Of a stretch of DNA of 64,000 nt, positions 1 to 64,000 are shown piece by piece. Positions within the stretch are counted from its first letter, which is position 1. Every line of letters starts with the position of its first letter. The stretch spans positions 1,364,001 through 1,428,000 of the forward strand of contig NZ_PJON01000001.1 in the NCBI RefSeq assembly GCF_002900975.1, in the 5' to 3' direction. Below the pieces are notes generated by a model. It was not told the origin of the DNA and ran no database searches. It saw only the letters and a program-made list of their open reading frames with translations. This DNA is from Tabrizicola aquatica. Its GTDB lineage: Bacteria; Pseudomonadota; Alphaproteobacteria; Rhodobacterales; Rhodobacteraceae. Position numbers and translations under genes: made by a program.

Positions 1-1
1 C

Positions 2-265
2 GCCCGTCTGGGCCTGATCGAGACGCTGATCGCCACGCAAGGCCCGCGCTGGCTGTCACCCGAACACCCCGGCGTCCTGGGCTATTACATCGGCGTCCTT
101 GTGCGCTGGCTGATCTTCTTGCCGCCCGCGCCCTATGGCATCCGCCTCGACGACTTCCCGCATCTGCGCTCCGTCCTGGCCGCGCTTGAAGCCCGCCCCG
201 CCGCCCTTCGCGTCGCCACGTCAGACGCGCTTGGTCCCACCCCTTTCACCAATCCAGGTCCCTGA
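2..265 (+). CDS. Glutathione S-transferase-like protein, C-terminal end (partial)
   Basis: An open frame enters from the left edge and encodes 87 residues before a TGA that overlaps the ATG of the next gene (TGATG). The visible part is helical with a tail of the form LEARPA...LGPTPFTNP, which resembles the C-terminal helical domain of glutathione S-transferases. The catalytic thioredoxin-like half would lie upstream, outside the window, so substrate and class cannot be told. The one-base overlap with sdaA suggests translational coupling in one transcript. The family call is by pattern only. Confidence 0.6.
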   Translation, partial: ARLGLIETLIATQGPRWLSPEHPGVLGYYIGVLVRWLIFLPPAPYGIRLDDFPHLRSVLAALEARPAALRVATSDALGPTPFTNPGP

Positions 266-1644
266 TGTTCCTTTCCGTTTTCGACATGTTCAAGGTGGGC
301 ATCGGCCCGTCCTCCTCGCACACCATGGGGCCGATGGTTGCAGCCGCGCGCTTCCTGGACGCGATGCGCGCCTCGCCCTTCCACTTCCGGGGCCTGCGCG
401 CCTCGCTGCACGGCTCGCTGGCCTTCACCGGGGTCGGCCATGCCACTGACCGGGCGACGATCCTGGGCCTCGCGGGCTTTGAACCCGCCACCTATGACGC
501 CGAAAAGGCCGAGGCGGTGCTGGCAAAGATCAAGGAAACCCATGTGATCGAAGCCCCGGGCCTTGGCACCCTGTCCTTCGATCCGGGCAAGGACCTGCTT
601 TTCGACTATGGCCCCGCTTTGCCCGGCCATGCCAACGGCATGATCCTGAAAGCCACCGACGCCCAGGGCGACGTGATTCTGACCGAGACCTACTATTCCA
701 TCGGCGGCGGCTTCGTCCTGACCGAGGCCGAACTGGCCGAGACCGGCGGCGCGAAATCAAAAGCCCGCGGCGATGTGCCCTATCCGTTCGAGACGGCGGC
801 GGAAATGCTGGAGATGGCGCAGAAATCCGGCCTGACCATCGCCCAGATGAAACGCGCGAACGAGCTGAAATTCCGCTCTGCCGCCGATCTTGACGCCGGG
901 ATCAACCGGATCTGGCAGGTGATGAACGACTGCATCTCGCGCGGCATGTTGGGCGAAGGCATCCTGCCCGGCGGCCTCAAGGTGCGCCGCCGTGCCAAGG
1001 GCATCCACGACGCGCTTCTGGCCGAACGCGGGTTGAACCTGACGCCGCCGCACACGATCAACGACTGGATGAGCCTTTACGCCATGGCGGTGAACGAAGA
1101 GAATGCCGCCGGCGGCCAGGTCGTGACCGCACCCACCAACGGGGCCGCGGGCGTGGTCCCGGCCGTGATCCGCTACTACCTTGACCATGTTCCCGGCGCC
1201 TCGACCGCGAAGGTCGGTGATTTCCTGCTGACCGCCGCCGCCATCGGCGGGCTTTGCAAGCACAACGCCAGCATCTCGGGCGCCGAATGTGGCTGCCAGG
1301 CCGAGGTCGGATCGGCCGCCGCCATGGCCGCCGCCGGGCTGTGTGCCGTCCTGGGCGGCACGCCGGAACAGGTGGAAAACGCCGCCGAAATCGCGCTGGA
1401 ACACCACCTCGGCATGACCTGCGACCCGGTCAAGGGCCTGGTCCAGGTCCCGTGCATCGAGCGGAACGGCCTGGGCGCGATCAAGGCCGTCTCCGCCGCC
1501 AGCCTTTCCCTGCGCGGCGACGGCCAGCACCTTGTCAGTCTTGACGTCTGCATCGAGACGATGCGCCAGACCGGCCGCGACATGCATGAGAAATACAAGG
1601 AAACCAGCCTCGGCGGTCTTGCCGTCAACGTCCCGAACTGCTGA
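265..1644 (+). CDS. sdaA: L-serine ammonia-lyase (iron-sulfur type)
   Basis: This 459-residue protein deaminates L-serine to pyruvate and ammonia in the cytoplasm. The N-terminal SDH-beta domain opens with [20 protein letters not shown] (about residues 4-23). The C-terminal SDH-alpha domain carries the cysteines expected to bind the oxygen-sensitive 4Fe-4S cluster: Cys344 in ECGCQ, Cys386 in MTCDPV and Cys397 in VPCIERN. Length is normal for the single-chain form. The start overlaps the stop of the upstream GST-like gene. A G-rich hairpin (1675-1691) follows the stop. Confidence 0.96.
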
Positions 1645-1657
1645 GCTTTCCCTTCGA

Positions 1658-1691
1658 CAAATATCCTGGGGGTTTGGGGGCAAGGCCCCCA
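1658..1691. repeat. AAATATCC-type extragenic element with G-rich hairpin
   Basis: Just after sdaA there is CAAATATCC followed by runs of G and a hairpin (7-bp stem TGGGGGC/GCCCCCA at 1675-1681 and 1685-1691, 3-nt loop). The same AAATATCC plus G/C-run motif recurs at 9609, 9775 and on both strands near 26136-26192. It therefore looks like a dispersed extragenic element, and it could also act as a weak terminator for sdaA. There is no T-run. Confidence 0.5.
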
Positions 1692-1828
1692 TCCCCGAGG
1701 AGGAGGGCGCAAGCCCCGGCGACGAGACAAAGGACTTGCGCGGAACGCGCTCCTTCTGAAAACCGCCCCCACCCCCGCGATGTCGCTTTCAGGCTGGCAG
1801 GCCCGCGCCGGCCAAGCTAGGCAGGGAC

Positions 1829-2764
1829 ATGGCCCGGGACACCACTCTTCGCGGCATCGTGCTGATGCTTCTTTTCTGCATGCTGGCGCCGCTTCTTGAC
1901 GTGGCGTCGAAGCTTGCAGCCGAAAACGGCATGCCGGTGGGCCAGATCACCACGGCCCGCTTCCTGGTCCAGGGCCTTCTGATGCTGCCCGTGGTGCTGG
2001 CGATGGGGGTGACCCTGCGCCTGTCGCCGCGCGCGCTTGGCTTCATCACGCTGCGTGCGGTGTTCCTGATCCTGTCCACCTATTCCTTCGTTTCGGGCAT
2101 CGCGGTGATGCCGGTGGCCGATGCGCTGGCCATCGCCTTTGTCGAGCCGTTCATCCTGCTGATCCTTGGCAGCCTGATCTTCGGCGACCAGGTCGGCCCG
2201 CGCCGGATCGCGGCCTGCGCGGTGGGCTTCGGCGGCGCGCTTCTCGTGATCCAGCCGTCGATCCAGGTCTTTGGGCTGGTGGCGCTCTGGCCGCTGGGGA
2301 CCGCCTTCTTCTTCGCCTTCTACATGCTGGTGACCCGCGCGATCTCGGCCTACATGCACCCGGTCGCGATGCAGTTCCACACCTCCTGGACCGGCCTTCT
2401 TCTCTGCCTGCCGATCATGGTCGGCTTCAACGGCAGCGGCATCACCGCGCTGGACCCGGTCTGGCCGCAGGGGCTGAACTGGCTCTGGCTTTTCGGCGTC
2501 GGCTTCTGGGCCGCCGTCAGCCACATGTGCATGACCTACGCGCTGAAATACGCCCCCTCGGCCACCCTCGCGCCGCTGCACTATTCCGAAATCGTGATCG
2601 CGGTAATTCTGGGTTACCTGATCTTCGGCGACTGGCCCAATGCGCTGACCTGGACCGGCATCGCGATCATCGTCGCCTCGGGCCTATACATCATCCACCG
2701 CGAGCGGGGCGTGGCCCGCCAGAAGGCCCACCCCGCGACCGAGGGGCTTACCCAAGCGCCCTGA
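1829..2764 (+). CDS. EamA/DMT-superfamily membrane transporter
   Basis: This 311-residue integral membrane protein has about ten hydrophobic segments arranged as two EamA repeats (roughly residues 8-140 and 155-290), the usual layout of drug/metabolite exporters. The second half contains the typical LHYSEIVIAVILGYLIFGDWPN stretch near the end of the fold. Such proteins export amino acids, metabolites or drugs; the substrate cannot be read from sequence. Its 3' end overlaps the convergent thiN gene by 17 bp. Confidence 0.88.
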   Translation: MARDTTLRGIVLMLLFCMLAPLLDVASKLAAENGMPVGQITTARFLVQGLLMLPVVLAMGVTLRLSPRALGFITLRAVFLILSTYSFVSGIAVMPVADALAIAFVEPFILLILGSLIFGDQVGPRRIAACAVGFGGALLVIQPSIQVFGLVALWPLGTAFFFAFYMLVTRAISAYMHPVAMQFHTSWTGLLLCLPIMVGFNGSGITALDPVWPQGLNWLWLFGVGFWAAVSHMCMTYALKYAPSATLAPLHYSEIVIAVILGYLIFGDWPNALTWTGIAIIVASGLYIIHRERGVARQKAHPATEGLTQAP

Positions 2765-3407
2765 TCGCCGCATCCAGCCGCCGGCGCGGCAGGATCACCA
2801 GCATGCCGGGTGCCGCGAACTCCAGCACCACCCGCCGCCCCGTCACCCGGTTCGAGGTGCCGATCATCCCGTCCGGCGCGAAGTCCAGCCCGTCGATCGG
2901 CCATTCCAGTCCCCGGCTGATGCCCGAAACACGCGCCATCGGGAACAGCGACAGCGGCTCGCCAGGAGCCAGGTCAAGCTCCAGCCGCGGCGGCGCGGCG
3001 AAGGCCACATCCTTCGGCCCGACCAGGATGCAGCGCCGCTCCGCCCGGGTGACCAGCGTGTTCATCGCCGCCAGCCCGTGATCCAGCCGAGCGCCGGCAA
3101 AGCCCAGCGCCAGCACGAAGGGCGCCTCGACCGAGCGCAGCGCCTTGTCGAAATCGGTGGTCGCCTGTTCCGCGACCCGGTGCTGCCGCCCCGCCGGGAT
3201 CGCCGCCCGCCCCGCCGACGACAGCGAATCGAAATCCCCGATCACTGCCTCGGGCATCACTCCCAGCCGCAAAAGCCCGTCCGCCCCCCCGTCCGCCGCC
3301 ACCGCCACCGGGGCCCGCACCAGGCAAAACGCCAGATCCCGCCGCCCGAACGGCCCGCCTCCGGCCAGCGTAACCCCCGCCTCCGTCTGGACAATCGGCG
3401 CATTCAT
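2748..3407 (-). CDS. thiN: Thiamine pyrophosphokinase
   Basis: This 219-residue enzyme transfers pyrophosphate from ATP to thiamine to make thiamine diphosphate. Motifs are DGGAD (39-43), GDFDS (57-61), TDFDKAL (84-90) and GARLDH, which build the ATP- and thiamine-binding site. I chose the ATG at 3407 because family homology begins soon after it. An upstream in-frame ATG at 3458 would add 17 residues without family character. No TPP riboswitch is apparent in the short upstream region. It converges with the EamA gene. Confidence 0.9.
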   Translation of the reverse strand: MNAPIVQTEAGVTLAGGGPFGRRDLAFCLVRAPVAVAADGGADGLLRLGVMPEAVIGDFDSLSSAGRAAIPAGRQHRVAEQATTDFDKALRSVEAPFVLALGFAGARLDHGLAAMNTLVTRAERRCILVGPKDVAFAAPPRLELDLAPGEPLSLFPMARVSGISRGLEWPIDGLDFAPDGMIGTSNRVTGRRVVLEFAAPGMLVILPRRRLDAAIRALG

Positions 3408-3545
3408 GCAAAACTGTCTCCAATTAAGGCAGGATTCTCGGGCCCCGGCCACAATCAATCCATCAAATTACCCATGTCTGTCCATGGATTAGGGCGTGTG
3501 TTGAGTAGACTTCGGCTCTAGTGGAATACGAAAGGTGGTCCAGTC

Positions 3546-5753
3546 ATGGCCAGTGAAAGCAAGATCCTGACGGTGTCCTATGGCACTTTCAGCTGCACGC
3601 TGGAAGGGTTCGACGACCCGTTCAACACCATGAAAGCCATCGCCGAATACTTCCGCGACCTTGCCGCCGAGGATCGGTATTTCGGCGCCGAACCGCCGCA
3701 ACCCGACGCCGCCATGCTGCACCGGATTGCCGAGCGTGAGGTAAGCCGCCTGGTCGACAGCCGGATGCGCGACAACTCTGTCGTCCTGCGTCCCCAGGAC
3801 CAGGAGGCCGCCCCCGCCGCGATCCGCCGGGTCAGCACCCAGCCCCGCCCCACCCGCGAAGCCGCCGACCTTGCCGCAAAGGCCGCGACCGCACTGGGCG
3901 AGGCTGCGGCCGAACCCACCCTGCAGGACCTGATCCCGACCGGCGTCGCCGCCAAGCTGGCACGCATCCGCCAGGCGGTGAACCCCTCGACCCTGGCCCC
4001 CGGCTATGTCCCCGGCGCGGCCGAGGCGACAGCGCCCGCCGAACCCTCTGCCGATGCCGCCGAACCCCCGGCGCGGCTTGTGGCCGATCTGGCGATCGAA
4101 CCGCCGGTTTCCGAAGATATTGCCGCATCGAGTGACGAAGCCGTGGATGTCGTGGCGGATGCAGCCCGGTCCGAAACCGACGACGCCGAGACCTTGCAGT
4201 CGGACGCGGCCGTGTCGGAAACCGCCCCGCCCGAAGCTGACCTGCCCGAAGCTGACCTGCCCGAAGCTGACCTGCCCGAAACCGCAACCTCCGATGACGA
4301 AAGCCTCCCGGCTGAGACCGAGGTGCTGAGCCGTCTTGGCGCGCTGGTCTCCGACCCCGAGCCGGTCAATATCTGGGACATGGACGAGGAAGAGCCCGCC
4401 GCGCCCATCGCAACTGACGCCGCAGCCGATGCCGATGCCGCCCCGATGGCCGAGGATGTGCCGCAAGAGCCGGTGGAGGCCCTGGTCGAAACCTGGCTGT
4501 CCAACGTGGACGTGGCGCCGGAAACCGCAGAACTGGACACGGCAGACCTGTCGTCCGAAGCCTCCCACCTCCCGGCCGAAGCCGCCGACCTCTTGCCCGA
4601 AGCGGCCGAGCCCGCCCTGACCCTGGACGAAGCGCTGCTGCAAGACCCGCTGCCCGAGGCTGCGGCGGATGAACCGCTGTCGCTTGCCGATGTCGCCGTC
4701 GCCGATCCGCTGCCGGAAGCCGCCCCGGAAGCTGCCCCGGAAGCCGAGACCGCCGAGGCCGAGGCCCCGGTGGAAGCCGAAGCGCCCGCACCGGCTGCGA
4801 AGAGCAAGACCAAGCGCGTCAACTCGCGCGTGGTCCGCATCCACCCCGAGGAGGACGCCCCCGCCACGCGCGATGCAAGCGCCACCCGCATCCTGGACGG
4901 CAACGACGACGATTTTGCCCGGCTTTTGCGGCAGGCCGACGATGTCATGTCGGATTCGGAAAACCGCCGCCGCCTGGACTCCATCGCGCATCTGAAGGCC
5001 GCCGTCGCCGCGACCGAGGCCGACCGCGCCGCCGGAACCGAGAAGAAGCCCGGCACGAAAGAGGACCGCTATCGCGACGACCTCGCCCAATCCGTGCAGC
5101 CCGAACCGGCCCCGGCCCCCGCGCCAGAGCCGCAGGTCAAGCCGCGCCGCAAGACCATCTCGGTCCGCCCGCAGGAACCGCGCCCCGGCACGATCCGCCC
5201 CGGCATGATCAGCCCGCCGCCGCTGGTCCTTGTTTCCGAACAGCGCATCGACCGCGTGGCCCCGCCCGCCCCGGCCCCGGCCCCCGCGCCAGAGCCGAAG
5301 CCGATGGTCGCCCTGCGCACCGGCCGGCTGACCGGCGCCATCGGGATCGGTGCCGCCGCCAAACCGGCGATGCCCGTGCAGAAACTGGTGCTGGAACAGC
5401 GTTCCGCGCCCTCCGATCAGGACGAAGATGAAGACCTGGTCGACGAACTCAGCGCCGAGGACGAGGTTGGCCTGGCCCGCTTTGCCGAGCAGATGGGCGT
5501 GAAGTCGATGGTCGACATGCTGGAAGCCGCCGCCGCCTATGCCACCTGCATCGAGAACCGCGCCCAGTTCACCCGGCCGCAACTGATGCGCCGCCTTCTG
5601 GCCAGCGCGGGCGGCAAGACCGTCAGCCGCGAAGAGGGCCTGCGCAGCTTTGGCACGCTGCTGCGCACCGGCCGGATCGAAAAGGTCAGCCGTGGCCACT
5701 ATATACTGGCCGACCAGTCGCCCTACCTGGCCGAAGCCCGCCGGATGGCCTGA
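3546..5753 (+). CDS. Large Ala/Pro/Glu-rich conserved protein of unknown function
   Basis: This is a 735-residue acidic protein. A structured N-terminus (about 1-80, starting MASESKILTVSYGTFSC) is followed by some 500 residues of low-complexity Ala/Pro/Glu/Asp sequence with internal repeats such as three PEADL units at 229-243. A folded C-terminus of about 110 residues (from DEVGLARFAEQMGVKSM to the end) resembles a small helical DNA- or protein-binding domain. There is no signal peptide or membrane segment. Rhodobacteraceae have similar proteins, sometimes loosely named after chemotaxis or lipoproteins. I see no CheA or lipobox feature here and assign no function. Confidence 0.85.
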   Translation: MASESKILTVSYGTFSCTLEGFDDPFNTMKAIAEYFRDLAAEDRYFGAEPPQPDAAMLHRIAEREVSRLVDSRMRDNSVVLRPQDQEAAPAAIRRVSTQPRPTREAADLAAKAATALGEAAAEPTLQDLIPTGVAAKLARIRQAVNPSTLAPGYVPGAAEATAPAEPSADAAEPPARLVADLAIEPPVSEDIAASSDEAVDVVADAARSETDDAETLQSDAAVSETAPPEADLPEADLPEADLPETATSDDESLPAETEVLSRLGALVSDPEPVNIWDMDEEEPAAPIATDAAADADAAPMAEDVPQEPVEALVETWLSNVDVAPETAELDTADLSSEASHLPAEAADLLPEAAEPALTLDEALLQDPLPEAAADEPLSLADVAVADPLPEAAPEAAPEAETAEAEAPVEAEAPAPAAKSKTKRVNSRVVRIHPEEDAPATRDASATRILDGNDDDFARLLRQADDVMSDSENRRRLDSIAHLKAAVAATEADRAAGTEKKPGTKEDRYRDDLAQSVQPEPAPAPAPEPQVKPRRKTISVRPQEPRPGTIRPGMISPPPLVLVSEQRIDRVAPPAPAPAPAPEPKPMVALRTGRLTGAIGIGAAAKPAMPVQKLVLEQRSAPSDQDEDEDLVDELSAEDEVGLARFAEQMGVKSMVDMLEAAAAYATCIENRAQFTRPQLMRRLLASAGGKTVSREEGLRSFGTLLRTGRIEKVSRGHYILADQSPYLAEARRMA
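4230..4274 (+). repeat. Three perfect 15-bp tandem repeats inside the low-complexity gene
   Basis: The unit CCCGAAGCTGACCTG occurs three times in a row without change, encoding PEADL three times, and is followed by a partial unit (CCCGAAACC). As the period is a multiple of three, copy-number change keeps the reading frame. Two further identical 26-bp Pro/Ala-coding blocks lie near 5104 and 5272 in the same gene. Confidence 0.9.
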
Positions 5754-5765
5754 TCCGCGTCTGGG

Positions 5766-5789
5766 CGGCCCGCCCTGTTGTGCGGGCCG
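5766..5789 (+). terminator. Hairpin after the low-complexity gene
   Basis: A perfect 8-bp GC stem (CGGCCCGC at 5766-5773, GCGGGCCG at 5782-5789) with an 8-nt loop sits 13 bp after the stop codon at 5753. It lacks a T-run, so it is a probable but not canonical terminator or 3' stabilising hairpin. Confidence 0.55.
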
Positions 5790-5999
5790 TCAGCAAGACG
5801 GCGTGATTGGCGGACGCTCTCGCCTGCGCAACCTGGGGCCACGACGCCAGGCCGCAGGCCCACAAAGAAAAGCCGACGCTTGCCCGGAACCGCTTTGCCC
5901 ACGGCCAAGGTGGGTAGCGCCGCCAGGTCCAGAGTCAGGACTTTGCGTGGACCACGCCCACGCGACCGGCAGCCCGCGTCGCCATAAGGGTCGGGCCGA
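5790..5999. other. Structured non-coding stretch, possible small RNA
   Basis: No convincing gene lies here. The DNA holds several inverted repeats: GCCTGCG/CGCAGGC (5822-5828 and 5853-5859) enclosing CCTGG/CCAGG, plus CCCAC/GTGGG and GGTCCA/TGGACC pairs further on. This is more pairing than expected for a plain spacer. I looked for RNase P, SRP, tmRNA and 6S landmarks and found none that were convincing on either strand, so it is only a candidate structured RNA. Confidence 0.3.
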
Positions 6000-6242
6000 T
6001 CAGTCTGCCGGCCCCCCACCGTCCGTGTTTGCCGCAGGGTCAGCCTGGCCGATGCCGCGAAAGATGAACCGGAACGGCAGCGCCCACAGGAACCCCAGCC
6101 CGACATAGATCGCCAGTTCCACCGGGATCGAGGGCCGCTCGATCAGGTCGATCAGGTTCACCGCGACCACCACATAAAGCGGCATCCCGATCAGCAGGAT
6201 CACCAGGGCCCAGCGCCTGCGCGCCTTGTAGCTGAGTGCCAT
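6000..6242 (-). CDS. DUF2842 small membrane protein
   Basis: This 80-residue protein has two membrane-spanning segments (about 10-33 and 41-62) starting MALSYKARRRWALV, the usual look of DUF2842 proteins in alphaproteobacteria. I chose the ATG at 6242; an upstream ATG at 6260 would add six residues. It lies downstream of purA on the same strand, 75 bp away, and may be cotranscribed. The function of the family is unknown. Confidence 0.8.
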   Translation of the reverse strand: MALSYKARRRWALVILLIGMPLYVVVAVNLIDLIERPSIPVELAIYVGLGFLWALPFRFIFRGIGQADPAANTDGGGPAD

Positions 6243-6317
6243 CGTCCAGTCCCTTTCCACCCTGCCCCGCGCCCACTCGCCTTGCGAGGAGCGAACGCAG
6301 TGACGCGAGGAGCCCCG

Positions 6318-7610
6318 TCAATCCGCGAAGGGGTCGGTCACCAGGATCGTGTCGTCCCGCTCGGGCGAGGTGGACAGTAGCGCGACCGGGCACTGGATCA
6401 ACTCCTCGATCCGCCGCACATACTTGATCGCGGCACCCGGCAGTTCCGCCCAGGACCGCGCCCCGGCGGTCGTCTCGGACCAGCCTTCCATCTCTTCGTA
6501 GATCGGCGTGCAGCGGGCCTGTTCATCCGCCGCGATCGGCAGGTAATCCATCCGCTTGCCGTCCAGATCATAGCCGACGCAGATCTTCAGCGTCTTGAAC
6601 CCGTCCAGCACATCAAGCTTGGTCAGCGCGATCCCCGACACCCCACTGGTGGCACAGGTCTGCCGCACCAGCACCGCGTCGAACCAGCCGCAGCGCCGCT
6701 TGCGCCCGGTCACCGTGCCGAACTCATGCCCCCGCTCGCCCAGACGTTCACCATCGGCGTCGTGGAGTTCCGCCGGAAACGGGCCTTCGCCGACCCGAGT
6801 CGTATAGGCCTTCACGATGCCCAGCACGAAGTCGATGGCCGTCGGCCCCACCCCCGTCCCGGTCGCCGCCTGCCCCGCGATGGTGTTGGAACTCGTCACA
6901 TAGGGATATGTCCCATAGTCGATGTCCAGAAGCGAGCCCTGCGCGCCCTCGAACAGGATCCGCTTGCCCGCCCGCCGCGCCTCGTTCAGCACCTTCCAGA
7001 CCGGCCCGGCATAGGGCCTGATCTTCGGCGCAATCTCCAGAAGCGAGGCTTTCAGCGCCTCGGCATCCACCGGGTCCAGCCCCAGGCCAGCGCGCAGCGC
7101 GTTGTGATGCGTCAAGAGCCGTCCGATCCGGGTGTCCAGCGTCGCCGCATCGAACAGGTCCGCGACGCGGATCGCCCGACGGCCAACCTTGTCCTCATAG
7201 GCCGGACCGATGCCCCGCCCCGTGGTGCCGATCTTGGCAACGCTGGTCTGCGCCTCGCGCCCCCGGTCCAACTCGCCATGGATCGGCAGGATCAGGCTGG
7301 CGTTTTCGGCCAGCATCAGGTTCTCGGGCGAAATCTCCACCCCCTGCCCGCGCAGCTTCTCGATCTCGGCCACCAGATGCCAGGGGTCGACCACCACACC
7401 GTTGCCGATCACCGACAGCTTGCCGCCGCGCACGATCCCGGACGGAAGCAGCGACAGCTTGTAGACCGTCCCCCCGATGACCAGCGTGTGGCCCGCATTG
7501 TGCCCGCCCTGGAACCGCGCGATCACATCGGCGCGCTCGGACAGCCAGTCGACCAGCTTGCCCTTGCCCTCATCGCCCCACTGGGCACCCACCACGACGA
7601 CGTTGGCCAT
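6318..7610 (-). CDS. purA: Adenylosuccinate synthetase
   Basis: This 430-residue cytoplasmic enzyme joins IMP and aspartate with GTP hydrolysis, the first committed step from IMP to AMP. The GTP-binding loop WGDEGKGK is at residues 11-18, with catalytic Asp13, and the HNAGHT segment follows near 38-43. The length matches the family exactly. The neighbouring membrane-protein and methyltransferase genes run in the same direction upstream. Confidence 0.98.
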
Positions 7611-7623
7611 TCATTCCCCCGAG

Positions 7624-7983
7624 TCACGTGTCAAACCACGCGGGGTATAGCGGCGCCCCGCCGCGGTGGAAACCGACAAATGCAGCCTGACGCAGAAGCC
7701 GCAGCATCCGCCCGCCCGATTGCAGGGTGACGACGATCCCCGCCCCGACAAGGACCGCCATCAGTCCGACAAACGCCCACAACAGCCAGCGCGGCCGTTG
7801 CCCCGTGGCCAGCATCCGCCCGCCCATCGCGCCCGTGACCAGCAGCCACAGCGCCGCCAGCCCGGCCCCGTCCGGCGTGATCCGCCAATGCCGGATACCG
7901 CTGAACAGATAGACCCCGATCCAGACCAGGGCCGCGCCCGACAGCAGAAAGATCGCCCCGCCGACCCGCATCCGCCCGGTCAT
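7624..7983 (-). CDS. Small three-segment membrane protein, function unknown
   Basis: This 119-residue hydrophobic protein has three probable membrane segments (about 8-28, 41-58 and 65-87) and a basic cytosolic-type tail. I chose the start ATG at 7983 because it overlaps the stop of the upstream methyltransferase gene as ATGA, which implies translational coupling. I do not recognise a family. Confidence 0.7.
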   Translation of the reverse strand: MTGRMRVGGAIFLLSGAALVWIGVYLFSGIRHWRITPDGAGLAALWLLVTGAMGGRMLATGQRPRWLLWAFVGLMAVLVGAGIVVTLQSGGRMLRLLRQAAFVGFHRGGAPLYPAWFDT

Positions 7984-8714
7984 GCCAGCCCCCCAAACGG
8001 AATGAAATCCGGGCATCCCTGTCGCAACGGCCCGCCCGAGGCATCGCCGTACCACCGATCCACCCGCAACCCCGCCGCCGCAATCGCCCCTTCCAACTCG
8101 TCAAAGGCCGGAAAAGCGATCCGCGACCGGGCCTGCCAGTGCCGGCCGTCCTGCAGCCGGTACTGCGTCTGGTATTCGATCACCCCCGCACCGTCGGTCG
8201 CCTCGGCTGCATTCCACCGCTCGACAAGGCCAAAGTCCGGGTGCGCCCGGACCTCCCGCGTGGCCGCGGGCGTCCACTGCTCCCACTCCCGCGCCGCAGG
8301 GTTGCGACTGTCGAAAAAGAACCGTCCGCCCGGCGCAAGTTGGCGTGCGATGGTGGCCAGACACGCGGCCCGGTCCTGCGGCGTCAGCAAAGTCTGAAAC
8401 GCATGCCCCGTCATCACCACAGCCTGAAACCGCCGCTCCAGATCCAACCCCTGCGCCGCGCCCTCGACCCAGGACACCCGGTTGCCGCCCTCCCGCGCCC
8501 GCGCGATCGCCAGCATCGCGCCCGCCCGATCGACCCCGACCACCCTTGCCCCCCGCGCCGCCAGCGCGACCGAGAAAACCCCGGTCCCGTACCCCAGATC
8601 CAGCACCGAGCCGGCCCCGTCGACCAAGGTCAGGAACCAGTCGAAATCCTCCGGCCAGGGATTGTCCCAGTCGTAAAAGGCCACCTGCGCGGGATCGTCA
8701 TACAGCGCGTCCAT
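7980..8714 (-). CDS. Class I SAM-dependent methyltransferase
   Basis: This 244-residue protein has the Rossmann-type methyltransferase core. The AdoMet-binding glycine loop VLDLGYGTGVFSVALA is at about 36-51, followed by an acidic residue after strand 2 (VVGVDRAGAML). It looks like a small-molecule methyltransferase of the YcgJ/UbiE-like superfamily; the substrate is not evident. It is coupled by a 4-bp overlap to the downstream membrane-protein gene. Confidence 0.85.
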   Translation of the reverse strand: MDALYDDPAQVAFYDWDNPWPEDFDWFLTLVDGAGSVLDLGYGTGVFSVALAARGARVVGVDRAGAMLAIARAREGGNRVSWVEGAAQGLDLERRFQAVVMTGHAFQTLLTPQDRAACLATIARQLAPGGRFFFDSRNPAAREWEQWTPAATREVRAHPDFGLVERWNAAEATDGAGVIEYQTQYRLQDGRHWQARSRIAFPAFDELEGAIAAAGLRVDRWYGDASGGPLRQGCPDFIPFGGLA

Positions 8715-8781
8715 TCCAACCCTTTGCCTTCCACGCGGACAAGGCTAGCATGGCCCGACCGACACCAAGAAGGGCAAACCG

Positions 8782-9177
8782 ATGGGCATCCTCCTGCGCT
8801 GGCTGGGCGCCTTCGTCCTGCTCGCCGTGATCTTCAACCCGACCGATTGGAACTATGTCCGCTGGGCCCAGGTCGCTTGGGGCAGCCAGACCCCGCTGAT
8901 CGTGTTCCTTGGCCTGATCCTCGCGGTTCTGGCGATGGTCTACCTTGTCGCCACCATGCGCTCGATCGGCCTCCTCGGCGCGATCATCATCGCCGCGATC
9001 TTCGCGGCGGGCCTTTGGGTGCTGATGGACTGGGGCTTCCTTGGCCTGGCCAACCCGGCCCTGAACACCTGGCTCGCGATCCTGGCCCTGTCGCTGATCC
9101 TTGGCGTCGGGATGAGCTGGTCGATCCTGCGCCAGCGCCTCTCCGGCCAGCAGACCACGGACGAGGTCGATGGCTGA
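8782..9177 (+). CDS. DUF6524-type membrane protein
   Basis: This 131-residue protein has four hydrophobic segments (about 5-22, 41-60, 65-85 and 92-112) and opens with MGILLRWLGAFVLL...NPTDWNY. The pattern matches the uncharacterised DUF6524 membrane family of proteobacteria. The end overlaps the next gene by 8 bp, so the two are probably cotranscribed. The function is unknown. Confidence 0.75.
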   Translation: MGILLRWLGAFVLLAVIFNPTDWNYVRWAQVAWGSQTPLIVFLGLILAVLAMVYLVATMRSIGLLGAIIIAAIFAAGLWVLMDWGFLGLANPALNTWLAILALSLILGVGMSWSILRQRLSGQQTTDEVDG

Positions 9178-9556
9178 GACCTTCCTCTACCTCACCCTCG
9201 GCACCAACGACCTTGCCCGCGCCGCCCGCTTCTATGACGCCGCACTTGCCACCCTGGGCCTGGTCCGCCGCGCAACCCTGGAAACCGAGGTCGGCTACGG
9301 CAATCCCGCCGACCGCCGCACCAGGCTCTGGATCACGCTTCCCTTCGACGGCCAGCCCGCAAGCGTGGGCAACGGCTCGATGCCCGCCCTTGTCGCGCCC
9401 AGCCAGGACGCCGTGATTGCCTTCCACAAGGCCGCGCTGGCCCACGGTGGGACCGACGAAGGCGCCCCCGGCCTGCGCCCCTACGGCCCGGCCTTCTTCG
9501 CCGCCTTCGTGCGCGACCCGGACGGCAACAAGCTTTCTGCCGTCCACGAAGGCTGA
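9170..9556 (+). CDS. VOC-fold (glyoxalase/bleomycin-resistance family) protein
   Basis: This 128-residue protein has the two beta-alpha-beta-beta-beta modules of the vicinal-oxygen-chelate fold. It starts with FLYLTLGTNDLARAARFYDAAL and ends with FVRDPDGNKLSAVHEG. The usual first metal-ligand His after the start is replaced by Tyr6, so the metal site may be incomplete and the activity uncertain. It overlaps the DUF6524 gene by 8 bp. Confidence 0.85.
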   Translation: MAETFLYLTLGTNDLARAARFYDAALATLGLVRRATLETEVGYGNPADRRTRLWITLPFDGQPASVGNGSMPALVAPSQDAVIAFHKAALAHGGTDEGAPGLRPYGPAFFAAFVRDPDGNKLSAVHEG

Positions 9557-9593
9557 CCCGCCGCAACTGCGCCTGCACCAGCCCCCGCGCCCC

Positions 9594-9900
9594 CATTCAC
9601 ATTGGCGCAAATATCCCCGCCGGAGGCTCCGACACCTCCCCCTGCGCCAAGGCCAGGTCGCATTTCCCCGGCAGCGCCGCCTTGGGGGGCTCGATGCCCC
9701 CAATGCGGCACCCCCGTCCGGGAAAGGTGCTACACCCCATGCGCCCATACCCCGAGCCCCATTCATCTTTGCCCAAATATCCCCGCCGGAGGCTCCGACA
9801 CCTCCCCCACGCGCCCCGGTCCGGGCCCGATATCCCCGGCAGCGCCGTCTTGGGGGGCTCGATGCCCCCCAAGGCGGCACCCGGTCCGGGAAAGGCGGCA
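9594..9900. repeat. Two direct copies of an extragenic repeat, period about 166 bp
   Basis: The 421-bp gap between the VOC gene and secG holds two imperfect copies (about 9594-9728 and 9760-9895) of a GC-rich element. A 34-bp core starting AAATATCCCCGCCGGAGGCT is identical at 9609-9642 and 9775-9808. A second core of about 35 bp (CCCCGGCAGCGCC...TTGGGGGGCTCGATGCCCC) is repeated with one mismatch near 9666 and 9834. Open frames across it are shadows without codon structure. Nothing else is visible in the gap. Confidence 0.85.
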
Positions 9901-9977
9901 CAACCGTTGCGCCCCCCCGCCCCTTGCGCCCCCCGCCCCTTCCGCCTAGATAGGCGCGTCACCTTGCGGGAAGCCCC

Positions 9978-10367
9978 ATGGAAAACGTTGTCCTTACTGT
10001 CCACCTGATCCTCGCGCTGCTCCTGATCGGGGTGGTCCTGCTGCAACGCTCCGAAGGCGGCGGGCTGGGCATCGGCGGGGGCGGCGGGACCGTCTCGGCC
10101 CGTGGTGCCGCAACCGCGCTGACCCGGCTGACCTGGATCCTCGCCTCGGCCTTCATCGTGACCTCGATCACGCTTACCATCCTGGCGACCCGCGGCGGCG
10201 AAGGCGGCTCGGTCGTGGACCGCGTCGCCACCGAAGCCCCGGCGGCGGAAGAGGCCCCCGCCACGCCGGGCCTGGGTGGCAACCTCCTGCCGCCGACCGC
10301 TGGCGATGCCCCGGCCACGCCCCCCCGCGCGGATGAACCGGCAACCGCCCCGGCCTCAAATCCCTGA
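9978..10367 (+). CDS. secG: Preprotein translocase subunit SecG
   Basis: This 129-residue inner-membrane protein is the small accessory subunit of the SecYEG channel. The first membrane segment (about 4-21, VVLTVHLILALLLIGVVLLQ) is followed by the family hallmark RSEGGGLGIGGGGG loop and a second segment at about 52-72. The C-terminal 50 residues form an Ala/Pro-rich tail, longer than in enterics but common in alphaproteobacteria. pyrG follows in the same direction. Confidence 0.95.
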   Translation: MENVVLTVHLILALLLIGVVLLQRSEGGGLGIGGGGGTVSARGAATALTRLTWILASAFIVTSITLTILATRGGEGGSVVDRVATEAPAAEEAPATPGLGGNLLPPTAGDAPATPPRADEPATAPASNP

Positions 10368-10376
10368 CCCACAACT

Positions 10377-10398
10377 GCTTGGCCGCCTTCGGCCAAGC
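10377..10398 (+). terminator. Hairpin after secG
   Basis: A perfect 9-bp stem (GCTTGGCCG/CGGCCAAGC) with a CCTT loop lies 10 bp after the secG stop. There is no T-run. It probably ends or stabilises the secG transcript. Confidence 0.6.
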
Positions 10399-10421
10399 CC
10401 CGCATGATCTAGCGGCGGGCG

Positions 10422-10459
10422 TTGCCTCCTGCCGTGGGAGTCGTTATACCTCGACTCCC
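10422..10459 (+). promoter_or_regulatory. Putative pyrG promoter embedded in an inverted repeat
   Basis: TTGCCT at 10422-10427 and TATACC at 10445-10450 are spaced 17 bp, a fair sigma-70 promoter. The -10 box sits inside the loop of a perfect 8-bp inverted repeat (GGGAGTCG at 10436-10443, CGACTCCC at 10452-10459). A protein bound to, or a hairpin formed by, this repeat would directly affect initiation. The reading is from sequence only. Confidence 0.4.
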
Positions 10460-10512
10460 GTGGTGCAGCGATTCCACCGATCCGAATCGCATTGGAAACA
10501 CGGGGGCTGCCC

Positions 10513-12156
10513 ATGGCGCGTTACATCTTCATTACGGGCGGCGTGGTCTCCTCGCTTGGCAAGGGTCTGGCCTCGGCCGCTTTGGGCGCGCTCCTCCAGG
10601 CCCGCGGCTACACCGTGCGCCTGCGCAAGCTTGATCCCTACCTCAACGTCGACCCCGGAACGATGTCGCCCTTCGAGCATGGCGAGGTTTTCGTCACCGA
10701 CGACGGCGCCGAAACCGACCTTGACCTGGGCCATTACGAACGCTTCACCGGCGTCTCGGCCCGCACCACCGACAGCATCTCCTCCGGCCGGATCTACTCC
10801 AACGTGCTGGAGAAGGAACGCCGGGGCGACTACCTTGGCAAGACCATCCAGGTGATCCCCCACGTCACCAACGAGATCAAGGATTTCCTCCGCGTCGGCG
10901 ACGGCGAGGTCGACTTCATGCTGTGCGAGATCGGCGGCACCGTCGGCGATATCGAGGGGCTGCCCTTCTTCGAAGCGATCCGCCAGTTCATCCACGAACG
11001 GCCGCGCGGGCAGTCGATCCTGATGCACCTGACGCTTCTGCCCTACCTCGCGGCCTCCGGCGAACTCAAGACCAAGCCCACCCAGCACAGCGTCAAGGAA
11101 CTGCAATCCATCGGCCTTGCCCCCGATGTCCTGGTCTGCCGCAGCGAACACCCGATCCCGGACCGCGAGCGGGAAAAGATCGCCCTTTTCTGCAACGTCC
11201 GCAAAGAGGCGGTGATCCCGGCCTACGACCTCAAAACCATCTACCAGGCCCCGCTCGCCTATCACGAGGCCGGGCTTGACCAGGCGGTGCTTGACGCCTT
11301 CGGCATCACCCCCGCGCCCAAGCCCAACCTGGCCCGCTGGGAAGACGTGATGGACCGCATCTCGCACCCCGAGGGCGAGGTTCGCGTCGCCATCGTAGGC
11401 AAGTACACCCAGTTGGAAGACGCCTACAAATCCATCGCCGAGGCGTTGACCCATGGCGGCATGGCGAACCGCACCAAGGTCCGCGCCGAATGGATCGATG
11501 CGGAAATCTTCGAGCGTGAGGACCCCGCCCCCTGGCTGGAAAACTTCCACGCCATTCTTGTGCCGGGAGGCTTCGGCGAACGCGGGACCGAGGGCAAGAT
11601 TCGCGCCGCGACCTTTGCCCGCGAAAAGAAGATCCCCTACCTGGGCATCTGCCTTGGCATGCAGATGGCGGTGATCGAAGCCAGCCGCAACCTTGTCGGC
11701 CTGAAGGACGCGGGGTCCGAGGAATTCGATCACGAGGCCGGCGAAAAGCGTTTTACCCCCGTGGTTTACCACCTCAAGGAATGGGTCCAGGGCAACCACA
11801 CCGTCCGCCGCAAGGCCGATGACGCCAAGGGCGGCACCATGCGCCTTGGGGCCTATACCGCGAACCTCAAGGAAGGCTCGGCCGTCGCCCGCATCTATGG
11901 CACCACCGTGATCGAGGAACGCCACCGCCACCGCTATGAGGTGGACATCCAGTACCGCGACCAGTTGGAAAACTGCGGCCTGATCTTCTCGGGCATGTCG
12001 CCCGACGGCAAACTGCCCGAGATCGTCGAGGTCAAGGACCATCCCTGGTTCATCGGCGTCCAGTTCCACCCCGAACTGAAGTCGAAGCCCTTCGCCCCCC
12101 ATCCGCTGTTCGCCGATTTCGTGCGCGCCGCGGTTGAGGTGTCGCGCCTGGTCTGA
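10513..12156 (+). CDS. pyrG: CTP synthase
   Basis: This 547-residue enzyme converts UTP to CTP using ATP and glutamine. The N-terminal amidoligase domain begins [20 protein letters not shown] with its P-loop. The C-terminal class-I glutamine amidotransferase domain carries the nucleophile Cys in YLGICLGMQ and the HPE triad in [11 protein letters not shown]. The length is that of full CTP synthases. The ATG at 10513 is chosen because family homology starts at MARYIF; an in-frame ATG at 10492 adds seven unlikely residues. Confidence 0.98.
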
Positions 12157-12163
12157 CCCATTG

Positions 12164-12184
12164 CCCGCGCCGCCCTGGCGCGGG
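12164..12184 (+). terminator. Hairpin after pyrG
   Basis: An 8-bp GC stem (CCCGCGCC/GGCGCGGG) with a 5-nt loop starts 8 bp after the pyrG stop. It lacks a T-run and is likely a transcript-end hairpin. Confidence 0.55.
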
Positions 12185-12352
12185 ACCCAGGTCCAAGGCT
12201 TCGCACCTGCCCGGGAAAGGCAGCCACCTACCCCTCGCGGCCCTTCGGCAGCAGCTTGAAACCTGTGGTTGCACAGGGCGGCAACCATACGCTTTTTCCT
12301 TGGCAAACCATGTCCCGGGCGACACAGGCCGCCGAAAACCCCCAGCCCCGCA

Positions 12353-12386
12353 TTGCGCCACATACGGACATTAATATATTATTAAT
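12353..12386 (+). promoter_or_regulatory. AT-rich promoter with palindromic operator-like site before the beta-barrel gene
   Basis: In an otherwise GC-rich genome, a short AT-rich block precedes the outer-membrane gene. TTGCGC (12353-12358) and TATATT (12375-12380) make a plausible sigma-70 promoter. A perfect 7-3-7 inverted repeat, ATTAATA-N3-TATTAAT, at 12370-12386 overlaps the -10 box and could bind a regulator. The 277-bp gap upstream otherwise holds only the pyrG hairpin. Confidence 0.5.
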
Positions 12387-12433
12387 ACTTATTAACCCCC
12401 GGCCTTTTTCGGCCCCTCCCTCAGGATCTTGCC

Positions 12434-13351
12434 ATGAAACGCAGCCTTGCACTCCTCCTTTTGACCGTCTCCGCCCCCAACCTGGCCCTTGCGCAGGACC
12501 TCTCGGGCGCCGTGACCCTTGGCTTCGGCGAGCATTCGCTGGACGACTTCGACCAGGACCTGTCCACGGCCAGCCTTGATGGCCGCGTGAACCTGGCCTT
12601 TGACAACGGCATGACCTTCGGCGTCAACGCCGGGTATCTGGACGTCGGCATCGACGGGACGCCCATTGGCATCGACGCGACCTTCGTCGGCCTTGAAGTC
12701 GGCTACCGGATGTCCAATGGCCTGTCCTTTGGCGCCTATGCCGAACAGCTGAACGGCCAGATCAGCCTCCTGCCGATCGATCTTTCGCTGAAAACCATCG
12801 GCGCGGAAGTCGGCTATACCACCGGCAATCTTGAGTTCGGCATGAACATCGGCCGCACCTCGACCAGCCCGGACATTGGTTTCCTCGGTGACATCGACAT
12901 CGACAACCTGGGCCTGACCGCCAAGTACCGCCCGATGGAAAACCTGGCCATCGCCGGTGCCTTCCAGCGCGCCACGCTCAGCTCGGGCGGCACCGATGTC
13001 GACGTCGACCTGATCGGTCTGGCGGCGGCCTATGACATCAACGAGCAGTTCTCGGTCTTTGGCGGGTACAGCCGCACCTCGGTGGACGAGCTGGACGGCG
13101 ATGTCACCACGATGGGCCTTGGCCTGGGCTACAACGTCGATCTCGGCGGCGTTGCCTCGACCGTCTCGCTGGAATTGGCCCGGACCGACCTCTCGGCCGG
13201 TGGCGACAGCACCGACCTCGACACCATCCGTCTGGGCTGGACCATCCCGCTGGGCGGCGCGGGCAGCGAAGCGCCGCTGAACAGCGTGGCCGACTCGATC
13301 TTCAACCCGCGCCACGGTGCGGTGAACACGGCGCTGACCGGCGCGTTCTGA
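12434..13351 (+). CDS. Outer-membrane beta-barrel (porin-like) protein
   Basis: This 305-residue secreted protein has a clear signal peptide (MKRSLALLLLTVSAPNLALA, cleavage before QDLSG). It is followed by repeated amphipathic strands alternating with short Gly/Asp turns (for example FGVNAGYLDVGID, LSFGAYAEQLNG, FSVFGGYSRTS), as in small beta-barrels. No classical Rhodobacter porin signature is visible, so the substrate is unknown. It is a single-gene unit with its own promoter-like region and a strong terminator at 13371-13400. Confidence 0.75.
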   Translation: MKRSLALLLLTVSAPNLALAQDLSGAVTLGFGEHSLDDFDQDLSTASLDGRVNLAFDNGMTFGVNAGYLDVGIDGTPIGIDATFVGLEVGYRMSNGLSFGAYAEQLNGQISLLPIDLSLKTIGAEVGYTTGNLEFGMNIGRTSTSPDIGFLGDIDIDNLGLTAKYRPMENLAIAGAFQRATLSSGGTDVDVDLIGLAAAYDINEQFSVFGGYSRTSVDELDGDVTTMGLGLGYNVDLGGVASTVSLELARTDLSAGGDSTDLDTIRLGWTIPLGGAGSEAPLNSVADSIFNPRHGAVNTALTGAF

Positions 13352-13370
13352 TCCCGGTCGGACGAAACAG

Positions 13371-13400
13371 AACGGGCGGCAGGGTGTCCTGCCGCCCGTT
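13371..13400 (+). terminator. Rho-independent terminator of the beta-barrel gene
   Basis: A perfect 13-bp stem (AACGGGCGGCAGG/CCTGCCGCCCGTT) with a GTGT loop is followed by TTCATTT. This is one of the two clearest intrinsic terminators in the window. It may also serve the convergent gene on the other strand. Confidence 0.9.
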
Positions 13401-13433
13401 TTCATTTATCGGGTCCGCACCGTGTCGCGCGGC

Positions 13434-13895
13434 CTATTCCAGACAGACGGCGACCGAGCCATCCTCGCGCGTCAGCCAAAGTTCCCCCGGGGCCACCACG
13501 AAGAACCGCACCTCGGACAGGGCCTGCAGAAAGGCCGCCTCCCGCTCCATCCGCGCCGGGTCCAGGCAGGCCATCTCGGTCGCGGCCAGCGGACCAAGTT
13601 CCAGCACACCCGCATCCATCTCGGCCAACCCCGAGAACCGGTTGCAGCCGCCCACGCCTTCGACCTTGCCGTCAAAGCTGACGAACAGGTACATCCCCTC
13701 GCCCTGCGGCACCGGCGTGCCGGCGATCAACCTGGGCTCCCAGACCCGGTCCGCGATCCGCCCGACCGAGACCGAGACCGAGACGCCGGTGCCGGGATCA
13801 CCGTCAAAGCGTGGCGGTGCGGGGTCGTCACAGACCGCCAGTGCGGGGTTGCCCGCAAGGCTGGCGGACAGGACAAGGGTCAGAAGTCGGGTCAT
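13434..13895 (-). CDS. Secreted META-domain protein
   Basis: This 153-residue protein starts with a signal peptide (MTRLLTLVLSASLAGNPALA, cleavage before VCDD). Its remainder resembles the META/HslJ domain: FVSFDGKVEGVGGCNRFSG (about 71-89), then a beta strand and an acidic helix, ending RFFVVAPGELWLTREDG. META-domain proteins sit in the cell envelope and some confer heat or novobiocin tolerance; the exact role here is unknown. It lacks a lipobox. Confidence 0.75.
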   Translation of the reverse strand: MTRLLTLVLSASLAGNPALAVCDDPAPPRFDGDPGTGVSVSVSVGRIADRVWEPRLIAGTPVPQGEGMYLFVSFDGKVEGVGGCNRFSGLAEMDAGVLELGPLAATEMACLDPARMEREAAFLQALSEVRFFVVAPGELWLTREDGSVAVCLE

Positions 13896-13972
13896 GGCGG
13901 TCTCCTTCGCAACGGGATCAGCCTGTCACGGCCGGATCGGTCCGCCAAGGCAGGTCCACCCGACCCAAGGAA

Positions 13973-14003
13973 AAGGGCCGGGACCCTTCCGGCCCCGGCC
14001 CTT
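13973..14003 (-). terminator. Rho-independent terminator of the TerC gene
   Basis: Read on the minus strand, a perfect 10-bp stem (AAGGGCCGGG/CCCGGCCCTT) with an 11-nt loop is followed by TTCCTT. It lies 70 bp after the stop of the TerC-family gene and before the META-domain gene, separating the two transcripts. Confidence 0.8.
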
Positions 14004-14074
14004 GGTAACCGCATCCTGAAGGCCCACACCCAACCCCTTGACAGACAAGGGCCGGATAGGCCTGCCCCGTGTGG

Positions 14075-14737
14075 TCAGCCCAGCTGGCTCAGCACAAAGG
14101 GCTCGACCTCGTGCCAGCCCTCCCACATCATCTTCAGGGCGACGTAAAGGATGATGATCAGGCCGATATAGGCGATCCAGCGGTACTTGTTCAGCAGGTT
14201 GGCGATGTAGCTGGCAGCCAGGCCCATCATTGCGATCGACAGGGCAAGGCCGATGATCAGCACCGTCGGGTGATCCTTGGCCGCGCCCGCCACGGCCAGC
14301 ACGTTGTCCAGGCTCATCGACACGTCCGCCACCACGATCTGCGTCGCGGCCTGCCGGAAGGTCTTTTTCGGCGCGTCGTCGGCAATCGCGCCGTCCTTGT
14401 CAAGATCCTGGTTGGCCAGGGCCTCCATCGCCTCGATGTCATGCTCATGCGCGCCGGCGCGCAGTTCCTGCCACATCTTCCAGCAGACCCAAAGCAGCAG
14501 GATGCCCCCCGCCAGCAACAGGCCGACGATGGCCAGAAGCTGCGTCGTGATCAGCGCAAAGCCGATCCGCATCACCGTCGCCGCACCGATCCCGACCAGG
14601 ATCGCCTTGGCCCGCTGCTCTTTCGGCAGGCCGGCTGCGGCCAGGCCGATCACGATGGCATTGTCGCCCGCCAGCACCAGGTCGATGCCAATGACCTGCA
14701 TGAGGGCGACAAAGCCCTCGTATGTGAAGATTTCCAT
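14075..14737 (-). CDS. TerC-family integral membrane protein
   Basis: This 220-residue protein has seven predicted membrane segments. It carries the acidic motifs of TerC proteins, GIDLVLAGDNAIVIGLA (about 16-32) and the mirrored VVADVSMSLDNVLAVAG in the second half. The family is linked to metal (manganese) export and tellurite-type stress. It ends at its own terminator. A TerB-like gene lies about 900 bp away on the opposite strand, so a functional link is possible but not a shared operon. Confidence 0.9.
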   Translation of the reverse strand: MEIFTYEGFVALMQVIGIDLVLAGDNAIVIGLAAAGLPKEQRAKAILVGIGAATVMRIGFALITTQLLAIVGLLLAGGILLLWVCWKMWQELRAGAHEHDIEAMEALANQDLDKDGAIADDAPKKTFRQAATQIVVADVSMSLDNVLAVAGAAKDHPTVLIIGLALSIAMMGLAASYIANLLNKYRWIAYIGLIIILYVALKMMWEGWHEVEPFVLSQLG

Positions 14738-14836
14738 GCCTGTCCCCGTCCGTTTGCGCCGGTCCTACGCCCACAACGCCGGGCCCGCAAGTCGGTTGCC
14801 GCTTCCCAAGACCGGGCGGCCGGGGTAGGCAGGCCC

Positions 14837-15634
14837 ATGCTCTCGTACCAACATCTCTACCACGCCGGCAACCTGGCCGATGTCCACAAGCACGCGGTCC
14901 TTGCCTGGGTGCTGGACTACCTCACCCGCAAGGACAAACCGCTGTCCTATATCGAGACCCACGCCGGCCGGGGCCTTTATGACCTGGCGGCGGAAGAGGC
15001 GCTCAAGACCGGCGAGGCTGCGGCCGGCGTCGCCCTGGCCGAACCGCTGTTCCCCAAGGACCACCCCTACCGCCAGCGCCTGGACGAGACCCGCGCCGCA
15101 CATGGCCGCGCGGCCTATCCCGGCTCACCCCTTATCGCCGCGCTGGGACTGCGCGAGAGCGACACGATCCACCTGGCCGAACTTCATCCGCAAGAGTTCG
15201 CCCATCTCCAGGCCGCCGCCCAGCCCTGGGGCGCGCATGTCCACCGGCAGGACGGGTTCCAGCTGGCGCTGGCGCTGACCCCGCCCACCCCCCGGCGCGG
15301 GCTGATGCTGATCGACCCCTCGTATGAGGTGAAGGCGGATTACGAGGCGATCCCGCGCCACATGGCGAACATCCACCGCAAGTGGAATGTGGGCACCCTG
15401 ATCCTGTGGTATCCCCTGCTGCGCGGCGGCGCCCATGGCCCGATGCTGAAGGCGTTGGAAACCGCCTTCCCCGACGGCCTGAAGCATGAGGTCCGCTTCC
15501 CCCCCGCCCGCGACGGGCACCGGATGGAAGGCTCGGGCCTGTTCATCGTCAACCCGCCCTTCGGTCTGGACGCAGAACTGGCCGCGATCACAACCCGGTT
15601 CGCCAAGCTTTCCAAACCCGGCCCCAGACCGTAA
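14837..15634 (+). CDS. rlmJ: 23S rRNA (adenine(2030)-N6)-methyltransferase RlmJ
   Basis: This 265-residue protein starts MLSYQHLYHAGNLADVHKHAVL, the diagnostic opening of RlmJ, which methylates A2030 of 23S rRNA. The catalytic DPPY-type motif appears as IDPSYEVKADY (about 157-167). The ATG at 14837 is chosen because family homology starts there, although the frame is open far upstream. A TerB gene follows 9 bp later. Confidence 0.93.
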   Translation: MLSYQHLYHAGNLADVHKHAVLAWVLDYLTRKDKPLSYIETHAGRGLYDLAAEEALKTGEAAAGVALAEPLFPKDHPYRQRLDETRAAHGRAAYPGSPLIAALGLRESDTIHLAELHPQEFAHLQAAAQPWGAHVHRQDGFQLALALTPPTPRRGLMLIDPSYEVKADYEAIPRHMANIHRKWNVGTLILWYPLLRGGAHGPMLKALETAFPDGLKHEVRFPPARDGHRMEGSGLFIVNPPFGLDAELAAITTRFAKLSKPGPRP

Positions 15635-15643
15635 ATATCCCTG

Positions 15644-16090
15644 ATGATCGATATCCTGCGCAAGCTGCTTGCCCCCGAACCCGCCCGCCTGCCGGAACCG
15701 GACTCGCGTCTGGCCCTCGCCGCCCTCTTGGTCCGCATCGCCCGCACCGACGGGCTTTACGCAGCTGAGGAGGTGGAGCGGATCGACCGAACATTGGCGC
15801 AATACCACGGCCTTGGCCCGTTCGAGGCCGCCCGCCTGCGCACCGAGGCCGAGGAGATGGAGCGTCAGGCCCCCGACACCGTCCGCTTCACCCGCGCGCT
15901 GAAGGCCGCCGTCGCGCTGGAAGATCGGGCCGACCTGATGGCCGCGCTTTGGTCGGTGGCGCTGGCCGACGGCCTGCGCGATGCCGAGGAGGACCGGCTG
16001 ATGCGGATGGTCGCCAGCCTTCTGGGCCTGACCGATGTGGAATCGGCCCAGGCCCGGCAACGCGCGGAACGGCGGGACGCCCGGGAATGA
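15644..16090 (+). CDS. TerB-domain protein
   Basis: This 148-residue all-helical acidic protein has the TerB pattern of two helical repeats with acidic pairs: RIARTDGLYAAEEVERID near 29-46 and ALADGLRDAEEDRLMRMV near 106-123. Related tellurite-resistance-type proteins are thought to bind metal through the acidic pairs. Its stop overlaps the next start (ATGA), so it is coupled to a PhnD-like gene. Confidence 0.85.
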   Translation: MIDILRKLLAPEPARLPEPDSRLALAALLVRIARTDGLYAAEEVERIDRTLAQYHGLGPFEAARLRTEAEEMERQAPDTVRFTRALKAAVALEDRADLMAALWSVALADGLRDAEEDRLMRMVASLLGLTDVESAQARQRAERRDARE

Positions 16091-16854
16091 TCGCCAGCCT
16101 TGCGATGTACGACTTCGGGCCGGCGACGGCCGCGAATGACGAACTGTGGGCGCTGATCCGCGACGGCCTGCGCGCCCGAGGGCAGTCCGCCCCTGACGAG
16201 CTGACCCGTGGTGAGGGCGCCTACTGGCCGGCCTGGCAGTCGCCCGACCTCGTCCTGTCGCAGACCTGCGGCTATCCGTTCCGGGCCCGGCTGCATGACC
16301 GCGTGGCCTATGTCGGAACGCCCGACTACGGCGTCGATGGCTGCCCGCCGGGCTATTACCGGTCGGTTTTCGTCGCCCGCACCGACGACCCCCGCGACCG
16401 GGTTCAGGATTTCACGGGCGCGCCCTTCGCCTTCAACGACGACCTGTCGCAATCCGGCTGGGCCGCACCGCAGACCCATGCGGCGACGTTGGGCCTGACC
16501 TTGCGCCCGGTGGCCCGAACCGGCGGGCACCGGTTGTCGGCGCTGGCCGTGGCCGAGGGGCGGGCCGACCTGGCCGCACTGGATGCGGTGACCTGGCGGC
16601 TGCTGCAGGACGACCCGGTGGTCACCCGGCTGAAACCCGTGGGCCTGACCGACCCGACCCCCGGCCTGCCCCTGATCGCCGCCCCCAGCCGCGACGCCGA
16701 GGCGACCTTTGCCGCCGTTGCCGAGGCCATCGCAGCCCTTGCCCCGCAATCGCGCGCGGCGCTTGGCCTGCGCGATCTGGTCCGCATCCCGGTGGCCGAT
16801 TATCTTGCCGTGCCCAATCCCCCCGCACCGCTGCCACTTTCGCCGGCCGACTGA
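16087..16854 (+). CDS. PhnD-like phosphate/phosphonate-type solute-binding protein without signal peptide
   Basis: This 255-residue protein resembles the PhnD class of type-2 periplasmic binding proteins (MYDFGPATAANDELW..., then TCGYPFRARL, FNDDLSQSGW and a C-terminal helix with LRDLVRIPVADYL). It starts directly in the mature fold with no export signal, so it is probably cytoplasmic or not used for transport. No phosphonate permease is next to it; the following ABC genes are of the polar amino-acid type. The role is unclear. Confidence 0.75.
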   Translation: MIASLAMYDFGPATAANDELWALIRDGLRARGQSAPDELTRGEGAYWPAWQSPDLVLSQTCGYPFRARLHDRVAYVGTPDYGVDGCPPGYYRSVFVARTDDPRDRVQDFTGAPFAFNDDLSQSGWAAPQTHAATLGLTLRPVARTGGHRLSALAVAEGRADLAALDAVTWRLLQDDPVVTRLKPVGLTDPTPGLPLIAAPSRDAEATFAAVAEAIAALAPQSRAALGLRDLVRIPVADYLAVPNPPAPLPLSPAD

Positions 16855-16957
16855 CCAGATCGCCGCGTCAACGGCCCGCACCTCGGGCAAATCCACGTTG
16901 CAATGGCGCGGAATCCCTGCCCTACTGCCGGGCCAGACGCCCCAAGACCCAAGCCAG

Positions 16958-17740
16958 ATGCCACAAGCCCCCTCAGACACCCCGGTCATCGAAATCCGCG
17001 ACCTGCACAAAAGCTATGGTCCGCTTGAGGTGCTGAAAGGCGTCGATCTGGTCGCCCCGCGCGGCCATGTCGTGTCGCTGATCGGCTCTTCCGGCTCGGG
17101 CAAGTCGACGCTTCTGCGCTGTTGCAACCTGTTGGAGGACAGCCAGCAAGGCGAGATCCGGTTCGAGGGCGAGGCGGTCCACTGGCGCGGTCAGGGCCTG
17201 CACCGCCACCCCGCCGACCGCGCCCAGGTCACGCGCATCCGCACCAACCTGTCGATGGTGTTCCAGCAGTTCAACCTGTGGTCGCACCTGACGATCCTGC
17301 AGAACGTGATGGAGGCGCCGGTCACCGTCCTGCGCCGCGATCCGAAAGAGGTCGAGGCCAAGGCCCGCGAATACCTGGCCAAGGTGGGAATCGCCGACAA
17401 GGCCGACGCCTGGCCCGCGCAGCTTTCGGGTGGCCAGCAGCAGCGCGCCGCCATCGCCCGCGCCCTGTGCATGGAGCCGCGCGCTCTGCTGTTCGACGAG
17501 CCGACCAGTGCCCTGGACCCGGAACTGGAGCAAGAGGTGGTCCGCGTCATCAAGGCCCTGGCCGATGAAGGGCGCACCATGCTTTTGGTGACGCATGACA
17601 TGAAGCTGGCCGCCGACTGCAGCGACCACGTCATCTTCCTGCACAAGGGCCTGATCGAGGAACAGGGCCCGCCCGCCCAGCTGTTCGGCAACCCGCAAAG
17701 CGACCGCCTGCGCGGCTTTCTGTCGGCCACGGCGGCCTGA
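16958..17740 (+). CDS. Polar amino-acid/polyamine-type ABC transporter ATP-binding protein
   Basis: This 260-residue ATPase energises the importer encoded downstream. Walker A is GSSGSGKST, the signature is LSGGQQQR and Walker B is LLFDEPTSALDP, as in the HisP/GlnQ class. The start at 16958 fits family homology; the frame is open upstream but lacks coding character there. It overlaps the first binding-protein gene by one base. Confidence 0.94.
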   Translation: MPQAPSDTPVIEIRDLHKSYGPLEVLKGVDLVAPRGHVVSLIGSSGSGKSTLLRCCNLLEDSQQGEIRFEGEAVHWRGQGLHRHPADRAQVTRIRTNLSMVFQQFNLWSHLTILQNVMEAPVTVLRRDPKEVEAKAREYLAKVGIADKADAWPAQLSGGQQQRAAIARALCMEPRALLFDEPTSALDPELEQEVVRVIKALADEGRTMLLVTHDMKLAADCSDHVIFLHKGLIEEQGPPAQLFGNPQSDRLRGFLSATAA

Positions 17741-18444
17741 TGGTCTGCGCCGGCACCATCGCGGGGCTGGTGACCGGGCTGGTCCTGGCCTCGGCCGAGC
17801 CGGTGGTGGTCGGCACCGACGCGCCCTTTCCCGACTACACCGCCCTTGACCCGCAAGGCCAGGTGATCGGCTATGAGCGCGACCTGATGGACGGGGTCTG
17901 CGACCGCGCCGCGCTTGACTGCACCTGGGAGCTGGCGAATTTCGACGAGCTGATCCCCGGCGTCATGTCGGGGCGCTTTGACGTCGTGCTGGGCGGCATG
18001 GCCGTGACCGACGAACGCCGCGCGCTGGTGGACTTCACCCAAAGCTACCACCTGACCGACCCCGAGGAATGGTACATCGGCCGCCCCGGCGCCCCGGCCC
18101 CCTCCCAGGCGCGGACTGCCGTCCAGTCCGGCACCGTCCACGAATCGCACCTGCGCCGCATGGGCTATGACCACAGCGTCTTTGCGACCGAGGCCGAAGC
18201 CCTGGCCGCCGTCGCGGAGGGCCGTGTCGACCTGGCCCTCGGCCCGTTCTCGACCCGGGCCGATATCCAGGATTTCGCCGCAGCCCGGGGCCTTGACTAC
18301 CTGTATTCCGAGCTGATCCCCGACGACGGCGTCGCCATGGCCGTCTGCAAGGGCAATCCGCTGCTTGACAGGCTGGACGCAGCACTTGATGCCATGCGTC
18401 AGGACGGCAGCATGGCCGCCATCGAATCCCGCTGGTTCCAGTGA
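17740..18444 (+). CDS. Polar amino-acid-type ABC solute-binding protein (first of two)
   Basis: This 234-residue family-3 solute-binding protein has PDYTALDPQGQVIGYERDL, the GRFDVVLGGMAVTDERRALVDF motif and a C-terminal DGSMAAIESRWF. The N-terminus is hydrophobic and ends in ASA, but it has no basic residue before the core, so it is an atypical signal peptide. It is close in type to the next gene, giving the transporter two receptors. Its start overlaps the stop of the ATPase gene (TGATG). Confidence 0.88.
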   Translation: MVCAGTIAGLVTGLVLASAEPVVVGTDAPFPDYTALDPQGQVIGYERDLMDGVCDRAALDCTWELANFDELIPGVMSGRFDVVLGGMAVTDERRALVDFTQSYHLTDPEEWYIGRPGAPAPSQARTAVQSGTVHESHLRRMGYDHSVFATEAEALAAVAEGRVDLALGPFSTRADIQDFAAARGLDYLYSELIPDDGVAMAVCKGNPLLDRLDAALDAMRQDGSMAAIESRWFQ

Positions 18445-18476
18445 ACCGGCTGAACCATCCTAGAAGGAGACCAAGG

Positions 18477-19196
18477 ATGAAAAACCTGCTTCTTGCCACC
18501 GCGCTGATCGCGGTTTCCGGCGCAGCCTTCGCTCAGGACGTCGTGCGCCTGGGCACCGAGGGCGCCTACCCGCCCTTCAACTTCATCAACGACGCCGGCG
18601 AAGTCGCGGGCTTCGAGCGGGAAGTGGGCGACGAGCTGTGCAAGCGCGCCAGCCTGACCTGCGAATGGGTCACCAACGAATGGGACTCGATCATCCCGAA
18701 CCTGCAGTCGGGCAACTATGACGTCATCATCGCCGGGATGAGCATCACCGACGAACGTGACGAAGTCATCGACTTCAGCCAGAACTACTTCCCGCCAGCC
18801 TCCTCGGCCTATGTGGCGATGGCGGCCGATGCCGACCTCAAGGGCGTCGTCGCGGCTCAGGTCTCGACCATCCAGGCTGGCTATGTCGCGGAATCGGGTG
18901 CCACCGTGCTGGAATTCGCCACCCCCGACGAATCCGTCGCCGCCGTGCGCAACGGCGAAGCGGTCGCCGTCTTTGCCGACAAGGACTTCCTGGTCCCGAT
19001 CGTGGCCGAATCGAACGGCGAGCTGATGTTCGTCGGCGAGGAAGTGCAGCTTGGCGGCGGCGTGGGCCTTGGCCTGCGCGAAAGCGACACCGAGCTGAAA
19101 GACAAGTTCAACGCCGCCATCCAGTCGATGAAGGATGACGGCAGCCTGAACGCGCTGATCGAAAAGCACTTCGGCGCCGAAGCCGCCAAGTTCTGA
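18477..19196 (+). CDS. Polar amino-acid-type ABC solute-binding protein (second of two)
   Basis: This 239-residue periplasmic protein has a textbook signal peptide (MKNLLLATALIAVSGAAFAQ). Mature motifs are AYPPFNFINDAGEVAGFEREV, YDVIIAGMSITDERDEVIDF and NALIEKHF. A strong ribosome-binding site (AAGGAGA) precedes the ATG at 18477. It is probably the main receptor for the permeases downstream. The better ribosome-binding site and canonical signal suggest higher output than the preceding paralogue. Confidence 0.94.
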   Translation: MKNLLLATALIAVSGAAFAQDVVRLGTEGAYPPFNFINDAGEVAGFEREVGDELCKRASLTCEWVTNEWDSIIPNLQSGNYDVIIAGMSITDERDEVIDFSQNYFPPASSAYVAMAADADLKGVVAAQVSTIQAGYVAESGATVLEFATPDESVAAVRNGEAVAVFADKDFLVPIVAESNGELMFVGEEVQLGGGVGLGLRESDTELKDKFNAAIQSMKDDGSLNALIEKHFGAEAAKF

Positions 19197-19235
19197 TCAA
19201 AAGGGGCGCGGTTCCGGCCGCGCCCCCGTCCCCAG

Positions 19236-20114
19236 ATGTTCGCAAGCTGCGCCGATCCCAAATCCATCGAGGGCCTGACCTGGGCCATGTGCTACCTGAC
19301 CTCGGGCAAGCACCTGGATTTCTACTGGTCGTTCCTGACGGTGCTTCTGCTGCTGGCCCTGACCGCGCCGGCCGCGCTGGCCATGGGGTTCGCCGGTGCC
19401 ACCGCCGCCCGTTCGCGCCTTCTGCCCGTCAGCCTTCTTGGCAAGGGCTATGCCGCCATCGTACGTGGCGTGCCGGACATCGTGTTTTTCCTGTTTTTCG
19501 TCATCGCGCTGGACCAGGGGCTGGAATACCTGAAAAGCCTTGCCGTCTGTGAAAACCCCGTCTGGCCCTGGCAGGGGCTGGAGTTCCGCGTCTGCCCCGA
19601 GGCGAAGATCCCCTTGGGCAAATCCTCGGCCTTCTGGCATCAGGCCTACGGCTTTGCGCTGGCGGTCTTTACCTTCGCGCTGGTGTTCGGGGCTTTTGCC
19701 GCCAACGTCCTTTACGGCGCGATGAATGCCGTCCCCCGGGCGCAACTGGAAACGGCCGAGGCTTACGGCATGTCCCACGGCCAGGTTTTCCGCCGCATCC
19801 TGGTGCCGCAGATGTGGGTCTATGCCCTGCCCGGCCTGTCGAACCTGTGGATGATCCTGATCAAGGCCACGCCGCTGCTGTTCCTTTTGGGCGTCAAGGA
19901 TATCGTCTACTGGGCACGAGAGCTGGGCGGCTCCAAGACGCAGGCCTATGAATACCCGCACCCCGACTGGCGGCTGTGGTATTTCCTGGGCCTGTTGGTC
20001 TTTTACCTTCTCTTCACCAAGGTCTCGGAAATCGTGCTGGCGCGCATCTCGGCCCGGCTGAACCACGGCCAGGCCACGGCGGGCGGTGAAGCCCTGCGAA
20101 AGGCCGCAGCATGA
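19236..20114 (+). CDS. Polar amino-acid-type ABC transporter permease (first)
   Basis: This 292-residue membrane protein has about five to six hydrophobic segments and the binding-protein-dependent permease motif RAQLETAEAYGMSHGQVFRRILVPQ (EAA loop, about 168-192) that contacts the ATPase. It has an unusually long insertion between segments 1 and 2. Its stop overlaps a 25-codon micro-ORF that leads to the second permease. Confidence 0.92.
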   Translation: MFASCADPKSIEGLTWAMCYLTSGKHLDFYWSFLTVLLLLALTAPAALAMGFAGATAARSRLLPVSLLGKGYAAIVRGVPDIVFFLFFVIALDQGLEYLKSLAVCENPVWPWQGLEFRVCPEAKIPLGKSSAFWHQAYGFALAVFTFALVFGAFAANVLYGAMNAVPRAQLETAEAYGMSHGQVFRRILVPQMWVYALPGLSNLWMILIKATPLLFLLGVKDIVYWARELGGSKTQAYEYPHPDWRLWYFLGLLVFYLLFTKVSEIVLARISARLNHGQATAGGEALRKAAA

Positions 20115-20188
20115 GCGACCAAAAGTTTTCCAAAACTTTTGCAAATTCCTTCGAAGGAATTTGGCCCGCGCCGGGGGACACCGCATGA
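20111..20188 (+). CDS. 25-codon micro-ORF bridging two permease genes
   Basis: A tiny frame starting MSDQKFSKTF and ending PGDTA overlaps the stop of the first permease (ATGA at 20111-20114) and the start of the second (ATGA at 20185-20188). Its body is formed by two palindromic elements, so it has no protein-family character. It may simply carry ribosomes across the repeat and keep the two permeases coupled. Whether the peptide is stable or functional is unknown. Confidence 0.45.
   Translation: MSDQKFSKTFANSFEGIWPAPGDTA
20121..20163. repeat. Two adjacent perfect palindromes inside the ABC operon
   Basis: AAAAGTTTT-CC-AAAACTTTT (20121-20140) is followed at once by a perfect 22-bp palindrome (20142-20163) built on CAAATTCCTTC and its complement with a TTCGAA centre. 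Both are AT-rich against a GC-rich background. They look like a mobile extragenic palindromic element lodged between two permease genes. Confidence 0.85.
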
Positions 20189-21012
20189 CCTGCTGGGAGA
20201 CCGTCCAGGCCTATGCCTTCCGCTCGCTCGGGTTCGGCGAGAACCTTCTGCCCCGGTCCGACTTCACCCTTTGCCAGCAGATCACGCTGATCGGGTCGGG
20301 GATGCTCTGGAATATCTATTTCGGCGTCCTCGCCCTGGCCTTCGGCTTTTTCCTGGCCGTCGCCGTGGCCCTTGCCAAATCCTCACCGCGCGCCCTGGTC
20401 CGCAAGCCGGCCGAATGGTTCGTCTTTCTCTTCCGCGGCTCGCCCCTCTTCATCCAGTTCTTCCTGGCTTATGAGGCGCTGCAGATGCTGCCCAAGGCCG
20501 GAATCAACATTCTGGGGATCACCGTCGAAACCGCCTGGACCACCCGCGCCTGGGCCGGGGCGCTTCTGGTCCTGTTCCTGAACACCTCGGCCTATGCTGC
20601 CGAGATCTTCCACGGCGCGTTGAAGTCCATCCCCAAGGGCGACCTCGAGGCGGCCGAGGCCTATGGCATCACCGGCTGGCAGAAGTTCCGCCGCATCCAG
20701 TGGCCGACCATGCTGCGGCTGGCCTGGCCCGCCTATACGAACGAGGCGATCTTCCTGTTCCACGCCACGACGCTGGTGTTCTTCTCGGGCTTTCCGGCCT
20801 TTCGGCAGATGGGCGACGCGCTCTATTACGCGAACTACTTTGCCGACAAGACCTTCAACCCCTTCGTCCCCTACCCGATCGTCGCGGTCTATTTCATCCT
20901 TCTGACCCTGCTGGTCACCTGGATCTTCGCCGTGGTGAACCGGCGGCTGAACCGGCACCTGCCGTCGAATGTCAAAAGCAGAATTCGCTTGCGTCCGCAG
21001 TTGATCCGGTAG
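20185..21012 (+). CDS. Polar amino-acid-type ABC transporter permease (second)
   Basis: This 275-residue membrane protein forms the channel with the first permease. Features are LITL-type start (DFTLCQQITLIGSGM), FLFRGSPLFIQFFLAYE (about 87-103) and the EAA loop KGDLEAAEAYGITGWQKFRRIQWP (about 152-175). The ATG at 20185 has a GGGGGA ribosome-binding site; the frame is open further upstream through the palindromic repeat. Confidence 0.92.
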   Translation: MTCWETVQAYAFRSLGFGENLLPRSDFTLCQQITLIGSGMLWNIYFGVLALAFGFFLAVAVALAKSSPRALVRKPAEWFVFLFRGSPLFIQFFLAYEALQMLPKAGINILGITVETAWTTRAWAGALLVLFLNTSAYAAEIFHGALKSIPKGDLEAAEAYGITGWQKFRRIQWPTMLRLAWPAYTNEAIFLFHATTLVFFSGFPAFRQMGDALYYANYFADKTFNPFVPYPIVAVYFILLTLLVTWIFAVVNRRLNRHLPSNVKSRIRLRPQLIR

Positions 21013-21193
21013 TAGGCTACTTTTGATCAAATTATCCGGGCACCCGCCCGGACCCCGTGGAAATGCCGAAAAGAAGGCCTGCGGGGGAAGGCGATCGAAA
21101 CCAGGGGAAGGACCAAGGGCATGGTCCCATCCTGCGCATCAGGCGGGCACATCCGTGCCCCGGGCGCGGGGATCGTGCCCTTCCTGTTTGAAC

Positions 21194-22534
21194 ATGACGA
21201 TGAAGGATTGGCTTAGAAAGCACCCCGACGTGCGGACCATTCGCGTGGCCGCCGTCGATCTGAACGGCCAGGCACGCGGCAAGCGCGTCCCGGCCCGGTT
21301 TGCCGAGAACGTGGTAAAGAACGGGACCCGTTTCCCGTTCTCGGTCCTGAACCTCGACATCTGGGGCGAGGATATCGATGACAGCCCGCTGGTCTTTGAA
21401 CAGGGCGACCAGGACGGCGTCCTGAAACCGACCGAGCGCGGCTTCATGCCGATGCCCTGGCTGGAGGCGCCGACCGCCCTTTTGCCGATCTGGATGTTCC
21501 GCGAGAACGGCACACCGTACGAGGGCGACCCGCGCCACGCGCTGAACGCTGTCGTCCAGCGCTACAAGGCCAAGGGTCTGACCCCGGTCTGCGCGATGGA
21601 GCTGGAGTTCTTCCTGATCGACGACAGCGGCAAGACTATGCAGGTCCCCGCCAGCCCGCGCAGCGGCAAGCGCCGCAAGGCGGCCGAGACTCTGTCGATC
21701 CGCGCGCTGGATGCCTTCGACACCTTCTTCACCGACCTCTACGACGCCTGCGAGGCGATGGACATTCCGGCCGACACCACCACGTCGGAAACCGGCCTGG
21801 GCCAGTTCGAGGTCAACCTGATGCATTGCGACGACGCCCTGCGCGCCGCCGATGATGCCTGGCTGTTCAAGATGCTGGTCAAGGGCCTGGCGCGCCGCCA
21901 CGGCTTTGCCGCCAGCTTCATGGCCAAGCCCTACATGGAATATTCCGGCTCGGGGCTGCACACGCATTTCTCGGTCCTTGATGCCAAGGGCGACAACATC
22001 TTCGACAGCGGCGGCCCGAAAGGCACCGCGCAACTGCGCCACGCGGTGGCCGGCTGCCTGGCGGCGATGAATGACTCCACGCTGCTTTTCGCCCCGCATT
22101 TCAACAGCTATGAGCGTCTGGTCCCCGACAAGCACGCGCCCACCGCCATCTCCTGGGGGTATGAGAACCGCACGGCAGCCATCCGCATCCCGGCTGGCAA
22201 CCCTGCCGCCCGGCGGATCGAGCATCGGGTGGCCGGGGGCGACGTGAACCCCTACCTCATGCTGGCCGCGATCCTTGGCGCTGCGCTGACCGGGATCGAG
22301 GACGAGATGGAGCCGCCACCCCCCGTCACCGGCAATGCCTATGCGATGGACCTGCCGTCGATTCCGGCCAACTGGGAAGCCGCGATCGAGGCGTTCGAAC
22401 ATTCGGACATCCTCTATCGCTTCCTGCCCAAGGAACTGATCCGCAACCTGGTGCAGACCAAGCGGCAGGAACTGCACTACATCGCCGAGCTTTCGGCGGA
22501 AGAGCGGCTGGAACTTTACCTCGACACCGTCTGA
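21194..22534 (+). CDS. Glutamine-synthetase-family ligase, PuuA-like (first of two)
   Basis: This 446-residue protein has the GS beta-grasp and catalytic domains. It has ELEFFLID for the metal-binding Glu region, SGLHTHFSV in the active site and NRTAAIRIPAGNPAARRIEHRVAGGDVNPYL for the nucleotide/substrate end. Together with the downstream amidotransferase and oxidase it fits a gamma-glutamyl-amine ligase (glutamate plus amine plus ATP), as in the Puu putrescine pathway, rather than a housekeeping GlnA. The exact amine is unknown. The ATG at 21194 is chosen where family homology begins. Confidence 0.88.
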   Translation: MTMKDWLRKHPDVRTIRVAAVDLNGQARGKRVPARFAENVVKNGTRFPFSVLNLDIWGEDIDDSPLVFEQGDQDGVLKPTERGFMPMPWLEAPTALLPIWMFRENGTPYEGDPRHALNAVVQRYKAKGLTPVCAMELEFFLIDDSGKTMQVPASPRSGKRRKAAETLSIRALDAFDTFFTDLYDACEAMDIPADTTTSETGLGQFEVNLMHCDDALRAADDAWLFKMLVKGLARRHGFAASFMAKPYMEYSGSGLHTHFSVLDAKGDNIFDSGGPKGTAQLRHAVAGCLAAMNDSTLLFAPHFNSYERLVPDKHAPTAISWGYENRTAAIRIPAGNPAARRIEHRVAGGDVNPYLMLAAILGAALTGIEDEMEPPPPVTGNAYAMDLPSIPANWEAAIEAFEHSDILYRFLPKELIRNLVQTKRQELHYIAELSAEERLELYLDTV

Positions 22535-22689
22535 CCGCTCCTCGTTCGACTGCGTCTCCTCGTCGCGAAGCCCGCGGCGAGGAGAAGGCGAAGCCGCACG
22601 ACGAGCATCCCCAACTCCCCCATCCCCAACTCCCCCCTTGACCGCCCCCACCCTTCGCACCCACCTTGAGGAAAACCAAAGGGATCAAG

Positions 22690-23394
22690 ATGCAGATCGG
22701 CATCCTCCAGACCGGCGAAAGCCCCGACGCGCTCCGCGACCAGGGCGATTACCCGGATTTCTTCGAGACGCTGCTGGCCGGCCGCGGCCTGACCTTCCGC
22801 CGCTGGGCCGTCCTGCACAATGACTTCCCGTCGGACGTCCATGACTGCGACGGCTGGCTGATTACCGGCTCGCGCCACGGCGCCTATGAGCCGCACCCCT
22901 GGATTCCGCCCCTGGAGGACTTCATCCGCCGCGCCTATGCCCAGCATGTGCCGGTGGTCGGCATCTGCTTTGGCCACCAGATCATCGCCCAGGCGATGGG
23001 GGGCCGGGTCGAGAAATATGCCGGCGGCTGGTCGGTCGGCCCCACCGAATACGACTTCGGCGACCAGACCTATACCCTGAACGCCTGGCACCAGGACCAG
23101 GTGGTGCAAAAGCCCGAGATGGCCAAGGTCCTTGGCTCGACCGCGTTTTGCGAGAACGCGGCCCTCCTCTATGACGACCGCATGTTTACCGTCCAGCCGC
23201 ACCCAGAATTCCGCAAGGAGTTCATGGCGGGGCTGATCCAGCACCGGGGGCCGGGTCTGGTCCCCGACGCGCTTCTTGCCGATGCCACCCAAAGGCTCGA
23301 CACGCCCACCGACAGCCCGTCGATGGCCGACCGGATCGCGGATTTCTTCCTGACCCACCAAGCCAAATCTGGGGCCGAGAAGCTCCGCGCCTGA
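22690..23394 (+). CDS. Class-I glutamine amidotransferase, PuuD-type gamma-glutamyl hydrolase candidate
   Basis: This 234-residue protein has the GATase-1 fold with nucleophile Cys93 in GICFGHQII and the His-Pro-Glu triad in FTVQPHPEF. Stand-alone proteins of this class beside PuuA-like ligases remove the glutamyl group from gamma-glutamyl intermediates. It lies between the two ligase genes. The ATG at 22690 is chosen at MQIGILQTGE; an upstream in-frame ATG at 22666 is less likely. Confidence 0.87.
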   Translation: MQIGILQTGESPDALRDQGDYPDFFETLLAGRGLTFRRWAVLHNDFPSDVHDCDGWLITGSRHGAYEPHPWIPPLEDFIRRAYAQHVPVVGICFGHQIIAQAMGGRVEKYAGGWSVGPTEYDFGDQTYTLNAWHQDQVVQKPEMAKVLGSTAFCENAALLYDDRMFTVQPHPEFRKEFMAGLIQHRGPGLVPDALLADATQRLDTPTDSPSMADRIADFFLTHQAKSGAEKLRA

Positions 23395-23435
23395 TCCTTC
23401 GGCCGCGGGGGCCACCCCCCAACAATGTGTGACAT

Positions 23436-24791
23436 ATGTCCAAATGGACCGATCAGCTGCCGCAGGCAGCGCGTGACTACATCGGCAACCGCCGGGTAGA
23501 CGAAGTCGAATGCATCATCGGCGACATCGCCGGTGTGGCGCGCGGCAAGGCGATGCCGGCCGCGAAATTCGGCAAGCAGACCAACTACTTCCTGCCGAAC
23601 TCGATCTTCCTGCAGACGATCACCGGCGAATGGGCCGACAACCCCTTCGACGCCTTCACCGAACCCGACATGATCCTGGAACCCGACTGGTCCACCGCCA
23701 CCGCCGCCCCCTGGACCGCGGATGTGACGCTGCAGGTCATCCACGACGCCAAGGACCAGCAGGGCAACCTCGTCCCGTTCAGCCCCCGCAACGTGCTGCG
23801 CCGCATCATGGACCTCTATGCCGCCCAGGGCTGGCGCCCCGTAGTCGCGCCCGAGATGGAATTCTTCCTGACCGCCCGCAACATCGACCCCAACATGCCG
23901 GTGATCCCGCCAATGGGCCGCTCGGGCCGCCGGGCGGCGGGCAAGCAGGCCTATTCGATGTCCGCCGTCGACGAATACGGCAAGGTGATCGACGACATCT
24001 ACGACTATGCCGAGGCGCAGGGCCTGGAAATCGACGGCATCCTGCAGGAAGGCGGTGCCGGCCAGATCGAGCTGAACCTGGCCCACGGCGACCCGATCCG
24101 CCTGGCCGACGAGGTCTTTTTCTTCAAGCGCCTGATCCGTGAGGCGGCGCTGCGCCACGACTGCTTCGCCACCTTCATGGCCAAACCCATCGCCGGGGAG
24201 CCGGGGTCGGCCATGCACATCCACACCTCGGTCGTGGACACCAAGACCGGCAAGAACATCTTCGCCGGTCCGAAAGGGGTCGAGACCGAAGCCTTCATGC
24301 ACTTCATCGGCGGCTTGCAAAAGCACCTTGGCGCGGCCGTGGCCCTGTTCGCGCCCTACGTCAACAGCTACCGCCGCTACGTCCCGGACTTCGCCGCACC
24401 CATCAACCTGGAATGGGGCCGCGACAACCGCACCACGGGGTTGCGCATCCCGATCAGCAGCCCGGCCGGCCGCCGGGTGGAAAACCGCCTGCCAGGCATG
24501 GACTGCAACCCCTACCTTGGCATCGCCTCCACCCTCGCCTGCGGCTATCTTGGCCTGATGAACAAGACGCAGTCGCGCCCCGAATTCACCGGCTCGGCCT
24601 ATATCGATTCCGAGGATATTCCGGTGAACCTTGGCGATGCCCTGGACCTTCTGGACGAGGACATGGCCCTGAAAGAGGTGATGGGCGTTGAGTTCGTCAA
24701 GGTCTACGACAGCGTGAAGCGGAACGAATACAAAGAGTTCCTGCAAGTCATCAGCCCGTGGGAGCGGGAGCATCTGCTCTTGAACGTCTGA
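23436..24791 (+). CDS. Glutamine-synthetase-family ligase, PuuA-like (second of two)
   Basis: This 451-residue ligase has EMEFFLTARNIDPNMP, AGQIELNLAHGDPI, PGSAMHIHTSVVD and NRTTGLRIPISSPAGRRVENRLPGMDCNPYL, all glutamine-synthetase catalytic motifs. It is clearly a paralogue of the gene at 21194 but not a recent copy. Its stop overlaps the start of the FAD oxidase gene by one base. Two ligases could serve different amines or form a mixed complex. Confidence 0.9.
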   Translation: MSKWTDQLPQAARDYIGNRRVDEVECIIGDIAGVARGKAMPAAKFGKQTNYFLPNSIFLQTITGEWADNPFDAFTEPDMILEPDWSTATAAPWTADVTLQVIHDAKDQQGNLVPFSPRNVLRRIMDLYAAQGWRPVVAPEMEFFLTARNIDPNMPVIPPMGRSGRRAAGKQAYSMSAVDEYGKVIDDIYDYAEAQGLEIDGILQEGGAGQIELNLAHGDPIRLADEVFFFKRLIREAALRHDCFATFMAKPIAGEPGSAMHIHTSVVDTKTGKNIFAGPKGVETEAFMHFIGGLQKHLGAAVALFAPYVNSYRRYVPDFAAPINLEWGRDNRTTGLRIPISSPAGRRVENRLPGMDCNPYLGIASTLACGYLGLMNKTQSRPEFTGSAYIDSEDIPVNLGDALDLLDEDMALKEVMGVEFVKVYDSVKRNEYKEFLQVISPWEREHLLLNV

Positions 24792-26098
24792 TGCGGCTGA
24801 ACCTTCTTCACGCGAACGACCGGCGGGGCGAATACCCCGCCAGCTACTACGCCGCGACTGCCACCCCGCTTGACCGTTTCCCGGTCCTGAAGGGGCAGCA
24901 GCGCGCCGATGTCTGCGTCGTCGGCGGCGGCTACACCGGGTTGTCGGCGGCGCTGCATCTGGCCCAGCGCGGCTTTGACGTGGTCCTGCTGGAGGCGCAC
25001 CGCGTCGGCTTCGGCGCTTCGGGCCGGAACGGCGGACAGGTCGGCTCTGGCCAGCGTCAGGACCAGGTCTGGATCGAAAAGACTGTCGGCCGCGAGAACG
25101 CCCACCGGCTCTGGGATCTCGCGGAAGAGGCGAAAGCCCTGGTGAAATCCCTGATCAGCGACCACGCCATGCCGGTGACCTTCCACCCCGGCATCGCCCA
25201 TGCCTGCCGGTCGGACGCCGAGGTCCGCGACACCCACGCCTATGCCGAGAAACTGCGCCGCGACTATGGCTATACCCATCTGGAACCGCTCGACCGCGCG
25301 GGCATCCGTAACCTGATCGGCTCGACCCAATATGTCGGCGGCGAGATCGACCGCGACGCGGGCCACCTGCACCCGCTGAACTATGCCATCGGCCTTGCAC
25401 AGGCCGCCGCGAAGGCCGGGGTCCGCCTCCACGAGTTGTCCGAGGTCCACCGCGTGGAACCCGGCCCGCGCCCCGTGGTCCGCACCGCATCAGGCCATGT
25501 CGACTGCGCGACGGTGATCCTGGCCGGGAACGGCTACCTGGGCCAGCTTTCCCCAAAGGTCTCGGCGAAAGTCATGCCGATCAACAACTTCATCCTCGCA
25601 ACCGAACCTCTGGGAGAGGCTGCGAAAGACCTCCTCGCCGAACCCGTTGCCGTCGCCGACACGCGCTTCGTCGTCAATTACTGGCGCCTGTCCGAGGATA
25701 ACCGCCTCCTCTTCGGTGGCGGTGAGTCCTACGGCTACCGCTTCCCCGACATCCTCAAGACCGTCTCGAAACCGATGCTCCAAGTCTATCCGCAACTGGC
25801 GAAAACCCGGATCACCCATGCCTGGGGCGGAACGCTTGCGATCACGGTGAACCGGATGCCCTGCTTCACCCGTCCTGGCCAGAACATCCTGTCCGCCTCC
25901 GGCTACTCCGGCCACGGCGTCGCGATGGCGACCCTTGCGGGCAAGCTGATGGCCGAGGCCACGGCGGGCCAGATGGAACGCTTTGACCTGATGGCAAGCC
26001 TGCCCCAGCACCGCTTCCCCGGTGGCGCGGCCCTGCGCTGGCCGCTCCTTGCCACCGCGATGACCTGGTACGCGATGCGCGACCGGCTGGGCCTCTGA
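24791..26098 (+). CDS. FAD-dependent oxidoreductase, PuuB-type (gamma-glutamylamine oxidase candidate)
   Basis: This 435-residue DAO-family flavoprotein has an ADVCVVGGGYTGLSAALHLAQ dinucleotide-binding motif near 37-57 and GFGASGRNGGQVGSGQRQDQ, typical of PuuB/OrdL oxidases. The C-terminal AWGGTLAITVNRMPCF and GYSGHGVAMATLAGKL complete the FAD site. It would oxidise a gamma-glutamylated amine to the aldehyde with release of hydrogen peroxide. It is the last gene of the ABC-ligase-oxidase cluster, with a one-base overlap to the upstream ligase. Confidence 0.92.
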   Translation: MRLNLLHANDRRGEYPASYYAATATPLDRFPVLKGQQRADVCVVGGGYTGLSAALHLAQRGFDVVLLEAHRVGFGASGRNGGQVGSGQRQDQVWIEKTVGRENAHRLWDLAEEAKALVKSLISDHAMPVTFHPGIAHACRSDAEVRDTHAYAEKLRRDYGYTHLEPLDRAGIRNLIGSTQYVGGEIDRDAGHLHPLNYAIGLAQAAAKAGVRLHELSEVHRVEPGPRPVVRTASGHVDCATVILAGNGYLGQLSPKVSAKVMPINNFILATEPLGEAAKDLLAEPVAVADTRFVVNYWRLSEDNRLLFGGGESYGYRFPDILKTVSKPMLQVYPQLAKTRITHAWGGTLAITVNRMPCFTRPGQNILSASGYSGHGVAMATLAGKLMAEATAGQMERFDLMASLPQHRFPGGAALRWPLLATAMTWYAMRDRLGL

Positions 26099-26103
26099 CC
26101 ACC

Positions 26104-26216
26104 CCCGGGGGCGCTTCGCCCCCCGGCCCCCCCGAGGATATTTGCGGACAGAAAATGGAAAGTCACCTGCCATTTTCTGTCGAAAAATATCCCGGGGGTC
26201 CGGGGGCTGGCCCCCG
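26104..26216. repeat. Inverted pair of AAATATCC elements before dnaG
   Basis: A GC-rich hairpin (from 26104) is followed by a long inverted repeat. The arms at 26136-26158 and 26170-26192 each contain GACAGAAAATGG or its complement as a perfect 12-bp pair, then three unpaired bases, then GGATATTT/AAATATCC, around an 11-nt loop. G/C runs flank both ends. It lies between the FAD-oxidase stop and the dnaG start and could end transcription in both directions. Confidence 0.85.
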
Positions 26217-26255
26217 GGGGCTGCACAGGGCGCGCGATCTGGTATAAGCGGGGGC

Positions 26256-28187
26256 ATGTCCCTGCCGAACGGATTCCTCGACGAGCTGCGCACCCGCGTC
26301 ACGCTTTCTTCCATCGTCGGAAGGAAGGTCACCTGGGACATGCGCAAGTCGAACATGGCCAAGGGCGATTTCTGGGCGCCTTGCCCGTTCCACCAGGAGA
26401 AATCGGCCAGCTTCCACGTCGATGACCGCAAGGGCTTTTACTACTGCTTCGGCTGCCACGCGAAGGGCGACGCCGTCACCTTCGTGAAAGAGTCCGAGAA
26501 CCTCGGCTTCATGGAAGCGGTCGAAATCCTGGCCCGTGAAGCCGGGATGCAGATGCCCGCCCGCGACCCCAAGGCGGCGGAGAGGGCCGATCGCCGGACC
26601 CAACTGCAGCAGGTGATGGACGAGGCCGTCAAGTTCTTCCGCCTGCAGCTGAAAACCAGCGCCGGGGCCGAGGCGCGCGCCTATCTGTCCCAGAAACGCC
26701 GCCTGAGCGAGGCCGCCTGGGACCGCTGGGACATCGGCTGGGCGCCGTCCAGCCGCCACGCCCTGAAGGATGCGCTGGCCGCCAAGGGCGTCGCGCCTGA
26801 CCTGATGGTCGCCTCGGGCCTGATCGCCAAGGGTGACGACGGCAGCCTCTACGACCGCTTCCGCGCGCGCATCATCTTTCCGATCCGCGACCCGCGCGGC
26901 CGGCCGATCAGCCTGGGCGGCCGCTCGCTCGACCCGAATGCGCAAGCCAAATACCTGAACGGCCCGGAAACCGAGTTGTTCGACAAGGGCCGCAGCCTTT
27001 TCAACCACTCCCCCGCGCGGGAAGCGGCGGGCAAGGGCAAGCCGCTGATCGTCGCCGAAGGCTACATGGACGTGATCGCCCTGTCCGAGGCCGGCTTCAC
27101 CGCCGCCATCGCCCCCCTTGGCACCGCCGTCACCGATGAGCAGTTGCGCATGATCTGGCGCATCGCGGACGAGCCGATCATCGCGCTTGATGGCGACAAC
27201 GCCGGCCTCAAGGCCGCGCAGCGGGTGATCGACCTGGCTCTCCCCCTGCTTGAGGCAGGCAAGGCCCTGCGCTTTGCGATCCTGCCCGGGGGCATGGACC
27301 CCGACGACCTGATCAAGGCGCAAGGCGCGCCCGCGATGCAGGCGGTGCTGGACCAGGCCCGGCCCATGGTCCAGCTTCTGTGGCAGCGCGAGACCGAGGG
27401 CCGCGTCTTCGACAGCCCCGAACGCCGGGCGGCCCTGGACAAGACCTTGCGCGGCCACCTGGCCCGCATCGCCGACCCCTCGATCCGCAGCCATTATGCC
27501 GAGGAGATGAAGCGTCTGCGGCTGGAGCTGTTCGGCACCGGCCAGGCCCGCCCCTTCCAGCCCGGGCCCTTCCGCCCCCGTGGCGGCAAGTTCGCCCCGC
27601 CGGGTGGCGCCCTGGCCACCACCCGCTCGTCCCTGCTGGCCCAGGCCCAGGGCGCGGTCGAAGAAAGCCTGCGTGAAGCGGTGATCCTGGCCACCCTGAT
27701 CCTGCACCCCGCGCTCATCCACCGGTTCGAATCCGCGCTGGAACGGCTGGACCTGACCGAAGCCGACCACGACCACCTGCGCCACCTGATCCTGACCGGC
27801 GCCGATTGCGCCGATCTGCACGCCCGCATCCGCGATACTGCGCCCGCGGCCCTTGACGCCCTGCTTCAGCGTCCCCATGTCGCCATCGCACCCCCGGTGC
27901 GAAACCGCGAGGACGACGATCTGGCTGCGCTTTGCCTGGCGGAAGAGTTGGCCAAGCTTGAAGCCCGCCGTGGCGCCCGACGCGAGATCGAAGATGCCAT
28001 GGAGGATTTCGAAGGCCTGCCCGACGAGGGACTGACCTGGCGCCTGACCAAGGCCGCCGAGGCGCGTCATCGCTCGGAACATGGGGCCGCCCGCGACAGT
28101 TCAGACCTGGGCGAAGACCGCACCGCACTGTCAAGACATCTGCAATCCCTGATCGATAGCCAGGTCTGGGTCAAGAAAAACCGCTGA
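26256..28187 (+). CDS. dnaG: DNA primase
   Basis: This 643-residue enzyme makes RNA primers for chromosome replication. The CHC2 zinc finger has Cys43, His46, Cys64 and Cys67. The Toprim core has the EGYMDVIAL motif at about 268-276 and LDGDNAG for metal binding. The C-terminal DnaB-interaction domain starts after the Pro/Gly-rich linker near 430-450. The start at 26256 matches family homology; upstream codons are repeat DNA. rpoD follows 77 bp later, a common alphaproteobacterial arrangement. Confidence 0.97.
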   Translation: MSLPNGFLDELRTRVTLSSIVGRKVTWDMRKSNMAKGDFWAPCPFHQEKSASFHVDDRKGFYYCFGCHAKGDAVTFVKESENLGFMEAVEILAREAGMQMPARDPKAAERADRRTQLQQVMDEAVKFFRLQLKTSAGAEARAYLSQKRRLSEAAWDRWDIGWAPSSRHALKDALAAKGVAPDLMVASGLIAKGDDGSLYDRFRARIIFPIRDPRGRPISLGGRSLDPNAQAKYLNGPETELFDKGRSLFNHSPAREAAGKGKPLIVAEGYMDVIALSEAGFTAAIAPLGTAVTDEQLRMIWRIADEPIIALDGDNAGLKAAQRVIDLALPLLEAGKALRFAILPGGMDPDDLIKAQGAPAMQAVLDQARPMVQLLWQRETEGRVFDSPERRAALDKTLRGHLARIADPSIRSHYAEEMKRLRLELFGTGQARPFQPGPFRPRGGKFAPPGGALATTRSSLLAQAQGAVEESLREAVILATLILHPALIHRFESALERLDLTEADHDHLRHLILTGADCADLHARIRDTAPAALDALLQRPHVAIAPPVRNREDDDLAALCLAEELAKLEARRGARREIEDAMEDFEGLPDEGLTWRLTKAAEARHRSEHGAARDSSDLGEDRTALSRHLQSLIDSQVWVKKNR

Positions 28188-28264
28188 TTCGGCCTTTCAA
28201 CTGGTCTGATTCGCGTTATTGATTCGACCAAGCCTCGCCCGATTCGCGCCCCTTAGGAGATTCC

Positions 28265-30252
<1,988 letters not shown>

Positions 30253-30256
<4 letters not shown>

Positions 30257-30849
30257 CACGCGACAAATGGGCCCTTTTGGGAGTGGGACTGGTGCTGCTG
30301 GCACCAGTCCTTCTGCTTTCCAGAAAGTACGTCCACTTCCTGCCTGCCCCCTGGTGGCAGGATACGGCCTTCACACCATCGCTGATCCTCGCGATCCTGC
30401 TGCCCGCCGTCTGGCTGATCCGCCGGCTTGGCGAGGCTGACGGCCCCAGCCGCTCCCCCTCTGGTCTTCCAGACAACTTCTGGGTCTTCAGGATCCTCCC
30501 GGCCTTTGCCGTCTTCGGGCTGATCTTCATCACCGGCTACATCACCCTGCCCGGCGTTGCGGCACTGGCCCTTGGCGGCCCCATCACCCAGCAAGTCACC
30601 GCGCAGATGAACTTCGTCGGCAGCGTCGACGCACCCTCAAGCGGCTGCCGCTACAAGGCGGTGATCGCCGACCGGATGGACAGTCTTTATGGCCGGCTGT
30701 GCTTTGACAGCCGGGAAGACAAGACGGCGGCTCGTTCAATGGGGCCGAAAGCCATCATCGACCTGCACGGCTGGGGCAACAGCTTCGGTATCTATTACAC
30801 CGCCACCACCCCGGTCGGCCCGGCCGGTCCCCAGCCCTACATCCCCTGA
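30253..30849 (+). CDS. Membrane protein of unknown function coupled to rpoD
   Basis: This 198-residue protein has three hydrophobic segments (about 7-23, 43-58 and 83-105) and a C-terminal periplasmic-type domain with two cysteines (CRYKAVIAD and LCFDSRED). It begins with GTG inside the rpoD stop (GTGA), so translation is probably coupled. I do not recognise a family. Its end overlaps the convergent rhodanese gene by 13 bp. Confidence 0.6.
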
Positions 30850-31229
30850 TCCAGCGGCTCCTCCACCGGCCCGCCGCCCTCTTTCCAGTCCTTCAGCCCG
30901 CCCAGGTTGTACACGGTCTGAAACCCCATCTCCTGCAACAGCTTCCCCGCCAGCGCCGCCCGCCCGCCCGAGGCACAGTGCAGGATCACCGGCCGGTCCT
31001 TGCGCAACGCGGGGTCGTGATAGGGCGACTCGGGGTCCGCCCGGAACTCCAGCATCCCGCGCGGGATGTGGTGCGAGCCTTCGGCGCGGCCGGTCTTGTC
31101 CAGCTCTGGCGCATCGCGGATGTCCAGCAGCAGCGCATCCTTCTCGGCCATCATCGCCCGCGCGGCTTCGGTGTCGATCCGCAGAACCTCGGCATTGGCA
31201 CTGGCAAGCATGTCCTTGACCGTTTTCAT
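30837..31229 (-). CDS. Rhodanese-domain sulfurtransferase
   Basis: This 130-residue single-domain rhodanese has the DIRDAPELDKTGRAEGSHHIPRG motif (36-58) and the active-site loop HCASGGR with Cys85, which carries the persulfide. It is cytoplasmic, with no signal peptide. The partner is unknown. The gene is convergent with the membrane protein after rpoD. Confidence 0.9.
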   Translation of the reverse strand: MKTVKDMLASANAEVLRIDTEAARAMMAEKDALLLDIRDAPELDKTGRAEGSHHIPRGMLEFRADPESPYHDPALRKDRPVILHCASGGRAALAGKLLQEMGFQTVYNLGGLKDWKEGGGPVEEPLDQGM

Positions 31230-31361
31230 CTGATGCTCCTACCCGTTGACCAGGCCGCCAGCATGCGCCCGACCCCCGCCCCACGGCAAGCCGGCATCGC
31301 GCCTTTCCCTACCTTGCGCGCCGGTTCCCGCCGCCGCACACTCGGGCCAAAGGAACCCAGC

Positions 31362-31832
31362 ATGCGCACAGCCCTTCTCCTCACCCTCCTCGCCGCCCCC
31401 GCACACGCGGCCTGCCAGGGCGACGAGGCTTTCTCCTGCCAGATCGGCGCCAAGACCCTGCAGGTCTGCTACTGGAAGGGCATGCTGACCTACAGCTTCG
31501 GACCCGAGGGCAAGCCGGACCTCTTCCTGAACGAACGGCTGGAGACCGTGGCCTTCACCCCCTGGCCCGGCATCGGCTCCTCCTTGTGGGAAACCGTGGC
31601 CTTCCAGAACGACGGCTATACCTACGAGGTCTGGACCAGCGTCGAACGCGACCCCGAGGCGACCGAACCACGCTCGGGCGGGGTTCGCGTCCTGCAGGGT
31701 GACCAGACCGTCGCTGACCTGATCTGCGACCGCGGGACCGCCACGCCGATGGATACGCTCTACGACCTCAAGGCCGGGATCGGCCAGTGCTGGGACATGA
31801 ACGCGCAGGCCTGGACCACGACCTGCAACTGA
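31362..31832 (+). CDS. Secreted protein of unknown function
   Basis: This 156-residue protein has a signal peptide (MRTALLLTLLAAPAHA, cleavage before ACQG) and six cysteines in the mature part, suggesting disulfides in the periplasm. Beta-rich segments such as LQVCYWKGMLTYSFG and GYTYEVWTSVERD follow. The ATG at 31362 is preceded by AAAGGAAC. I do not recognise a family. Confidence 0.7.
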   Translation: MRTALLLTLLAAPAHAACQGDEAFSCQIGAKTLQVCYWKGMLTYSFGPEGKPDLFLNERLETVAFTPWPGIGSSLWETVAFQNDGYTYEVWTSVERDPEATEPRSGGVRVLQGDQTVADLICDRGTATPMDTLYDLKAGIGQCWDMNAQAWTTTCN

Positions 31833-31982
31833 TCTGAGTCCGCGCCGCCACACCCCTGCCCCCATATCCAGTGGCCTGAATATAGCCCTTCCCCAAATCC
31901 AAGCCCCTGCCCTATAGTCTGTGGCAGGGACCGGGGGGAACACCCGGCCTTGAGGCAGGAAAACCATAGCAAGGAGGGGCCG

Positions 31983-32450
31983 ATGCGCTGCCCATTCTGC
32001 GGCAACATCGACACGCAGGTGAAGGATTCACGCCCGGCCGAGGATCACGTCTCGATCCGCCGGCGTCGGTTCTGTCCGGCCTGCGGCGGCCGCTTCACCA
32101 CCTATGAACGCGTCCAGTTGCGTGACCTTGTGGTCATCAAATCCTCGGGCAAGCGCGAGGATTTCGACCGCACCAAGCTGGAACGCTCGATCCGCATCGC
32201 GATGCAGAAGCGGCCGATCGACCCGGAACGCATCGACCAGATGATCAGCGGCATCGTGCGGCGGCTGGAATCCTTGGGCGATACCGACATCCAGTCCAAG
32301 CAGATCGGCGAGATCGTGATGGAGTCGCTGGCCCGGATCGACACCGTCGCCTACGTCCGTTTCGCCAGCGTTTACAAGAACTTCCAGGCGGCGGACGACT
32401 TTGACCGCTTCGTCAGCGAACTCCGGCCCGCCCCGGCCACCGAAGAGTGA
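31983..32450 (+). CDS. nrdR: Transcriptional repressor NrdR
   Basis: This 155-residue regulator of ribonucleotide reductase genes has an N-terminal zinc ribbon (Cys3, Cys6, Cys31 and Cys34) followed by an ATP-cone domain ([21 protein letters not shown], about 49-69) that senses ATP/dATP. The ATG at 31983 follows GGAGG. It overlaps ribD by 4 bp, the usual nrdR-ribD pair of alphaproteobacteria. Confidence 0.97.
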
Positions 32451-33553
32451 GCGACCCCGCCCAGGATCGGGCCCATATGGCCCACGCCCTGCGCCTTGCG
32501 GCGCGGGGTCTTGGCAATGTCTGGCCGAACCCGGCCGTCGGTTGCGTTCTGGTTCGTGACGGCGTGATCGTCGGTCGCGGCTGGACCCAGCCGGGCGGCC
32601 GCCCCCATGCCGAGGTCCGCGCCTTGGAACAGGCCGGGCCCCTGGCCGAGGGTGCCACCGCCTATGTCACTCTCGAACCCTGCGCGCACCACGGCCAGAC
32701 TCCGCCCTGCGTGAATGCCTTGATCGCGGCCAAGGTGGCCCGTGTCGTCACGGCGCTGACCGACCCCGATCCCCGTGTATCGGGCCAGGGCCATTTCATT
32801 CTCCGCGTTGCCGGCATCGCCGTCACAGAAGGCGTGCTGGAAACCGATGCCACCGCTCTCAACGCCGGCTTCCTGAAACGGGTGACCCAACGCCTCCCCT
32901 TCGTCACCCTGAAACTCGCCGCCTCCCTCGACGGCCGCACCGCCACCGCCACAGGCGAGTCCCGCTGGATCACCGGCCCCGAAGCCCGCCGCAAAGTCCA
33001 CGCCATGCGCCTGAGCCACGACGCCGTCATGGTCGGCTCCGGCACCGCGCTGGCCGACGACCCCGACCTCACCGTCCGCGACATGGGCGCAGTGAGGCAA
33101 CCCGTCCGCATCGTCTTGGACCGCAGCCTCAAACATTCCCCCGAAAGCCGCTTGGGCCGCACCGCCAAGGACCACCCGGTCTGGCTCCTCCACGGCCCCA
33201 ACGCCCCCGAACCGGCCCGCAAGGCATGGCTGGCGACAGGAGCGACGCTACTTGAGATCTCTGAAACCAACGGCCACCTCGACCTGCAAGCCGCCCTGCA
33301 AGCACTGGCCCAGAAAGGCCTCACCCGCATCCTAAGCGAAGGCGGCGCGACGGTTGCAGCGGCGCTGGTGAAGGCGGGGCTGGTGGATGAATTGGCGTTG
33401 TTCAGTGGGGGGGTACTGATCGGATCAGAGGGTCATTCGTCATTGGGGCCACTTTCGCTTCTGAAGTTGGGAGAAGCCCACCGACCTGTCCTGCGTGAGG
33501 CTGCGGCACTGGGGCAAGACACCCTGTCCCGCTGGGCTTTTACCCATTCCTGA
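32447..33553 (+). CDS. ribD: Bifunctional riboflavin biosynthesis deaminase/reductase RibD
   Basis: This 368-residue two-domain enzyme catalyses the second and third steps of riboflavin synthesis. The deaminase domain has GGRPHAEV and [12 protein letters not shown] (zinc ligands). The reductase domain begins near [24 protein letters not shown] and ends in [20 protein letters not shown]. It starts at a GTG overlapping the nrdR stop; an ATG at 32477 is an alternative. No FMN riboswitch is visible, as expected inside an operon. Confidence 0.95.
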
Positions 33554-33584
33554 GCGAACCGTAAGCCGATTCAGGTTGGGTTCA

Positions 33585-33773
33585 TTACTCGATCCGCGCC
33601 CTGATCCAGGCCCACAGCCTATCCCCAAGAAATATGATGAATAGGACAATAGCCGAATTTAAGAAGTCACTGCGGTCTCTGAATGGATCGTAATCTGCAT
33701 CCAGGAAGGCTATTCCGAACAGAATAACCCCCACGGTTATCCTTAACTTGAGAGTTGCCCGATATCCAGTCAT
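33585..33773 (-). CDS. Small membrane protein, low-GC, unknown
   Basis: This possible 62-residue protein starts MTGYRATLKLRITVGVIL, has two hydrophobic segments (about 9-21 and 37-51) and ends in a basic WAWIRARIE tail. A GGGAG ribosome-binding site precedes the ATG. The base composition is lower in GC than neighbouring genes, which hints at acquisition or decay. No family is recognised. Confidence 0.45.
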   Translation of the reverse strand: MTGYRATLKLRITVGVILFGIAFLDADYDPFRDRSDFLNSAIVLFIIFLGDRLWAWIRARIE

Positions 33774-33947
33774 CGCAACTCCCAATGAACGGACGACCCG
33801 ATCATAGGGTACCCACCGCACCGTCCTGCGCGATCACCAAACGCTCCGCCCCCCGTGGGCAGGGGATGGGGGTGGGGCACCCCCGGCCCATGACCGGAAA
33901 TGCCGCCCATCGTCTGGACACATGCCAGACGCTTGACCCCGCTAACC

Positions 33948-34376
33948 TCACCAATGCCCGGTGTTGCCCATGCTCAGCCAAGGCTCCGCCGGCTCCTTCG
34001 CCCCACCCGCCTGCAGCAACTCCACCGACACGTTGTCCGGCGAGCGTACAAACGCCATCCGCCCATCCCGCGGCGGCCGGTTGATCAGCACCCCGTTCGC
34101 CTGCAGATGCGCGCAGGTCGCATAGATGTCGTCCACCTCATAGGCCAGGTGCCCGAAGTGCCGCCCGTCCGACGGCAGCCCCTCGTCGCCGTCCCAGTTG
34201 TAGGTCAGCTCCACAGGGCACTCCGGCTGGCCGGGCGGTGCCATGAACACCAGCGTGAACCGCCCCCCCTCGTTGTCATAGCGCCGCGTCTCCTCCAGCC
34301 CCAACAGCCGGTAGAACGCCATCGACGCCTCCAGATCCTTCACGCGCACCATCGTGTGCAGGTACTTGATCCCCAT
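33948..34376 (-). CDS. gloA: Lactoylglutathione lyase (glyoxalase I)
   Basis: This 142-residue VOC enzyme isomerises the methylglyoxal-glutathione adduct to S-lactoylglutathione. Metal ligands match the family: His7 (YLHTMVRV), Glu56 (PVELTYN), His76 (FGHLAYEVDD) and Glu119 (SVELLQ). The ATG at 34376 has a good GGAGG-type ribosome-binding site. The frame stays open far upstream only as an antisense shadow of thyX. Confidence 0.94.
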   Translation of the reverse strand: MGIKYLHTMVRVKDLEASMAFYRLLGLEETRRYDNEGGRFTLVFMAPPGQPECPVELTYNWDGDEGLPSDGRHFGHLAYEVDDIYATCAHLQANGVLINRPPRDGRMAFVRSPDNVSVELLQAGGAKEPAEPWLSMGNTGHW

Positions 34377-34460
34377 CTCATCCTCCATCCATCTAGCGAG
34401 TATCACCCGCCCTGACCCCAAGTTATAGTAGACCCCGACTCGCCACAACCGGAGGCCCCG

Positions 34461-35366
34461 ATGCCCCTCACCCCCGACCAGCTCGCCGAGATTCAGGCCG
34501 CACGGGCCACCCCCCGCCCCACCCTCCGCGCCGTTTCCGAAGGGATGGAGGCCCATCTCTACCGCGCCCACCCCGTGCTTGACCACGGCTTCATCCGCGT
34601 CATCGACTACATGGGCGACGATGCGGCCATCGTCCAGGCCGCCCGCGTCAGCTACGGCGCCGGCACCAAGCACGTCCAGAACGATGAGGGCCTGATCCGC
34701 TACCTGATGCGCCACTGGCACTCCACCCCGTTCGAGATGTGCGAGGTCAAGCTCCACGTCAAACTGCCCGTCTTCGTCGCCCGCCAGTGGATCCGCCACC
34801 GCACCGCCAACGTCAACGAATACTCCGCCCGCTACTCGATCCTGGACCGGGAGTTCTACATCCCCGCCCCCGAACACCTCGCCGCCCAGTCCACCGTCAA
34901 CAACCAGGGCCGGGGCGAGGTGCTGACCGGCGAAGAAGCCGCCCGCGTCCTCGACCTCCTCAAATCCGACGCCAACCGCGCCTATGACCATTACGAGGCG
35001 ATGCTGTCGCAGGACGGCCAGCAGGGCCTCGCCCGAGAGCTTGCCCGCATGAACCTCCCCGCCAACATCTACACCCAGTGGTACTGGAAGGTCGACCTGC
35101 ACAACCTCTTCCACTTCCTCCGCCTCCGCGCCGACCCCCACGCCCAATACGAAATCCGCGTCTACGCCGAGGCGATTGCGGCCTGTGTGAAGGACTGGGT
35201 CCCCCTGGCCTACGGGGCATTCGAGGACTACCGGATGGGGGGAGTGACGCTCTCCTCCAAGGCGATTTCCGCCTTGAAACGAAGGCTTGCTGGTGAGACC
35301 GTGAGCCAGGAAGACTCCGGCATGTCGAAGGGTGAATGGCGGGAGTTTGTGGAGGTTTGGGGGTAA
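34461..35366 (+). CDS. thyX: FAD-dependent thymidylate synthase
   Basis: This 301-residue flavoenzyme makes dTMP from dUMP using methylene-THF and NADPH. The diagnostic ThyX motif [14 protein letters not shown] is at residues 112-125. A C-terminal segment ([21 protein letters not shown]) is typical of alphaproteobacterial members. The low-GC DUF262 gene begins only 6 bp after its stop, so the natural 3' end of the thyX unit appears to have been replaced. Confidence 0.97.
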
Positions 35367-35372
35367 AAAGAT

Positions 35373-36983
35373 ATGGATGCAGCTATCAGAGATCCGAAAC
35401 CATCCGTCGAAAGAATTGAAGAGCTCGCAAGACGAATTATTGAGAGCGACATACTCTTGCCGAAGTTTCAACGAGATTTCGTGTGGAACCGCGCCCAGAT
35501 AATCGACCTCTTCGACTCAATTTCCAAGAATTACCCAATCGGAAGCATTCTTCTGTGGCTCAGTAAACAGAAACTTCGTTCAGAGGTGAACATTGCTGGC
35601 CTTCCATTCAAGGAAAGACCTGATGAGTATCCAGTAAATTATCTGCTTGATGGCCAACAACGTCTTTCCTGTATTTGCGGCGCTCTTTTTTGGAAACCTG
35701 TGCACGGTGACGAAGATAGTGTTTGGAATATTGCATATGACTTGAAGACAAAGAAGTTCATTCATCTTTCAACAACAGATGAGCCGCCAGTACATCAAAT
35801 TCGCCTAAATAAGTTTCCCGATGCCTCAAAATATTTCGCACATGTCGCAAGTTTGCAGCAAGCTGGGGAAGCAGGTCTCGCCACAGAAGCGGAGCGATTT
35901 TTTGCTTTGCTCAAAAGCTACTCGATCGCTTCAGTAACTTTGCATGATATGCCAATTGAAGATGTGGCACCGATTTTTGAAAGAATCAACAGCACTGGCA
36001 CGAAGCTAACAATTGTAGACCTCATGCGTGCGGCGACTTGGAGTGAAGAGTTTGACTTAGTTGATACCATCGACCAACAGGTTCTAGAAGCCGTTTCAGG
36101 CAAAGGGTTTGAAACCATTGATCGTCGAGCGGTATTGAGGGTAATGTCGTCAGCCTCGGGATTTTCGTTCAGTACAAGTGGAATTGACAAGCTTCGCGAC
36201 CGTACAGCTGATCAATTGAAGGCCGCCGCTGATTCTACGGTCACAGCGTTTAAGCTAGCTACGGACTTCCTTCATGACCAGCTAAAGATTCCGAATGCTG
36301 AAGTTGTTCCTTATGTGAACCAAATTGTCGTGATGGCTGAACTTTTTCGCAGAAAACAGACTCTAAGTGCACAAGAGGTAAACGCGCTTAAGCACTGGTT
36401 TTGGAGGACTACACTCTCGACCTATTTCAGTGGCTGGAGTTCCGGCCAAATGGACATGGATTTGCAGAAGATTGAAGAATTTACTTCGGGAGGATCAAAG
36501 GAGCTAGACATTGGCTCTGGGACTCCACCGAGTTCTATTTGGAAGAGTCGATCATTCCGAGCAAATACCTCGCTTTCGAAATTACTTGGCTTGCTACTTA
36601 CCCAGCATGATCCGCGTGATCTTGTTTCTGGTCAGAAGGTGAAGTTGGCCCAAGCGCTGGCTTGGCAGAACAATCGTGAATTTCATCACATCTTTCCTCA
36701 AGCGTTTCTGAAAGAGCGTGGATTTCATCCCCCGGAGATAAACTCCTTGAGCAATTTTGCTCTGCTGTCCTCGGTGTCCAACAAAACAATCTCCGACCAA
36801 GCTCCGTCTCAATACATCCGAGATTGTGAGAAGCGGATTGGTGCCGATTTTGCTGAGGTGTTGGCCTCAAACCTTATCTCGCCAGCGGCTTTTGATCACC
36901 TGCTGGCAGATGACTTCCGAGCCTTTCGAAACCAACGTTCCGAAGATCTTCATGCAGCTGCTTTGAAGCTTTGTGGATACTAA
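35373..36983 (+). CDS. DUF262/HNH (GmrSD-like) putative defence nuclease
   Basis: This 536-residue protein has an N-terminal DUF262 (ParB/Srx-like) domain with PKFQRDFVW (30-38), YPIGSILLW (54-62) and the DGQQR motif (93-97) that in GmrS-type enzymes is tied to nucleotide hydrolysis. A C-terminal HNH-like DUF1524 region has REFHHIFP (His438 and His439) followed by NSLSNFALL (Asn457, Asn461). This is the single-chain layout of GmrSD/BrxU-like modification-dependent restriction proteins. Base composition is clearly lower in GC than its neighbours (28 of 60 GC in 36241-36300 against 40 of 60 in 34741-34800), suggesting recent transfer. Activity is inferred, not shown. Confidence 0.85.
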   Translation: MDAAIRDPKPSVERIEELARRIIESDILLPKFQRDFVWNRAQIIDLFDSISKNYPIGSILLWLSKQKLRSEVNIAGLPFKERPDEYPVNYLLDGQQRLSCICGALFWKPVHGDEDSVWNIAYDLKTKKFIHLSTTDEPPVHQIRLNKFPDASKYFAHVASLQQAGEAGLATEAERFFALLKSYSIASVTLHDMPIEDVAPIFERINSTGTKLTIVDLMRAATWSEEFDLVDTIDQQVLEAVSGKGFETIDRRAVLRVMSSASGFSFSTSGIDKLRDRTADQLKAAADSTVTAFKLATDFLHDQLKIPNAEVVPYVNQIVVMAELFRRKQTLSAQEVNALKHWFWRTTLSTYFSGWSSGQMDMDLQKIEEFTSGGSKELDIGSGTPPSSIWKSRSFRANTSLSKLLGLLLTQHDPRDLVSGQKVKLAQALAWQNNREFHHIFPQAFLKERGFHPPEINSLSNFALLSSVSNKTISDQAPSQYIRDCEKRIGADFAEVLASNLISPAAFDHLLADDFRAFRNQRSEDLHAAALKLCGY

Positions 36984-37094
36984 ACCCACCGCCAGCCCGG
37001 CCCTCGCAACCCCACCCGGCCCATCACCCCTGAAAACAGTCCACCGGACCGCTGTCGCCCCAAACGCAGGGGCGCGCGGTGCCGGTGCTCACTT

Positions 37095-37123
37095 TTGCCA
37101 AAACCCACATTCTAATATACATT
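37095..37123 (+). promoter_or_regulatory. Putative promoter of the antitoxin gene
   Basis: TTGCCA (37095-37100) and TACATT (37118-37123) are spaced 17 bp in an AT-rich patch that ends about 28 bp before the GTG start of the antitoxin-like gene. The rest of the 167-bp gap after the DUF262 gene is GC-rich and shows no gene. Confidence 0.4.
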
Positions 37124-37150
37124 TCACTTCATATCACAGGACATCACCAA

Positions 37151-37378
37151 GTGACCCACCTCCTCACCCGCCAGATCGCCACGATCACCGAACTCCGCGA
37201 ACCGCACAAAGTCCTCGCGCGGGCGAAGGGAGAGCCTGTGGCAATCCTGAAGAACTCCGAAGTCGCGGCCTATTTGATCCCCGCCGAACTCGCCCACCCC
37301 GAATGGGCTGACCCGACGCACCCGGGCTACGACTCCTTCGACGAGCTTTTCGCAGCCCTCAACGCCCGGGAGACCTGA
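37151..37378 (+). CDS. Orphan Phd/YefM-type antitoxin
   Basis: This 75-residue protein resembles the N-terminal DNA-binding half of Phd/YefM/StbD antitoxins (LTRQIATITELREPHKVLAR, then AKGEPVAILKNSEVAAYLIPAE) with an acidic toxin-binding tail. I chose the GTG at 37151; an upstream ATG at 37079 would add an unrelated hydrophobic stretch. No RelE/ParE-type toxin follows; only a short frame remnant (37375-37476) is seen. It may be a solitary regulator or what is left of a toxin-antitoxin pair. Confidence 0.7.
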   Translation: MTHLLTRQIATITELREPHKVLARAKGEPVAILKNSEVAAYLIPAELAHPEWADPTHPGYDSFDELFAALNARET

Positions 37379-37476
37379 CCGAAGAAATCGGCCAGATCAT
37401 CATCCGCTGCGCTCAAGGGCTGATGGAGGATGGCGACCTTGCCAACTGGCTTCGCGACAAGGCGAAGGCTGGCTAA
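37375..37476 (+). pseudogene. Possible gene remnant after the antitoxin
   Basis: A frame without ATG, GTG or TTG start runs on from the antitoxin end and encodes LTEEIGQIIIRC...NWLRDKAKAG before TAA. The residue make-up is protein-like, and it could be the tail of a lost partner gene or a frame-shifted C-terminus. The rest of the 208-bp gap to the next gene holds only a palindrome at 37553-37567. Confidence 0.3.
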
Positions 37477-37552
37477 CGGGGCATTAACCACCGCCTTAAC
37501 AAACCCCTAACGCCCACGACCAACCCATTGGACCCGAACGACAATCCCAAAA

Positions 37553-37567
37553 TGTCCACCGTGGACA
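37553..37567. promoter_or_regulatory. Perfect palindrome TGTCCAC-C-GTGGACA
   Basis: A perfect 7-1-7 inverted repeat lies 19 bp beyond the stop codon of the peptidoglycan-binding protein gene on the minus strand. A related half (AGTCCACCGGAC) occurs near 37037. It could be an operator or a compact transcript-end signal; nothing nearby decides. Confidence 0.4.
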
Positions 37568-37586
37568 GAGGTCCTTGCGGCCCCCG

Positions 37587-38582
37587 TCACCCGCCCGTCT
37601 CGACCCGGATCAGCCGCACCTGGTCGGCCGTCAGGTAGCCCGTCACCGGCTCTCCGCCGTCGGCCTGCCACTCGGCGATGGCCCGGCGGGTGCCCGGCCC
37701 GAAGGTCCCGTCGGTCCGCTGCGGGTCATAGCCCAGGCGGGTCAGCCGGCGTTGCAGGTCGACCCGCTCGGTCCGGGTCAGGCCCAGCAGGCTCTCCTCC
37801 AGCGCGGCCTCGCTGTCGGCCCCCGAAGCGGGTGCCTCCGCCCCCGCCTGGCTGGCCAGAAGCTTGACCTGCGCCGCCGTCATGTAGCCGGTCTGGGCCT
37901 GCCGGTTCGCCCGCTGCCAGCCCCGGATCGACGCCCGCGTCTTGGCCCCCCACAGCCCGTCCGCCACCCCGGGATCATAGCCCAGGTCGGAAAGCTGCCG
38001 CTGGATCGTCACCCGCTGGGTCCGCGTCAGTTTCAGCGCGGCCTCGACCTGCGCCGGGGTGAGGTCGTCATCCTCGTCCTCGGGCGGCGTCACCACGGCC
38101 CCGCGCAGCAGGACCTTCAGCTGGGCCTCGGTCACATAGCCCGTCACCTTGTCCCCCCGGTCGCGCTGCCAGGTCGCGATCGCGGTCCGGGTATTGCGGC
38201 CCCAGACCCCGTCGGTCCCGTAGGTCCGGTAGCCCAGCCGCGTCAGTTCGCGCTGGACGGCGACCTTCTGGGCGGTGGTGATCCGCAGCCGCGCCTCGGC
38301 CTGTGCGGCCGCATCGGCCGTGCCCTCGGCCGGGGCGCCCAGCCGGGCCAGCGCCTGTTCGGCCCGGGCGCGATAGGCCCCCTTGGGGAACTTTGCCAGG
38401 TAGTCGCGGTAGGCGCGGACCGTGTTCGCCTCCTGCGCCGCGATCCAGGCGTTGCGATCAAGCTCTTGCTGGATCAGCTCTTGCGCGATCCCGCCGATCA
38501 CGTCGCCCAGATCCTGCGCGGGGGCAGGACCGGTAAGGGCAAGGCCGGCCGCCATGGCCAGGGGCAATGAAAGCAACCGCAT
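37587..38582 (-). CDS. Secreted protein with three peptidoglycan-binding domains
   Basis: This 331-residue protein has a signal peptide (MRLLSLPLAMAAGLALTGPAPA, cleavage before QDLGD), an N-terminal SPOR/TPR-like helical segment (YRDYLAKFPKGAYRARAEQALARLG) and three PG_binding_1 repeats. Each repeat has the pattern L..LGY....DG.WG..TR.AI..WQ (about 110-160, 190-240 and 270-320). No catalytic domain is present. It probably binds cell-wall glycan in the periplasm. The ATG at 38582 is chosen to place the signal peptide at the start. Confidence 0.85.
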   Translation of the reverse strand: MRLLSLPLAMAAGLALTGPAPAQDLGDVIGGIAQELIQQELDRNAWIAAQEANTVRAYRDYLAKFPKGAYRARAEQALARLGAPAEGTADAAAQAEARLRITTAQKVAVQRELTRLGYRTYGTDGVWGRNTRTAIATWQRDRGDKVTGYVTEAQLKVLLRGAVVTPPEDEDDDLTPAQVEAALKLTRTQRVTIQRQLSDLGYDPGVADGLWGAKTRASIRGWQRANRQAQTGYMTAAQVKLLASQAGAEAPASGADSEAALEESLLGLTRTERVDLQRRLTRLGYDPQRTDGTFGPGTRRAIAEWQADGGEPVTGYLTADQVRLIRVETGG

Positions 38583-38715
38583 CGGAACATCCTTTCCATC
38601 CCACAGCGGCATCCGCCGCGCTTGCTGGGATAACACCGGGATCGGCCGTCGGTTGCAAGCGGGTGCTGGTCAGCCCGTGCCGGCATGCTACCTTTCTTGC
38701 CGAAGGAGCCCCCGC

Positions 38716-39108
38716 ATGACCCTTACCCTGTACACCGCCACCGCCGCCGTGTTCCTGATCCTGGATGCGATCATGCTGACCCTGGTGATGAAGCCGCTTT
38801 TCAGCCGCCACATCGGCCCGCTTCTGGCCGAGCCGATCCGCATCGCCCCGGCGGCGCTGTTCTATCTGGCCTACATCGCGGGGTTGGTCTACCTGGTATC
38901 CCTTCCCGCGCTGAAAACCGGCGCGCCGCTTCTTCTGCCCGCACTGGTCATCGGATTGATGGCCTATGGCACCTATGAATTCACCTCATGGAGCGTGATG
39001 CGGGACTGGCACTGGACGATGGTGGCGACGGATGTCGCCTGGGGCGGGTTCCTCACGGCGTTTTCGGCCTGGGCTGGGGTGACGATCACCCGGATGATCC
39101 ATGGCTAA
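38716..39108 (+). CDS. DUF2177 membrane protein
   Basis: This 130-residue protein has four membrane segments and the DUF2177 features FLILDAIMLTLVMKPLF (about 13-29), YGTYEFTSWSVMRDWHWTM (about 84-102) and DVAWGGFLTAFSAW. The ATG at 38716 follows AAGGAG. The family function is unknown. Confidence 0.88.
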   Translation: MTLTLYTATAAVFLILDAIMLTLVMKPLFSRHIGPLLAEPIRIAPAALFYLAYIAGLVYLVSLPALKTGAPLLLPALVIGLMAYGTYEFTSWSVMRDWHWTMVATDVAWGGFLTAFSAWAGVTITRMIHG

Positions 39109-39194
39109 GGGCCTTTGCGGCCACCGGCCTGCCATGCTACCCGTAAGGTCAAGCCCTTGATACGGAACGTCCCGCGCGGACGGAAGGAAGTTCC

Positions 39195-39521
39195 ATGATC
39201 CTTTACGGCATCCCGACCTGCGACACCTGCAAAAAGGCCCTCAAGGCGCTGGAGCGGGCGGGCAAGGACGTCAGCTTTCGCGACATCCGGGCCAACCCGT
39301 TGACCCAGGATGAAGTTGACCGGATCGTGCAGGAGTTCGGGTCGAAGGCGGTGAACCAGCAATCCACCACCTATCGCAGCTTCAACGATTTCCTGAAGGC
39401 CTCGGACCCCGAAGCACAGATCATGGCGCAGCCGACCGTGATGAAACGGCCGGTCATCCAGGACGGTGAGCGCTGGTATCTGGGATGGGACAGCGCGACC
39501 GAAGCCGCGCTGACCAGTTAG
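39195..39521 (+). CDS. ArsC/Spx-family thioredoxin-fold protein
   Basis: This 108-residue protein of the arsenate-reductase-like (YffB) family has a CDTC redox pair (Cys9 and Cys12) in MILYGIPTCDTCKKA and a PTVMKRPVIQDG motif near 83-94. It may reduce disulfides using glutathione; no arsenic gene is nearby, so arsenate reduction is not implied. Its last codons overlap the convergent cold-shock gene by 4 bp. Confidence 0.9.
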   Translation: MILYGIPTCDTCKKALKALERAGKDVSFRDIRANPLTQDEVDRIVQEFGSKAVNQQSTTYRSFNDFLKASDPEAQIMAQPTVMKRPVIQDGERWYLGWDSATEAALTS

Positions 39522-39724
39522 AGCAGACGCAGGTCGCCGGCCGACTGCTTGCCGTCGCGGCCCGACTGCAGTTCGTAGCCGATCTTCTGGTTGTCGCTAA
39601 GGCCCTTCAGCCCAGCACGTTCCACGGCCGAGATGTGGACGAACACATCCTTGCCGCCGTCATCCGGCGCGATGAAGCCATAGCCCTTGGTAGCGTTGAA
39701 CCATTTCACGGTGCCTGTCGGCAT
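39518..39724 (-). CDS. cspA: Cold-shock protein (CspA family)
   Basis: This 68-residue single OB-fold protein has RNP1 KGYGFIAP and RNP2 DVFVHISA, which bind single-stranded RNA. The start MPTGTVKWFNATKGYGF is typical. Strong purine-rich ribosome-binding sequence (GAGGAGAAG) precedes the ATG. The 200 bp between it and thrS on the same strand has a weak open frame only, and may be the long regulatory leader usual for csp genes. Confidence 0.96.
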   Translation of the reverse strand: MPTGTVKWFNATKGYGFIAPDDGGKDVFVHISAVERAGLKGLSDNQKIGYELQSGRDGKQSAGDLRLL

Positions 39725-39926
39725 TCCGCTTCTCCTCTCAGAACCCCCCGCGGCGTCATTGCCGCGAGCCGTGCCACCAGGTCTTCCAGGGCTTCGTTCA
39801 GAGAGCCGTGCAGGAATTCTGTCGTCACTGCGGCGATGATGCCAATCATTCGCTGAAAATCAAGCCGCAACGCGAACAGTCGGCCCGGTCGGCAACCGGG
39901 ACGCCTGTTTTGCGGGCAGGCCTGCA

Positions 39927-41867
39927 TCAGCCGGGGGGCAGCGCCTCAAGGCCGAAGCGGGCGATGGCCTCGTCCAGCGAGATTGTCTCGGTCCGGGTTT
40001 CACCCAGGCGGCGGACGCTGACCGTGCGGCCCTCGACCTCTTGCATCCCGATGGCCAGGATCACCGGGACCTTGCCGACGGAATGCTCACGGACCTTGTA
40101 ATTGATCTTCTCGTTGCGCACGTCCGCCTCGGCCCGGACCCCCGCCTTGCGCAGGGCGGCCACGACCTCATGCACGAACGGGTCGGCGTCCGAGACGATG
40201 CTGGCCACCACAACCTGCCGCGGCGCCAGCCAGAACGGCAGTTTGCCGGCGTAGTTCTCCAGCAGGATGCCGATGAAGCGTTCAAACGAGCCCAGGACCG
40301 CGCGGTGCAGCATGACCGGGCGGTGCTTGGCCCCGTCCTCGCCCACATATTCCGCATCCAGCCGGACCGGCAGGTTGAAGTCGGCCTGGAACGTCCCGCA
40401 CTGCCATTCGCGCCCGATGGCGTCGGTCAGCTTGAAGTCCAGCTTCGGCCCATAGAACGCCCCGTCGCCGGGGTTGATCGTATAGGGCAGGCCCAGACCC
40501 TCGATCGCCTTTTGCAGCGCGGTTTCGGCCTTGTCCCAGACTTCGTCGCTGCCAACCCGAACCTCGGGCCGGGTGGACAACTTGATGTCGAACTTCTCGA
40601 ACCCCAGGTCCTTGTAAACGCTGGACAAAAGCGCGATGAACCCGGCGCATTCGGCCTCGATCTGATCCTCGGTGCAGAAGATATGGGCATCGTCCTGCGT
40701 GAAGCCGCGCACGCGCATCAGCCCGTGCATGGACCCCGACGATTCATACCGATGGCACGACCCGAACTCGGCCAGCCGCAAGGGCAGGTCGCGGTAGGAC
40801 TTCAGGCCCTGGTTGAACACCTGCACATGGCAGGGGCAGTTCATCGGCTTCAGCGCGTTGATGCGCTTTTCCTTGGCGCCCTCTTCGTCGACCTCCACGA
40901 TGAACATGTTCTCGCGGTAGGCCTCCCAGTGGCCCGACTTTTCCCACAACACCCGGTCCACGACCTGCGGCGTCTTGATTTCCTTGTAGCCCGCCTGCCG
41001 CAGACGGCCGCGCATGTAATCCTCAAGCTGGCGATAGATCGTCCAGCCGTTCGGGTGCCAGAACACCATGCCCGGCGCTTCTTCCTGCAGGTGGAACAGT
41101 TCCATCTCACGGCCAAGCTTGCGGTGGTCGCGCTTGGCGGCCTCCTCCAGCATCGTGAGGTGCGCCTTTAGGTCGTCGCGGTTCTTGAACGCCACGCCGT
41201 AGATCCGCTGCAGCATGGGCCGCGAAGCATCGCCCAGCCAGTAGGCCCCCGCGACATGCGTCAGCTTGAACGCATCCGCCGGAACCTGGCCCGTGTGCTG
41301 GAGGTGCGGCCCCCGGCACAGGTCCTGCCAGGGCCCGTGCCAATACATCCGCAGATCCTCGCCCTCGGGGATGCGGTCGATCAGCTCCAGTTTGAAGGGT
41401 TCGCCCCGGCCCCGGTAATATTCCACCGCGCGGGCGCGGTCCCAGACCTCGGTCCGCACCGGGTCGCGGGCGTTGATGATCTGCTTCATCCGCGCTTCGA
41501 TCTGGCCAAGGTCCTCGGGCGTGAACGGCTCTTCCCGGTCGAAATCATAGAACCAGCCATAGTCGCGGACCGGGCCGATGGTGACCTTCACGTCCGGCCA
41601 GATTTCCTGCACCGCGCGGGCCATGATGTGGGCCAGATCGTGCCGGATCAGCTCCAGCGCCGGGGCGTCGTCCTTCAGCGTGTTCAGCGCAATGGTCGCG
41701 TCGGCGGGGATCGGCCAGGCCAGGTCCCAGTGCTTGCCGTTGACCTGCGCCGAGATCGACGCCTTGGCCAGAGAGGGGGCAATGCTTGCCGCCACTTCGG
41801 CAGGGGTCACGCCCGCCGGATACTGGCGGATGTTGCCGTCGGGAAATGTCAGGGAAATCTGGCTCAT
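39927..41867 (-). CDS. thrS: Threonyl-tRNA synthetase
   Basis: This 646-residue class-II synthetase has an N-terminal TGS domain ([27 protein letters not shown]), the editing domain, and the catalytic core with zinc-ligand Cys in [10 protein letters not shown] and motif 2 region [32 protein letters not shown]-terminal anticodon-binding domain completes it. The length is standard. It is transcribed alone on the minus strand. I see no T-box, as expected for proteobacteria. Confidence 0.98.
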
Positions 41868-42028
41868 GGCCGTCTCCTCGTCAGTTTGGCGCCTACGAAA
41901 CGCCCGGTTGCGGGTTATGTCGCATCGTCTTGCCCAAGCGGGGGGGCGAAGTCAAGCCATGCGCGGAACTTCGCCCGGCGGTCGCGGCCTGCCTCACGTC
42001 CGCCGCGATGCGGCTTATATTCACCCCC

Positions 42029-42829
42029 ATGACCACCTTCCTCACCACCCCGCAAGGCCGCCACATCGCCTATCACCGCACCCCCGGCCGCGAGCCGGGC
42101 GTGGTCTTTCTGGGCGGCTTCCGCTCGGACATGACCGGGTCCAAGGCCCTGCACCTGCAAGCCTGGGCCGAGGCGACGGGCCGCAGCTTCCTGCGGTTCG
42201 ACTATTCCGGCCACGGCGCCTCACGCGGGGTGTTCGAGGAACTGGCCCTGTCGGACTGGCGCGCGGATGCGGCCGCGCTGTTGGAGGTGCTGACCGAAGG
42301 GCCGCAGGTCCTGGTGGGGTCGTCCATGGGCGGCTGGATCGCGCTGTTGCTGGCGCGCGACATGCCGGAAAAGGTGGCCGGGCTGGTCGGCATCGCCGCC
42401 GCACCGGATTTCACCGAACGGATGTGGGACGAAGAGCTGACCCTGGCCGAACGGACCCGGCTGATGGAGGACGGCATCTTCTATCGCCCCTCGGACTATT
42501 CCGCCGACCCTTACCCGATCACCCGCCGGCTGATCGAGGACGGGCGCGAGAACCTGGTTCTGCGCAGCCCGCTGCACCTGCCGATCCCGGTACGCCTGTT
42601 GCAGGGCACCGCAGATGTGGACGTGCCCCCGGCCGTGGCGGTCGGTCTTCTGGACCACATCTCCAGCCCCGACCTGCGGCTGACGCTGGTCAAGGAGGCG
42701 GACCACCGCTTCTCGACCCCCGCCTGCCTGGCCCTGCTGACCCAGAGCGTCGAAGAGGTGCTGGCCGTCCGCGACGCTGGCCAGGGCGCCGAGGGGACCG
42801 AGGTCCTGTCGCTGACGCACCTGGGCTAG
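42029..42829 (+). CDS. Alpha/beta hydrolase (serine hydrolase)
   Basis: This 266-residue hydrolase has the nucleophile elbow VGSSMGG with Ser99, an acidic residue in QGTADVDVPP and the His in KEADHRFS. It looks like an esterase/BEM46-type enzyme; the substrate is unknown. The ATG at 42029 is used; an in-frame ATG at 42008 adds seven residues. It converges with the flavoprotein gene at 42833, 3 bp away. Confidence 0.88.
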   Translation: MTTFLTTPQGRHIAYHRTPGREPGVVFLGGFRSDMTGSKALHLQAWAEATGRSFLRFDYSGHGASRGVFEELALSDWRADAAALLEVLTEGPQVLVGSSMGGWIALLLARDMPEKVAGLVGIAAAPDFTERMWDEELTLAERTRLMEDGIFYRPSDYSADPYPITRRLIEDGRENLVLRSPLHLPIPVRLLQGTADVDVPPAVAVGLLDHISSPDLRLTLVKEADHRFSTPACLALLTQSVEEVLAVRDAGQGAEGTEVLSLTHLG

Positions 42830-42832
42830 GCG

Positions 42833-43777
42833 TCAGGCGCCCAGCAACTGCGCCGCAAGCGCCCGGCCGCTGGTCCAGGCATCCTCGACCGTTCGACCCA
42901 GGCACCAGTCCCCGCCCGCAAACAAGCCTTGCGACGGATCGGCCAGGAAGGGCTGGCCCAGGGGCCGCTCGGCCTGGGAAAAGCGCCAGCGATGCGCGAC
43001 CGCATGGGTCGCCTCGGCCGGCCGCCTGCCGATATGGCGGCAAAGAAGCGGCAGCATCCGTTCGGCGATCTGCGGCGGTTCAAGCTCCAGGTGGCGGCGG
43101 CTGAACGCGGCATTGGCCTGCGCGACCCAGCACTGCCGCCCCCCGTCCCGCCCCGGCTTGGCGCTGTCCAGCGCAATCCAGTCGAGATCGTCAGTCTCCG
43201 TCCGCTCAGGTGCGGGCGATGCGCACACCCCTTTGAAGGCCGCCATCAGCGTCAGACAGGGTGCCATCTCGACCGCACGAAGCGCCGAGGCCAAAGAAAG
43301 GTCCGGGGCGATCATCCGCAGGATCTGCGGCGCGGGCAGCGTCAGGATCACGCGGTCAAAGACCTGGGCCTGATCGCCCCAAGCCACGCGCCAACCGGAG
43401 CCTTCCGCCGTCACGGCAGTCACCGTGGCACCCGCCTGAACCTCAAGCCCCTCGGCCAGATACCGCGCGAAACCGGACATCCCCGGAAGCCCGACAAAGG
43501 CCGCCGCCCCGGCATCGGCGGCGCGCAACGGCCCCTGCCACCCCGCCAGCGCACCGGCCTCCTCGGCCTGCCGCAAGACCTCGGCGAAGCCCGACCCGGT
43601 CGCGGTCAGATAGGGCGCGCCGTGGTCGAACTGCAACCCCGGCTCGGCCCGGCGGGTGGCTAGCCGTCCGCCCACCCCCCGGCTTTTGTCGAAGATGACC
43701 GGCGCCAGCCCGGCCTTTACCATAGCCCGGGCGCAGGTCAGCCCGGCCACGCCAGCCCCGACAATCGCGATCTTCAT
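42833..43777 (-). CDS. FAD/NAD(P)-binding oxidoreductase, renalase-like
   Basis: This 314-residue flavoprotein has the N-terminal FAD motif IAIVGAGVAGLTCARAM (3-19), a GGRLATRR element (37-44) and a C-terminal FAGGDWCLGRTVEDAW motif. This matches the small renalase-type NAD(P)/FAD-dependent amine-oxidase-like family. The physiological substrate is unknown. It ends the minus-strand set that starts upstream with the ketopantoate-reductase-like gene, 12 bp away. Confidence 0.85.
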   Translation of the reverse strand: MKIAIVGAGVAGLTCARAMVKAGLAPVIFDKSRGVGGRLATRRAEPGLQFDHGAPYLTATGSGFAEVLRQAEEAGALAGWQGPLRAADAGAAAFVGLPGMSGFARYLAEGLEVQAGATVTAVTAEGSGWRVAWGDQAQVFDRVILTLPAPQILRMIAPDLSLASALRAVEMAPCLTLMAAFKGVCASPAPERTETDDLDWIALDSAKPGRDGGRQCWVAQANAAFSRRHLELEPPQIAERMLPLLCRHIGRRPAEATHAVAHRWRFSQAERPLGQPFLADPSQGLFAGGDWCLGRTVEDAWTSGRALAAQLLGA

Positions 43778-43789
43778 GCCCGCAGCCCC

Positions 43790-44767
43790 TTAATACAGCC
43801 CCGCCACCCGGCCGCGCAGGGCGACCAGAGCCAGAACCGTGTCGATAGTGGGTGTCGGCGTGTCGGTGATCCGGCCCAACTCCTGCACCGAGCCGACCAG
43901 CGCGTCGATCTCCATCGGGCGGCCGGCGTCCAGATCCTGCAGCATCGAGGTGCGATGCGCCCCGACTGCCGCCCCGCCGTCGATCCGACGCTCCACATCA
44001 ATCGGAAAACTGACGCCCAGCTTTTCGGCCACCACCTGCGCCTCGACCATCATCCGCCGCGCCACGTCGCGGGTGCCGGGGTCGGTGCAAAGTACGTCCA
44101 GAGTGGCATGGGTCAGGGCCGAGATCGGGTTGAAGGACAGGTTGCCCCACAGCTTGACCCAGATCTCATCGCGCAGGCGGGGCCGGACCGGGGCCTTCAA
44201 CCCCGCCGCCTGCAAGGCCTGCGACAAGGCGGTCGCGCGGTCGGATTTCGACCCGTCCGGTTCGCCCAGCGAAAAGCGGTTGCCCTCGATATGGCGGATC
44301 GTGCCAGGCTCGCTGACCTCGGCAGCCGGATAGACGACGCAGCCCAGCACGCGGTCGGGGCCGAAGCCCTCCCACTGCACATTGCCGGGATCGACGCTGT
44401 GCAGGCGTGTGCCCTCCAACGGGCCGCCGATCTTGTGGAAATACCACCAGGGCACGCCGTTCACGCCGCTGACGATGGTCGTCTCTGGCCCGATCAGCGG
44501 CTGCATCGCGCCGACCACCGGCGGCACCGAATGGGCCTTGAGGGTGACGATCAGATAGTCCTGCGGCCCAAGGTCGGCGGCATTGGCGCTGGCCCGGACC
44601 GGGACGGTGACGGGCTCCGCGCCCTCTTCCAGCAAGGTCAGGCCCTTGGACTGGATCGCCGCCAGATGCGGCCCGCGGGCGACGATGCTGACATCGGCCC
44701 CAGCTTGCACCAGCTTGGCCGCCATGTAACCGCCGATCGCGCCGGCGCCGAAGATGCAGATTTTCAT
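43790..44767 (-). CDS. Ketopantoate-reductase-family (PanE/ApbA-like) oxidoreductase
   Basis: This 325-residue NADPH-dependent reductase has the Rossmann motif ICIFGAGAIGGYMAAKLVQAG (3-23), a LKAHSVPPVV segment near 77-86 and a C-terminal helical domain with KLWGNLSFNPISALTHATLD. Members reduce 2-keto acids such as ketopantoate. Its place after an acyl-CoA ligase and an ABC importer suggests a catabolic 2-keto/hydroxy acid substrate rather than pantothenate synthesis. Confidence 0.88.
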   Translation of the reverse strand: MKICIFGAGAIGGYMAAKLVQAGADVSIVARGPHLAAIQSKGLTLLEEGAEPVTVPVRASANAADLGPQDYLIVTLKAHSVPPVVGAMQPLIGPETTIVSGVNGVPWWYFHKIGGPLEGTRLHSVDPGNVQWEGFGPDRVLGCVVYPAAEVSEPGTIRHIEGNRFSLGEPDGSKSDRATALSQALQAAGLKAPVRPRLRDEIWVKLWGNLSFNPISALTHATLDVLCTDPGTRDVARRMMVEAQVVAEKLGVSFPIDVERRIDGGAAVGAHRTSMLQDLDAGRPMEIDALVGSVQELGRITDTPTPTIDTVLALVALRGRVAGLY

Positions 44768-44778
44768 GTGCCGTTCCT

Positions 44779-46311
44779 TCAGGCCGGTTGGCCAAGCCCC
44801 AGTTTCTCGGCCAGCCCGATCCGCTGCAGCTTGCCGGTCGCCCCCTTGGGAATCTCCTCCAGGATCACCACCCGGCGCGGCACCTTGAAATCGGCCATGC
44901 GGCTGGCGCAGAAATCCCGGATTTCGCGTTCGGTCGCGGTCTGGCCTTCGCGCAGGACGACGGCGGCGGCGACCTCTTCGCCCAGTTTCGGATGCGGCAT
45001 GGCAAAGGCGACCACCTGCTGGATCGCCGGGTGATCCAGCAGCACCCCATCCACCTCCAGCGGACTGATCTTCTCGCCGCCACGGTTGATGATCTCTTTC
45101 AGCCGCCCGGTCAGACGCAGATAGCCCTCGTCGTCCAGGGCACCCTGGTCGCCGGTGCGGAACCAGCGCAGACCGTCGGCCTGAAAGAAATTCTTCGCGT
45201 TGGCGTCGGGGTTGCCTTCATAGCCCGGCGTCACGTTCGGGCCCGAGATCACCACTTCGCCCGTGCCATCGATCAGGCGGTTCTCCACCTCATGCGCGAT
45301 GCGCAGCAAGGGACCGGCGGCCACACCGACCGACCCCGGCTTCTGCGCGCGGGGCGGCAGGGGGTTGCAGGCCATCTGGTGCGTGGCCTCGGTCATGCCA
45401 TAGGCCTCGATCACCGGAGCCTGGAAGGTCTCGGCCAGTTCCAGCATCACCTGCGCCGGCAGCGAGGCCGAGGAGGAGCGCAGGAACCGCAGCGGATGCG
45501 CCTCGATCACGTCGCGGTTGCGGGCGGCACGCGACAGGATCGCCTGGTGCATGGTCGGGACGGCGGTGTACCAGGTCGGCTCTGCCTCTTTCATCCAGCC
45601 GAAGAACTTCAGCGCGTCGAACCCCGGCGCGCACCAGACCGAACTGCCAGCGGCGAGCGAGGCCGTGACGGCGGCGATCAGGCCGTGGATGTGGAACAGC
45701 GGCATCACGTTCAGGCAGCGATCCCCGGCGGTCAGCGCCAGCGACGCTCCGATGTTCCGGGCCGAGGCGACAAGGTTCGACTGCAACAAGGGCACGATCT
45801 TCGGCCGCGACGTGGTGCCCGAGGTGTGCAGGATCAGCGCCGTCGCATCCGGCCCGGGCTGGCCGGCCGGGGCGGGCGTGGCGGACTGCGGGCCGCTTAG
45901 CCGGAACTGGCCGGCCGGGGCGCCCGCATCGCTGTGCAGGCGCAGGACGGTCATCCCCAGCGGGTTCGCCGCCGCCAGCGCCGGCCCGTCATAGCCGTCG
46001 GGCACGACGATGGCCTTGGCCTTCAGATCCTCCAGATAGAAGCTGAACTCCTTCTCCTGATAGGCTGGGTTCAGCGGTGCCGTCACCGCCGCCTGCGCGA
46101 TGGTGATGAAGGCCGTGGCCATCTCTGGCCCGTTCGGCAGCACGATCGCCACCCGGTCCGCAGCGCCAATGCCAAAGCGGCGCAGGTCGGCTTCCACCTC
46201 GGCCGCCAGGGACCGCAGGCCGCCATAGGTCAGCCAGGCGCGGCCCGGTGCCCCGATGGCATTTGACCCGGCCGGCGTGTCGGCCAGCAACGCAGAAACT
46301 GTGGCGGTCAT
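44779..46311 (-). CDS. Acyl-CoA ligase, oxalate-CoA ligase-like (AAE3 type)
   Basis: This 510-residue AMP-forming ligase has the P-loop LHTSGTTSRPKIVPL, with Ser in place of the usual Gly after SGTT as in plant/fungal AAE3 oxalate-CoA ligases. It also has the YGMTEATHQM motif, RTGDQG, and the C-terminal catalytic Lys in PKGATGKLQRI. It would activate a small carboxylate to its CoA thioester. It lies between an ABC importer and a ketopantoate-reductase-like gene, probably in one operon. Confidence 0.85.
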   Translation of the reverse strand: MTATVSALLADTPAGSNAIGAPGRAWLTYGGLRSLAAEVEADLRRFGIGAADRVAIVLPNGPEMATAFITIAQAAVTAPLNPAYQEKEFSFYLEDLKAKAIVVPDGYDGPALAAANPLGMTVLRLHSDAGAPAGQFRLSGPQSATPAPAGQPGPDATALILHTSGTTSRPKIVPLLQSNLVASARNIGASLALTAGDRCLNVMPLFHIHGLIAAVTASLAAGSSVWCAPGFDALKFFGWMKEAEPTWYTAVPTMHQAILSRAARNRDVIEAHPLRFLRSSSASLPAQVMLELAETFQAPVIEAYGMTEATHQMACNPLPPRAQKPGSVGVAAGPLLRIAHEVENRLIDGTGEVVISGPNVTPGYEGNPDANAKNFFQADGLRWFRTGDQGALDDEGYLRLTGRLKEIINRGGEKISPLEVDGVLLDHPAIQQVVAFAMPHPKLGEEVAAAVVLREGQTATEREIRDFCASRMADFKVPRRVVILEEIPKGATGKLQRIGLAEKLGLGQPA

Positions 46312-46349
46312 GGGTGTTCTCTTTCGTTCACAGGGTCAGCCAGACGGAG

Positions 46350-47102
46350 TTAGCGCGATGCGGCATAGTAGGAAACCTTGCGCTCCAGATAAGCCAGGAA
46401 TTCCGACAGGGCGAAGGCCAGGCCGAACAGCACGATCAGCACCGCCCAGAATTCGGCCATCAGGAACTTGCTGGAATAAAGTTCGAACAGGGCGCCGAAC
46501 CCGACGATCGAGATCAGCAACTGGCCGATGATCACCCCCTTCACCGCCCGGATCACCCCGATCCGCACGCCGCCCAGGATTTCCGGCAGGGCGGCCCAGA
46601 AGTAGACCTTGACGAAGGCATCCATCGGCGAGGCCCCGAAGCTGCGCGCCATCTCCACCAGCGACCGGTTGATCTGCCGCACCCCGGCGCGGGCGTTCAG
46701 AATGATGATCCAGATCGCGAAAAGCGTGGTGGTGATGATCACCGTCTTGGTCCCAAAGCCGAACAGCACCATCAGCACAGGCACCAGCGCGGTCAGCGGC
46801 GCCGACAGGAAGATGTTGACCCAAGGCAACAAAAGCTCGTCCACGATGCGGTTCTTGCCCATCAGGATGCCGGTCGGGATACCGATCACGATGGCGAAAA
46901 AGACCCCCGCCAGAAAGGCATAGGACGTGACCCAAAGCGCGTTCAGGAAGGCCGGGGTCGGGATCAGGCCAATCAGGGTTGCCAGCACTTCGGAAAACGG
47001 CGGAATGAAGAAGGTCAGTTCCAGGCGACCCACCACCTCCCACAACAGCGCCCAGATGAGCAGCGACGACAGAGCCGGCAGCTTGAAGCCATAAAGCGTC
47101 AT
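46350..47102 (-). CDS. ABC transporter permease, SsuC/TauC type
   Basis: This 250-residue membrane protein has about six segments and the EAA loop VEMARSFGASPMDAFVKVYFWAALPEIL near 151-178. This belongs to the nitrate/sulfonate/taurine permease class. It is one of two permeases flanking the ATPase gene and likely pairs with the one at 47887. Confidence 0.92.
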   Translation of the reverse strand: MTLYGFKLPALSSLLIWALLWEVVGRLELTFFIPPFSEVLATLIGLIPTPAFLNALWVTSYAFLAGVFFAIVIGIPTGILMGKNRIVDELLLPWVNIFLSAPLTALVPVLMVLFGFGTKTVIITTTLFAIWIIILNARAGVRQINRSLVEMARSFGASPMDAFVKVYFWAALPEILGGVRIGVIRAVKGVIIGQLLISIVGFGALFELYSSKFLMAEFWAVLIVLFGLAFALSEFLAYLERKVSYYAASR

Positions 47103-47108
47103 TGGACC

Positions 47109-47900
47109 CTACTCCACATAGCTGCGCAGCGAGGCCCAGATCCGGTCGACGATATCCAGGTATTCCGGGTCGCGGCGGATGTTGTCCACGCTTTTGTCGC
47201 GGAAGCTGGAGGGGCGGATGATCTCGGACACCCGGCTGGGGCGCGGCAGCAGGATGGCGATCTGGTCCGAGACATAGACCGCCTCTTCGATGGAGTGGGT
47301 GACGAAGATGAAGGTCTTTTTCTCGTTCTTCACCAGTTCCAGCAGGTCCTCCTGGAACTTGCGGCGGGTCTGCTCGTCGACGGCCGAGAACGGCTCGTCC
47401 AACAGCAGCACCTGCGCATTCACCGACAGCGCCCGCGCCAGGCCCACGCGCTGGCGCATGCCGCCGGAAAGCTGGTGCGGGAACTTCTTCTCGAACCCGG
47501 CCAGCCCGACCTCGCGGATGTATTTCTCGGCAATCGCCTCGCGTTCCGACTTGGCCACGCCCCGCAATTCCAGCCCGAAGGCCACGTTGCGGATCACGCT
47601 GGCCCAGGGCAACAGCGCAAAGTCCTGGAACACGAAGGACCGGTCGGGGCCGGGGCCGGTAACCTTGACCCCGTTCACCTCGATCTCGCCCGAGGTCGCC
47701 GGCAACAGGCCCGCGATGATCTTCAGCAGCGTGGTCTTGCCGCAGCCCGAGGGGCCGAGAAGCGAGGTCAACTCGCCGCGCGGAAATTCCAGCGACAGGT
47801 CCTTCAGCGCCTGAACGTCGCCATAGACCTTCGAGACGTTGCGGACTGAAACGGCGCTATCGGTCACGGCCTGCCGTGTATCTGGCTTAATCGGCTGCAT
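47109..47900 (-). CDS. ABC transporter ATP-binding protein, SsuB/TauB type
   Basis: This 263-residue ATPase has Walker A GPSGCGKTT, signature LSGGMRQR and Walker B VLLLDEPFSAVD. Its sequence type matches nitrate/sulfonate/taurine importers. I chose the ATG at 47900; an in-frame ATG at 47945 would lie deeper in the upstream permease gene. It overlaps that gene by 14 bp. Confidence 0.92.
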   Translation of the reverse strand: MQPIKPDTRQAVTDSAVSVRNVSKVYGDVQALKDLSLEFPRGELTSLLGPSGCGKTTLLKIIAGLLPATSGEIEVNGVKVTGPGPDRSFVFQDFALLPWASVIRNVAFGLELRGVAKSEREAIAEKYIREVGLAGFEKKFPHQLSGGMRQRVGLARALSVNAQVLLLDEPFSAVDEQTRRKFQEDLLELVKNEKKTFIFVTHSIEEAVYVSDQIAILLPRPSRVSEIIRPSSFRDKSVDNIRRDPEYLDIVDRIWASLRSYVE

Positions 47901-48651
47901 ATCCACGGTTGTTCCCTTCGAAGAGGATGTCTTCAAGCTTCTCAAGCAGGTTCAGGAAGATCACTGCCAGAAGGATGATCGAGAAGATCGCCGCATACAT
48001 GCTGGGATAGTCGGCGATCGAGCGGCTGTAGGTGATGATATCGCCAACTCCGGTCGGCGTGATTTTCAGTTCGGACAGGATGGCCCCGATGAACCCCGCC
48101 GAAACACCCAGGCGCAGGCCCGAAAAGATGACGGGCGAGGCCGCCGGCAGGATGATCTTCAACAGCACGTCCCGGTCATGCGCCAGGAACGAGGTGGCCA
48201 TTTCCTTCAGCGACGCCGGCGTGTTGCGCACGGCCGAGGCGGTGTTCAACACGATCACCGGCATCGCCATGATGCAGACCACAAAGACCTTGGAGGTCAG
48301 GCCGATGCCATAGACCATCACCAGAAGCGGGATCAGCGCCGCCAGCGGGGCGGCCTGCATGACGATGAAGATCGGCGAGAACAGCCATTCGAACCCCTTG
48401 CTCAGCCCGATCCACAGGCCAAGCCCGATGCCGAACACGGCCGAGATCAGGACGCCCACCACCAGGGGTTGCAGGGTTTCGGCATAGGCCACGAAAATGG
48501 ACCCGTCGAAGGTCATCCGCGCCAGCGCGGCCATCGAGTCGATGAAGGTGGGAAAGGCATAGCTGACGGGGACGCGCCCCGCGATCTCCCAGGCCCCGAA
48601 CACGATCAGGGCCGAGAGAAGCTTCAGCATGAGAGGACGGTGTTTCAGCAC
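47887..48651 (-). CDS. ABC transporter permease, SsuC/TauC type
   Basis: This 254-residue membrane protein has about six segments and the EAA loop LKEMATSFLAHDRDVLLKIILPAASPVIFSGLRL near 148-181. It probably forms a heterodimer with the permease at 46350. It follows the binding-protein gene by 66 bp. Confidence 0.92.
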   Translation of the reverse strand: MLKHRPLMLKLLSALIVFGAWEIAGRVPVSYAFPTFIDSMAALARMTFDGSIFVAYAETLQPLVVGVLISAVFGIGLGLWIGLSKGFEWLFSPIFIVMQAAPLAALIPLLVMVYGIGLTSKVFVVCIMAMPVIVLNTASAVRNTPASLKEMATSFLAHDRDVLLKIILPAASPVIFSGLRLGVSAGFIGAILSELKITPTGVGDIITYSRSIADYPSMYAAIFSIILLAVIFLNLLEKLEDILFEGNNRGYAAD

Positions 48652-48717
48652 GTCGCGGTCCGCCTTGGGCCAGGGAAGGGGAACCGTCGGCAGCCGGGCC
48701 GCCGACGGTCAGGGACT

Positions 48718-49683
48718 TTACTGGGCCATCGCCGCGTCAAGCGGGGCAAAGTACCAGAAGTCCTCCAGGTTCAGCGTCGCGGGATCGCCTTCCAGCTGGC
48801 CGGCTTCGACATACCATTCCATGTCGGCCTTCGCCGCCTCGCGGCCACCACCGTTCGGATCGTACAGACCACCGGCCACCGCTTCGGTGTAGAACTCGTC
48901 GATCTCGGCCAGCACTTCGGCCGGAAGCTGGCCGATCGGGCCGTCCGGGCTGGTCTCGCGGCGGATGATCGTCGGGTCCTTCGCCATGTCGGACCAGGTG
49001 CTGTGCAGCGCCTTGACCAGGATGTTCACCGCCTCTTCGTTTTCCTTGATCCAGTCCAGGTTGGCGAACAGCGCCTCGTCACTGGCCTTCACCTCGAACA
49101 TCGGCAGCGAGTTGAAGCGGTCGCCCGCCTCCTCGATGATCTTGTTGCGGTTGGACAGATCCAGGATGGTGGCGTTCCCCTGCCCCGCCAGCATCGCCGC
49201 AACCCGGTTGCCCGAGCCCGGCACATAGGACCGCTCACCGAAGGTGATGCCCTCTTTCTGCTCGATCACGTTGGCGATGGAATCCGTCCCGCCCCCGCGC
49301 GAGTGCAGCATGATCGGCTGGCCATCCAGGTCCTTAAGCGTGGTGAATTCCTTGGTGGTGACCGGGAAGAACACCAGCTTGGACAACTGGAAGATGATCC
49401 GCACAGGCGCTTTCGACCGCTGCATGGCGGCGTAGGGCGTGCCGAAGGCGATATCCATGTCGCCGCTCAGAACCGCCTGAATGGCCAGTTCTTCCTCGGC
49501 GAAGGCGGTCCATTCATAGTCCAGCCCATTGGCCTTGGCGCGGTCCAGCGCCACGAAGAAGGCCGCCATTTCGTCCGAGGGCGGCTCGGCCAGCGCGATG
49601 CGGATCGTCTCGGCCTGCGCGGCCGACAGGGTCATGCCGGTTGCAAGGGCGACCCCTGCAAGTCTTGCGATGAAGGCGTTCAT
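48718..49683 (-). CDS. ABC solute-binding protein, NMT1/SsuA type
   Basis: This 321-residue periplasmic receptor has a signal peptide (MNAFIARLAGVALATGMTLSAAQA, cleavage before ETIRI). It belongs to the NMT1/THI5-like/SsuA class (IQAVLSGDMDIAFGTPYAAM, then GGGTDSIANVIEQKEGI). The class binds taurine, sulfonates, pyrimidines and various carboxylates; the ligand is not evident. It is the first gene of the transporter operon. Confidence 0.9.
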   Translation of the reverse strand: MNAFIARLAGVALATGMTLSAAQAETIRIALAEPPSDEMAAFFVALDRAKANGLDYEWTAFAEEELAIQAVLSGDMDIAFGTPYAAMQRSKAPVRIIFQLSKLVFFPVTTKEFTTLKDLDGQPIMLHSRGGGTDSIANVIEQKEGITFGERSYVPGSGNRVAAMLAGQGNATILDLSNRNKIIEEAGDRFNSLPMFEVKASDEALFANLDWIKENEEAVNILVKALHSTWSDMAKDPTIIRRETSPDGPIGQLPAEVLAEIDEFYTEAVAGGLYDPNGGGREAAKADMEWYVEAGQLEGDPATLNLEDFWYFAPLDAAMAQ

Positions 49684-49720
49684 GATTCTCCTCCCTGAGA
49701 ATTCAGTTCACTACCGATAT

Positions 49721-49756
49721 GTCCGGGCTTGGCTTCCTTTCGTCCTTGGCCCGGAC
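49721..49756 (-). promoter_or_regulatory. Hairpin between the GntR gene and the ABC operon
   Basis: A perfect 8-bp pair (GTCCGGGC at 49721-49728, GCCCGGAC at 49749-49756) with a 20-nt loop lies in the 85-bp gap. It could end the gntR transcript or reduce read-through into the binding-protein gene. No T-run follows. Confidence 0.45.
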
Positions 49757-49768
49757 GGTCTTTCTGCT

Positions 49769-50455
49769 TCACACCTCGCCAAAAAGCCGGTTTGCCACCG
49801 ATCCCAGATGCCGCCGCATCGCGTCATAGGCGGCGCCCGGATCACGGCTGGCAATCGCGGCGGCAATCGCGTCATGTTCGGCAAAGCTGGAATGGTCGGG
49901 CGAGGGCTTGGTGCTTTGGCGGGTGACGCTGCCCCAGACCACCGCACGCCGAACCTCGTTCAACTGGTCGAACAGCGCCAGCAGCAGCAGGTTGTCGCTC
50001 GCCTCGGCGATAGCGCGGTGAAAAAGGTCGTCCTGCACCTCGTATTCGTTCCAGGTCGTCGCCGCCTTCGCCCGCTCGATCGCGCGCTGCATCTTGTGCA
50101 TCGCCTCGCCCGAGGCATTGACCGCCGCCTCGCGGGCAATCGCCGGCTCGATTGCAAGCCGGGCGCGCATCATGCGGAAGGGCGTCAACTGCCGCCCCAG
50201 TTCCACCATGGCGCTGGAGGGCGCGGACTTCGGCAGATCACCGGACACGAAGGTGCCCTTGCCGACATGCCGCCAGATCATCCCGTCCCGCTCCAGCGCG
50301 TCCAGCGCCTTGCGCAGCGTGGCGCGGGACAGGCCCAACTGGTCCGACAGGTCCCGCTCGGGCGGCAGCTTGGCCCCGCCGGCATAGCCGCCGTCCAGGA
50401 TGAACCCGCGCAACCGCGCCACGGGGTCAAGCACTTCGGACGTCTGATCGCGCAT
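49769..50455 (-). CDS. GntR-family regulator with FCD domain
   Basis: This 228-residue regulator has an N-terminal winged helix (LPPERDLSDQLGLSRATLRKALDALERDGMIWRHVGKGTFV, about 26-66) and a C-terminal FCD ligand-binding domain with the usual Asp and His metal ligands (DDLFHRAIAEAS). FCD regulators respond to organic acids. It probably controls the ABC operon downstream and the divergent FAH-family gene through the operator at 50468-50481. Confidence 0.93.
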   Translation of the reverse strand: MRDQTSEVLDPVARLRGFILDGGYAGGAKLPPERDLSDQLGLSRATLRKALDALERDGMIWRHVGKGTFVSGDLPKSAPSSAMVELGRQLTPFRMMRARLAIEPAIAREAAVNASGEAMHKMQRAIERAKAATTWNEYEVQDDLFHRAIAEASDNLLLLALFDQLNEVRRAVVWGSVTRQSTKPSPDHSSFAEHDAIAAAIASRDPGAAYDAMRRHLGSVANRLFGEV

Positions 50456-50467
50456 CTACCGCCCCGC

Positions 50468-50481
50468 ATTGGTCAACCAAT
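50468..50481. promoter_or_regulatory. FCD-GntR operator, ATTGGT-CA-ACCAAT
   Basis: A perfect 6-2-6 inverted repeat of the TTGGT/ACCAA type, typical for PdhR/LldR-like FCD regulators, lies 12 bp upstream of the GntR start codon in the divergent gap. A second, imperfect copy (ATTGGTT...AACC) is at 50532-50547. The placement suits autoregulation and control of the divergent genes. Confidence 0.75.
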
Positions 50482-50630
50482 TCACTTGATTTTTTGACGT
50501 TAGACCCCGCAAGATTCAAAATCAATCGCAAATTGGTTCGAAAAACCGGCTTCATGCTGAACCATCCCGATTGATTTCACCCGGGCGCTGCGATAGCGTC
50601 CCGGCCGGAACATCCCGCAAAAGGTGAAAC

Positions 50631-51314
50631 ATGACCGACTACGTGATCCCGCAGCCCCCGACCCCCTCCATTCCTGCCAGCGGCGGCGGGGCGTTTCCCG
50701 TGCGTCGCGTCTATTGCATCGGGCGGAACTACGCCGCCCACGCTGTCGAAATGGGCCACGACCCGGACCGCGAACCGCCGTTTTTCTTCCAGAAGAACCC
50801 CAACAACCTCGATTCGACCGGAGAGTTCCCCTATCCGCCGCATTCCAGCGACGTGCATCACGAGGTTGAGCTGGTCGTCGCGCTGAAGTCCGGCGGCACG
50901 AACATCGCCATCGCCGACGCGCTGAACCATGTCTGGGGCTATGCCGTGTCGCTGGACATGACACGCCGCGACCTGCAGGGCGAGGCCAAGAAGATGGGCC
51001 GCCCGTGGGAAATCGGCAAGGCGTTCGAACGCTCCGGCCCGGTCGGCCCGCTGCGCCCGGTGTCCGAGGTCGGCCACCCCGACCACGGGCGAATCGAGCT
51101 GAAGGTCAACGGCGCGCTGCGGCAGGAAGGCGACCTGAACCAGATGATCTGGAAAGTGCCGGAAATGATCTCGTACCTGTCCGAGTACTTCGAACTGCAG
51201 GCCGGCGACGTGATCATGTCGGGCACCCCCGCCGGTGTGGGCGCCGTCGTCCGCGGCGACACGATGGAAGCCACGATCGACGGTCTCGGCACCCTGGTCG
51301 TCAAGGTCCTCTGA
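50631..51314 (+). CDS. FAH-family hydrolase, fumarylpyruvate-hydrolase-like
   Basis: This 227-residue protein has the FAH fold with metal ligands in DVHHEVELVVAL (Glu80 and Glu82 region) and GYAVSLDMTRRDLQ. The FFFQKNPNN and PYPPHSSD motifs resemble fumarylpyruvate hydrolases of the gentisate pathway (NagK type). No gentisate dioxygenase is present here, so a different acylpyruvate or a decarboxylase-like role is possible. It is divergent from the GntR gene. Confidence 0.88.
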   Translation: MTDYVIPQPPTPSIPASGGGAFPVRRVYCIGRNYAAHAVEMGHDPDREPPFFFQKNPNNLDSTGEFPYPPHSSDVHHEVELVVALKSGGTNIAIADALNHVWGYAVSLDMTRRDLQGEAKKMGRPWEIGKAFERSGPVGPLRPVSEVGHPDHGRIELKVNGALRQEGDLNQMIWKVPEMISYLSEYFELQAGDVIMSGTPAGVGAVVRGDTMEATIDGLGTLVVKVL

Positions 51315-51450
51315 CCGGACGCGGGGCCGCCGAACCGGCGACTTGCCGCTTTCGCAGCGATGGCAAGCGGTTTAGGTTCCGCGCAAGGATGGGGCGGCGC
51401 AGATCGCGCGGCCCCGTCCGCCTGATGGACAAGCAACAGCAAGGCTGCAA

Positions 51451-53673
51451 ATGACCGACCATTCCGTGCCCGACATCATCGTCACCAAGGTTGACGAGGC
51501 CCCGCAACTGGCGTCCGCCTCGCTTTTGCCGATCATCCGGTCCTTCGCCGCCGCGGCTGGCGTGACGGTCGGCACGCGCGACATTTCCCTCGCCGGTCGC
51601 ATCATCAGCGCCTTCCCCGAGCGTCTGACCCCCGCCCAGCGCCAGGAAGATGACCTGGCCGTCCTTGGCGCGCTGGTCACCACGGCCGAGGCGAACGTGA
51701 TCAAGCTGCCGAACATCTCGGCTTCCGGCCCGCAGCTGGTCGCCGCGATCAAGGAATTGCAGGGCCAGGGCTACGACCTGCCCGACTATCCCGAAGACCC
51801 CCAGACGGCCGAGGAAAAGGAAGCCCGCCGCCGCTATGACGCGGTCAAGGGCTCGGCCGTGAACCCGGTGCTGCGCGAAGGCAACTCCGACCGCCGCGCC
51901 GCCGTTGCGGTCAAGAACTACGCCAAGGCCAACCCACATTCGATGGGCGCCTGGGCGGCCGACAGCAAGACCCATGTCTCGACCATGTCCGCTGGCGATT
52001 TCCGGTCGAACGAAAAGTCGGTGACAGTCAGCGCCGCCCAGGCCGGGCCCGCGAAGATCGAGCTGACGGCCAAGGACGGCAGCGTCACCGTCCTGAAAGA
52101 CGGCGTGAATTACCTGCCCGGCACCGTGGTCGACGCGACCTTCATGTCGGCACGCGCGCTGCAGGACTTCCTCGCCGCCCAGATCAATGAGGCAAAGGCG
52201 CAAGGCGTCCTCTTCTCGATCCACCTCAAGGCCACGATGATGAAGGTCTCGGACCCGATCATCTTCGGCCATGCGGTCAAGGCCTTCCTGGCCCCAGTGT
52301 TCGCAAAGCACGGCGCGGCGCTGGACGCGGCGGGCGTCGATGCAAACTCCGGCCTCGGCACCCTGCTGGAACGTGTCGCCACCCTGCCCAACGCCGCCGC
52401 GATCGAGGCTGACATCACCGCCACGATGCAGGACCGCCCGGCGCTGTACATGGTGAACTCGGACAAGGGCATCACCAACCTGCATGTCCCCTCGGACGTG
52501 ATCGTCGACGCCTCGATGCCCGCGCTGATCCGCGCCGGCGGCAAGGGCTGGGGCCCGGACGGCAAGGCCGCCGACACCAAATGCGTGATCCCCGACAGCT
52601 CCTACGCATCGATCTATGACGAGGCGATCAGCTACTTCAAGGCGACCGGCGCGCTGGACCCTGCCACCGCAGGCACCGTGCAGAACATCGGCCTCATGGC
52701 CCAGAAGGCCGAGGAATACGGCTCGCACCCCACCACGTTCGAGATCGCCAAGGCCGGCACCGTGCGCCTGATCGCCGCCAACGGCGACGTGCTGCACCAG
52801 CACGAGGTTCAGGCCGGCGACATCTGGCGCGCCGCCTCGACCCGCAAGGCCCCGATCGAGGATTGGGTCCGTCTGGCCATCGACCGCCAGCGCGCCGAGG
52901 GCTGCCAGGCGATCTTCTGGCTGGACGCCGCCCGCCCGCATGACGCCGAACTGATCAAATACGTCACCCCGATCCTTGCGGCCGCCGGGGTTGCGGACAA
53001 GTTCCAGATCCTCGCCCCGCGCGAAGCGACCCGGGTGTCGCTGGAAACGATCCGCAACGGCGAAAACTCCATCGCCGTCACCGGCAACGTGCTGCGCGAC
53101 TACCTGACCGACCTCTTCCCGATCCTGGAGCTTGGGACCTCGGCCAAGATGCTGTCCATCGTCAAGCTGATGAACGGCGGCGGGTTGTTCGAAACCGGCG
53201 CGGGCGGCTCGGCCCCGAAGCACGTCCAGCAGTTGGTCGAGGAAAACCACCTGCGCTGGGATTCGCTGGGCGAATTCTGCGCGCTGGGGGAAAGCCTGAA
53301 GTTCCTGGCCGACGTGAAGGGCAACGCCAAGGCCCGCGTGCTGGGCAAGGCGGTCGACGTGGCAACGCAGGGCGTCCTGGACCACGACAAGTCGCCCAAG
53401 GGTCGCGTCGGGCAGACCGACAACCGCGACAGCCACTTCTACTTTGCGCTCTACTGGGCCCAGGCCCTTGCCGCGCAGACCGAGGACAAGGACCTAGCCG
53501 CCCATTTCGCCCCCGTCGCCAAGGCGCTGGCCGAGAATGAGGCGAAGATCGTGGCCGAGCTGGCCCGCGATCAGGGTAAGGCGGCGGATCTGGGCGGCTA
53601 CTACCACACCGATCCGGCCAAGACGGACGCGGTGATGCGGCCCTCCAAGACCTTCGCCGACATCATCGGCTAA
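51451..53673 (+). CDS. icd: NADP-dependent isocitrate dehydrogenase, monomeric type
   Basis: This 740-residue TCA-cycle enzyme oxidises isocitrate to 2-oxoglutarate with NADP. Length and motifs ([22 protein letters not shown] at the start, [22 protein letters not shown] near 150-171, [11 protein letters not shown] near 491-501) match the monomeric IDH family. It lies between two FAH-family genes, which is unusual for a central-metabolism gene and may reflect feeding of carboxylates into the TCA cycle. Confidence 0.96.
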
Positions 53674-53731
53674 AACGGCAAGCCAGACCCCGCCCGCCGG
53701 GGTCTGGCCACCACAGCACATCGGGGGACAC

Positions 53732-54502
53732 ATGGCTTGGGCGCGGATCAAGGCGGCTGACGGCAGCATCCTGACCGGGCTTGTCGACGGCGAGCATCTG
53801 CGCCCGATGGCGGCCCTTGGCAGCGACACGGCCCTTGGCGCGGCGATCCCGCTGGCGGGGGCCAGCCTGCTGCCCCCCTGCGTGCCGTCCAAGTTCATCG
53901 GGCTTTGGAACAACTACCACGCCTCGGCCGCCCGCAACGGCTGGGCGGCTCCAACGCATCCGCTCTGGTTCATGAAACCCGCCTCCAGCATCACCGGCGA
54001 CGGCGCGCAGGTTGTCCTGCCGCCGTCCGCCGGCCGCGTCGTCTTTGAGGGCGAGCTTGGCATCGTCATCGGCGCCCCCTGCCACAACGCCTCAGCGGCC
54101 GAGGCCGAGGCGGCGATCTTCGGCTATACCTGCATCAACGACCTGACCTCGCTGGACATCCTGAACGCTGACCCGGCCTTTCCACAATGGACGCGGGCCA
54201 AGGGCTTTGACGGCTTTGGCGTGATCGGTCCGGTCATCGCGACGGGCCTGGACTGGCGCGATCTGACGGTCCGCACCCTGGTCAACGGGCGAGAGCGGCA
54301 GGCCTACCCAGCGTCGGACATGATCCTGTCGCCGGTCGAGATCGTCCGGCTTCTGTCGCAGGACATGACCCTGTCGCCCGGCGATGTGATCGCCGTCGGC
54401 ACCTCGATCGGCGCGCGGCCGGTCAAGGCGGGGGACGAGGTCAGCGTTGTGATCGACGGAATCGGTGCGGTCACCGTGACGATGCGGGACGCCAGCGCCT
54501 AA
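53732..54502 (+). CDS. FAH-family hydrolase/isomerase (second)
   Basis: This 256-residue FAH-fold protein has metal ligands in VVFEGELGIVIG and GYTCINDLTSLDIL. The central KFIGLWNNYHASAARNG and late GDVIAVGTSIGA are typical of 5-carboxymethyl-2-hydroxymuconate isomerase/ureidoglycolate-lyase-like members. The exact substrate is unknown. It overlaps the convergent TctA gene by 4 bp. Confidence 0.87.
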   Translation: MAWARIKAADGSILTGLVDGEHLRPMAALGSDTALGAAIPLAGASLLPPCVPSKFIGLWNNYHASAARNGWAAPTHPLWFMKPASSITGDGAQVVLPPSAGRVVFEGELGIVIGAPCHNASAAEAEAAIFGYTCINDLTSLDILNADPAFPQWTRAKGFDGFGVIGPVIATGLDWRDLTVRTLVNGRERQAYPASDMILSPVEIVRLLSQDMTLSPGDVIAVGTSIGARPVKAGDEVSVVIDGIGAVTVTMRDASA

Positions 54503-55977
54503 GCCCGCCGCCGCCGCCGCAAGGCACCGATCAGCGGCAGGAACAGCGCGATCAGCACAGCCACCAGCAGCACCGCCGAGATCGGGCGTTCCACAAAGAT
54601 CATCGGGCTGCCGAAGGACAAAAGCAGCGACTGCCGCAGCGACGTTTCCATCAGCGAGGCCAGCACCAGCGCCAGAACCAATGGCGCGCGGGGAATGTCG
54701 AACTTCATCATCAGCCAGCCCAGCACGCCGAACAGGATGCATTTCCACACCTCGCCCATGTCCAGCGTCGCGGCATAGGCCCCGACCAGCGACACCGCCA
54801 GGATACCGGGCGCCAGATAGACATACGGCACCCGCAGGATCGCCGCGAACAGGGGTGCCAGCGGCAGGTTCAGCACCAGCAGGATGATGTTGCCGATGAA
54901 CATGCTGGCGATAAGCCCCCAGACCAACGGCGCCTCTTGTGTCATCAGCATCGGGCCGGGGCGGATGCCATGCAGGATCAGCGCCGCCAGCAGCACCGCG
55001 CTGGAGGCCGATCCCGGAATCCCCAGCGACAGCATCGGGATCAGCCCGCCATGCGCCGCCGAATTGTTCGCAGCCTCGGCCGCCGCCACGCCGTCAATCG
55101 CTCCATGCCCGAACTTCTCCGGCGCCTTGCTGAACTTCCGCTCGCTCAAGTAGGCCAGCAGAGAGGCGACCGAGGCCCCCGCCCCTGGCATGATCCCGAC
55201 GAAAAGGCCGATGATCCCGCCCCGGACGATGGACAACCGGCAGGTCACCCAGTCGGCCTTGGTCAGCCACATGTCCTTCAGCCGCGTCTTGATCGGCTGC
55301 ACCGATGCGATCCGCTCCATCGAGGACAGGACCTCGGCGATCCCGAAGACACCGATCGCGACGGGGATGAAGTCGATCCCCTCGAACAGGACCGGCATGT
55401 CGAAACTCAGCCGCGGCGCGCCGGTCAGGGGATCGACCCCGATCAGCGCGATCATCAGCCCCATCACCCCCGCGATCAGCGACCGGACCGGCGAGCCACC
55501 AAGCGACCCAGTGGCAATGATGCCCAGCGCCGCCAGCAGGAAATACTCCGGCGCGTTGAAGTTCAGCCCGAAATCGGCCAGGGGCGGCGCGATCAGCGCC
55601 ACGGCGGCCACCGCCGAGATCCCGGCCAGGAACGACCCGATGGCCGCAATCGCCAGCGCGGCCCCTGCCCGTCCCTGCCGCGCCATCGCGTGCCCGTCCA
55701 GCGCCGTCATCACGCCCGACGCCTCACCCGGGACGTTGATCAGGACCGAGGTCAGCGTCCCGCCGTACTGCCCGCCATACATGATCCCGGCCAGCATCAT
55801 GATCGCCGTCACCGGCTCCAGCCCGAAGGTCAGCGGCAGCAAAAGCGCCATGCCCGCCGCCGGACCCAGCCCCGGCAAGGCCCCGACCACCTGTCCGATC
55901 ACCACACCAAGGAAGATGAAAAGCAGGTTCTCCGGCTGCAGCGCGATGGCAAAGCCCTGGAAGAGAAGGTCAAACAT
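54499..55977 (-). CDS. tctA: Tripartite tricarboxylate transporter large permease TctA
   Basis: This 492-residue membrane protein with about eleven segments has the TctA motifs GALPGLGPAAGMALLLPLTFGLEPVTAIMMLAGIMYGGQYGG and FVGIMPGAGASVASLLAYLSERK. It forms the channel with TctB. It follows TctB by 9 bp and ends convergently with the FAH-family gene. Confidence 0.95.
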   Translation of the reverse strand: MFDLLFQGFAIALQPENLLFIFLGVVIGQVVGALPGLGPAAGMALLLPLTFGLEPVTAIMMLAGIMYGGQYGGTLTSVLINVPGEASGVMTALDGHAMARQGRAGAALAIAAIGSFLAGISAVAAVALIAPPLADFGLNFNAPEYFLLAALGIIATGSLGGSPVRSLIAGVMGLMIALIGVDPLTGAPRLSFDMPVLFEGIDFIPVAIGVFGIAEVLSSMERIASVQPIKTRLKDMWLTKADWVTCRLSIVRGGIIGLFVGIMPGAGASVASLLAYLSERKFSKAPEKFGHGAIDGVAAAEAANNSAAHGGLIPMLSLGIPGSASSAVLLAALILHGIRPGPMLMTQEAPLVWGLIASMFIGNIILLVLNLPLAPLFAAILRVPYVYLAPGILAVSLVGAYAATLDMGEVWKCILFGVLGWLMMKFDIPRAPLVLALVLASLMETSLRQSLLLSFGSPMIFVERPISAVLLVAVLIALFLPLIGALRRRRRA

Positions 55978-55986
55978 CGGCGGTCC

Positions 55987-56436
55987 TTACAGTCCGAAGG
56001 GCGCGGGCAGCGGCACGGAAAGCAGCCGCACAAAGACGACATGCGTGCCGCCTGCGATCACGGCCGCCGTCACCACCGACGGCAGCAGACGTTGCCGCAG
56101 CACCACCAGCAGCAGGAACAGCGCGAACACCGCCAGCATCGGCACCAGCCCGATCACCGGCGCGCCAGCGGACAGCGCCACCAGCGCCACGACGGTCAGC
56201 CCCACCCGCACCAGGGCGTCGCGGCCGGGGCGGTCCACCAACCCGGTGTCCGCCCCGCGCCATTGCTGCCACAGAAGCAGGGCAGCAAGCAGCAGCCCCA
56301 CCCCGCCCACGAACAGGGGAAAGAACCGCGCGCCCGGCGTGAAGCCGTCCCAGACCGCCAGCCCGGCCGTGCCCAGGATCACCGCCAGCGAGGCGGCAAT
56401 CATGAACAGCGCCGGCACCATCTCCAGCTTGCGCAT
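55987..56436 (-). CDS. tctB: Tripartite tricarboxylate transporter small permease TctB
   Basis: This 149-residue protein has four membrane segments in the TctB pattern (starting MRKLEMVPALFMIAASLAVI and a FTPGARFFPLFVGGVGLLLA segment). I chose the ATG at 56436; the frame is open upstream into tctC but without coding character. It completes the permease pair with TctA. Confidence 0.85.
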   Translation of the reverse strand: MRKLEMVPALFMIAASLAVILGTAGLAVWDGFTPGARFFPLFVGGVGLLLAALLLWQQWRGADTGLVDRPGRDALVRVGLTVVALVALSAGAPVIGLVPMLAVFALFLLLVVLRQRLLPSVVTAAVIAGGTHVVFVRLLSVPLPAPFGL

Positions 56437-56456
56437 CGGCCCTTCCCCCCGGTCCG

Positions 56457-57431
56457 TCACTTGGCCAGGCCGATCTTGGTCAGCACCGTGCGGAAGGTCT
56501 CCTGCTCGGCCTTGAAATAGGCCCCGGCCTCGTCCAGCGCATAGAACTGGCCCAGCTGCATGTTGGCCTTCAGGCCATCCTGCCAGGTCTGCGTCTCGGT
56601 CGCCTTGCGGAATTTGTCGGCCCACCAGGCCGCCACCGCCGGGTCAAGCCCCGCCGGCCCCGCCACGCCCCAGAACTGGGTATAGACCACGTCCACGCCC
56701 TGCTCCTTGGCGGTCGGCACATTGGCCAGGGCTTCCTCGCTGCGCCGCACTTCGGACAGGATCGCCAGCGGCTTCGCCGTGCCGGCCGCGATCTGCTCCA
56801 TCCCCTCGGCCAGGGTGGCAAAGTGCAGCTCCACATTCCCGCCCAGGAAGGTCGCCCGCGCCGCACCCCCGCTTTCATGCGGGATATAGGTCAGCGTGAT
56901 CCCCGCCGCCGTCTCGATCAGCCCGGTCGCGATGTGGTCGTTGCCGCCCGAGGCCCCGCCCGCAACCCGCACCCGGCCCGGCTCGGCCGTCGCCGCCGTG
57001 ACCATGTCGGTCAGGCTGCCCCAGGGACTGTCCGGCGTGGTCAGCAGCATCAGCTCGGACTGGATGAACCCGGCAATCGGCGTCACCTGATCCACGACCG
57101 AGGGTGTGCCCTGCACGATCGGCGTGGTAAAGACCGGCGAGGCCATGGTCAGCAGCGTGTTCTCGTCCCCCGGCAGGCCCAGCACATGGTTATAGGCGTT
57201 GGAGTGCCCGGCCCCGCTGCGGTTCTGGATGACGATGGGGTTCTCGACGATCCCCTCCTCGTTCATGATCTGCGCGATGGTGCGCATGATCACGTCGGGC
57301 GATCCCCCCGCACCCGCCCCGACCGTGAACTCGATCGGTCCTTCCGGTGCCCGCATGTCCTGCGCCTGCGCCGTCACCGCGACGGCGGCCGCAAAGGCCA
57401 GCGTCCCGCAAAAACTCCACATCTTCGACAT
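56457..57431 (-). CDS. tctC: Tripartite tricarboxylate transporter receptor TctC (Bug family)
   Basis: This 324-residue periplasmic protein has a signal peptide (MSKMWSFCGTLAFAAAVAVTAQA). Mature motifs are IEFTVGAGAGGSPDVIMRTIAQIM, IVIQNRSGAGHSNAYNHV and VRVAGGASGGNDHIATGLIE. Bug receptors bind carboxylates (citrate, aromatic or nicotinic acids). The ligand is not readable, but the neighbouring 4,5-dihydroxyphthalate-decarboxylase-like gene hints at an aromatic or small acid. Confidence 0.93.
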   Translation of the reverse strand: MSKMWSFCGTLAFAAAVAVTAQAQDMRAPEGPIEFTVGAGAGGSPDVIMRTIAQIMNEEGIVENPIVIQNRSGAGHSNAYNHVLGLPGDENTLLTMASPVFTTPIVQGTPSVVDQVTPIAGFIQSELMLLTTPDSPWGSLTDMVTAATAEPGRVRVAGGASGGNDHIATGLIETAAGITLTYIPHESGGAARATFLGGNVELHFATLAEGMEQIAAGTAKPLAILSEVRRSEEALANVPTAKEQGVDVVYTQFWGVAGPAGLDPAVAAWWADKFRKATETQTWQDGLKANMQLGQFYALDEAGAYFKAEQETFRTVLTKIGLAK

Positions 57432-57494
57432 TGTCAGTCTCCTCCCAGAAACAAGGTCAAGTGTCTTTCCTGATTGCCGGCCGGGCCCTCCTCC

Positions 57495-58481
57495 TCAGGT
57501 GCTCAGCACGGATGGGTGAAACAGCTCTTCCGGCGCGACCAGACGCCCGGCCAGATGCTGTTCGACCGAATAGCGGCAGGCCGCTTCCAACTCGGCCCGG
57601 GCACCGCCAAAGCCATAGGGCCAATAGTCCGCGCCCATCGTGGCGCGGGTCCGCTCTAGACAGGCGTTCAGCCAAGGCAGGCTAAGCCGATTGGCCGAGC
57701 CTAGCCAGACATCGACCAACCGCCCCAGCGCCCGGTCGCGCGCCGCCGAAAAGGCCTGGAACAACAGGCCCGGCAGGTCCGGGTGCTGGTCGCACAAGCT
57801 GCGCCGCACCGCCACGACATGCATGATCGGGAAAAAGCCGGTGCGCCGGTGATAGTCCTGCTCGGCCGCTTCGAAATCCGGGATGATCCGCTCGATCCGC
57901 GGGTCGCCCGCCAGAAACGCCGCAGGCGGGTTCGGGGCCAAAAGCGCATCCACCTCGCCCGCAAACAACAGTTGCTGCAAGGTCTCGCCATCCTTGATCG
58001 GGGTGATCGACAGGTCCGGCGGCGGCTGCAACGCCAGCCGCTCGTGCCGAACGCCCTTGTCCAGCGCGCCCGTCCGCCAGCGGATCGCCTCGGCGGGAAC
58101 CCCGAACTCGTCCGACAGAAGCCCCCGCATCCACAGGGCCGCCGTCATCTGGTATTCCGGCACCCCGACCGCCCGCCCGGCCAGATCGGCCAGCGTCTCG
58201 ATCCCGCTGCCAGCGCGGCGGTAAAAGCCGTTGTGCCGGAAGGCCCGCGCCAGAAAGGCCGGGATCGCCAGATAGGAGTTGTCCCCCCGCGCGACCTGCA
58301 GGATATGGCTGGACAGCGACAACTCGGTCACGTCGAACCGGGCTTCCTGCACGGCGATGGGAAACAGCTGCGTGGTCGGCAGGATATGCGGCTCTACCGT
58401 GAAACCGGGCACCGGCACGTCGCCGTTCAGCACGGGCAGCGACCGGTCATGGTCCCAGGTCGCTACGGAAATCGTCACCAT
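57495..58481 (-). CDS. 4,5-dihydroxyphthalate-decarboxylase-like / solute-binding-fold protein
   Basis: This 328-residue protein has the pattern of Pht5-type decarboxylases: DVTELSLSSHILQVARGD, FLARAFRHNGFYRR, GRAVGVPEYQMTAALWMRGLL. Such proteins are often labelled as solute-binding proteins because they share that fold. It lacks a signal peptide, which favours a cytoplasmic enzyme. I chose the ATG at 58481, since the frame before it lacks family homology. It is the first gene of the minus-strand unit leading to TctCBA. Confidence 0.78.
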   Translation of the reverse strand: MVTISVATWDHDRSLPVLNGDVPVPGFTVEPHILPTTQLFPIAVQEARFDVTELSLSSHILQVARGDNSYLAIPAFLARAFRHNGFYRRAGSGIETLADLAGRAVGVPEYQMTAALWMRGLLSDEFGVPAEAIRWRTGALDKGVRHERLALQPPPDLSITPIKDGETLQQLLFAGEVDALLAPNPPAAFLAGDPRIERIIPDFEAAEQDYHRRTGFFPIMHVVAVRRSLCDQHPDLPGLLFQAFSAARDRALGRLVDVWLGSANRLSLPWLNACLERTRATMGADYWPYGFGGARAELEAACRYSVEQHLAGRLVAPEELFHPSVLST

Positions 58482-58601
58482 TGCGCCAGCCCCTCCCCCT
58501 TCGGCTGCACGACTATCTGCACCCCGCCCCCCGGGTGACAACTCGTTAATGTTGACAACTGCTTTGCGCATCCTGCAAACCAGACCAGCCGGATAGGGGG
58601 A

Positions 58602-59537
58602 ATGGGCATGGGCCGCACCAAGATCGTCGGGGCGCTTCCCCGCCTCCCGCTAGAGGTGCTGCGCTATGTCGTCCTGATCGCCGAGAAAGGCTCGACCCTG
58701 GCGGCGGCGCAGACGGTGAACCTCACCTCCTCCTCGCTCAGCCGGAAGATCGCGCTGCTGGAGCATGAGCTTGGCGTCGCCCTCTTCGAACGCCACTCAC
58801 GCGGGATGCGGCCCACAGACGCGGGCGAGTTGGTGATCGACGCCGCCCGCCAGATGCTGACCCGGATGGAGCGGCTGGCCAGCGACATCGACGACATCTG
58901 CGCGGTCGGGCGGGGGTCGGTGCGGCTTTATACCTCGCAGGCGCTGGTCGAACACATCGTCATGCCCCGTGTCCTGCAAATGGCGGCCGAGTTCCCCGAG
59001 GTGAAAATCGACCTGCAAGTCGCCGTCGGCCGGCAAGCGGAACGTGCTTTGCTGACGGACGGGGCCGATTTCGCCGTCATCATCACTGTGCCCACCCACC
59101 CCGACATCGAAATCGTGGCCGAGCGCAGCAACCGCGTTGTGGCCATCGTTGACCGGACCCACCCCTTCGCCGCGCGCGGCCGGATCAGCGCGGCCGAGCT
59201 GGTGACAACCCCCTTCGCCGCGCTGCCCGCCACCTATAACAGCCGCGTCGCCTTCAACAGCCTGGTGCCCGACAGCCTGCGCGACCTGCAACCGCAGATG
59301 ACAGCCAGTTCGACCGCCGCGCTGAAGGCCTATGCCTTGGCCGGCCTCGGCGCCGCGATCGTGCCCGAGTTGACGGTGCTGGCCGATGCCGCTTCGGGCG
59401 ATCTGGTGGTCCTTGCGCTGGAGGGGGCGGAAAAGACCGACACCCGGATGTGCCTTTGCCGCCGCCGTTCGCACATCATGGGCAGCGCGGCGCAACGGCT
59501 GATGGAGGAGTTTGCGCGGTCGTTTTCCACCACTTGA
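58602..59537 (+). CDS. LysR-type transcriptional regulator
   Basis: This 311-residue regulator has an N-terminal helix-turn-helix (VLRYVVLIAEKGSTLAAAQTVNLTSSSLSRKIALLEHELG, about 19-58) and a C-terminal co-inducer domain. It is divergent from the decarboxylase-like/TctCBA unit, the standard LysR arrangement, and probably activates it. An ATG at 58608 is an alternative start. The 120-bp gap has no obvious perfect T-N11-A site. Confidence 0.92.
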   Translation: MGMGRTKIVGALPRLPLEVLRYVVLIAEKGSTLAAAQTVNLTSSSLSRKIALLEHELGVALFERHSRGMRPTDAGELVIDAARQMLTRMERLASDIDDICAVGRGSVRLYTSQALVEHIVMPRVLQMAAEFPEVKIDLQVAVGRQAERALLTDGADFAVIITVPTHPDIEIVAERSNRVVAIVDRTHPFAARGRISAAELVTTPFAALPATYNSRVAFNSLVPDSLRDLQPQMTASSTAALKAYALAGLGAAIVPELTVLADAASGDLVVLALEGAEKTDTRMCLCRRRSHIMGSAAQRLMEEFARSFSTT

Positions 59538-59675
59538 TCCAGACAGATCCTGCAAAACAATCTCTGGCCCAAAAAAGACGCTTCACAAAATTCCGCTTCT
59601 CTATCAGACCGTTGTAGATTACCCTTCGCTCCTGGCAGTACCGGGCTATTTTCACAAATCCTACAAACAGGCCCA

Positions 59676-60398
59676 ATGGTGACCGAACCCGTCGTCCTGA
59701 TCCCCGGCTTCATGGCCGATGCGCGCAGCTTCATGCCGCAGCTTGTCGCGCTGGGAACCGCGCGGCCGGTGATCCTGCTGACCACCGCCCAGGGCGACAC
59801 GGTCGAACAGGTGGCCACCGCCGCCCTGCCCATCCTTCCCCCGCGCTTTGCCCTTGTCGGTCACGGCCTTGGCGGCAACATCGCGATCGAGATCCTGCGC
59901 AAGGCGCCGCAATCGGTCAGCCGCATCGCGCTTCTGTCCACCGACCCCCTGCCAGAACCCCCGCAACAGGCCGCCCGGGAAGAGGCGCTGATTGTCGCCG
60001 CCAAGACCGGCCGCATGGCCGATTGCATCGCGCAACTCCTGCCCGTCGCCGCCCTGCACGACGCCCCCTGGCGGGCCGAGGTGCTGGCGCTGGTCCAGGA
60101 CATGGCCGCGACCCTGGGGCCCGAGCAGTTCCAGCGCCAGCTTCGGATGATGCAGCGCCGCCCGGACCAGCAAAAGACCCTGCGCAAGGCCAATGTGCCG
60201 ACGCTGATCCTGTCCGGCGTCGGCGACAGCATCGTGCCCCGCCGTCGGGCGGAATTCCTGGCCGGGATGATGCCGCAGGGCTGTCTTGAGGTCATCGCCG
60301 AGGCCGGCCACCTGCCGCAACTGGAACAGCCCGAGGCCGTGACCCAGGCGCTGCAGACCTTCCTCGCCGGGCGGCTGCCGACCCTGATGCTCGGCTAA
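59676..60398 (+). CDS. Alpha/beta hydrolase-fold protein lacking the serine nucleophile
   Basis: This 240-residue protein has the hydrolase fold, with an acid in SGVGDSIVP and the His in EAGHLPQLEQP. The nucleophile elbow, however, reads VGHGLGG, with Gly64 (codon GGC) where Ser (AGC) is expected. It may be inactive, use another residue, or act as a binding protein. It lies just before the PHB genes, but no PHB lipase box is present. Confidence 0.85.
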   Translation: MVTEPVVLIPGFMADARSFMPQLVALGTARPVILLTTAQGDTVEQVATAALPILPPRFALVGHGLGGNIAIEILRKAPQSVSRIALLSTDPLPEPPQQAAREEALIVAAKTGRMADCIAQLLPVAALHDAPWRAEVLALVQDMAATLGPEQFQRQLRMMQRRPDQQKTLRKANVPTLILSGVGDSIVPRRRAEFLAGMMPQGCLEVIAEAGHLPQLEQPEAVTQALQTFLAGRLPTLMLG

Positions 60399-60474
60399 CC
60401 CTGCCAAAGCCCTTTCATGCACCCGTCGGCGCAACCCCCGCGAGGAGTGCACGACGTGCTTGACGAGCAGCCCG

Positions 60475-61740
60475 TTAGGCCGAGGCCAGCGCGATCTTCG
60501 CCTTCGGCTTGCCCGCCGCTTGATCCATGAAGTTCAGCACCAGTGGCCGGATGTTCAGGCGCCAGCTCTTGCCGGCAAAGATGCCGTAATGGCCCGCGCC
60601 CGGCTCCAGGTGATGGGCCTTCTTCGCATCCGACAACCCGGTCAGCAGGTTCAGCGCCGCGACGCACTGGCCGGGGGCCGAGATATCGTCATTCGCCCCT
60701 TCTACCGTCATCACCGAAACCTTGGTGATTGCGCTGAAATCGACCTTGCGGCCCGCGACCACGAATTCATTCCGCGCGATCTCGCGGTTCTTGAAGATCC
60801 GCTCGACCGTGGACAGGTAGAACTCGGCCGTCATGTCCATCACGGCCAGGTATTCGTCGTAGAACCGGTTGTGCGCATCGTGGTCCGACGCCTCGCCGCG
60901 CGCCACGCGGAAGATCTGCTCGGTAAAGGCCTTGCCGTGGCGTTCCGCATTCATGGTCATGAAGCTTTGCAGCTGCAACAGCCCCGGATAGACCAGCCGC
61001 CCCGCGCCCTTGTGCTTGAACCCGACGCGCTGGATTGCCCAATGCTCCAGCTGGCCCATGGTGACCCGGCGGCCGAAATCGGTGACCTCGGTCGCGGCGG
61101 CGTCCGGATCGACCGGCCCGCCGACCAGCACCAGGCTGCGCGGCTGCGCCTCGGGGTGTTCGGCGGCCAGATAGGCCGTCGCGGCCAGCGTCAGCGGCAC
61201 CGGCTGGCACACCGCGATCACGTTGGTCTCCGGCCCCAGTTCCTTGATGAACTCGGCCAGATACAGCGTGTAATCCTCGACGTCGAACTTGCCGGCGCTG
61301 ACCGGGATGTCGCGCGCATTGTGCCAGTCGGTCACATAGACATCGGCATCCGGCAGCAGCGAGGCCACGGTGGACCGCAACAGCGTGGCATAGTGCCCCG
61401 ACATCGGCGCCACCAGCAGCACCTTGCGCGCCATGGGCGAGCGGCGGCGGACAAAGAACTGCACCAGGTCGCCAAAGGGCTTCTGGATCACCGGCTTCAC
61501 ATCGACCAGGTGGTCCTGGCCATCCGGGCCGACGATCGACCGGATGCCCCAGTCGGGCTTGGCGATCATGCGGCCGAAGGTCCGCTCGGTCACTTCGCCC
61601 CAGGCGGCCATCATCGGCAGCATCGGGTTCATCGACATGGCGAAGGCAGGATAACTGGCAAAGGCCCTGGCCGAGGCGCCCAACCACTCATTCGTGTTGC
61701 GGGCGCTTTCCATCAGGTCATAGGTGAACATATACTTCAT
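60475..61740 (-). CDS. phaZ: Intracellular PHB depolymerase
   Basis: This 421-residue enzyme degrades stored poly-3-hydroxybutyrate. It has the PhaZ features SGHYATLLRSTVASLLPDADVYVTDWHNARDIP and a VIAVCQPVPLTLA elbow with nucleophile Cys178, as in the Ralstonia-type depolymerase. The C-terminal GAGHYGIFAGKSWR holds the His. It is divergent from phaC. I chose the ATG at 61740; an upstream in-frame ATG at 61815 is unlikely. Confidence 0.95.
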   Translation of the reverse strand: MKYMFTYDLMESARNTNEWLGASARAFASYPAFAMSMNPMLPMMAAWGEVTERTFGRMIAKPDWGIRSIVGPDGQDHLVDVKPVIQKPFGDLVQFFVRRRSPMARKVLLVAPMSGHYATLLRSTVASLLPDADVYVTDWHNARDIPVSAGKFDVEDYTLYLAEFIKELGPETNVIAVCQPVPLTLAATAYLAAEHPEAQPRSLVLVGGPVDPDAAATEVTDFGRRVTMGQLEHWAIQRVGFKHKGAGRLVYPGLLQLQSFMTMNAERHGKAFTEQIFRVARGEASDHDAHNRFYDEYLAVMDMTAEFYLSTVERIFKNREIARNEFVVAGRKVDFSAITKVSVMTVEGANDDISAPGQCVAALNLLTGLSDAKKAHHLEPGAGHYGIFAGKSWRLNIRPLVLNFMDQAAGKPKAKIALASA

Positions 61741-61801
61741 GGTGTCTCCTGACCCTCGCGGGCGAATTTCACACAGCGGGCTTGGAACGGGCGACGCAAT
61801 G

Positions 61802-61812
61802 CTGCATAGCGG
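61802..61812. promoter_or_regulatory. Degenerate PhaR-type site in the phaZ/phaC gap
   Basis: CTGC-ATA-GCGG differs by one base from CTGC-N3-GCAG. It sits in the 96-bp divergent gap, 24 bp before the phaC start. By analogy with the two perfect sites before the phasin gene it could be a weak PhaR site. Confidence 0.35.
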
Positions 61813-61836
61813 CAAGAATAGGGGGGAACCATTCGC

Positions 61837-63636
61837 ATGACAACAGAAGAGAAGCCCCCTGCCCTTGATGACGGCGAAGTGCGCCTTGCAAGGCTCAACG
61901 CTAACCTTGCAAAGGTTGACGAGTTGTCAAAGCGCCTCACGGCCGCGCTGACCCACCGCCGCACCGTCGACCCCGCGCTGCATGGCCCCGCGCCCGACGT
62001 CTACATGAAGGCCGCCGCCGCCTATCTGGCCGAGATGATGTCGAACCCCGCCAAGGTGGTCGAGCATCAGATCAACTACTGGGGCAAGACCCTGAAGCAT
62101 TATGTCGAGGCGCAACAGACCCTTGCCAAGGGCGAGTTCAAGGCCCCGCCCGATCCGAACCCCCGCGACCGGCGCTTTTCCAATCCGCTGTGGGAAACGC
62201 ATCCCTTCTTCAACTACCTCAAGCAGCAGTACCAGCTGAACGCCGAGGCGATCAGCACCGCGGTCGGCGACATGGACAACCTTGACCCCGCCGACCGCAA
62301 GCGGGTGGAGTACTTCACCAAGCAGATCGTCGACATGTTCAGCCCGACGAATTTCCTGGGCACCAACCCCGATGCGCTGGAAAAGGCGGTCGAGACCGAT
62401 GGCGAAAGCCTGGTCCAGGGGCTGGAGAATCTGGTCCGCGACATCGAATCGAACCACGGCGATCTCCTCGTCACGCTGGCCGACAAGGAAGCGTTCCACG
62501 TCGGGCAGAACATCGCCACCACCCCCGGCGCGGTCGTCTACCGCAACCGGATGATGGAGCTGATCCAGTACGAACCCACGACCGAAAAGGTCCACAAGAC
62601 CCCGCTCCTGATCTTCCCGCCGTGGATCAACAAGTTCTACATCATGGACCTGAAGCCGGCGAATTCGCTGATCAAGTGGATCGTGGACCAGGGATTCACG
62701 CTGTTCGTCGTCTCCTGGGTCAACCCCGATGCCAGCTATGCCGGGACCGCGATGGACGACTACATCCGCGACGGCTATCTGCGCGCCATGGCCGAGGTGC
62801 GGCGGATCACCGGCGAAAAGCAGATCAACGCCACCGGCTATTGCATCGCCGGCACCACGCTGGGCCTGACGCTGGCGCATCTGCAAAAGGCCGGCGACGA
62901 CAGCGTGAAGTCCGCGACCTTCTTCACCACGCTGACCGATTTCTCCGATCCCGGCGAAGTCGGCGTGTTCCTGAACGACGATTTCGTCGACGGGATCGAA
63001 CGCCAGACGCAGCAGGACGGGATCCTGTCCCGCTTCTTCATGTCGCGGACCTTCTCCTACCTGCGCTCGAACGACCTGATCTACACCCCCGCCATTAAGT
63101 CCTACATGCTGGGCGAGGCGCCGCCGGCCTTTGACCTCCTCTACTGGAACGGCGACGGCACCAACCTGCCCGCGAAGATGGCCGTCGAATACCTGCGTGG
63201 CCTCTGCCAGGGTGACGGCTTTGCCAAGGGCGAGTTCCAGGTGTTCGGCAATCCGGTCAGCCTTGCGGACGTGAAACTCCCGATCTGCGCCATCGCCTGC
63301 GAGACCGACCACATCGCCCACTGGAAGGGCAGCTTCAACGGCATCCGGCAGATGGGCTCCAGGGACAAGACCTTCATCCTGTCCGAAAGCGGCCACATCG
63401 CCGGGATCATCAACCCGCCCTCGAAGGACAAGTACGGCCACTACACCAACGACGCCCCCGTCGACGGCGCGCCCGAGGATTGGCTGAAGGCCGCGACCTT
63501 CCACAAGGGCAGCTGGTGGCCGCGCTGGGCCGACTGGCTGAAGGCCCGCTCCGGCCCCCTGATCAAGGCCCGCGTGCCAGGCGATTCGCTGGCCGCCGCG
63601 CCCGGAACCTATGTGGTGGCCCAGCCCGACAGCTGA
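61837..63636 (+). CDS. phaC: Class I poly-3-hydroxyalkanoate synthase
   Basis: This 599-residue enzyme polymerises 3-hydroxyacyl-CoA on the granule surface. The lipase-like box GYCIAG carries catalytic Cys336, with Asp491 in ETDHIAHW and His520 in ESGHIAGI. N-terminal PhaC_N domain covers about 95-270. The length is that of class I synthases, so no PhaE or PhaR subunit is needed. phaZ is divergent, and phaP follows 144 bp downstream. Confidence 0.97.
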   Translation: MTTEEKPPALDDGEVRLARLNANLAKVDELSKRLTAALTHRRTVDPALHGPAPDVYMKAAAAYLAEMMSNPAKVVEHQINYWGKTLKHYVEAQQTLAKGEFKAPPDPNPRDRRFSNPLWETHPFFNYLKQQYQLNAEAISTAVGDMDNLDPADRKRVEYFTKQIVDMFSPTNFLGTNPDALEKAVETDGESLVQGLENLVRDIESNHGDLLVTLADKEAFHVGQNIATTPGAVVYRNRMMELIQYEPTTEKVHKTPLLIFPPWINKFYIMDLKPANSLIKWIVDQGFTLFVVSWVNPDASYAGTAMDDYIRDGYLRAMAEVRRITGEKQINATGYCIAGTTLGLTLAHLQKAGDDSVKSATFFTTLTDFSDPGEVGVFLNDDFVDGIERQTQQDGILSRFFMSRTFSYLRSNDLIYTPAIKSYMLGEAPPAFDLLYWNGDGTNLPAKMAVEYLRGLCQGDGFAKGEFQVFGNPVSLADVKLPICAIACETDHIAHWKGSFNGIRQMGSRDKTFILSESGHIAGIINPPSKDKYGHYTNDAPVDGAPEDWLKAATFHKGSWWPRWADWLKARSGPLIKARVPGDSLAAAPGTYVVAQPDS

Positions 63637-63684
63637 CATTTCACCGGCTTTCCGCAAGGTTAACCGCCGCAACCGTCAGTTTTG

Positions 63685-63695
63685 CTGCACCGCAG
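63685..63695. promoter_or_regulatory. PhaR-type operator 1, CTGC-ACC-GCAG
   Basis: A perfect CTGC-N3-GCAG palindrome lies just upstream of the phasin promoter -35 box. This is the sequence type reported for PhaR binding in Rhodobacter. A second perfect copy is 27 bp downstream. Confidence 0.75.
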
Positions 63696-63703
63696 AATAA
63701 TAC

Positions 63704-63732
63704 TTGAAATGCTGCGCTGCAGCATCTATATC
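63704..63732 (+). promoter_or_regulatory. Putative sigma-70 promoter of phaP
   Basis: TTGAAA (63704-63709) and TATATC (63727-63732) are spaced 17 bp. The second PhaR-type palindrome fills the spacer, so repressor binding would block RNA polymerase directly. The start codon is 48 bp further on. Confidence 0.7.
63712..63722. promoter_or_regulatory. PhaR-type operator 2, CTGC-GCT-GCAG, inside the promoter
   Basis: A perfect CTGC-N3-GCAG palindrome between the -35 and -10 boxes; it is part of a longer 7-3-7 repeat ATGCTGC-N3-GCAGCAT. Together with operator 1 it forms a two-site array typical for PHB-responsive repression of phasin. Confidence 0.75.
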
Positions 63733-63780
63733 TCTGTCATGTCGAACCCGGCTGATACCCGGACATAACGGAGAATAGAA

Positions 63781-64000
63781 ATGACCAAGACCCCTGACTT
63801 CACCAAGGTCGTGCAGGACATGATGGCCTCCATTCCGGTTGACGCCTCGGCGTTCCAGAACGCCTTCAAGACCCAGGCCGCCTTCGCCGAGAAGTTCTCG
63901 AAAGTCGCGCTGGAAGCCGCCGAAAAGTCCACCGAGATCACCTCGAAGTGGGCCAAGGACTCCATCGCCAAGCTGTCGGACGTCTCCAAGGCCAAGACCG
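63781..64000 (+). CDS. phaP: Phasin, N-terminal part (cut by window end)
   Basis: The first 73 residues are visible: MTKTPDFTKVVQDMMASIPVDASAFQNAF..., then a long amphipathic helix KSTEITSKWAKDSIAKLSDVSKAK. This matches small phasins that coat PHB granules. A GGAG ribosome-binding site precedes the ATG. Position after phaC and two PhaR-type sites supports the call. The gene runs off the right edge, and phaR usually follows. Confidence 0.9.
   Translation, partial: MTKTPDFTKVVQDMMASIPVDASAFQNAFKTQAAFAEKFSKVALEAAEKSTEITSKWAKDSIAKLSDVSKAKT

Follow-up and report, generated by a model that had tools for sequence, protein, structure and literature searches.

A probable GmrSD/BrxU-like nuclease gene in a recurrent single-gene slot behind thyX of Rhodobacteraceae

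The thyX locus

The window analysed here, by which we mean the whole stretch of 64,000 nucleotides from Tabrizicola aquatica, contains thyX at 34461..35366 (+ strand), which encodes flavin-dependent thymidylate synthase (Pfam Thy1, E = 4.1e-57; TIGR02170, E = 4.8e-61) and forms the left border of a slot that holds foreign DNA. The 3' end of the gene carries a G/T-rich, C-free stretch, GGGAGTTTGTGGAGGTTTGGGGGT (35341..35364, + strand), which was examined by a pattern search and by codon and C-content controls and which we propose as a docking signal. A gap of 6 bp follows (35367..35372, + strand), exactly 6 because the first ATG after thyX stands at 35373, and no terminator-like site and no sigma-70-like site on the + strand were seen in it. 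The ORF that begins there (35373..36983, + strand) encodes a DUF262-HNH protein of 536 aa, probably a nuclease of the GmrSD/BrxU kind, and is the single-gene cargo of the slot in this genome.

GC content is 0.463 over the 1617 nt behind thyX, compared with 0.66 in thyX and 0.68 on the right side, and a 500-nt profile across 28-45 kb of the window dips to 0.43-0.50 at the cargo gene only. An earlier sequence-only reading had placed a low-GC gene 6 bp after thyX, and both the ORF coordinates and the GC values (46% against about 66%, the sole dip between 28 and 45 kb) bear this out.

The right border, defined as the first DNA in common with other slots of the genus, falls at 36983..37092 and includes a palindrome-like repeat at 37032-37056. 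The first conserved right-hand gene (37587..38636, − strand) encodes peptidoglycan-binding repeats, as judged by eye, and also stands behind thyX in four other genomes of the genus (G019, G023, G024 and G028). An Rfam scan of 33000-39500 gave no match, and a tRNA scan of the window found no tRNA.

Two further elements lie in this right-hand DNA. At 37079-37470, an ORF resembles Phd/YefM-like antitoxins (weak match, E = 0.053), and the DNA directly after it is found in other genomes about 500 bp from the antitoxin match; the segment looks like a toxin-antitoxin pair that has lost most of its second gene. At 37484-37585 lies a dispersed repeat of ~75-100 bp with TTAA-type boxes and the palindrome TGTCCACCGTGGACA, of which the genus has many copies, with 18 or more matches scored in several genomes.

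The slot within the genus

The genus sample comprises 32 genomes, with a thyX match in 28, a complete thyX tail in 25 and 510 nt of sequence behind the tail in 24. Across the 25 spots, the window included, homology to the window is lost no more than a few bases from the thyX stop codon; the segment next to thyX has no blastn match among these spots, and shared DNA resumes after it. In most spots, the foreign segment has a GC content of 0.45-0.50 against 0.63-0.67 in thyX. A drop in GC of at least 0.10 directly behind thyX is seen in 19 of 24 genomes, as compared with 1 of 173 other genes at the same loci, and the main low-GC ORF lies on the thyX strand at all 21 sites (21/21). The exceptions are G003, which has repeats and no cargo gene, G001, which has an IS-like ORF, and G025, which has a GC-rich stretch.

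Three other explanations were rejected: an assembly artefact, by the recurrence of the pattern in independent genomes; vertical decay of a host gene, by the lack of any match between the segments behind thyX; and transposon insertion as a general cause, by the presence of IS-like ORFs (by eye) only in G001 and G031.

The sole full-length match to the cargo protein in the 32 genomes is the window's own, and two other genomes have partial matches (30% identity over residues 23-308, and a match of 39 residues). Acquisition by the host, which the earlier reading had proposed and which the presence of the same gene at the same place in most relatives would have contradicted, agrees with this comparison of thyX neighbourhoods: the full-length gene has no counterpart in the 31 other genomes. 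The proposal of a lone acquired gene stands as regards the foreign insert and gives way in another respect, in that the gene is rather one occupant of a recurrent slot, in which relatives hold other single low-GC genes.

The slot across Rhodobacteraceae

Of 394 genomes, almost all of them the only one from their genus, 315 have a thyX match. Of 313 with a match, we used 128 other genera, picked from a similarity-ranked list with partial loci skipped; their thyX genes are the more similar ones, so the sample leans to nearer relatives. Four loci were too short, leaving 124 usable genera, among which a GC drop of at least 0.10 occurs in 47, no drop in 56 and an intermediate value in 21; in 10-kb control loci, such a drop was found behind 0 of 88 genes. 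Outside the family, by comparison, 28 loci were taken from other alphaproteobacterial families, of which 1 was too short; the 27 usable loci, from 24 families, show a GC drop at 1.

When genus and family are taken together, a low-GC ORF is present at 78 of 149 sites, with a median length of 266.5 aa, and is oriented with thyX in 68 cases and against it in 10. All of the opposed ORFs belong to the other genera (47 of 57 on the thyX strand, 10 of 57 on the opposite one). In 20 genera with long inserts, the foreign block consists of one or two ORFs, and host GC is regained within ~1-2 kb in most. We have little doubt that the single-gene slot behind thyX is real and family-wide. Among the entries listed in a literature search on thyX insertion or attachment sites and on defence hotspots, we found no description of the thyX site.

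Cargo proteins

The foreign block is mostly one gene, and the cargo differs in almost every genome. A family scan covered 39 sites, 20 from the genus and 19 from other genera, the latter chosen and not random; the cargo of G022 and the genus sites of G001, G003, G021 and G025 were left out. PADLOC matches below 1e-5 were obtained at 15 of the 39 sites (SIR2, TIR, DRT, AbiP2 and HEC-04 among them), a count made without an ordinary-gene baseline and in which matches of ATPases and methylases may reflect general kinship. The other 24 sites have no PADLOC match below 1e-5, and several of their proteins belong to no Pfam family at all.

Within the genus, the cargo proteins include a second DUF262 protein with an AlbA-like end (G002; NsnA, 1.7e-25), a SIR2 protein (G004; 5.7e-9), an MT-A70/type II methylase (G005; 3.4e-85), a trypsin-like/PDC-S45 protein (G014; 2.3e-9), an AbiJ_NTD4/PDC-S32 protein (G019; 6.7e-82), a reverse transcriptase of type UG13b (G023; 2e-127), a ThsB-like TIR protein with TIR-8xMP (G024; 1.5e-8, and 1.3e-28 for 8xMP), a Fic protein (G028; Pfam 3.3e-10, PADLOC only 1.1e-5), a DUF3800 protein (G016) and a transglycosylase (G017), while the remaining scanned genus cargo falls into no clear family. 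The other genera contribute TIR (L180), AAA/NsnB (L189), PDC-S59 (L191), HEC-04 (L321 and L339; 1.4e-186), AbiP2 (L322; 1.8e-159), a GHKL ATPase (L328), HicB (L198) and Mrr_cat (L176).

Some cargo recurs in different species. Ten groups of related cargo sit at thyX of different species, for example G029 with L276 (63% identity) and G016 with L246 (59%). The G029 type has two relatives in the 394 genomes, both directly behind thyX, and the G027 type has six, three of them behind thyX. In all genomes with a match to the DUF3800 type of G016 (8 of 8), the match lies elsewhere than behind thyX, so cargo is not thyX-specific in general. In pairs of related cargo, the DNA stays similar from thyX on into the cargo; the similarity dwindles close to the cargo's end or earlier, some pairs have additional short pieces of it, and we saw no right end common to these pairs.

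The DNA right of the cargo has features of its own. A transposase-like ORF, which we take from its motif to be a RAYT, occurs there together with GTAG-headed REP-like palindromes at nine loci (L148, L168, L167, L152, L162, L166, L169, L158 and L159) and at L327:1752-2348, where the ORF has no Pfam match. A REP-like repeat contains the end of the cargo ORF in G006, G014 and G030.

A signal at the end of thyX

In cargo-bearing thyX genes, the final 24 nt are G/T-rich and almost free of C, contrary to host codon usage. Within the genus, TTT serves as the last Phe codon in 22 of 25 genomes but makes up 5 of the 178 Phe codons in the gene bodies, and GTT serves as the last Val codon in 22 of 25, as against 14 of 521. 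The last 15 nt are C-free in 22 of 25 thyX genes, compared with 1 of 215 other genes and none of 44 close same-strand pairs. With up to 3 mismatches allowed, the 24-nt pattern is present at thyX in 25 of the 32 genus genomes and elsewhere once (G017, 3 mismatches), and a reversed-pattern control gave 0 matches. It is the codon choice that is unusual: simple synonymous-site conservation in the last codons was considered and set aside, as it is not exceptional (rank 67 of 266 sequence windows).

The signal is linked to cargo across the other genera. Behind the Phe codon, the C fraction is 0.043 at sites with a GC drop and 0.216 at sites without (p = 4.3e-13), at equal thyX GC. The last Phe codon is TTT or TTC in a ratio of 40:7 with a drop and 27:29 without (p = 1.5e-4; one site with neither codon excluded), whereas further upstream in these genes TTT accounts for 8 of 153 Phe codons (drop) and 29 of 174 (no drop). 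When each cargo site is set against its nearest cargo-free relative, C is lower at the cargo site in 37 of 41 pairs, equal in 3 and higher in 1. In other families, the tails are ordinary, with a mean C of 0.291 against 0.047 at drop sites. Three loci carry the signal without a GC drop (L182, L195 and L178), and three have the drop without the signal (L228, L263 and L232).

The thyX tail thus provides what is expected of a target for an integrase or a transposon, namely a conserved sequence at a fixed place, and it may take part in insertion, a suggestion that we put forward tentatively. We set aside an origin of the signal in phages or satellites, as a search of viral_contigs with two exact patterns found 0 matches. 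An integrase might leave copies of the thyX tail at the right end, and these were rejected as well: direct repeats of 6-11 nt occur in 22 genus spots, with no excess over shuffles. No recombinase was seen by eye among the ORFs of 20 loci (5.8-10 kb long, with ORFs taken to 4.6 kb behind thyX), nor did profile scans of the cargo proteins return one.

How cargo may enter the slot

The strongest rival to insertion guided by the tail is a hotspot of homologous recombination, a serious contender to which we give slightly less than an even chance. DNA of a related cell, containing thyX, cargo and right flank and arriving, for example, through a gene transfer agent (GTA) or natural uptake, would be exchanged by one crossover on the left, within thyX, and another on the right, in DNA that is conserved or repeated, and the C-poor tail would be carried along without acting as a recognition site. 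Full-length thyX copies of the genus are 91-96% identical in protein, many genus genomes have REP-like repeats and a repeated transposase-like ORF on the right side of the cargo, and the window's genome has two GTA_TIM (PF13547) genes (E = 3.4e-155 and 1.6e-144), all of which would favour such swapping. The cargo is small, mostly <1.5-1.8 kb, and would suit short donor pieces; GTAs carry DNA up to a limit of ~4 kb. This explanation is good for exchange within the genus and less so for transfer between genera, where the right flanks differ and homology on the right side is therefore missing. It is also less apt for the codon-level signal, because hitch-hiking alone leaves the C-poor synonymous positions of nearly all cargo-bearing tails unexplained.

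The GTA_TIM genes lie at G000:C1:1645380-1646273 and G000:C1:372580-373461, the second with an in-frame TAG, and the genome perhaps contains two gene-transfer-agent clusters, one of them decayed.

A role of the tail in expression, which we regard as unlikely to explain the signal, would make it a G-rich, C-poor ribosome-binding site and unstructured leader for the next gene, selected once cargo is present. GGAGG or GGGGG does occur within ~15 nt of the stop codon, and at many sites the cargo gene begins 1-60 nt after that codon. Yet 44 other close same-strand pairs, compared in order to see whether the Shine-Dalgarno sequence of a close gene pair causes such tails, have ordinary ones (C 0.34, none C-free); the Phe codon ~20 nt before the stop is also affected; and the signal is kept in G003, which has no cargo gene, and in G015, where the best ORF begins 139 nt after the stop. 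An expression role is possible beside either route of entry.

The cargo protein of the window

The N-terminal half of the window protein matches PF03235 (GmrSD_N, DUF262) in a Pfam profile search at residues 17-221 (35421..36035, + strand), with E = 9.8e-29 and 101.3 bits against a cut-off of 33.2. This domain includes FQRDFVW (residues 32-38) and LFDS (residues 46-49), of which L46 and S49 are invariant and D48 is kept in at least 90% of 22 aligned homologues that reach down to ~24-27% identity. DGQQR (residues 93-97; 35649..35663, + strand) is invariant in all 22. In the C-terminal half, HHIFP (residues 438-442; 36684..36698, + strand) opens an HNH-like region in which H438, H439, F441 and P442, followed by N457, N461 and N470, are likewise invariant, and Ile440 varies.

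As described in the available text of two papers, DGQQR and (R)LFDS are named GmrSD motifs, and in the GmrSD layout the DUF262 domain binds and splits nucleotide and cutting falls to a DUF1524 HNH domain with an E/D-H-N-N motif (PMC4619093, PMC8565348). The window protein departs from that motif: a His precedes the catalytic His in 22 of 22 homologues (HHIFP/HHFFP), and the Asn residues are kept. A search for PF07510 (DUF1524) gave no profile match in the window protein at E up to 1, and 7 of the 22 homologues match it, the best at 1.8e-5. The C-terminal half gives a weak match to the HNH of Cas9 (E = 1.9e-4 and 0.0018).

A structure model built from 22 sequences has a mean pLDDT of 89.1 and a pTM of 0.77. 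The nearest solved structure by profile is BrxU (7p9k; E = 2e-29, residues 16-300), which is also the nearest fold in Foldseek (E = 1.2e-13). The fold alignment covers both halves with a large rmsd, and its TM-scores over the whole chain are low (0.42/0.39) because the two halves are placed differently.

The earlier description of DGQQR in an N-terminal DUF262 domain with a C-terminal HHIFP/Asn HNH-like region is upheld by the profile match and by invariance in the 22 homologues; of the two families that it named for an HMM search, DUF262 was found, and its similarity is retained, and DUF1524 was matched by some homologues and not by the window protein. The assignment to DUF262 nucleases of the GmrSD/BrxU kind draws on Pfam, the structure model and the BrxU profile and fold matches, and we consider it quite probable. 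By analogy, the protein most probably works like GmrSD, though one defining residue is altered. The HNH motif reads H-H instead of D/E-H, so the cutting of modified phage DNA is an inference from the likeness to BrxU.

PADLOC offers a second view of the protein. Its model PDC-M55C, the M of which we take to stand for a multi-gene candidate system, matches residues 7-529 of 536 (E = 4.8e-80). Beside the gene, the ORF at 37079-37378 has no PADLOC match, and thyX and the right-hand conserved gene are non-defence genes by profile or by eye. A literature search on PDC-M55C found no paper. The earlier statement that the gene would act alone fits the lack of an adjacent second low-GC gene and is qualified by a model that comes from a multi-gene candidate system, whose partners were not seen here.

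Homologues elsewhere show both arrangements. Twelve loci with 39-71% identity were found in Litoreibacter, Chelativorans, Hyphomicrobium, Sphingomonas, two MAGs and several actinobacteria. At L006, L008 and L011, the homologue is a lone low-GC insert (0.46, 0.53 and 0.47 against 0.61, 0.62 and 0.68), none of them behind thyX. At four actinobacterial loci (L014-L017), it has type I restriction-like ORFs nearby and shows no GC contrast, and at three of these a second DUF262-like ORF adjoins it, all as judged by eye. Database matches of the window protein include 5 distant ones in phages and 381 plasmid records, all below 60% identity. The window's genome also encodes a second DUF262 protein (L002, G000:C1:1620361-1620777), above the Pfam cut-off.

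These data bear on whether the protein is a different DUF262-HNH effector, answering, for example, to another cue or to a partner encoded elsewhere, and not a modification-dependent restriction enzyme. The PDC-M55C match, the change from D/E-H to H-H in every homologue, the unmatched PF07510 and the company of the actinobacterial homologues all lend it something, but here, as at L006, L008 and L011, the gene is alone in its low-GC DNA, and BrxU is the only convincing structural neighbour; we think a different effector improbable.

A model for the slot and its cargo

The slot with its exact left border, the diversity of its cargo and the signal that is linked to cargo, all of which are observed, are best explained together if the window gene encodes a stand-alone anti-phage nuclease of the GmrSD/BrxU kind and occupies a family-wide single-gene slot behind thyX, in which cargo is exchanged and which is marked by a signal in the thyX tail. 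We give this reading a probability of about two in three. The nucleotide-binding DUF262 domain and the C-terminal HNH-like domain, in one chain, would recognise and cut incoming DNA, the target probably being modified phage DNA. The slot starts at the thyX stop codon, right after the G/T-rich tail, nearly free of C, that takes in the last codons of thyX. Cargo, mostly in thyX orientation and a median of ~35 nt behind thyX, would probably be read from the thyX transcript. Cargo would be replaced between species, with some families moving from one thyX site to another, and the signal may guide insertion; the biochemistry of every step is likewise deduced.

A bolder form of this model, which we hold to be rather doubtful, treats the thyX end of Rhodobacteraceae as a platform: the G/T-rich signal would direct the insertion of one gene at a time, frequently a phage-defence gene and in most cases in the same orientation, and the transcript of thyX, a gene of essential type, would express it. 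The insertion machinery would be encoded elsewhere, which accounts for cassettes without a recombinase, and the arrangement would resemble an integron founded on a housekeeping gene, with its own pool of circulating cassettes.

Defence hotspots are known, but they are usually multi-gene islands carried by mobile elements. The thyX slot, which is family-wide, mostly holds one gene, starts at most a few bases from a stop codon and has a signal in a coding end, raises the question of how single defence genes enter a genome without a recombinase of their own. It is also a place in which to seek new defence genes, given the 24 of 39 scanned sites without a PADLOC match below 1e-5.

Comparison with known systems

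The window protein shares with BrxU/GmrSD (7p9k) a DUF262 N-domain with LFDS-like and DGQQR motifs, a helical middle and an HNH-like C-domain with an HxxP-type motif and Asn. It differs in having no PF07510 match and whole-chain TM-scores of only 0.42/0.39, and in its place by itself behind thyX, outside any BREX island. Where it has HHIFP, BrxU has DHIYP, as given in the available part of PMC8565348. As in PDC-M55C of PADLOC, nearly the whole protein is matched (residues 7-529); unlike PDC-M55, of which that model is one component, no partner is seen beside the window gene.

Tn7 inserts at glmS, and integron cassettes are single genes, mostly in one orientation. SGI1 inserts site-specifically at trmE, according to the part of the literature available to us. 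The thyX slot resembles SGI1 and Tn7 in having its target at the 3' end of a conserved gene, and integrons in holding single genes mostly in one orientation. It differs from all three in that no integrase, no such transposase, no attC-like right end and no direct repeat was found at thyX sites.

The core defence hotspots of Pseudomonas aeruginosa are described, in the available text of PMC10250203, as fixed places between core genes that hold variable foreign defence genes. The thyX slot is like them in its fixed chromosomal place, its conserved flanks and its variable foreign defence genes, and it is set apart from them by holding mostly one gene, by a left border exact to a few bases and by a DNA signal that lies inside the coding end of the neighbouring gene.
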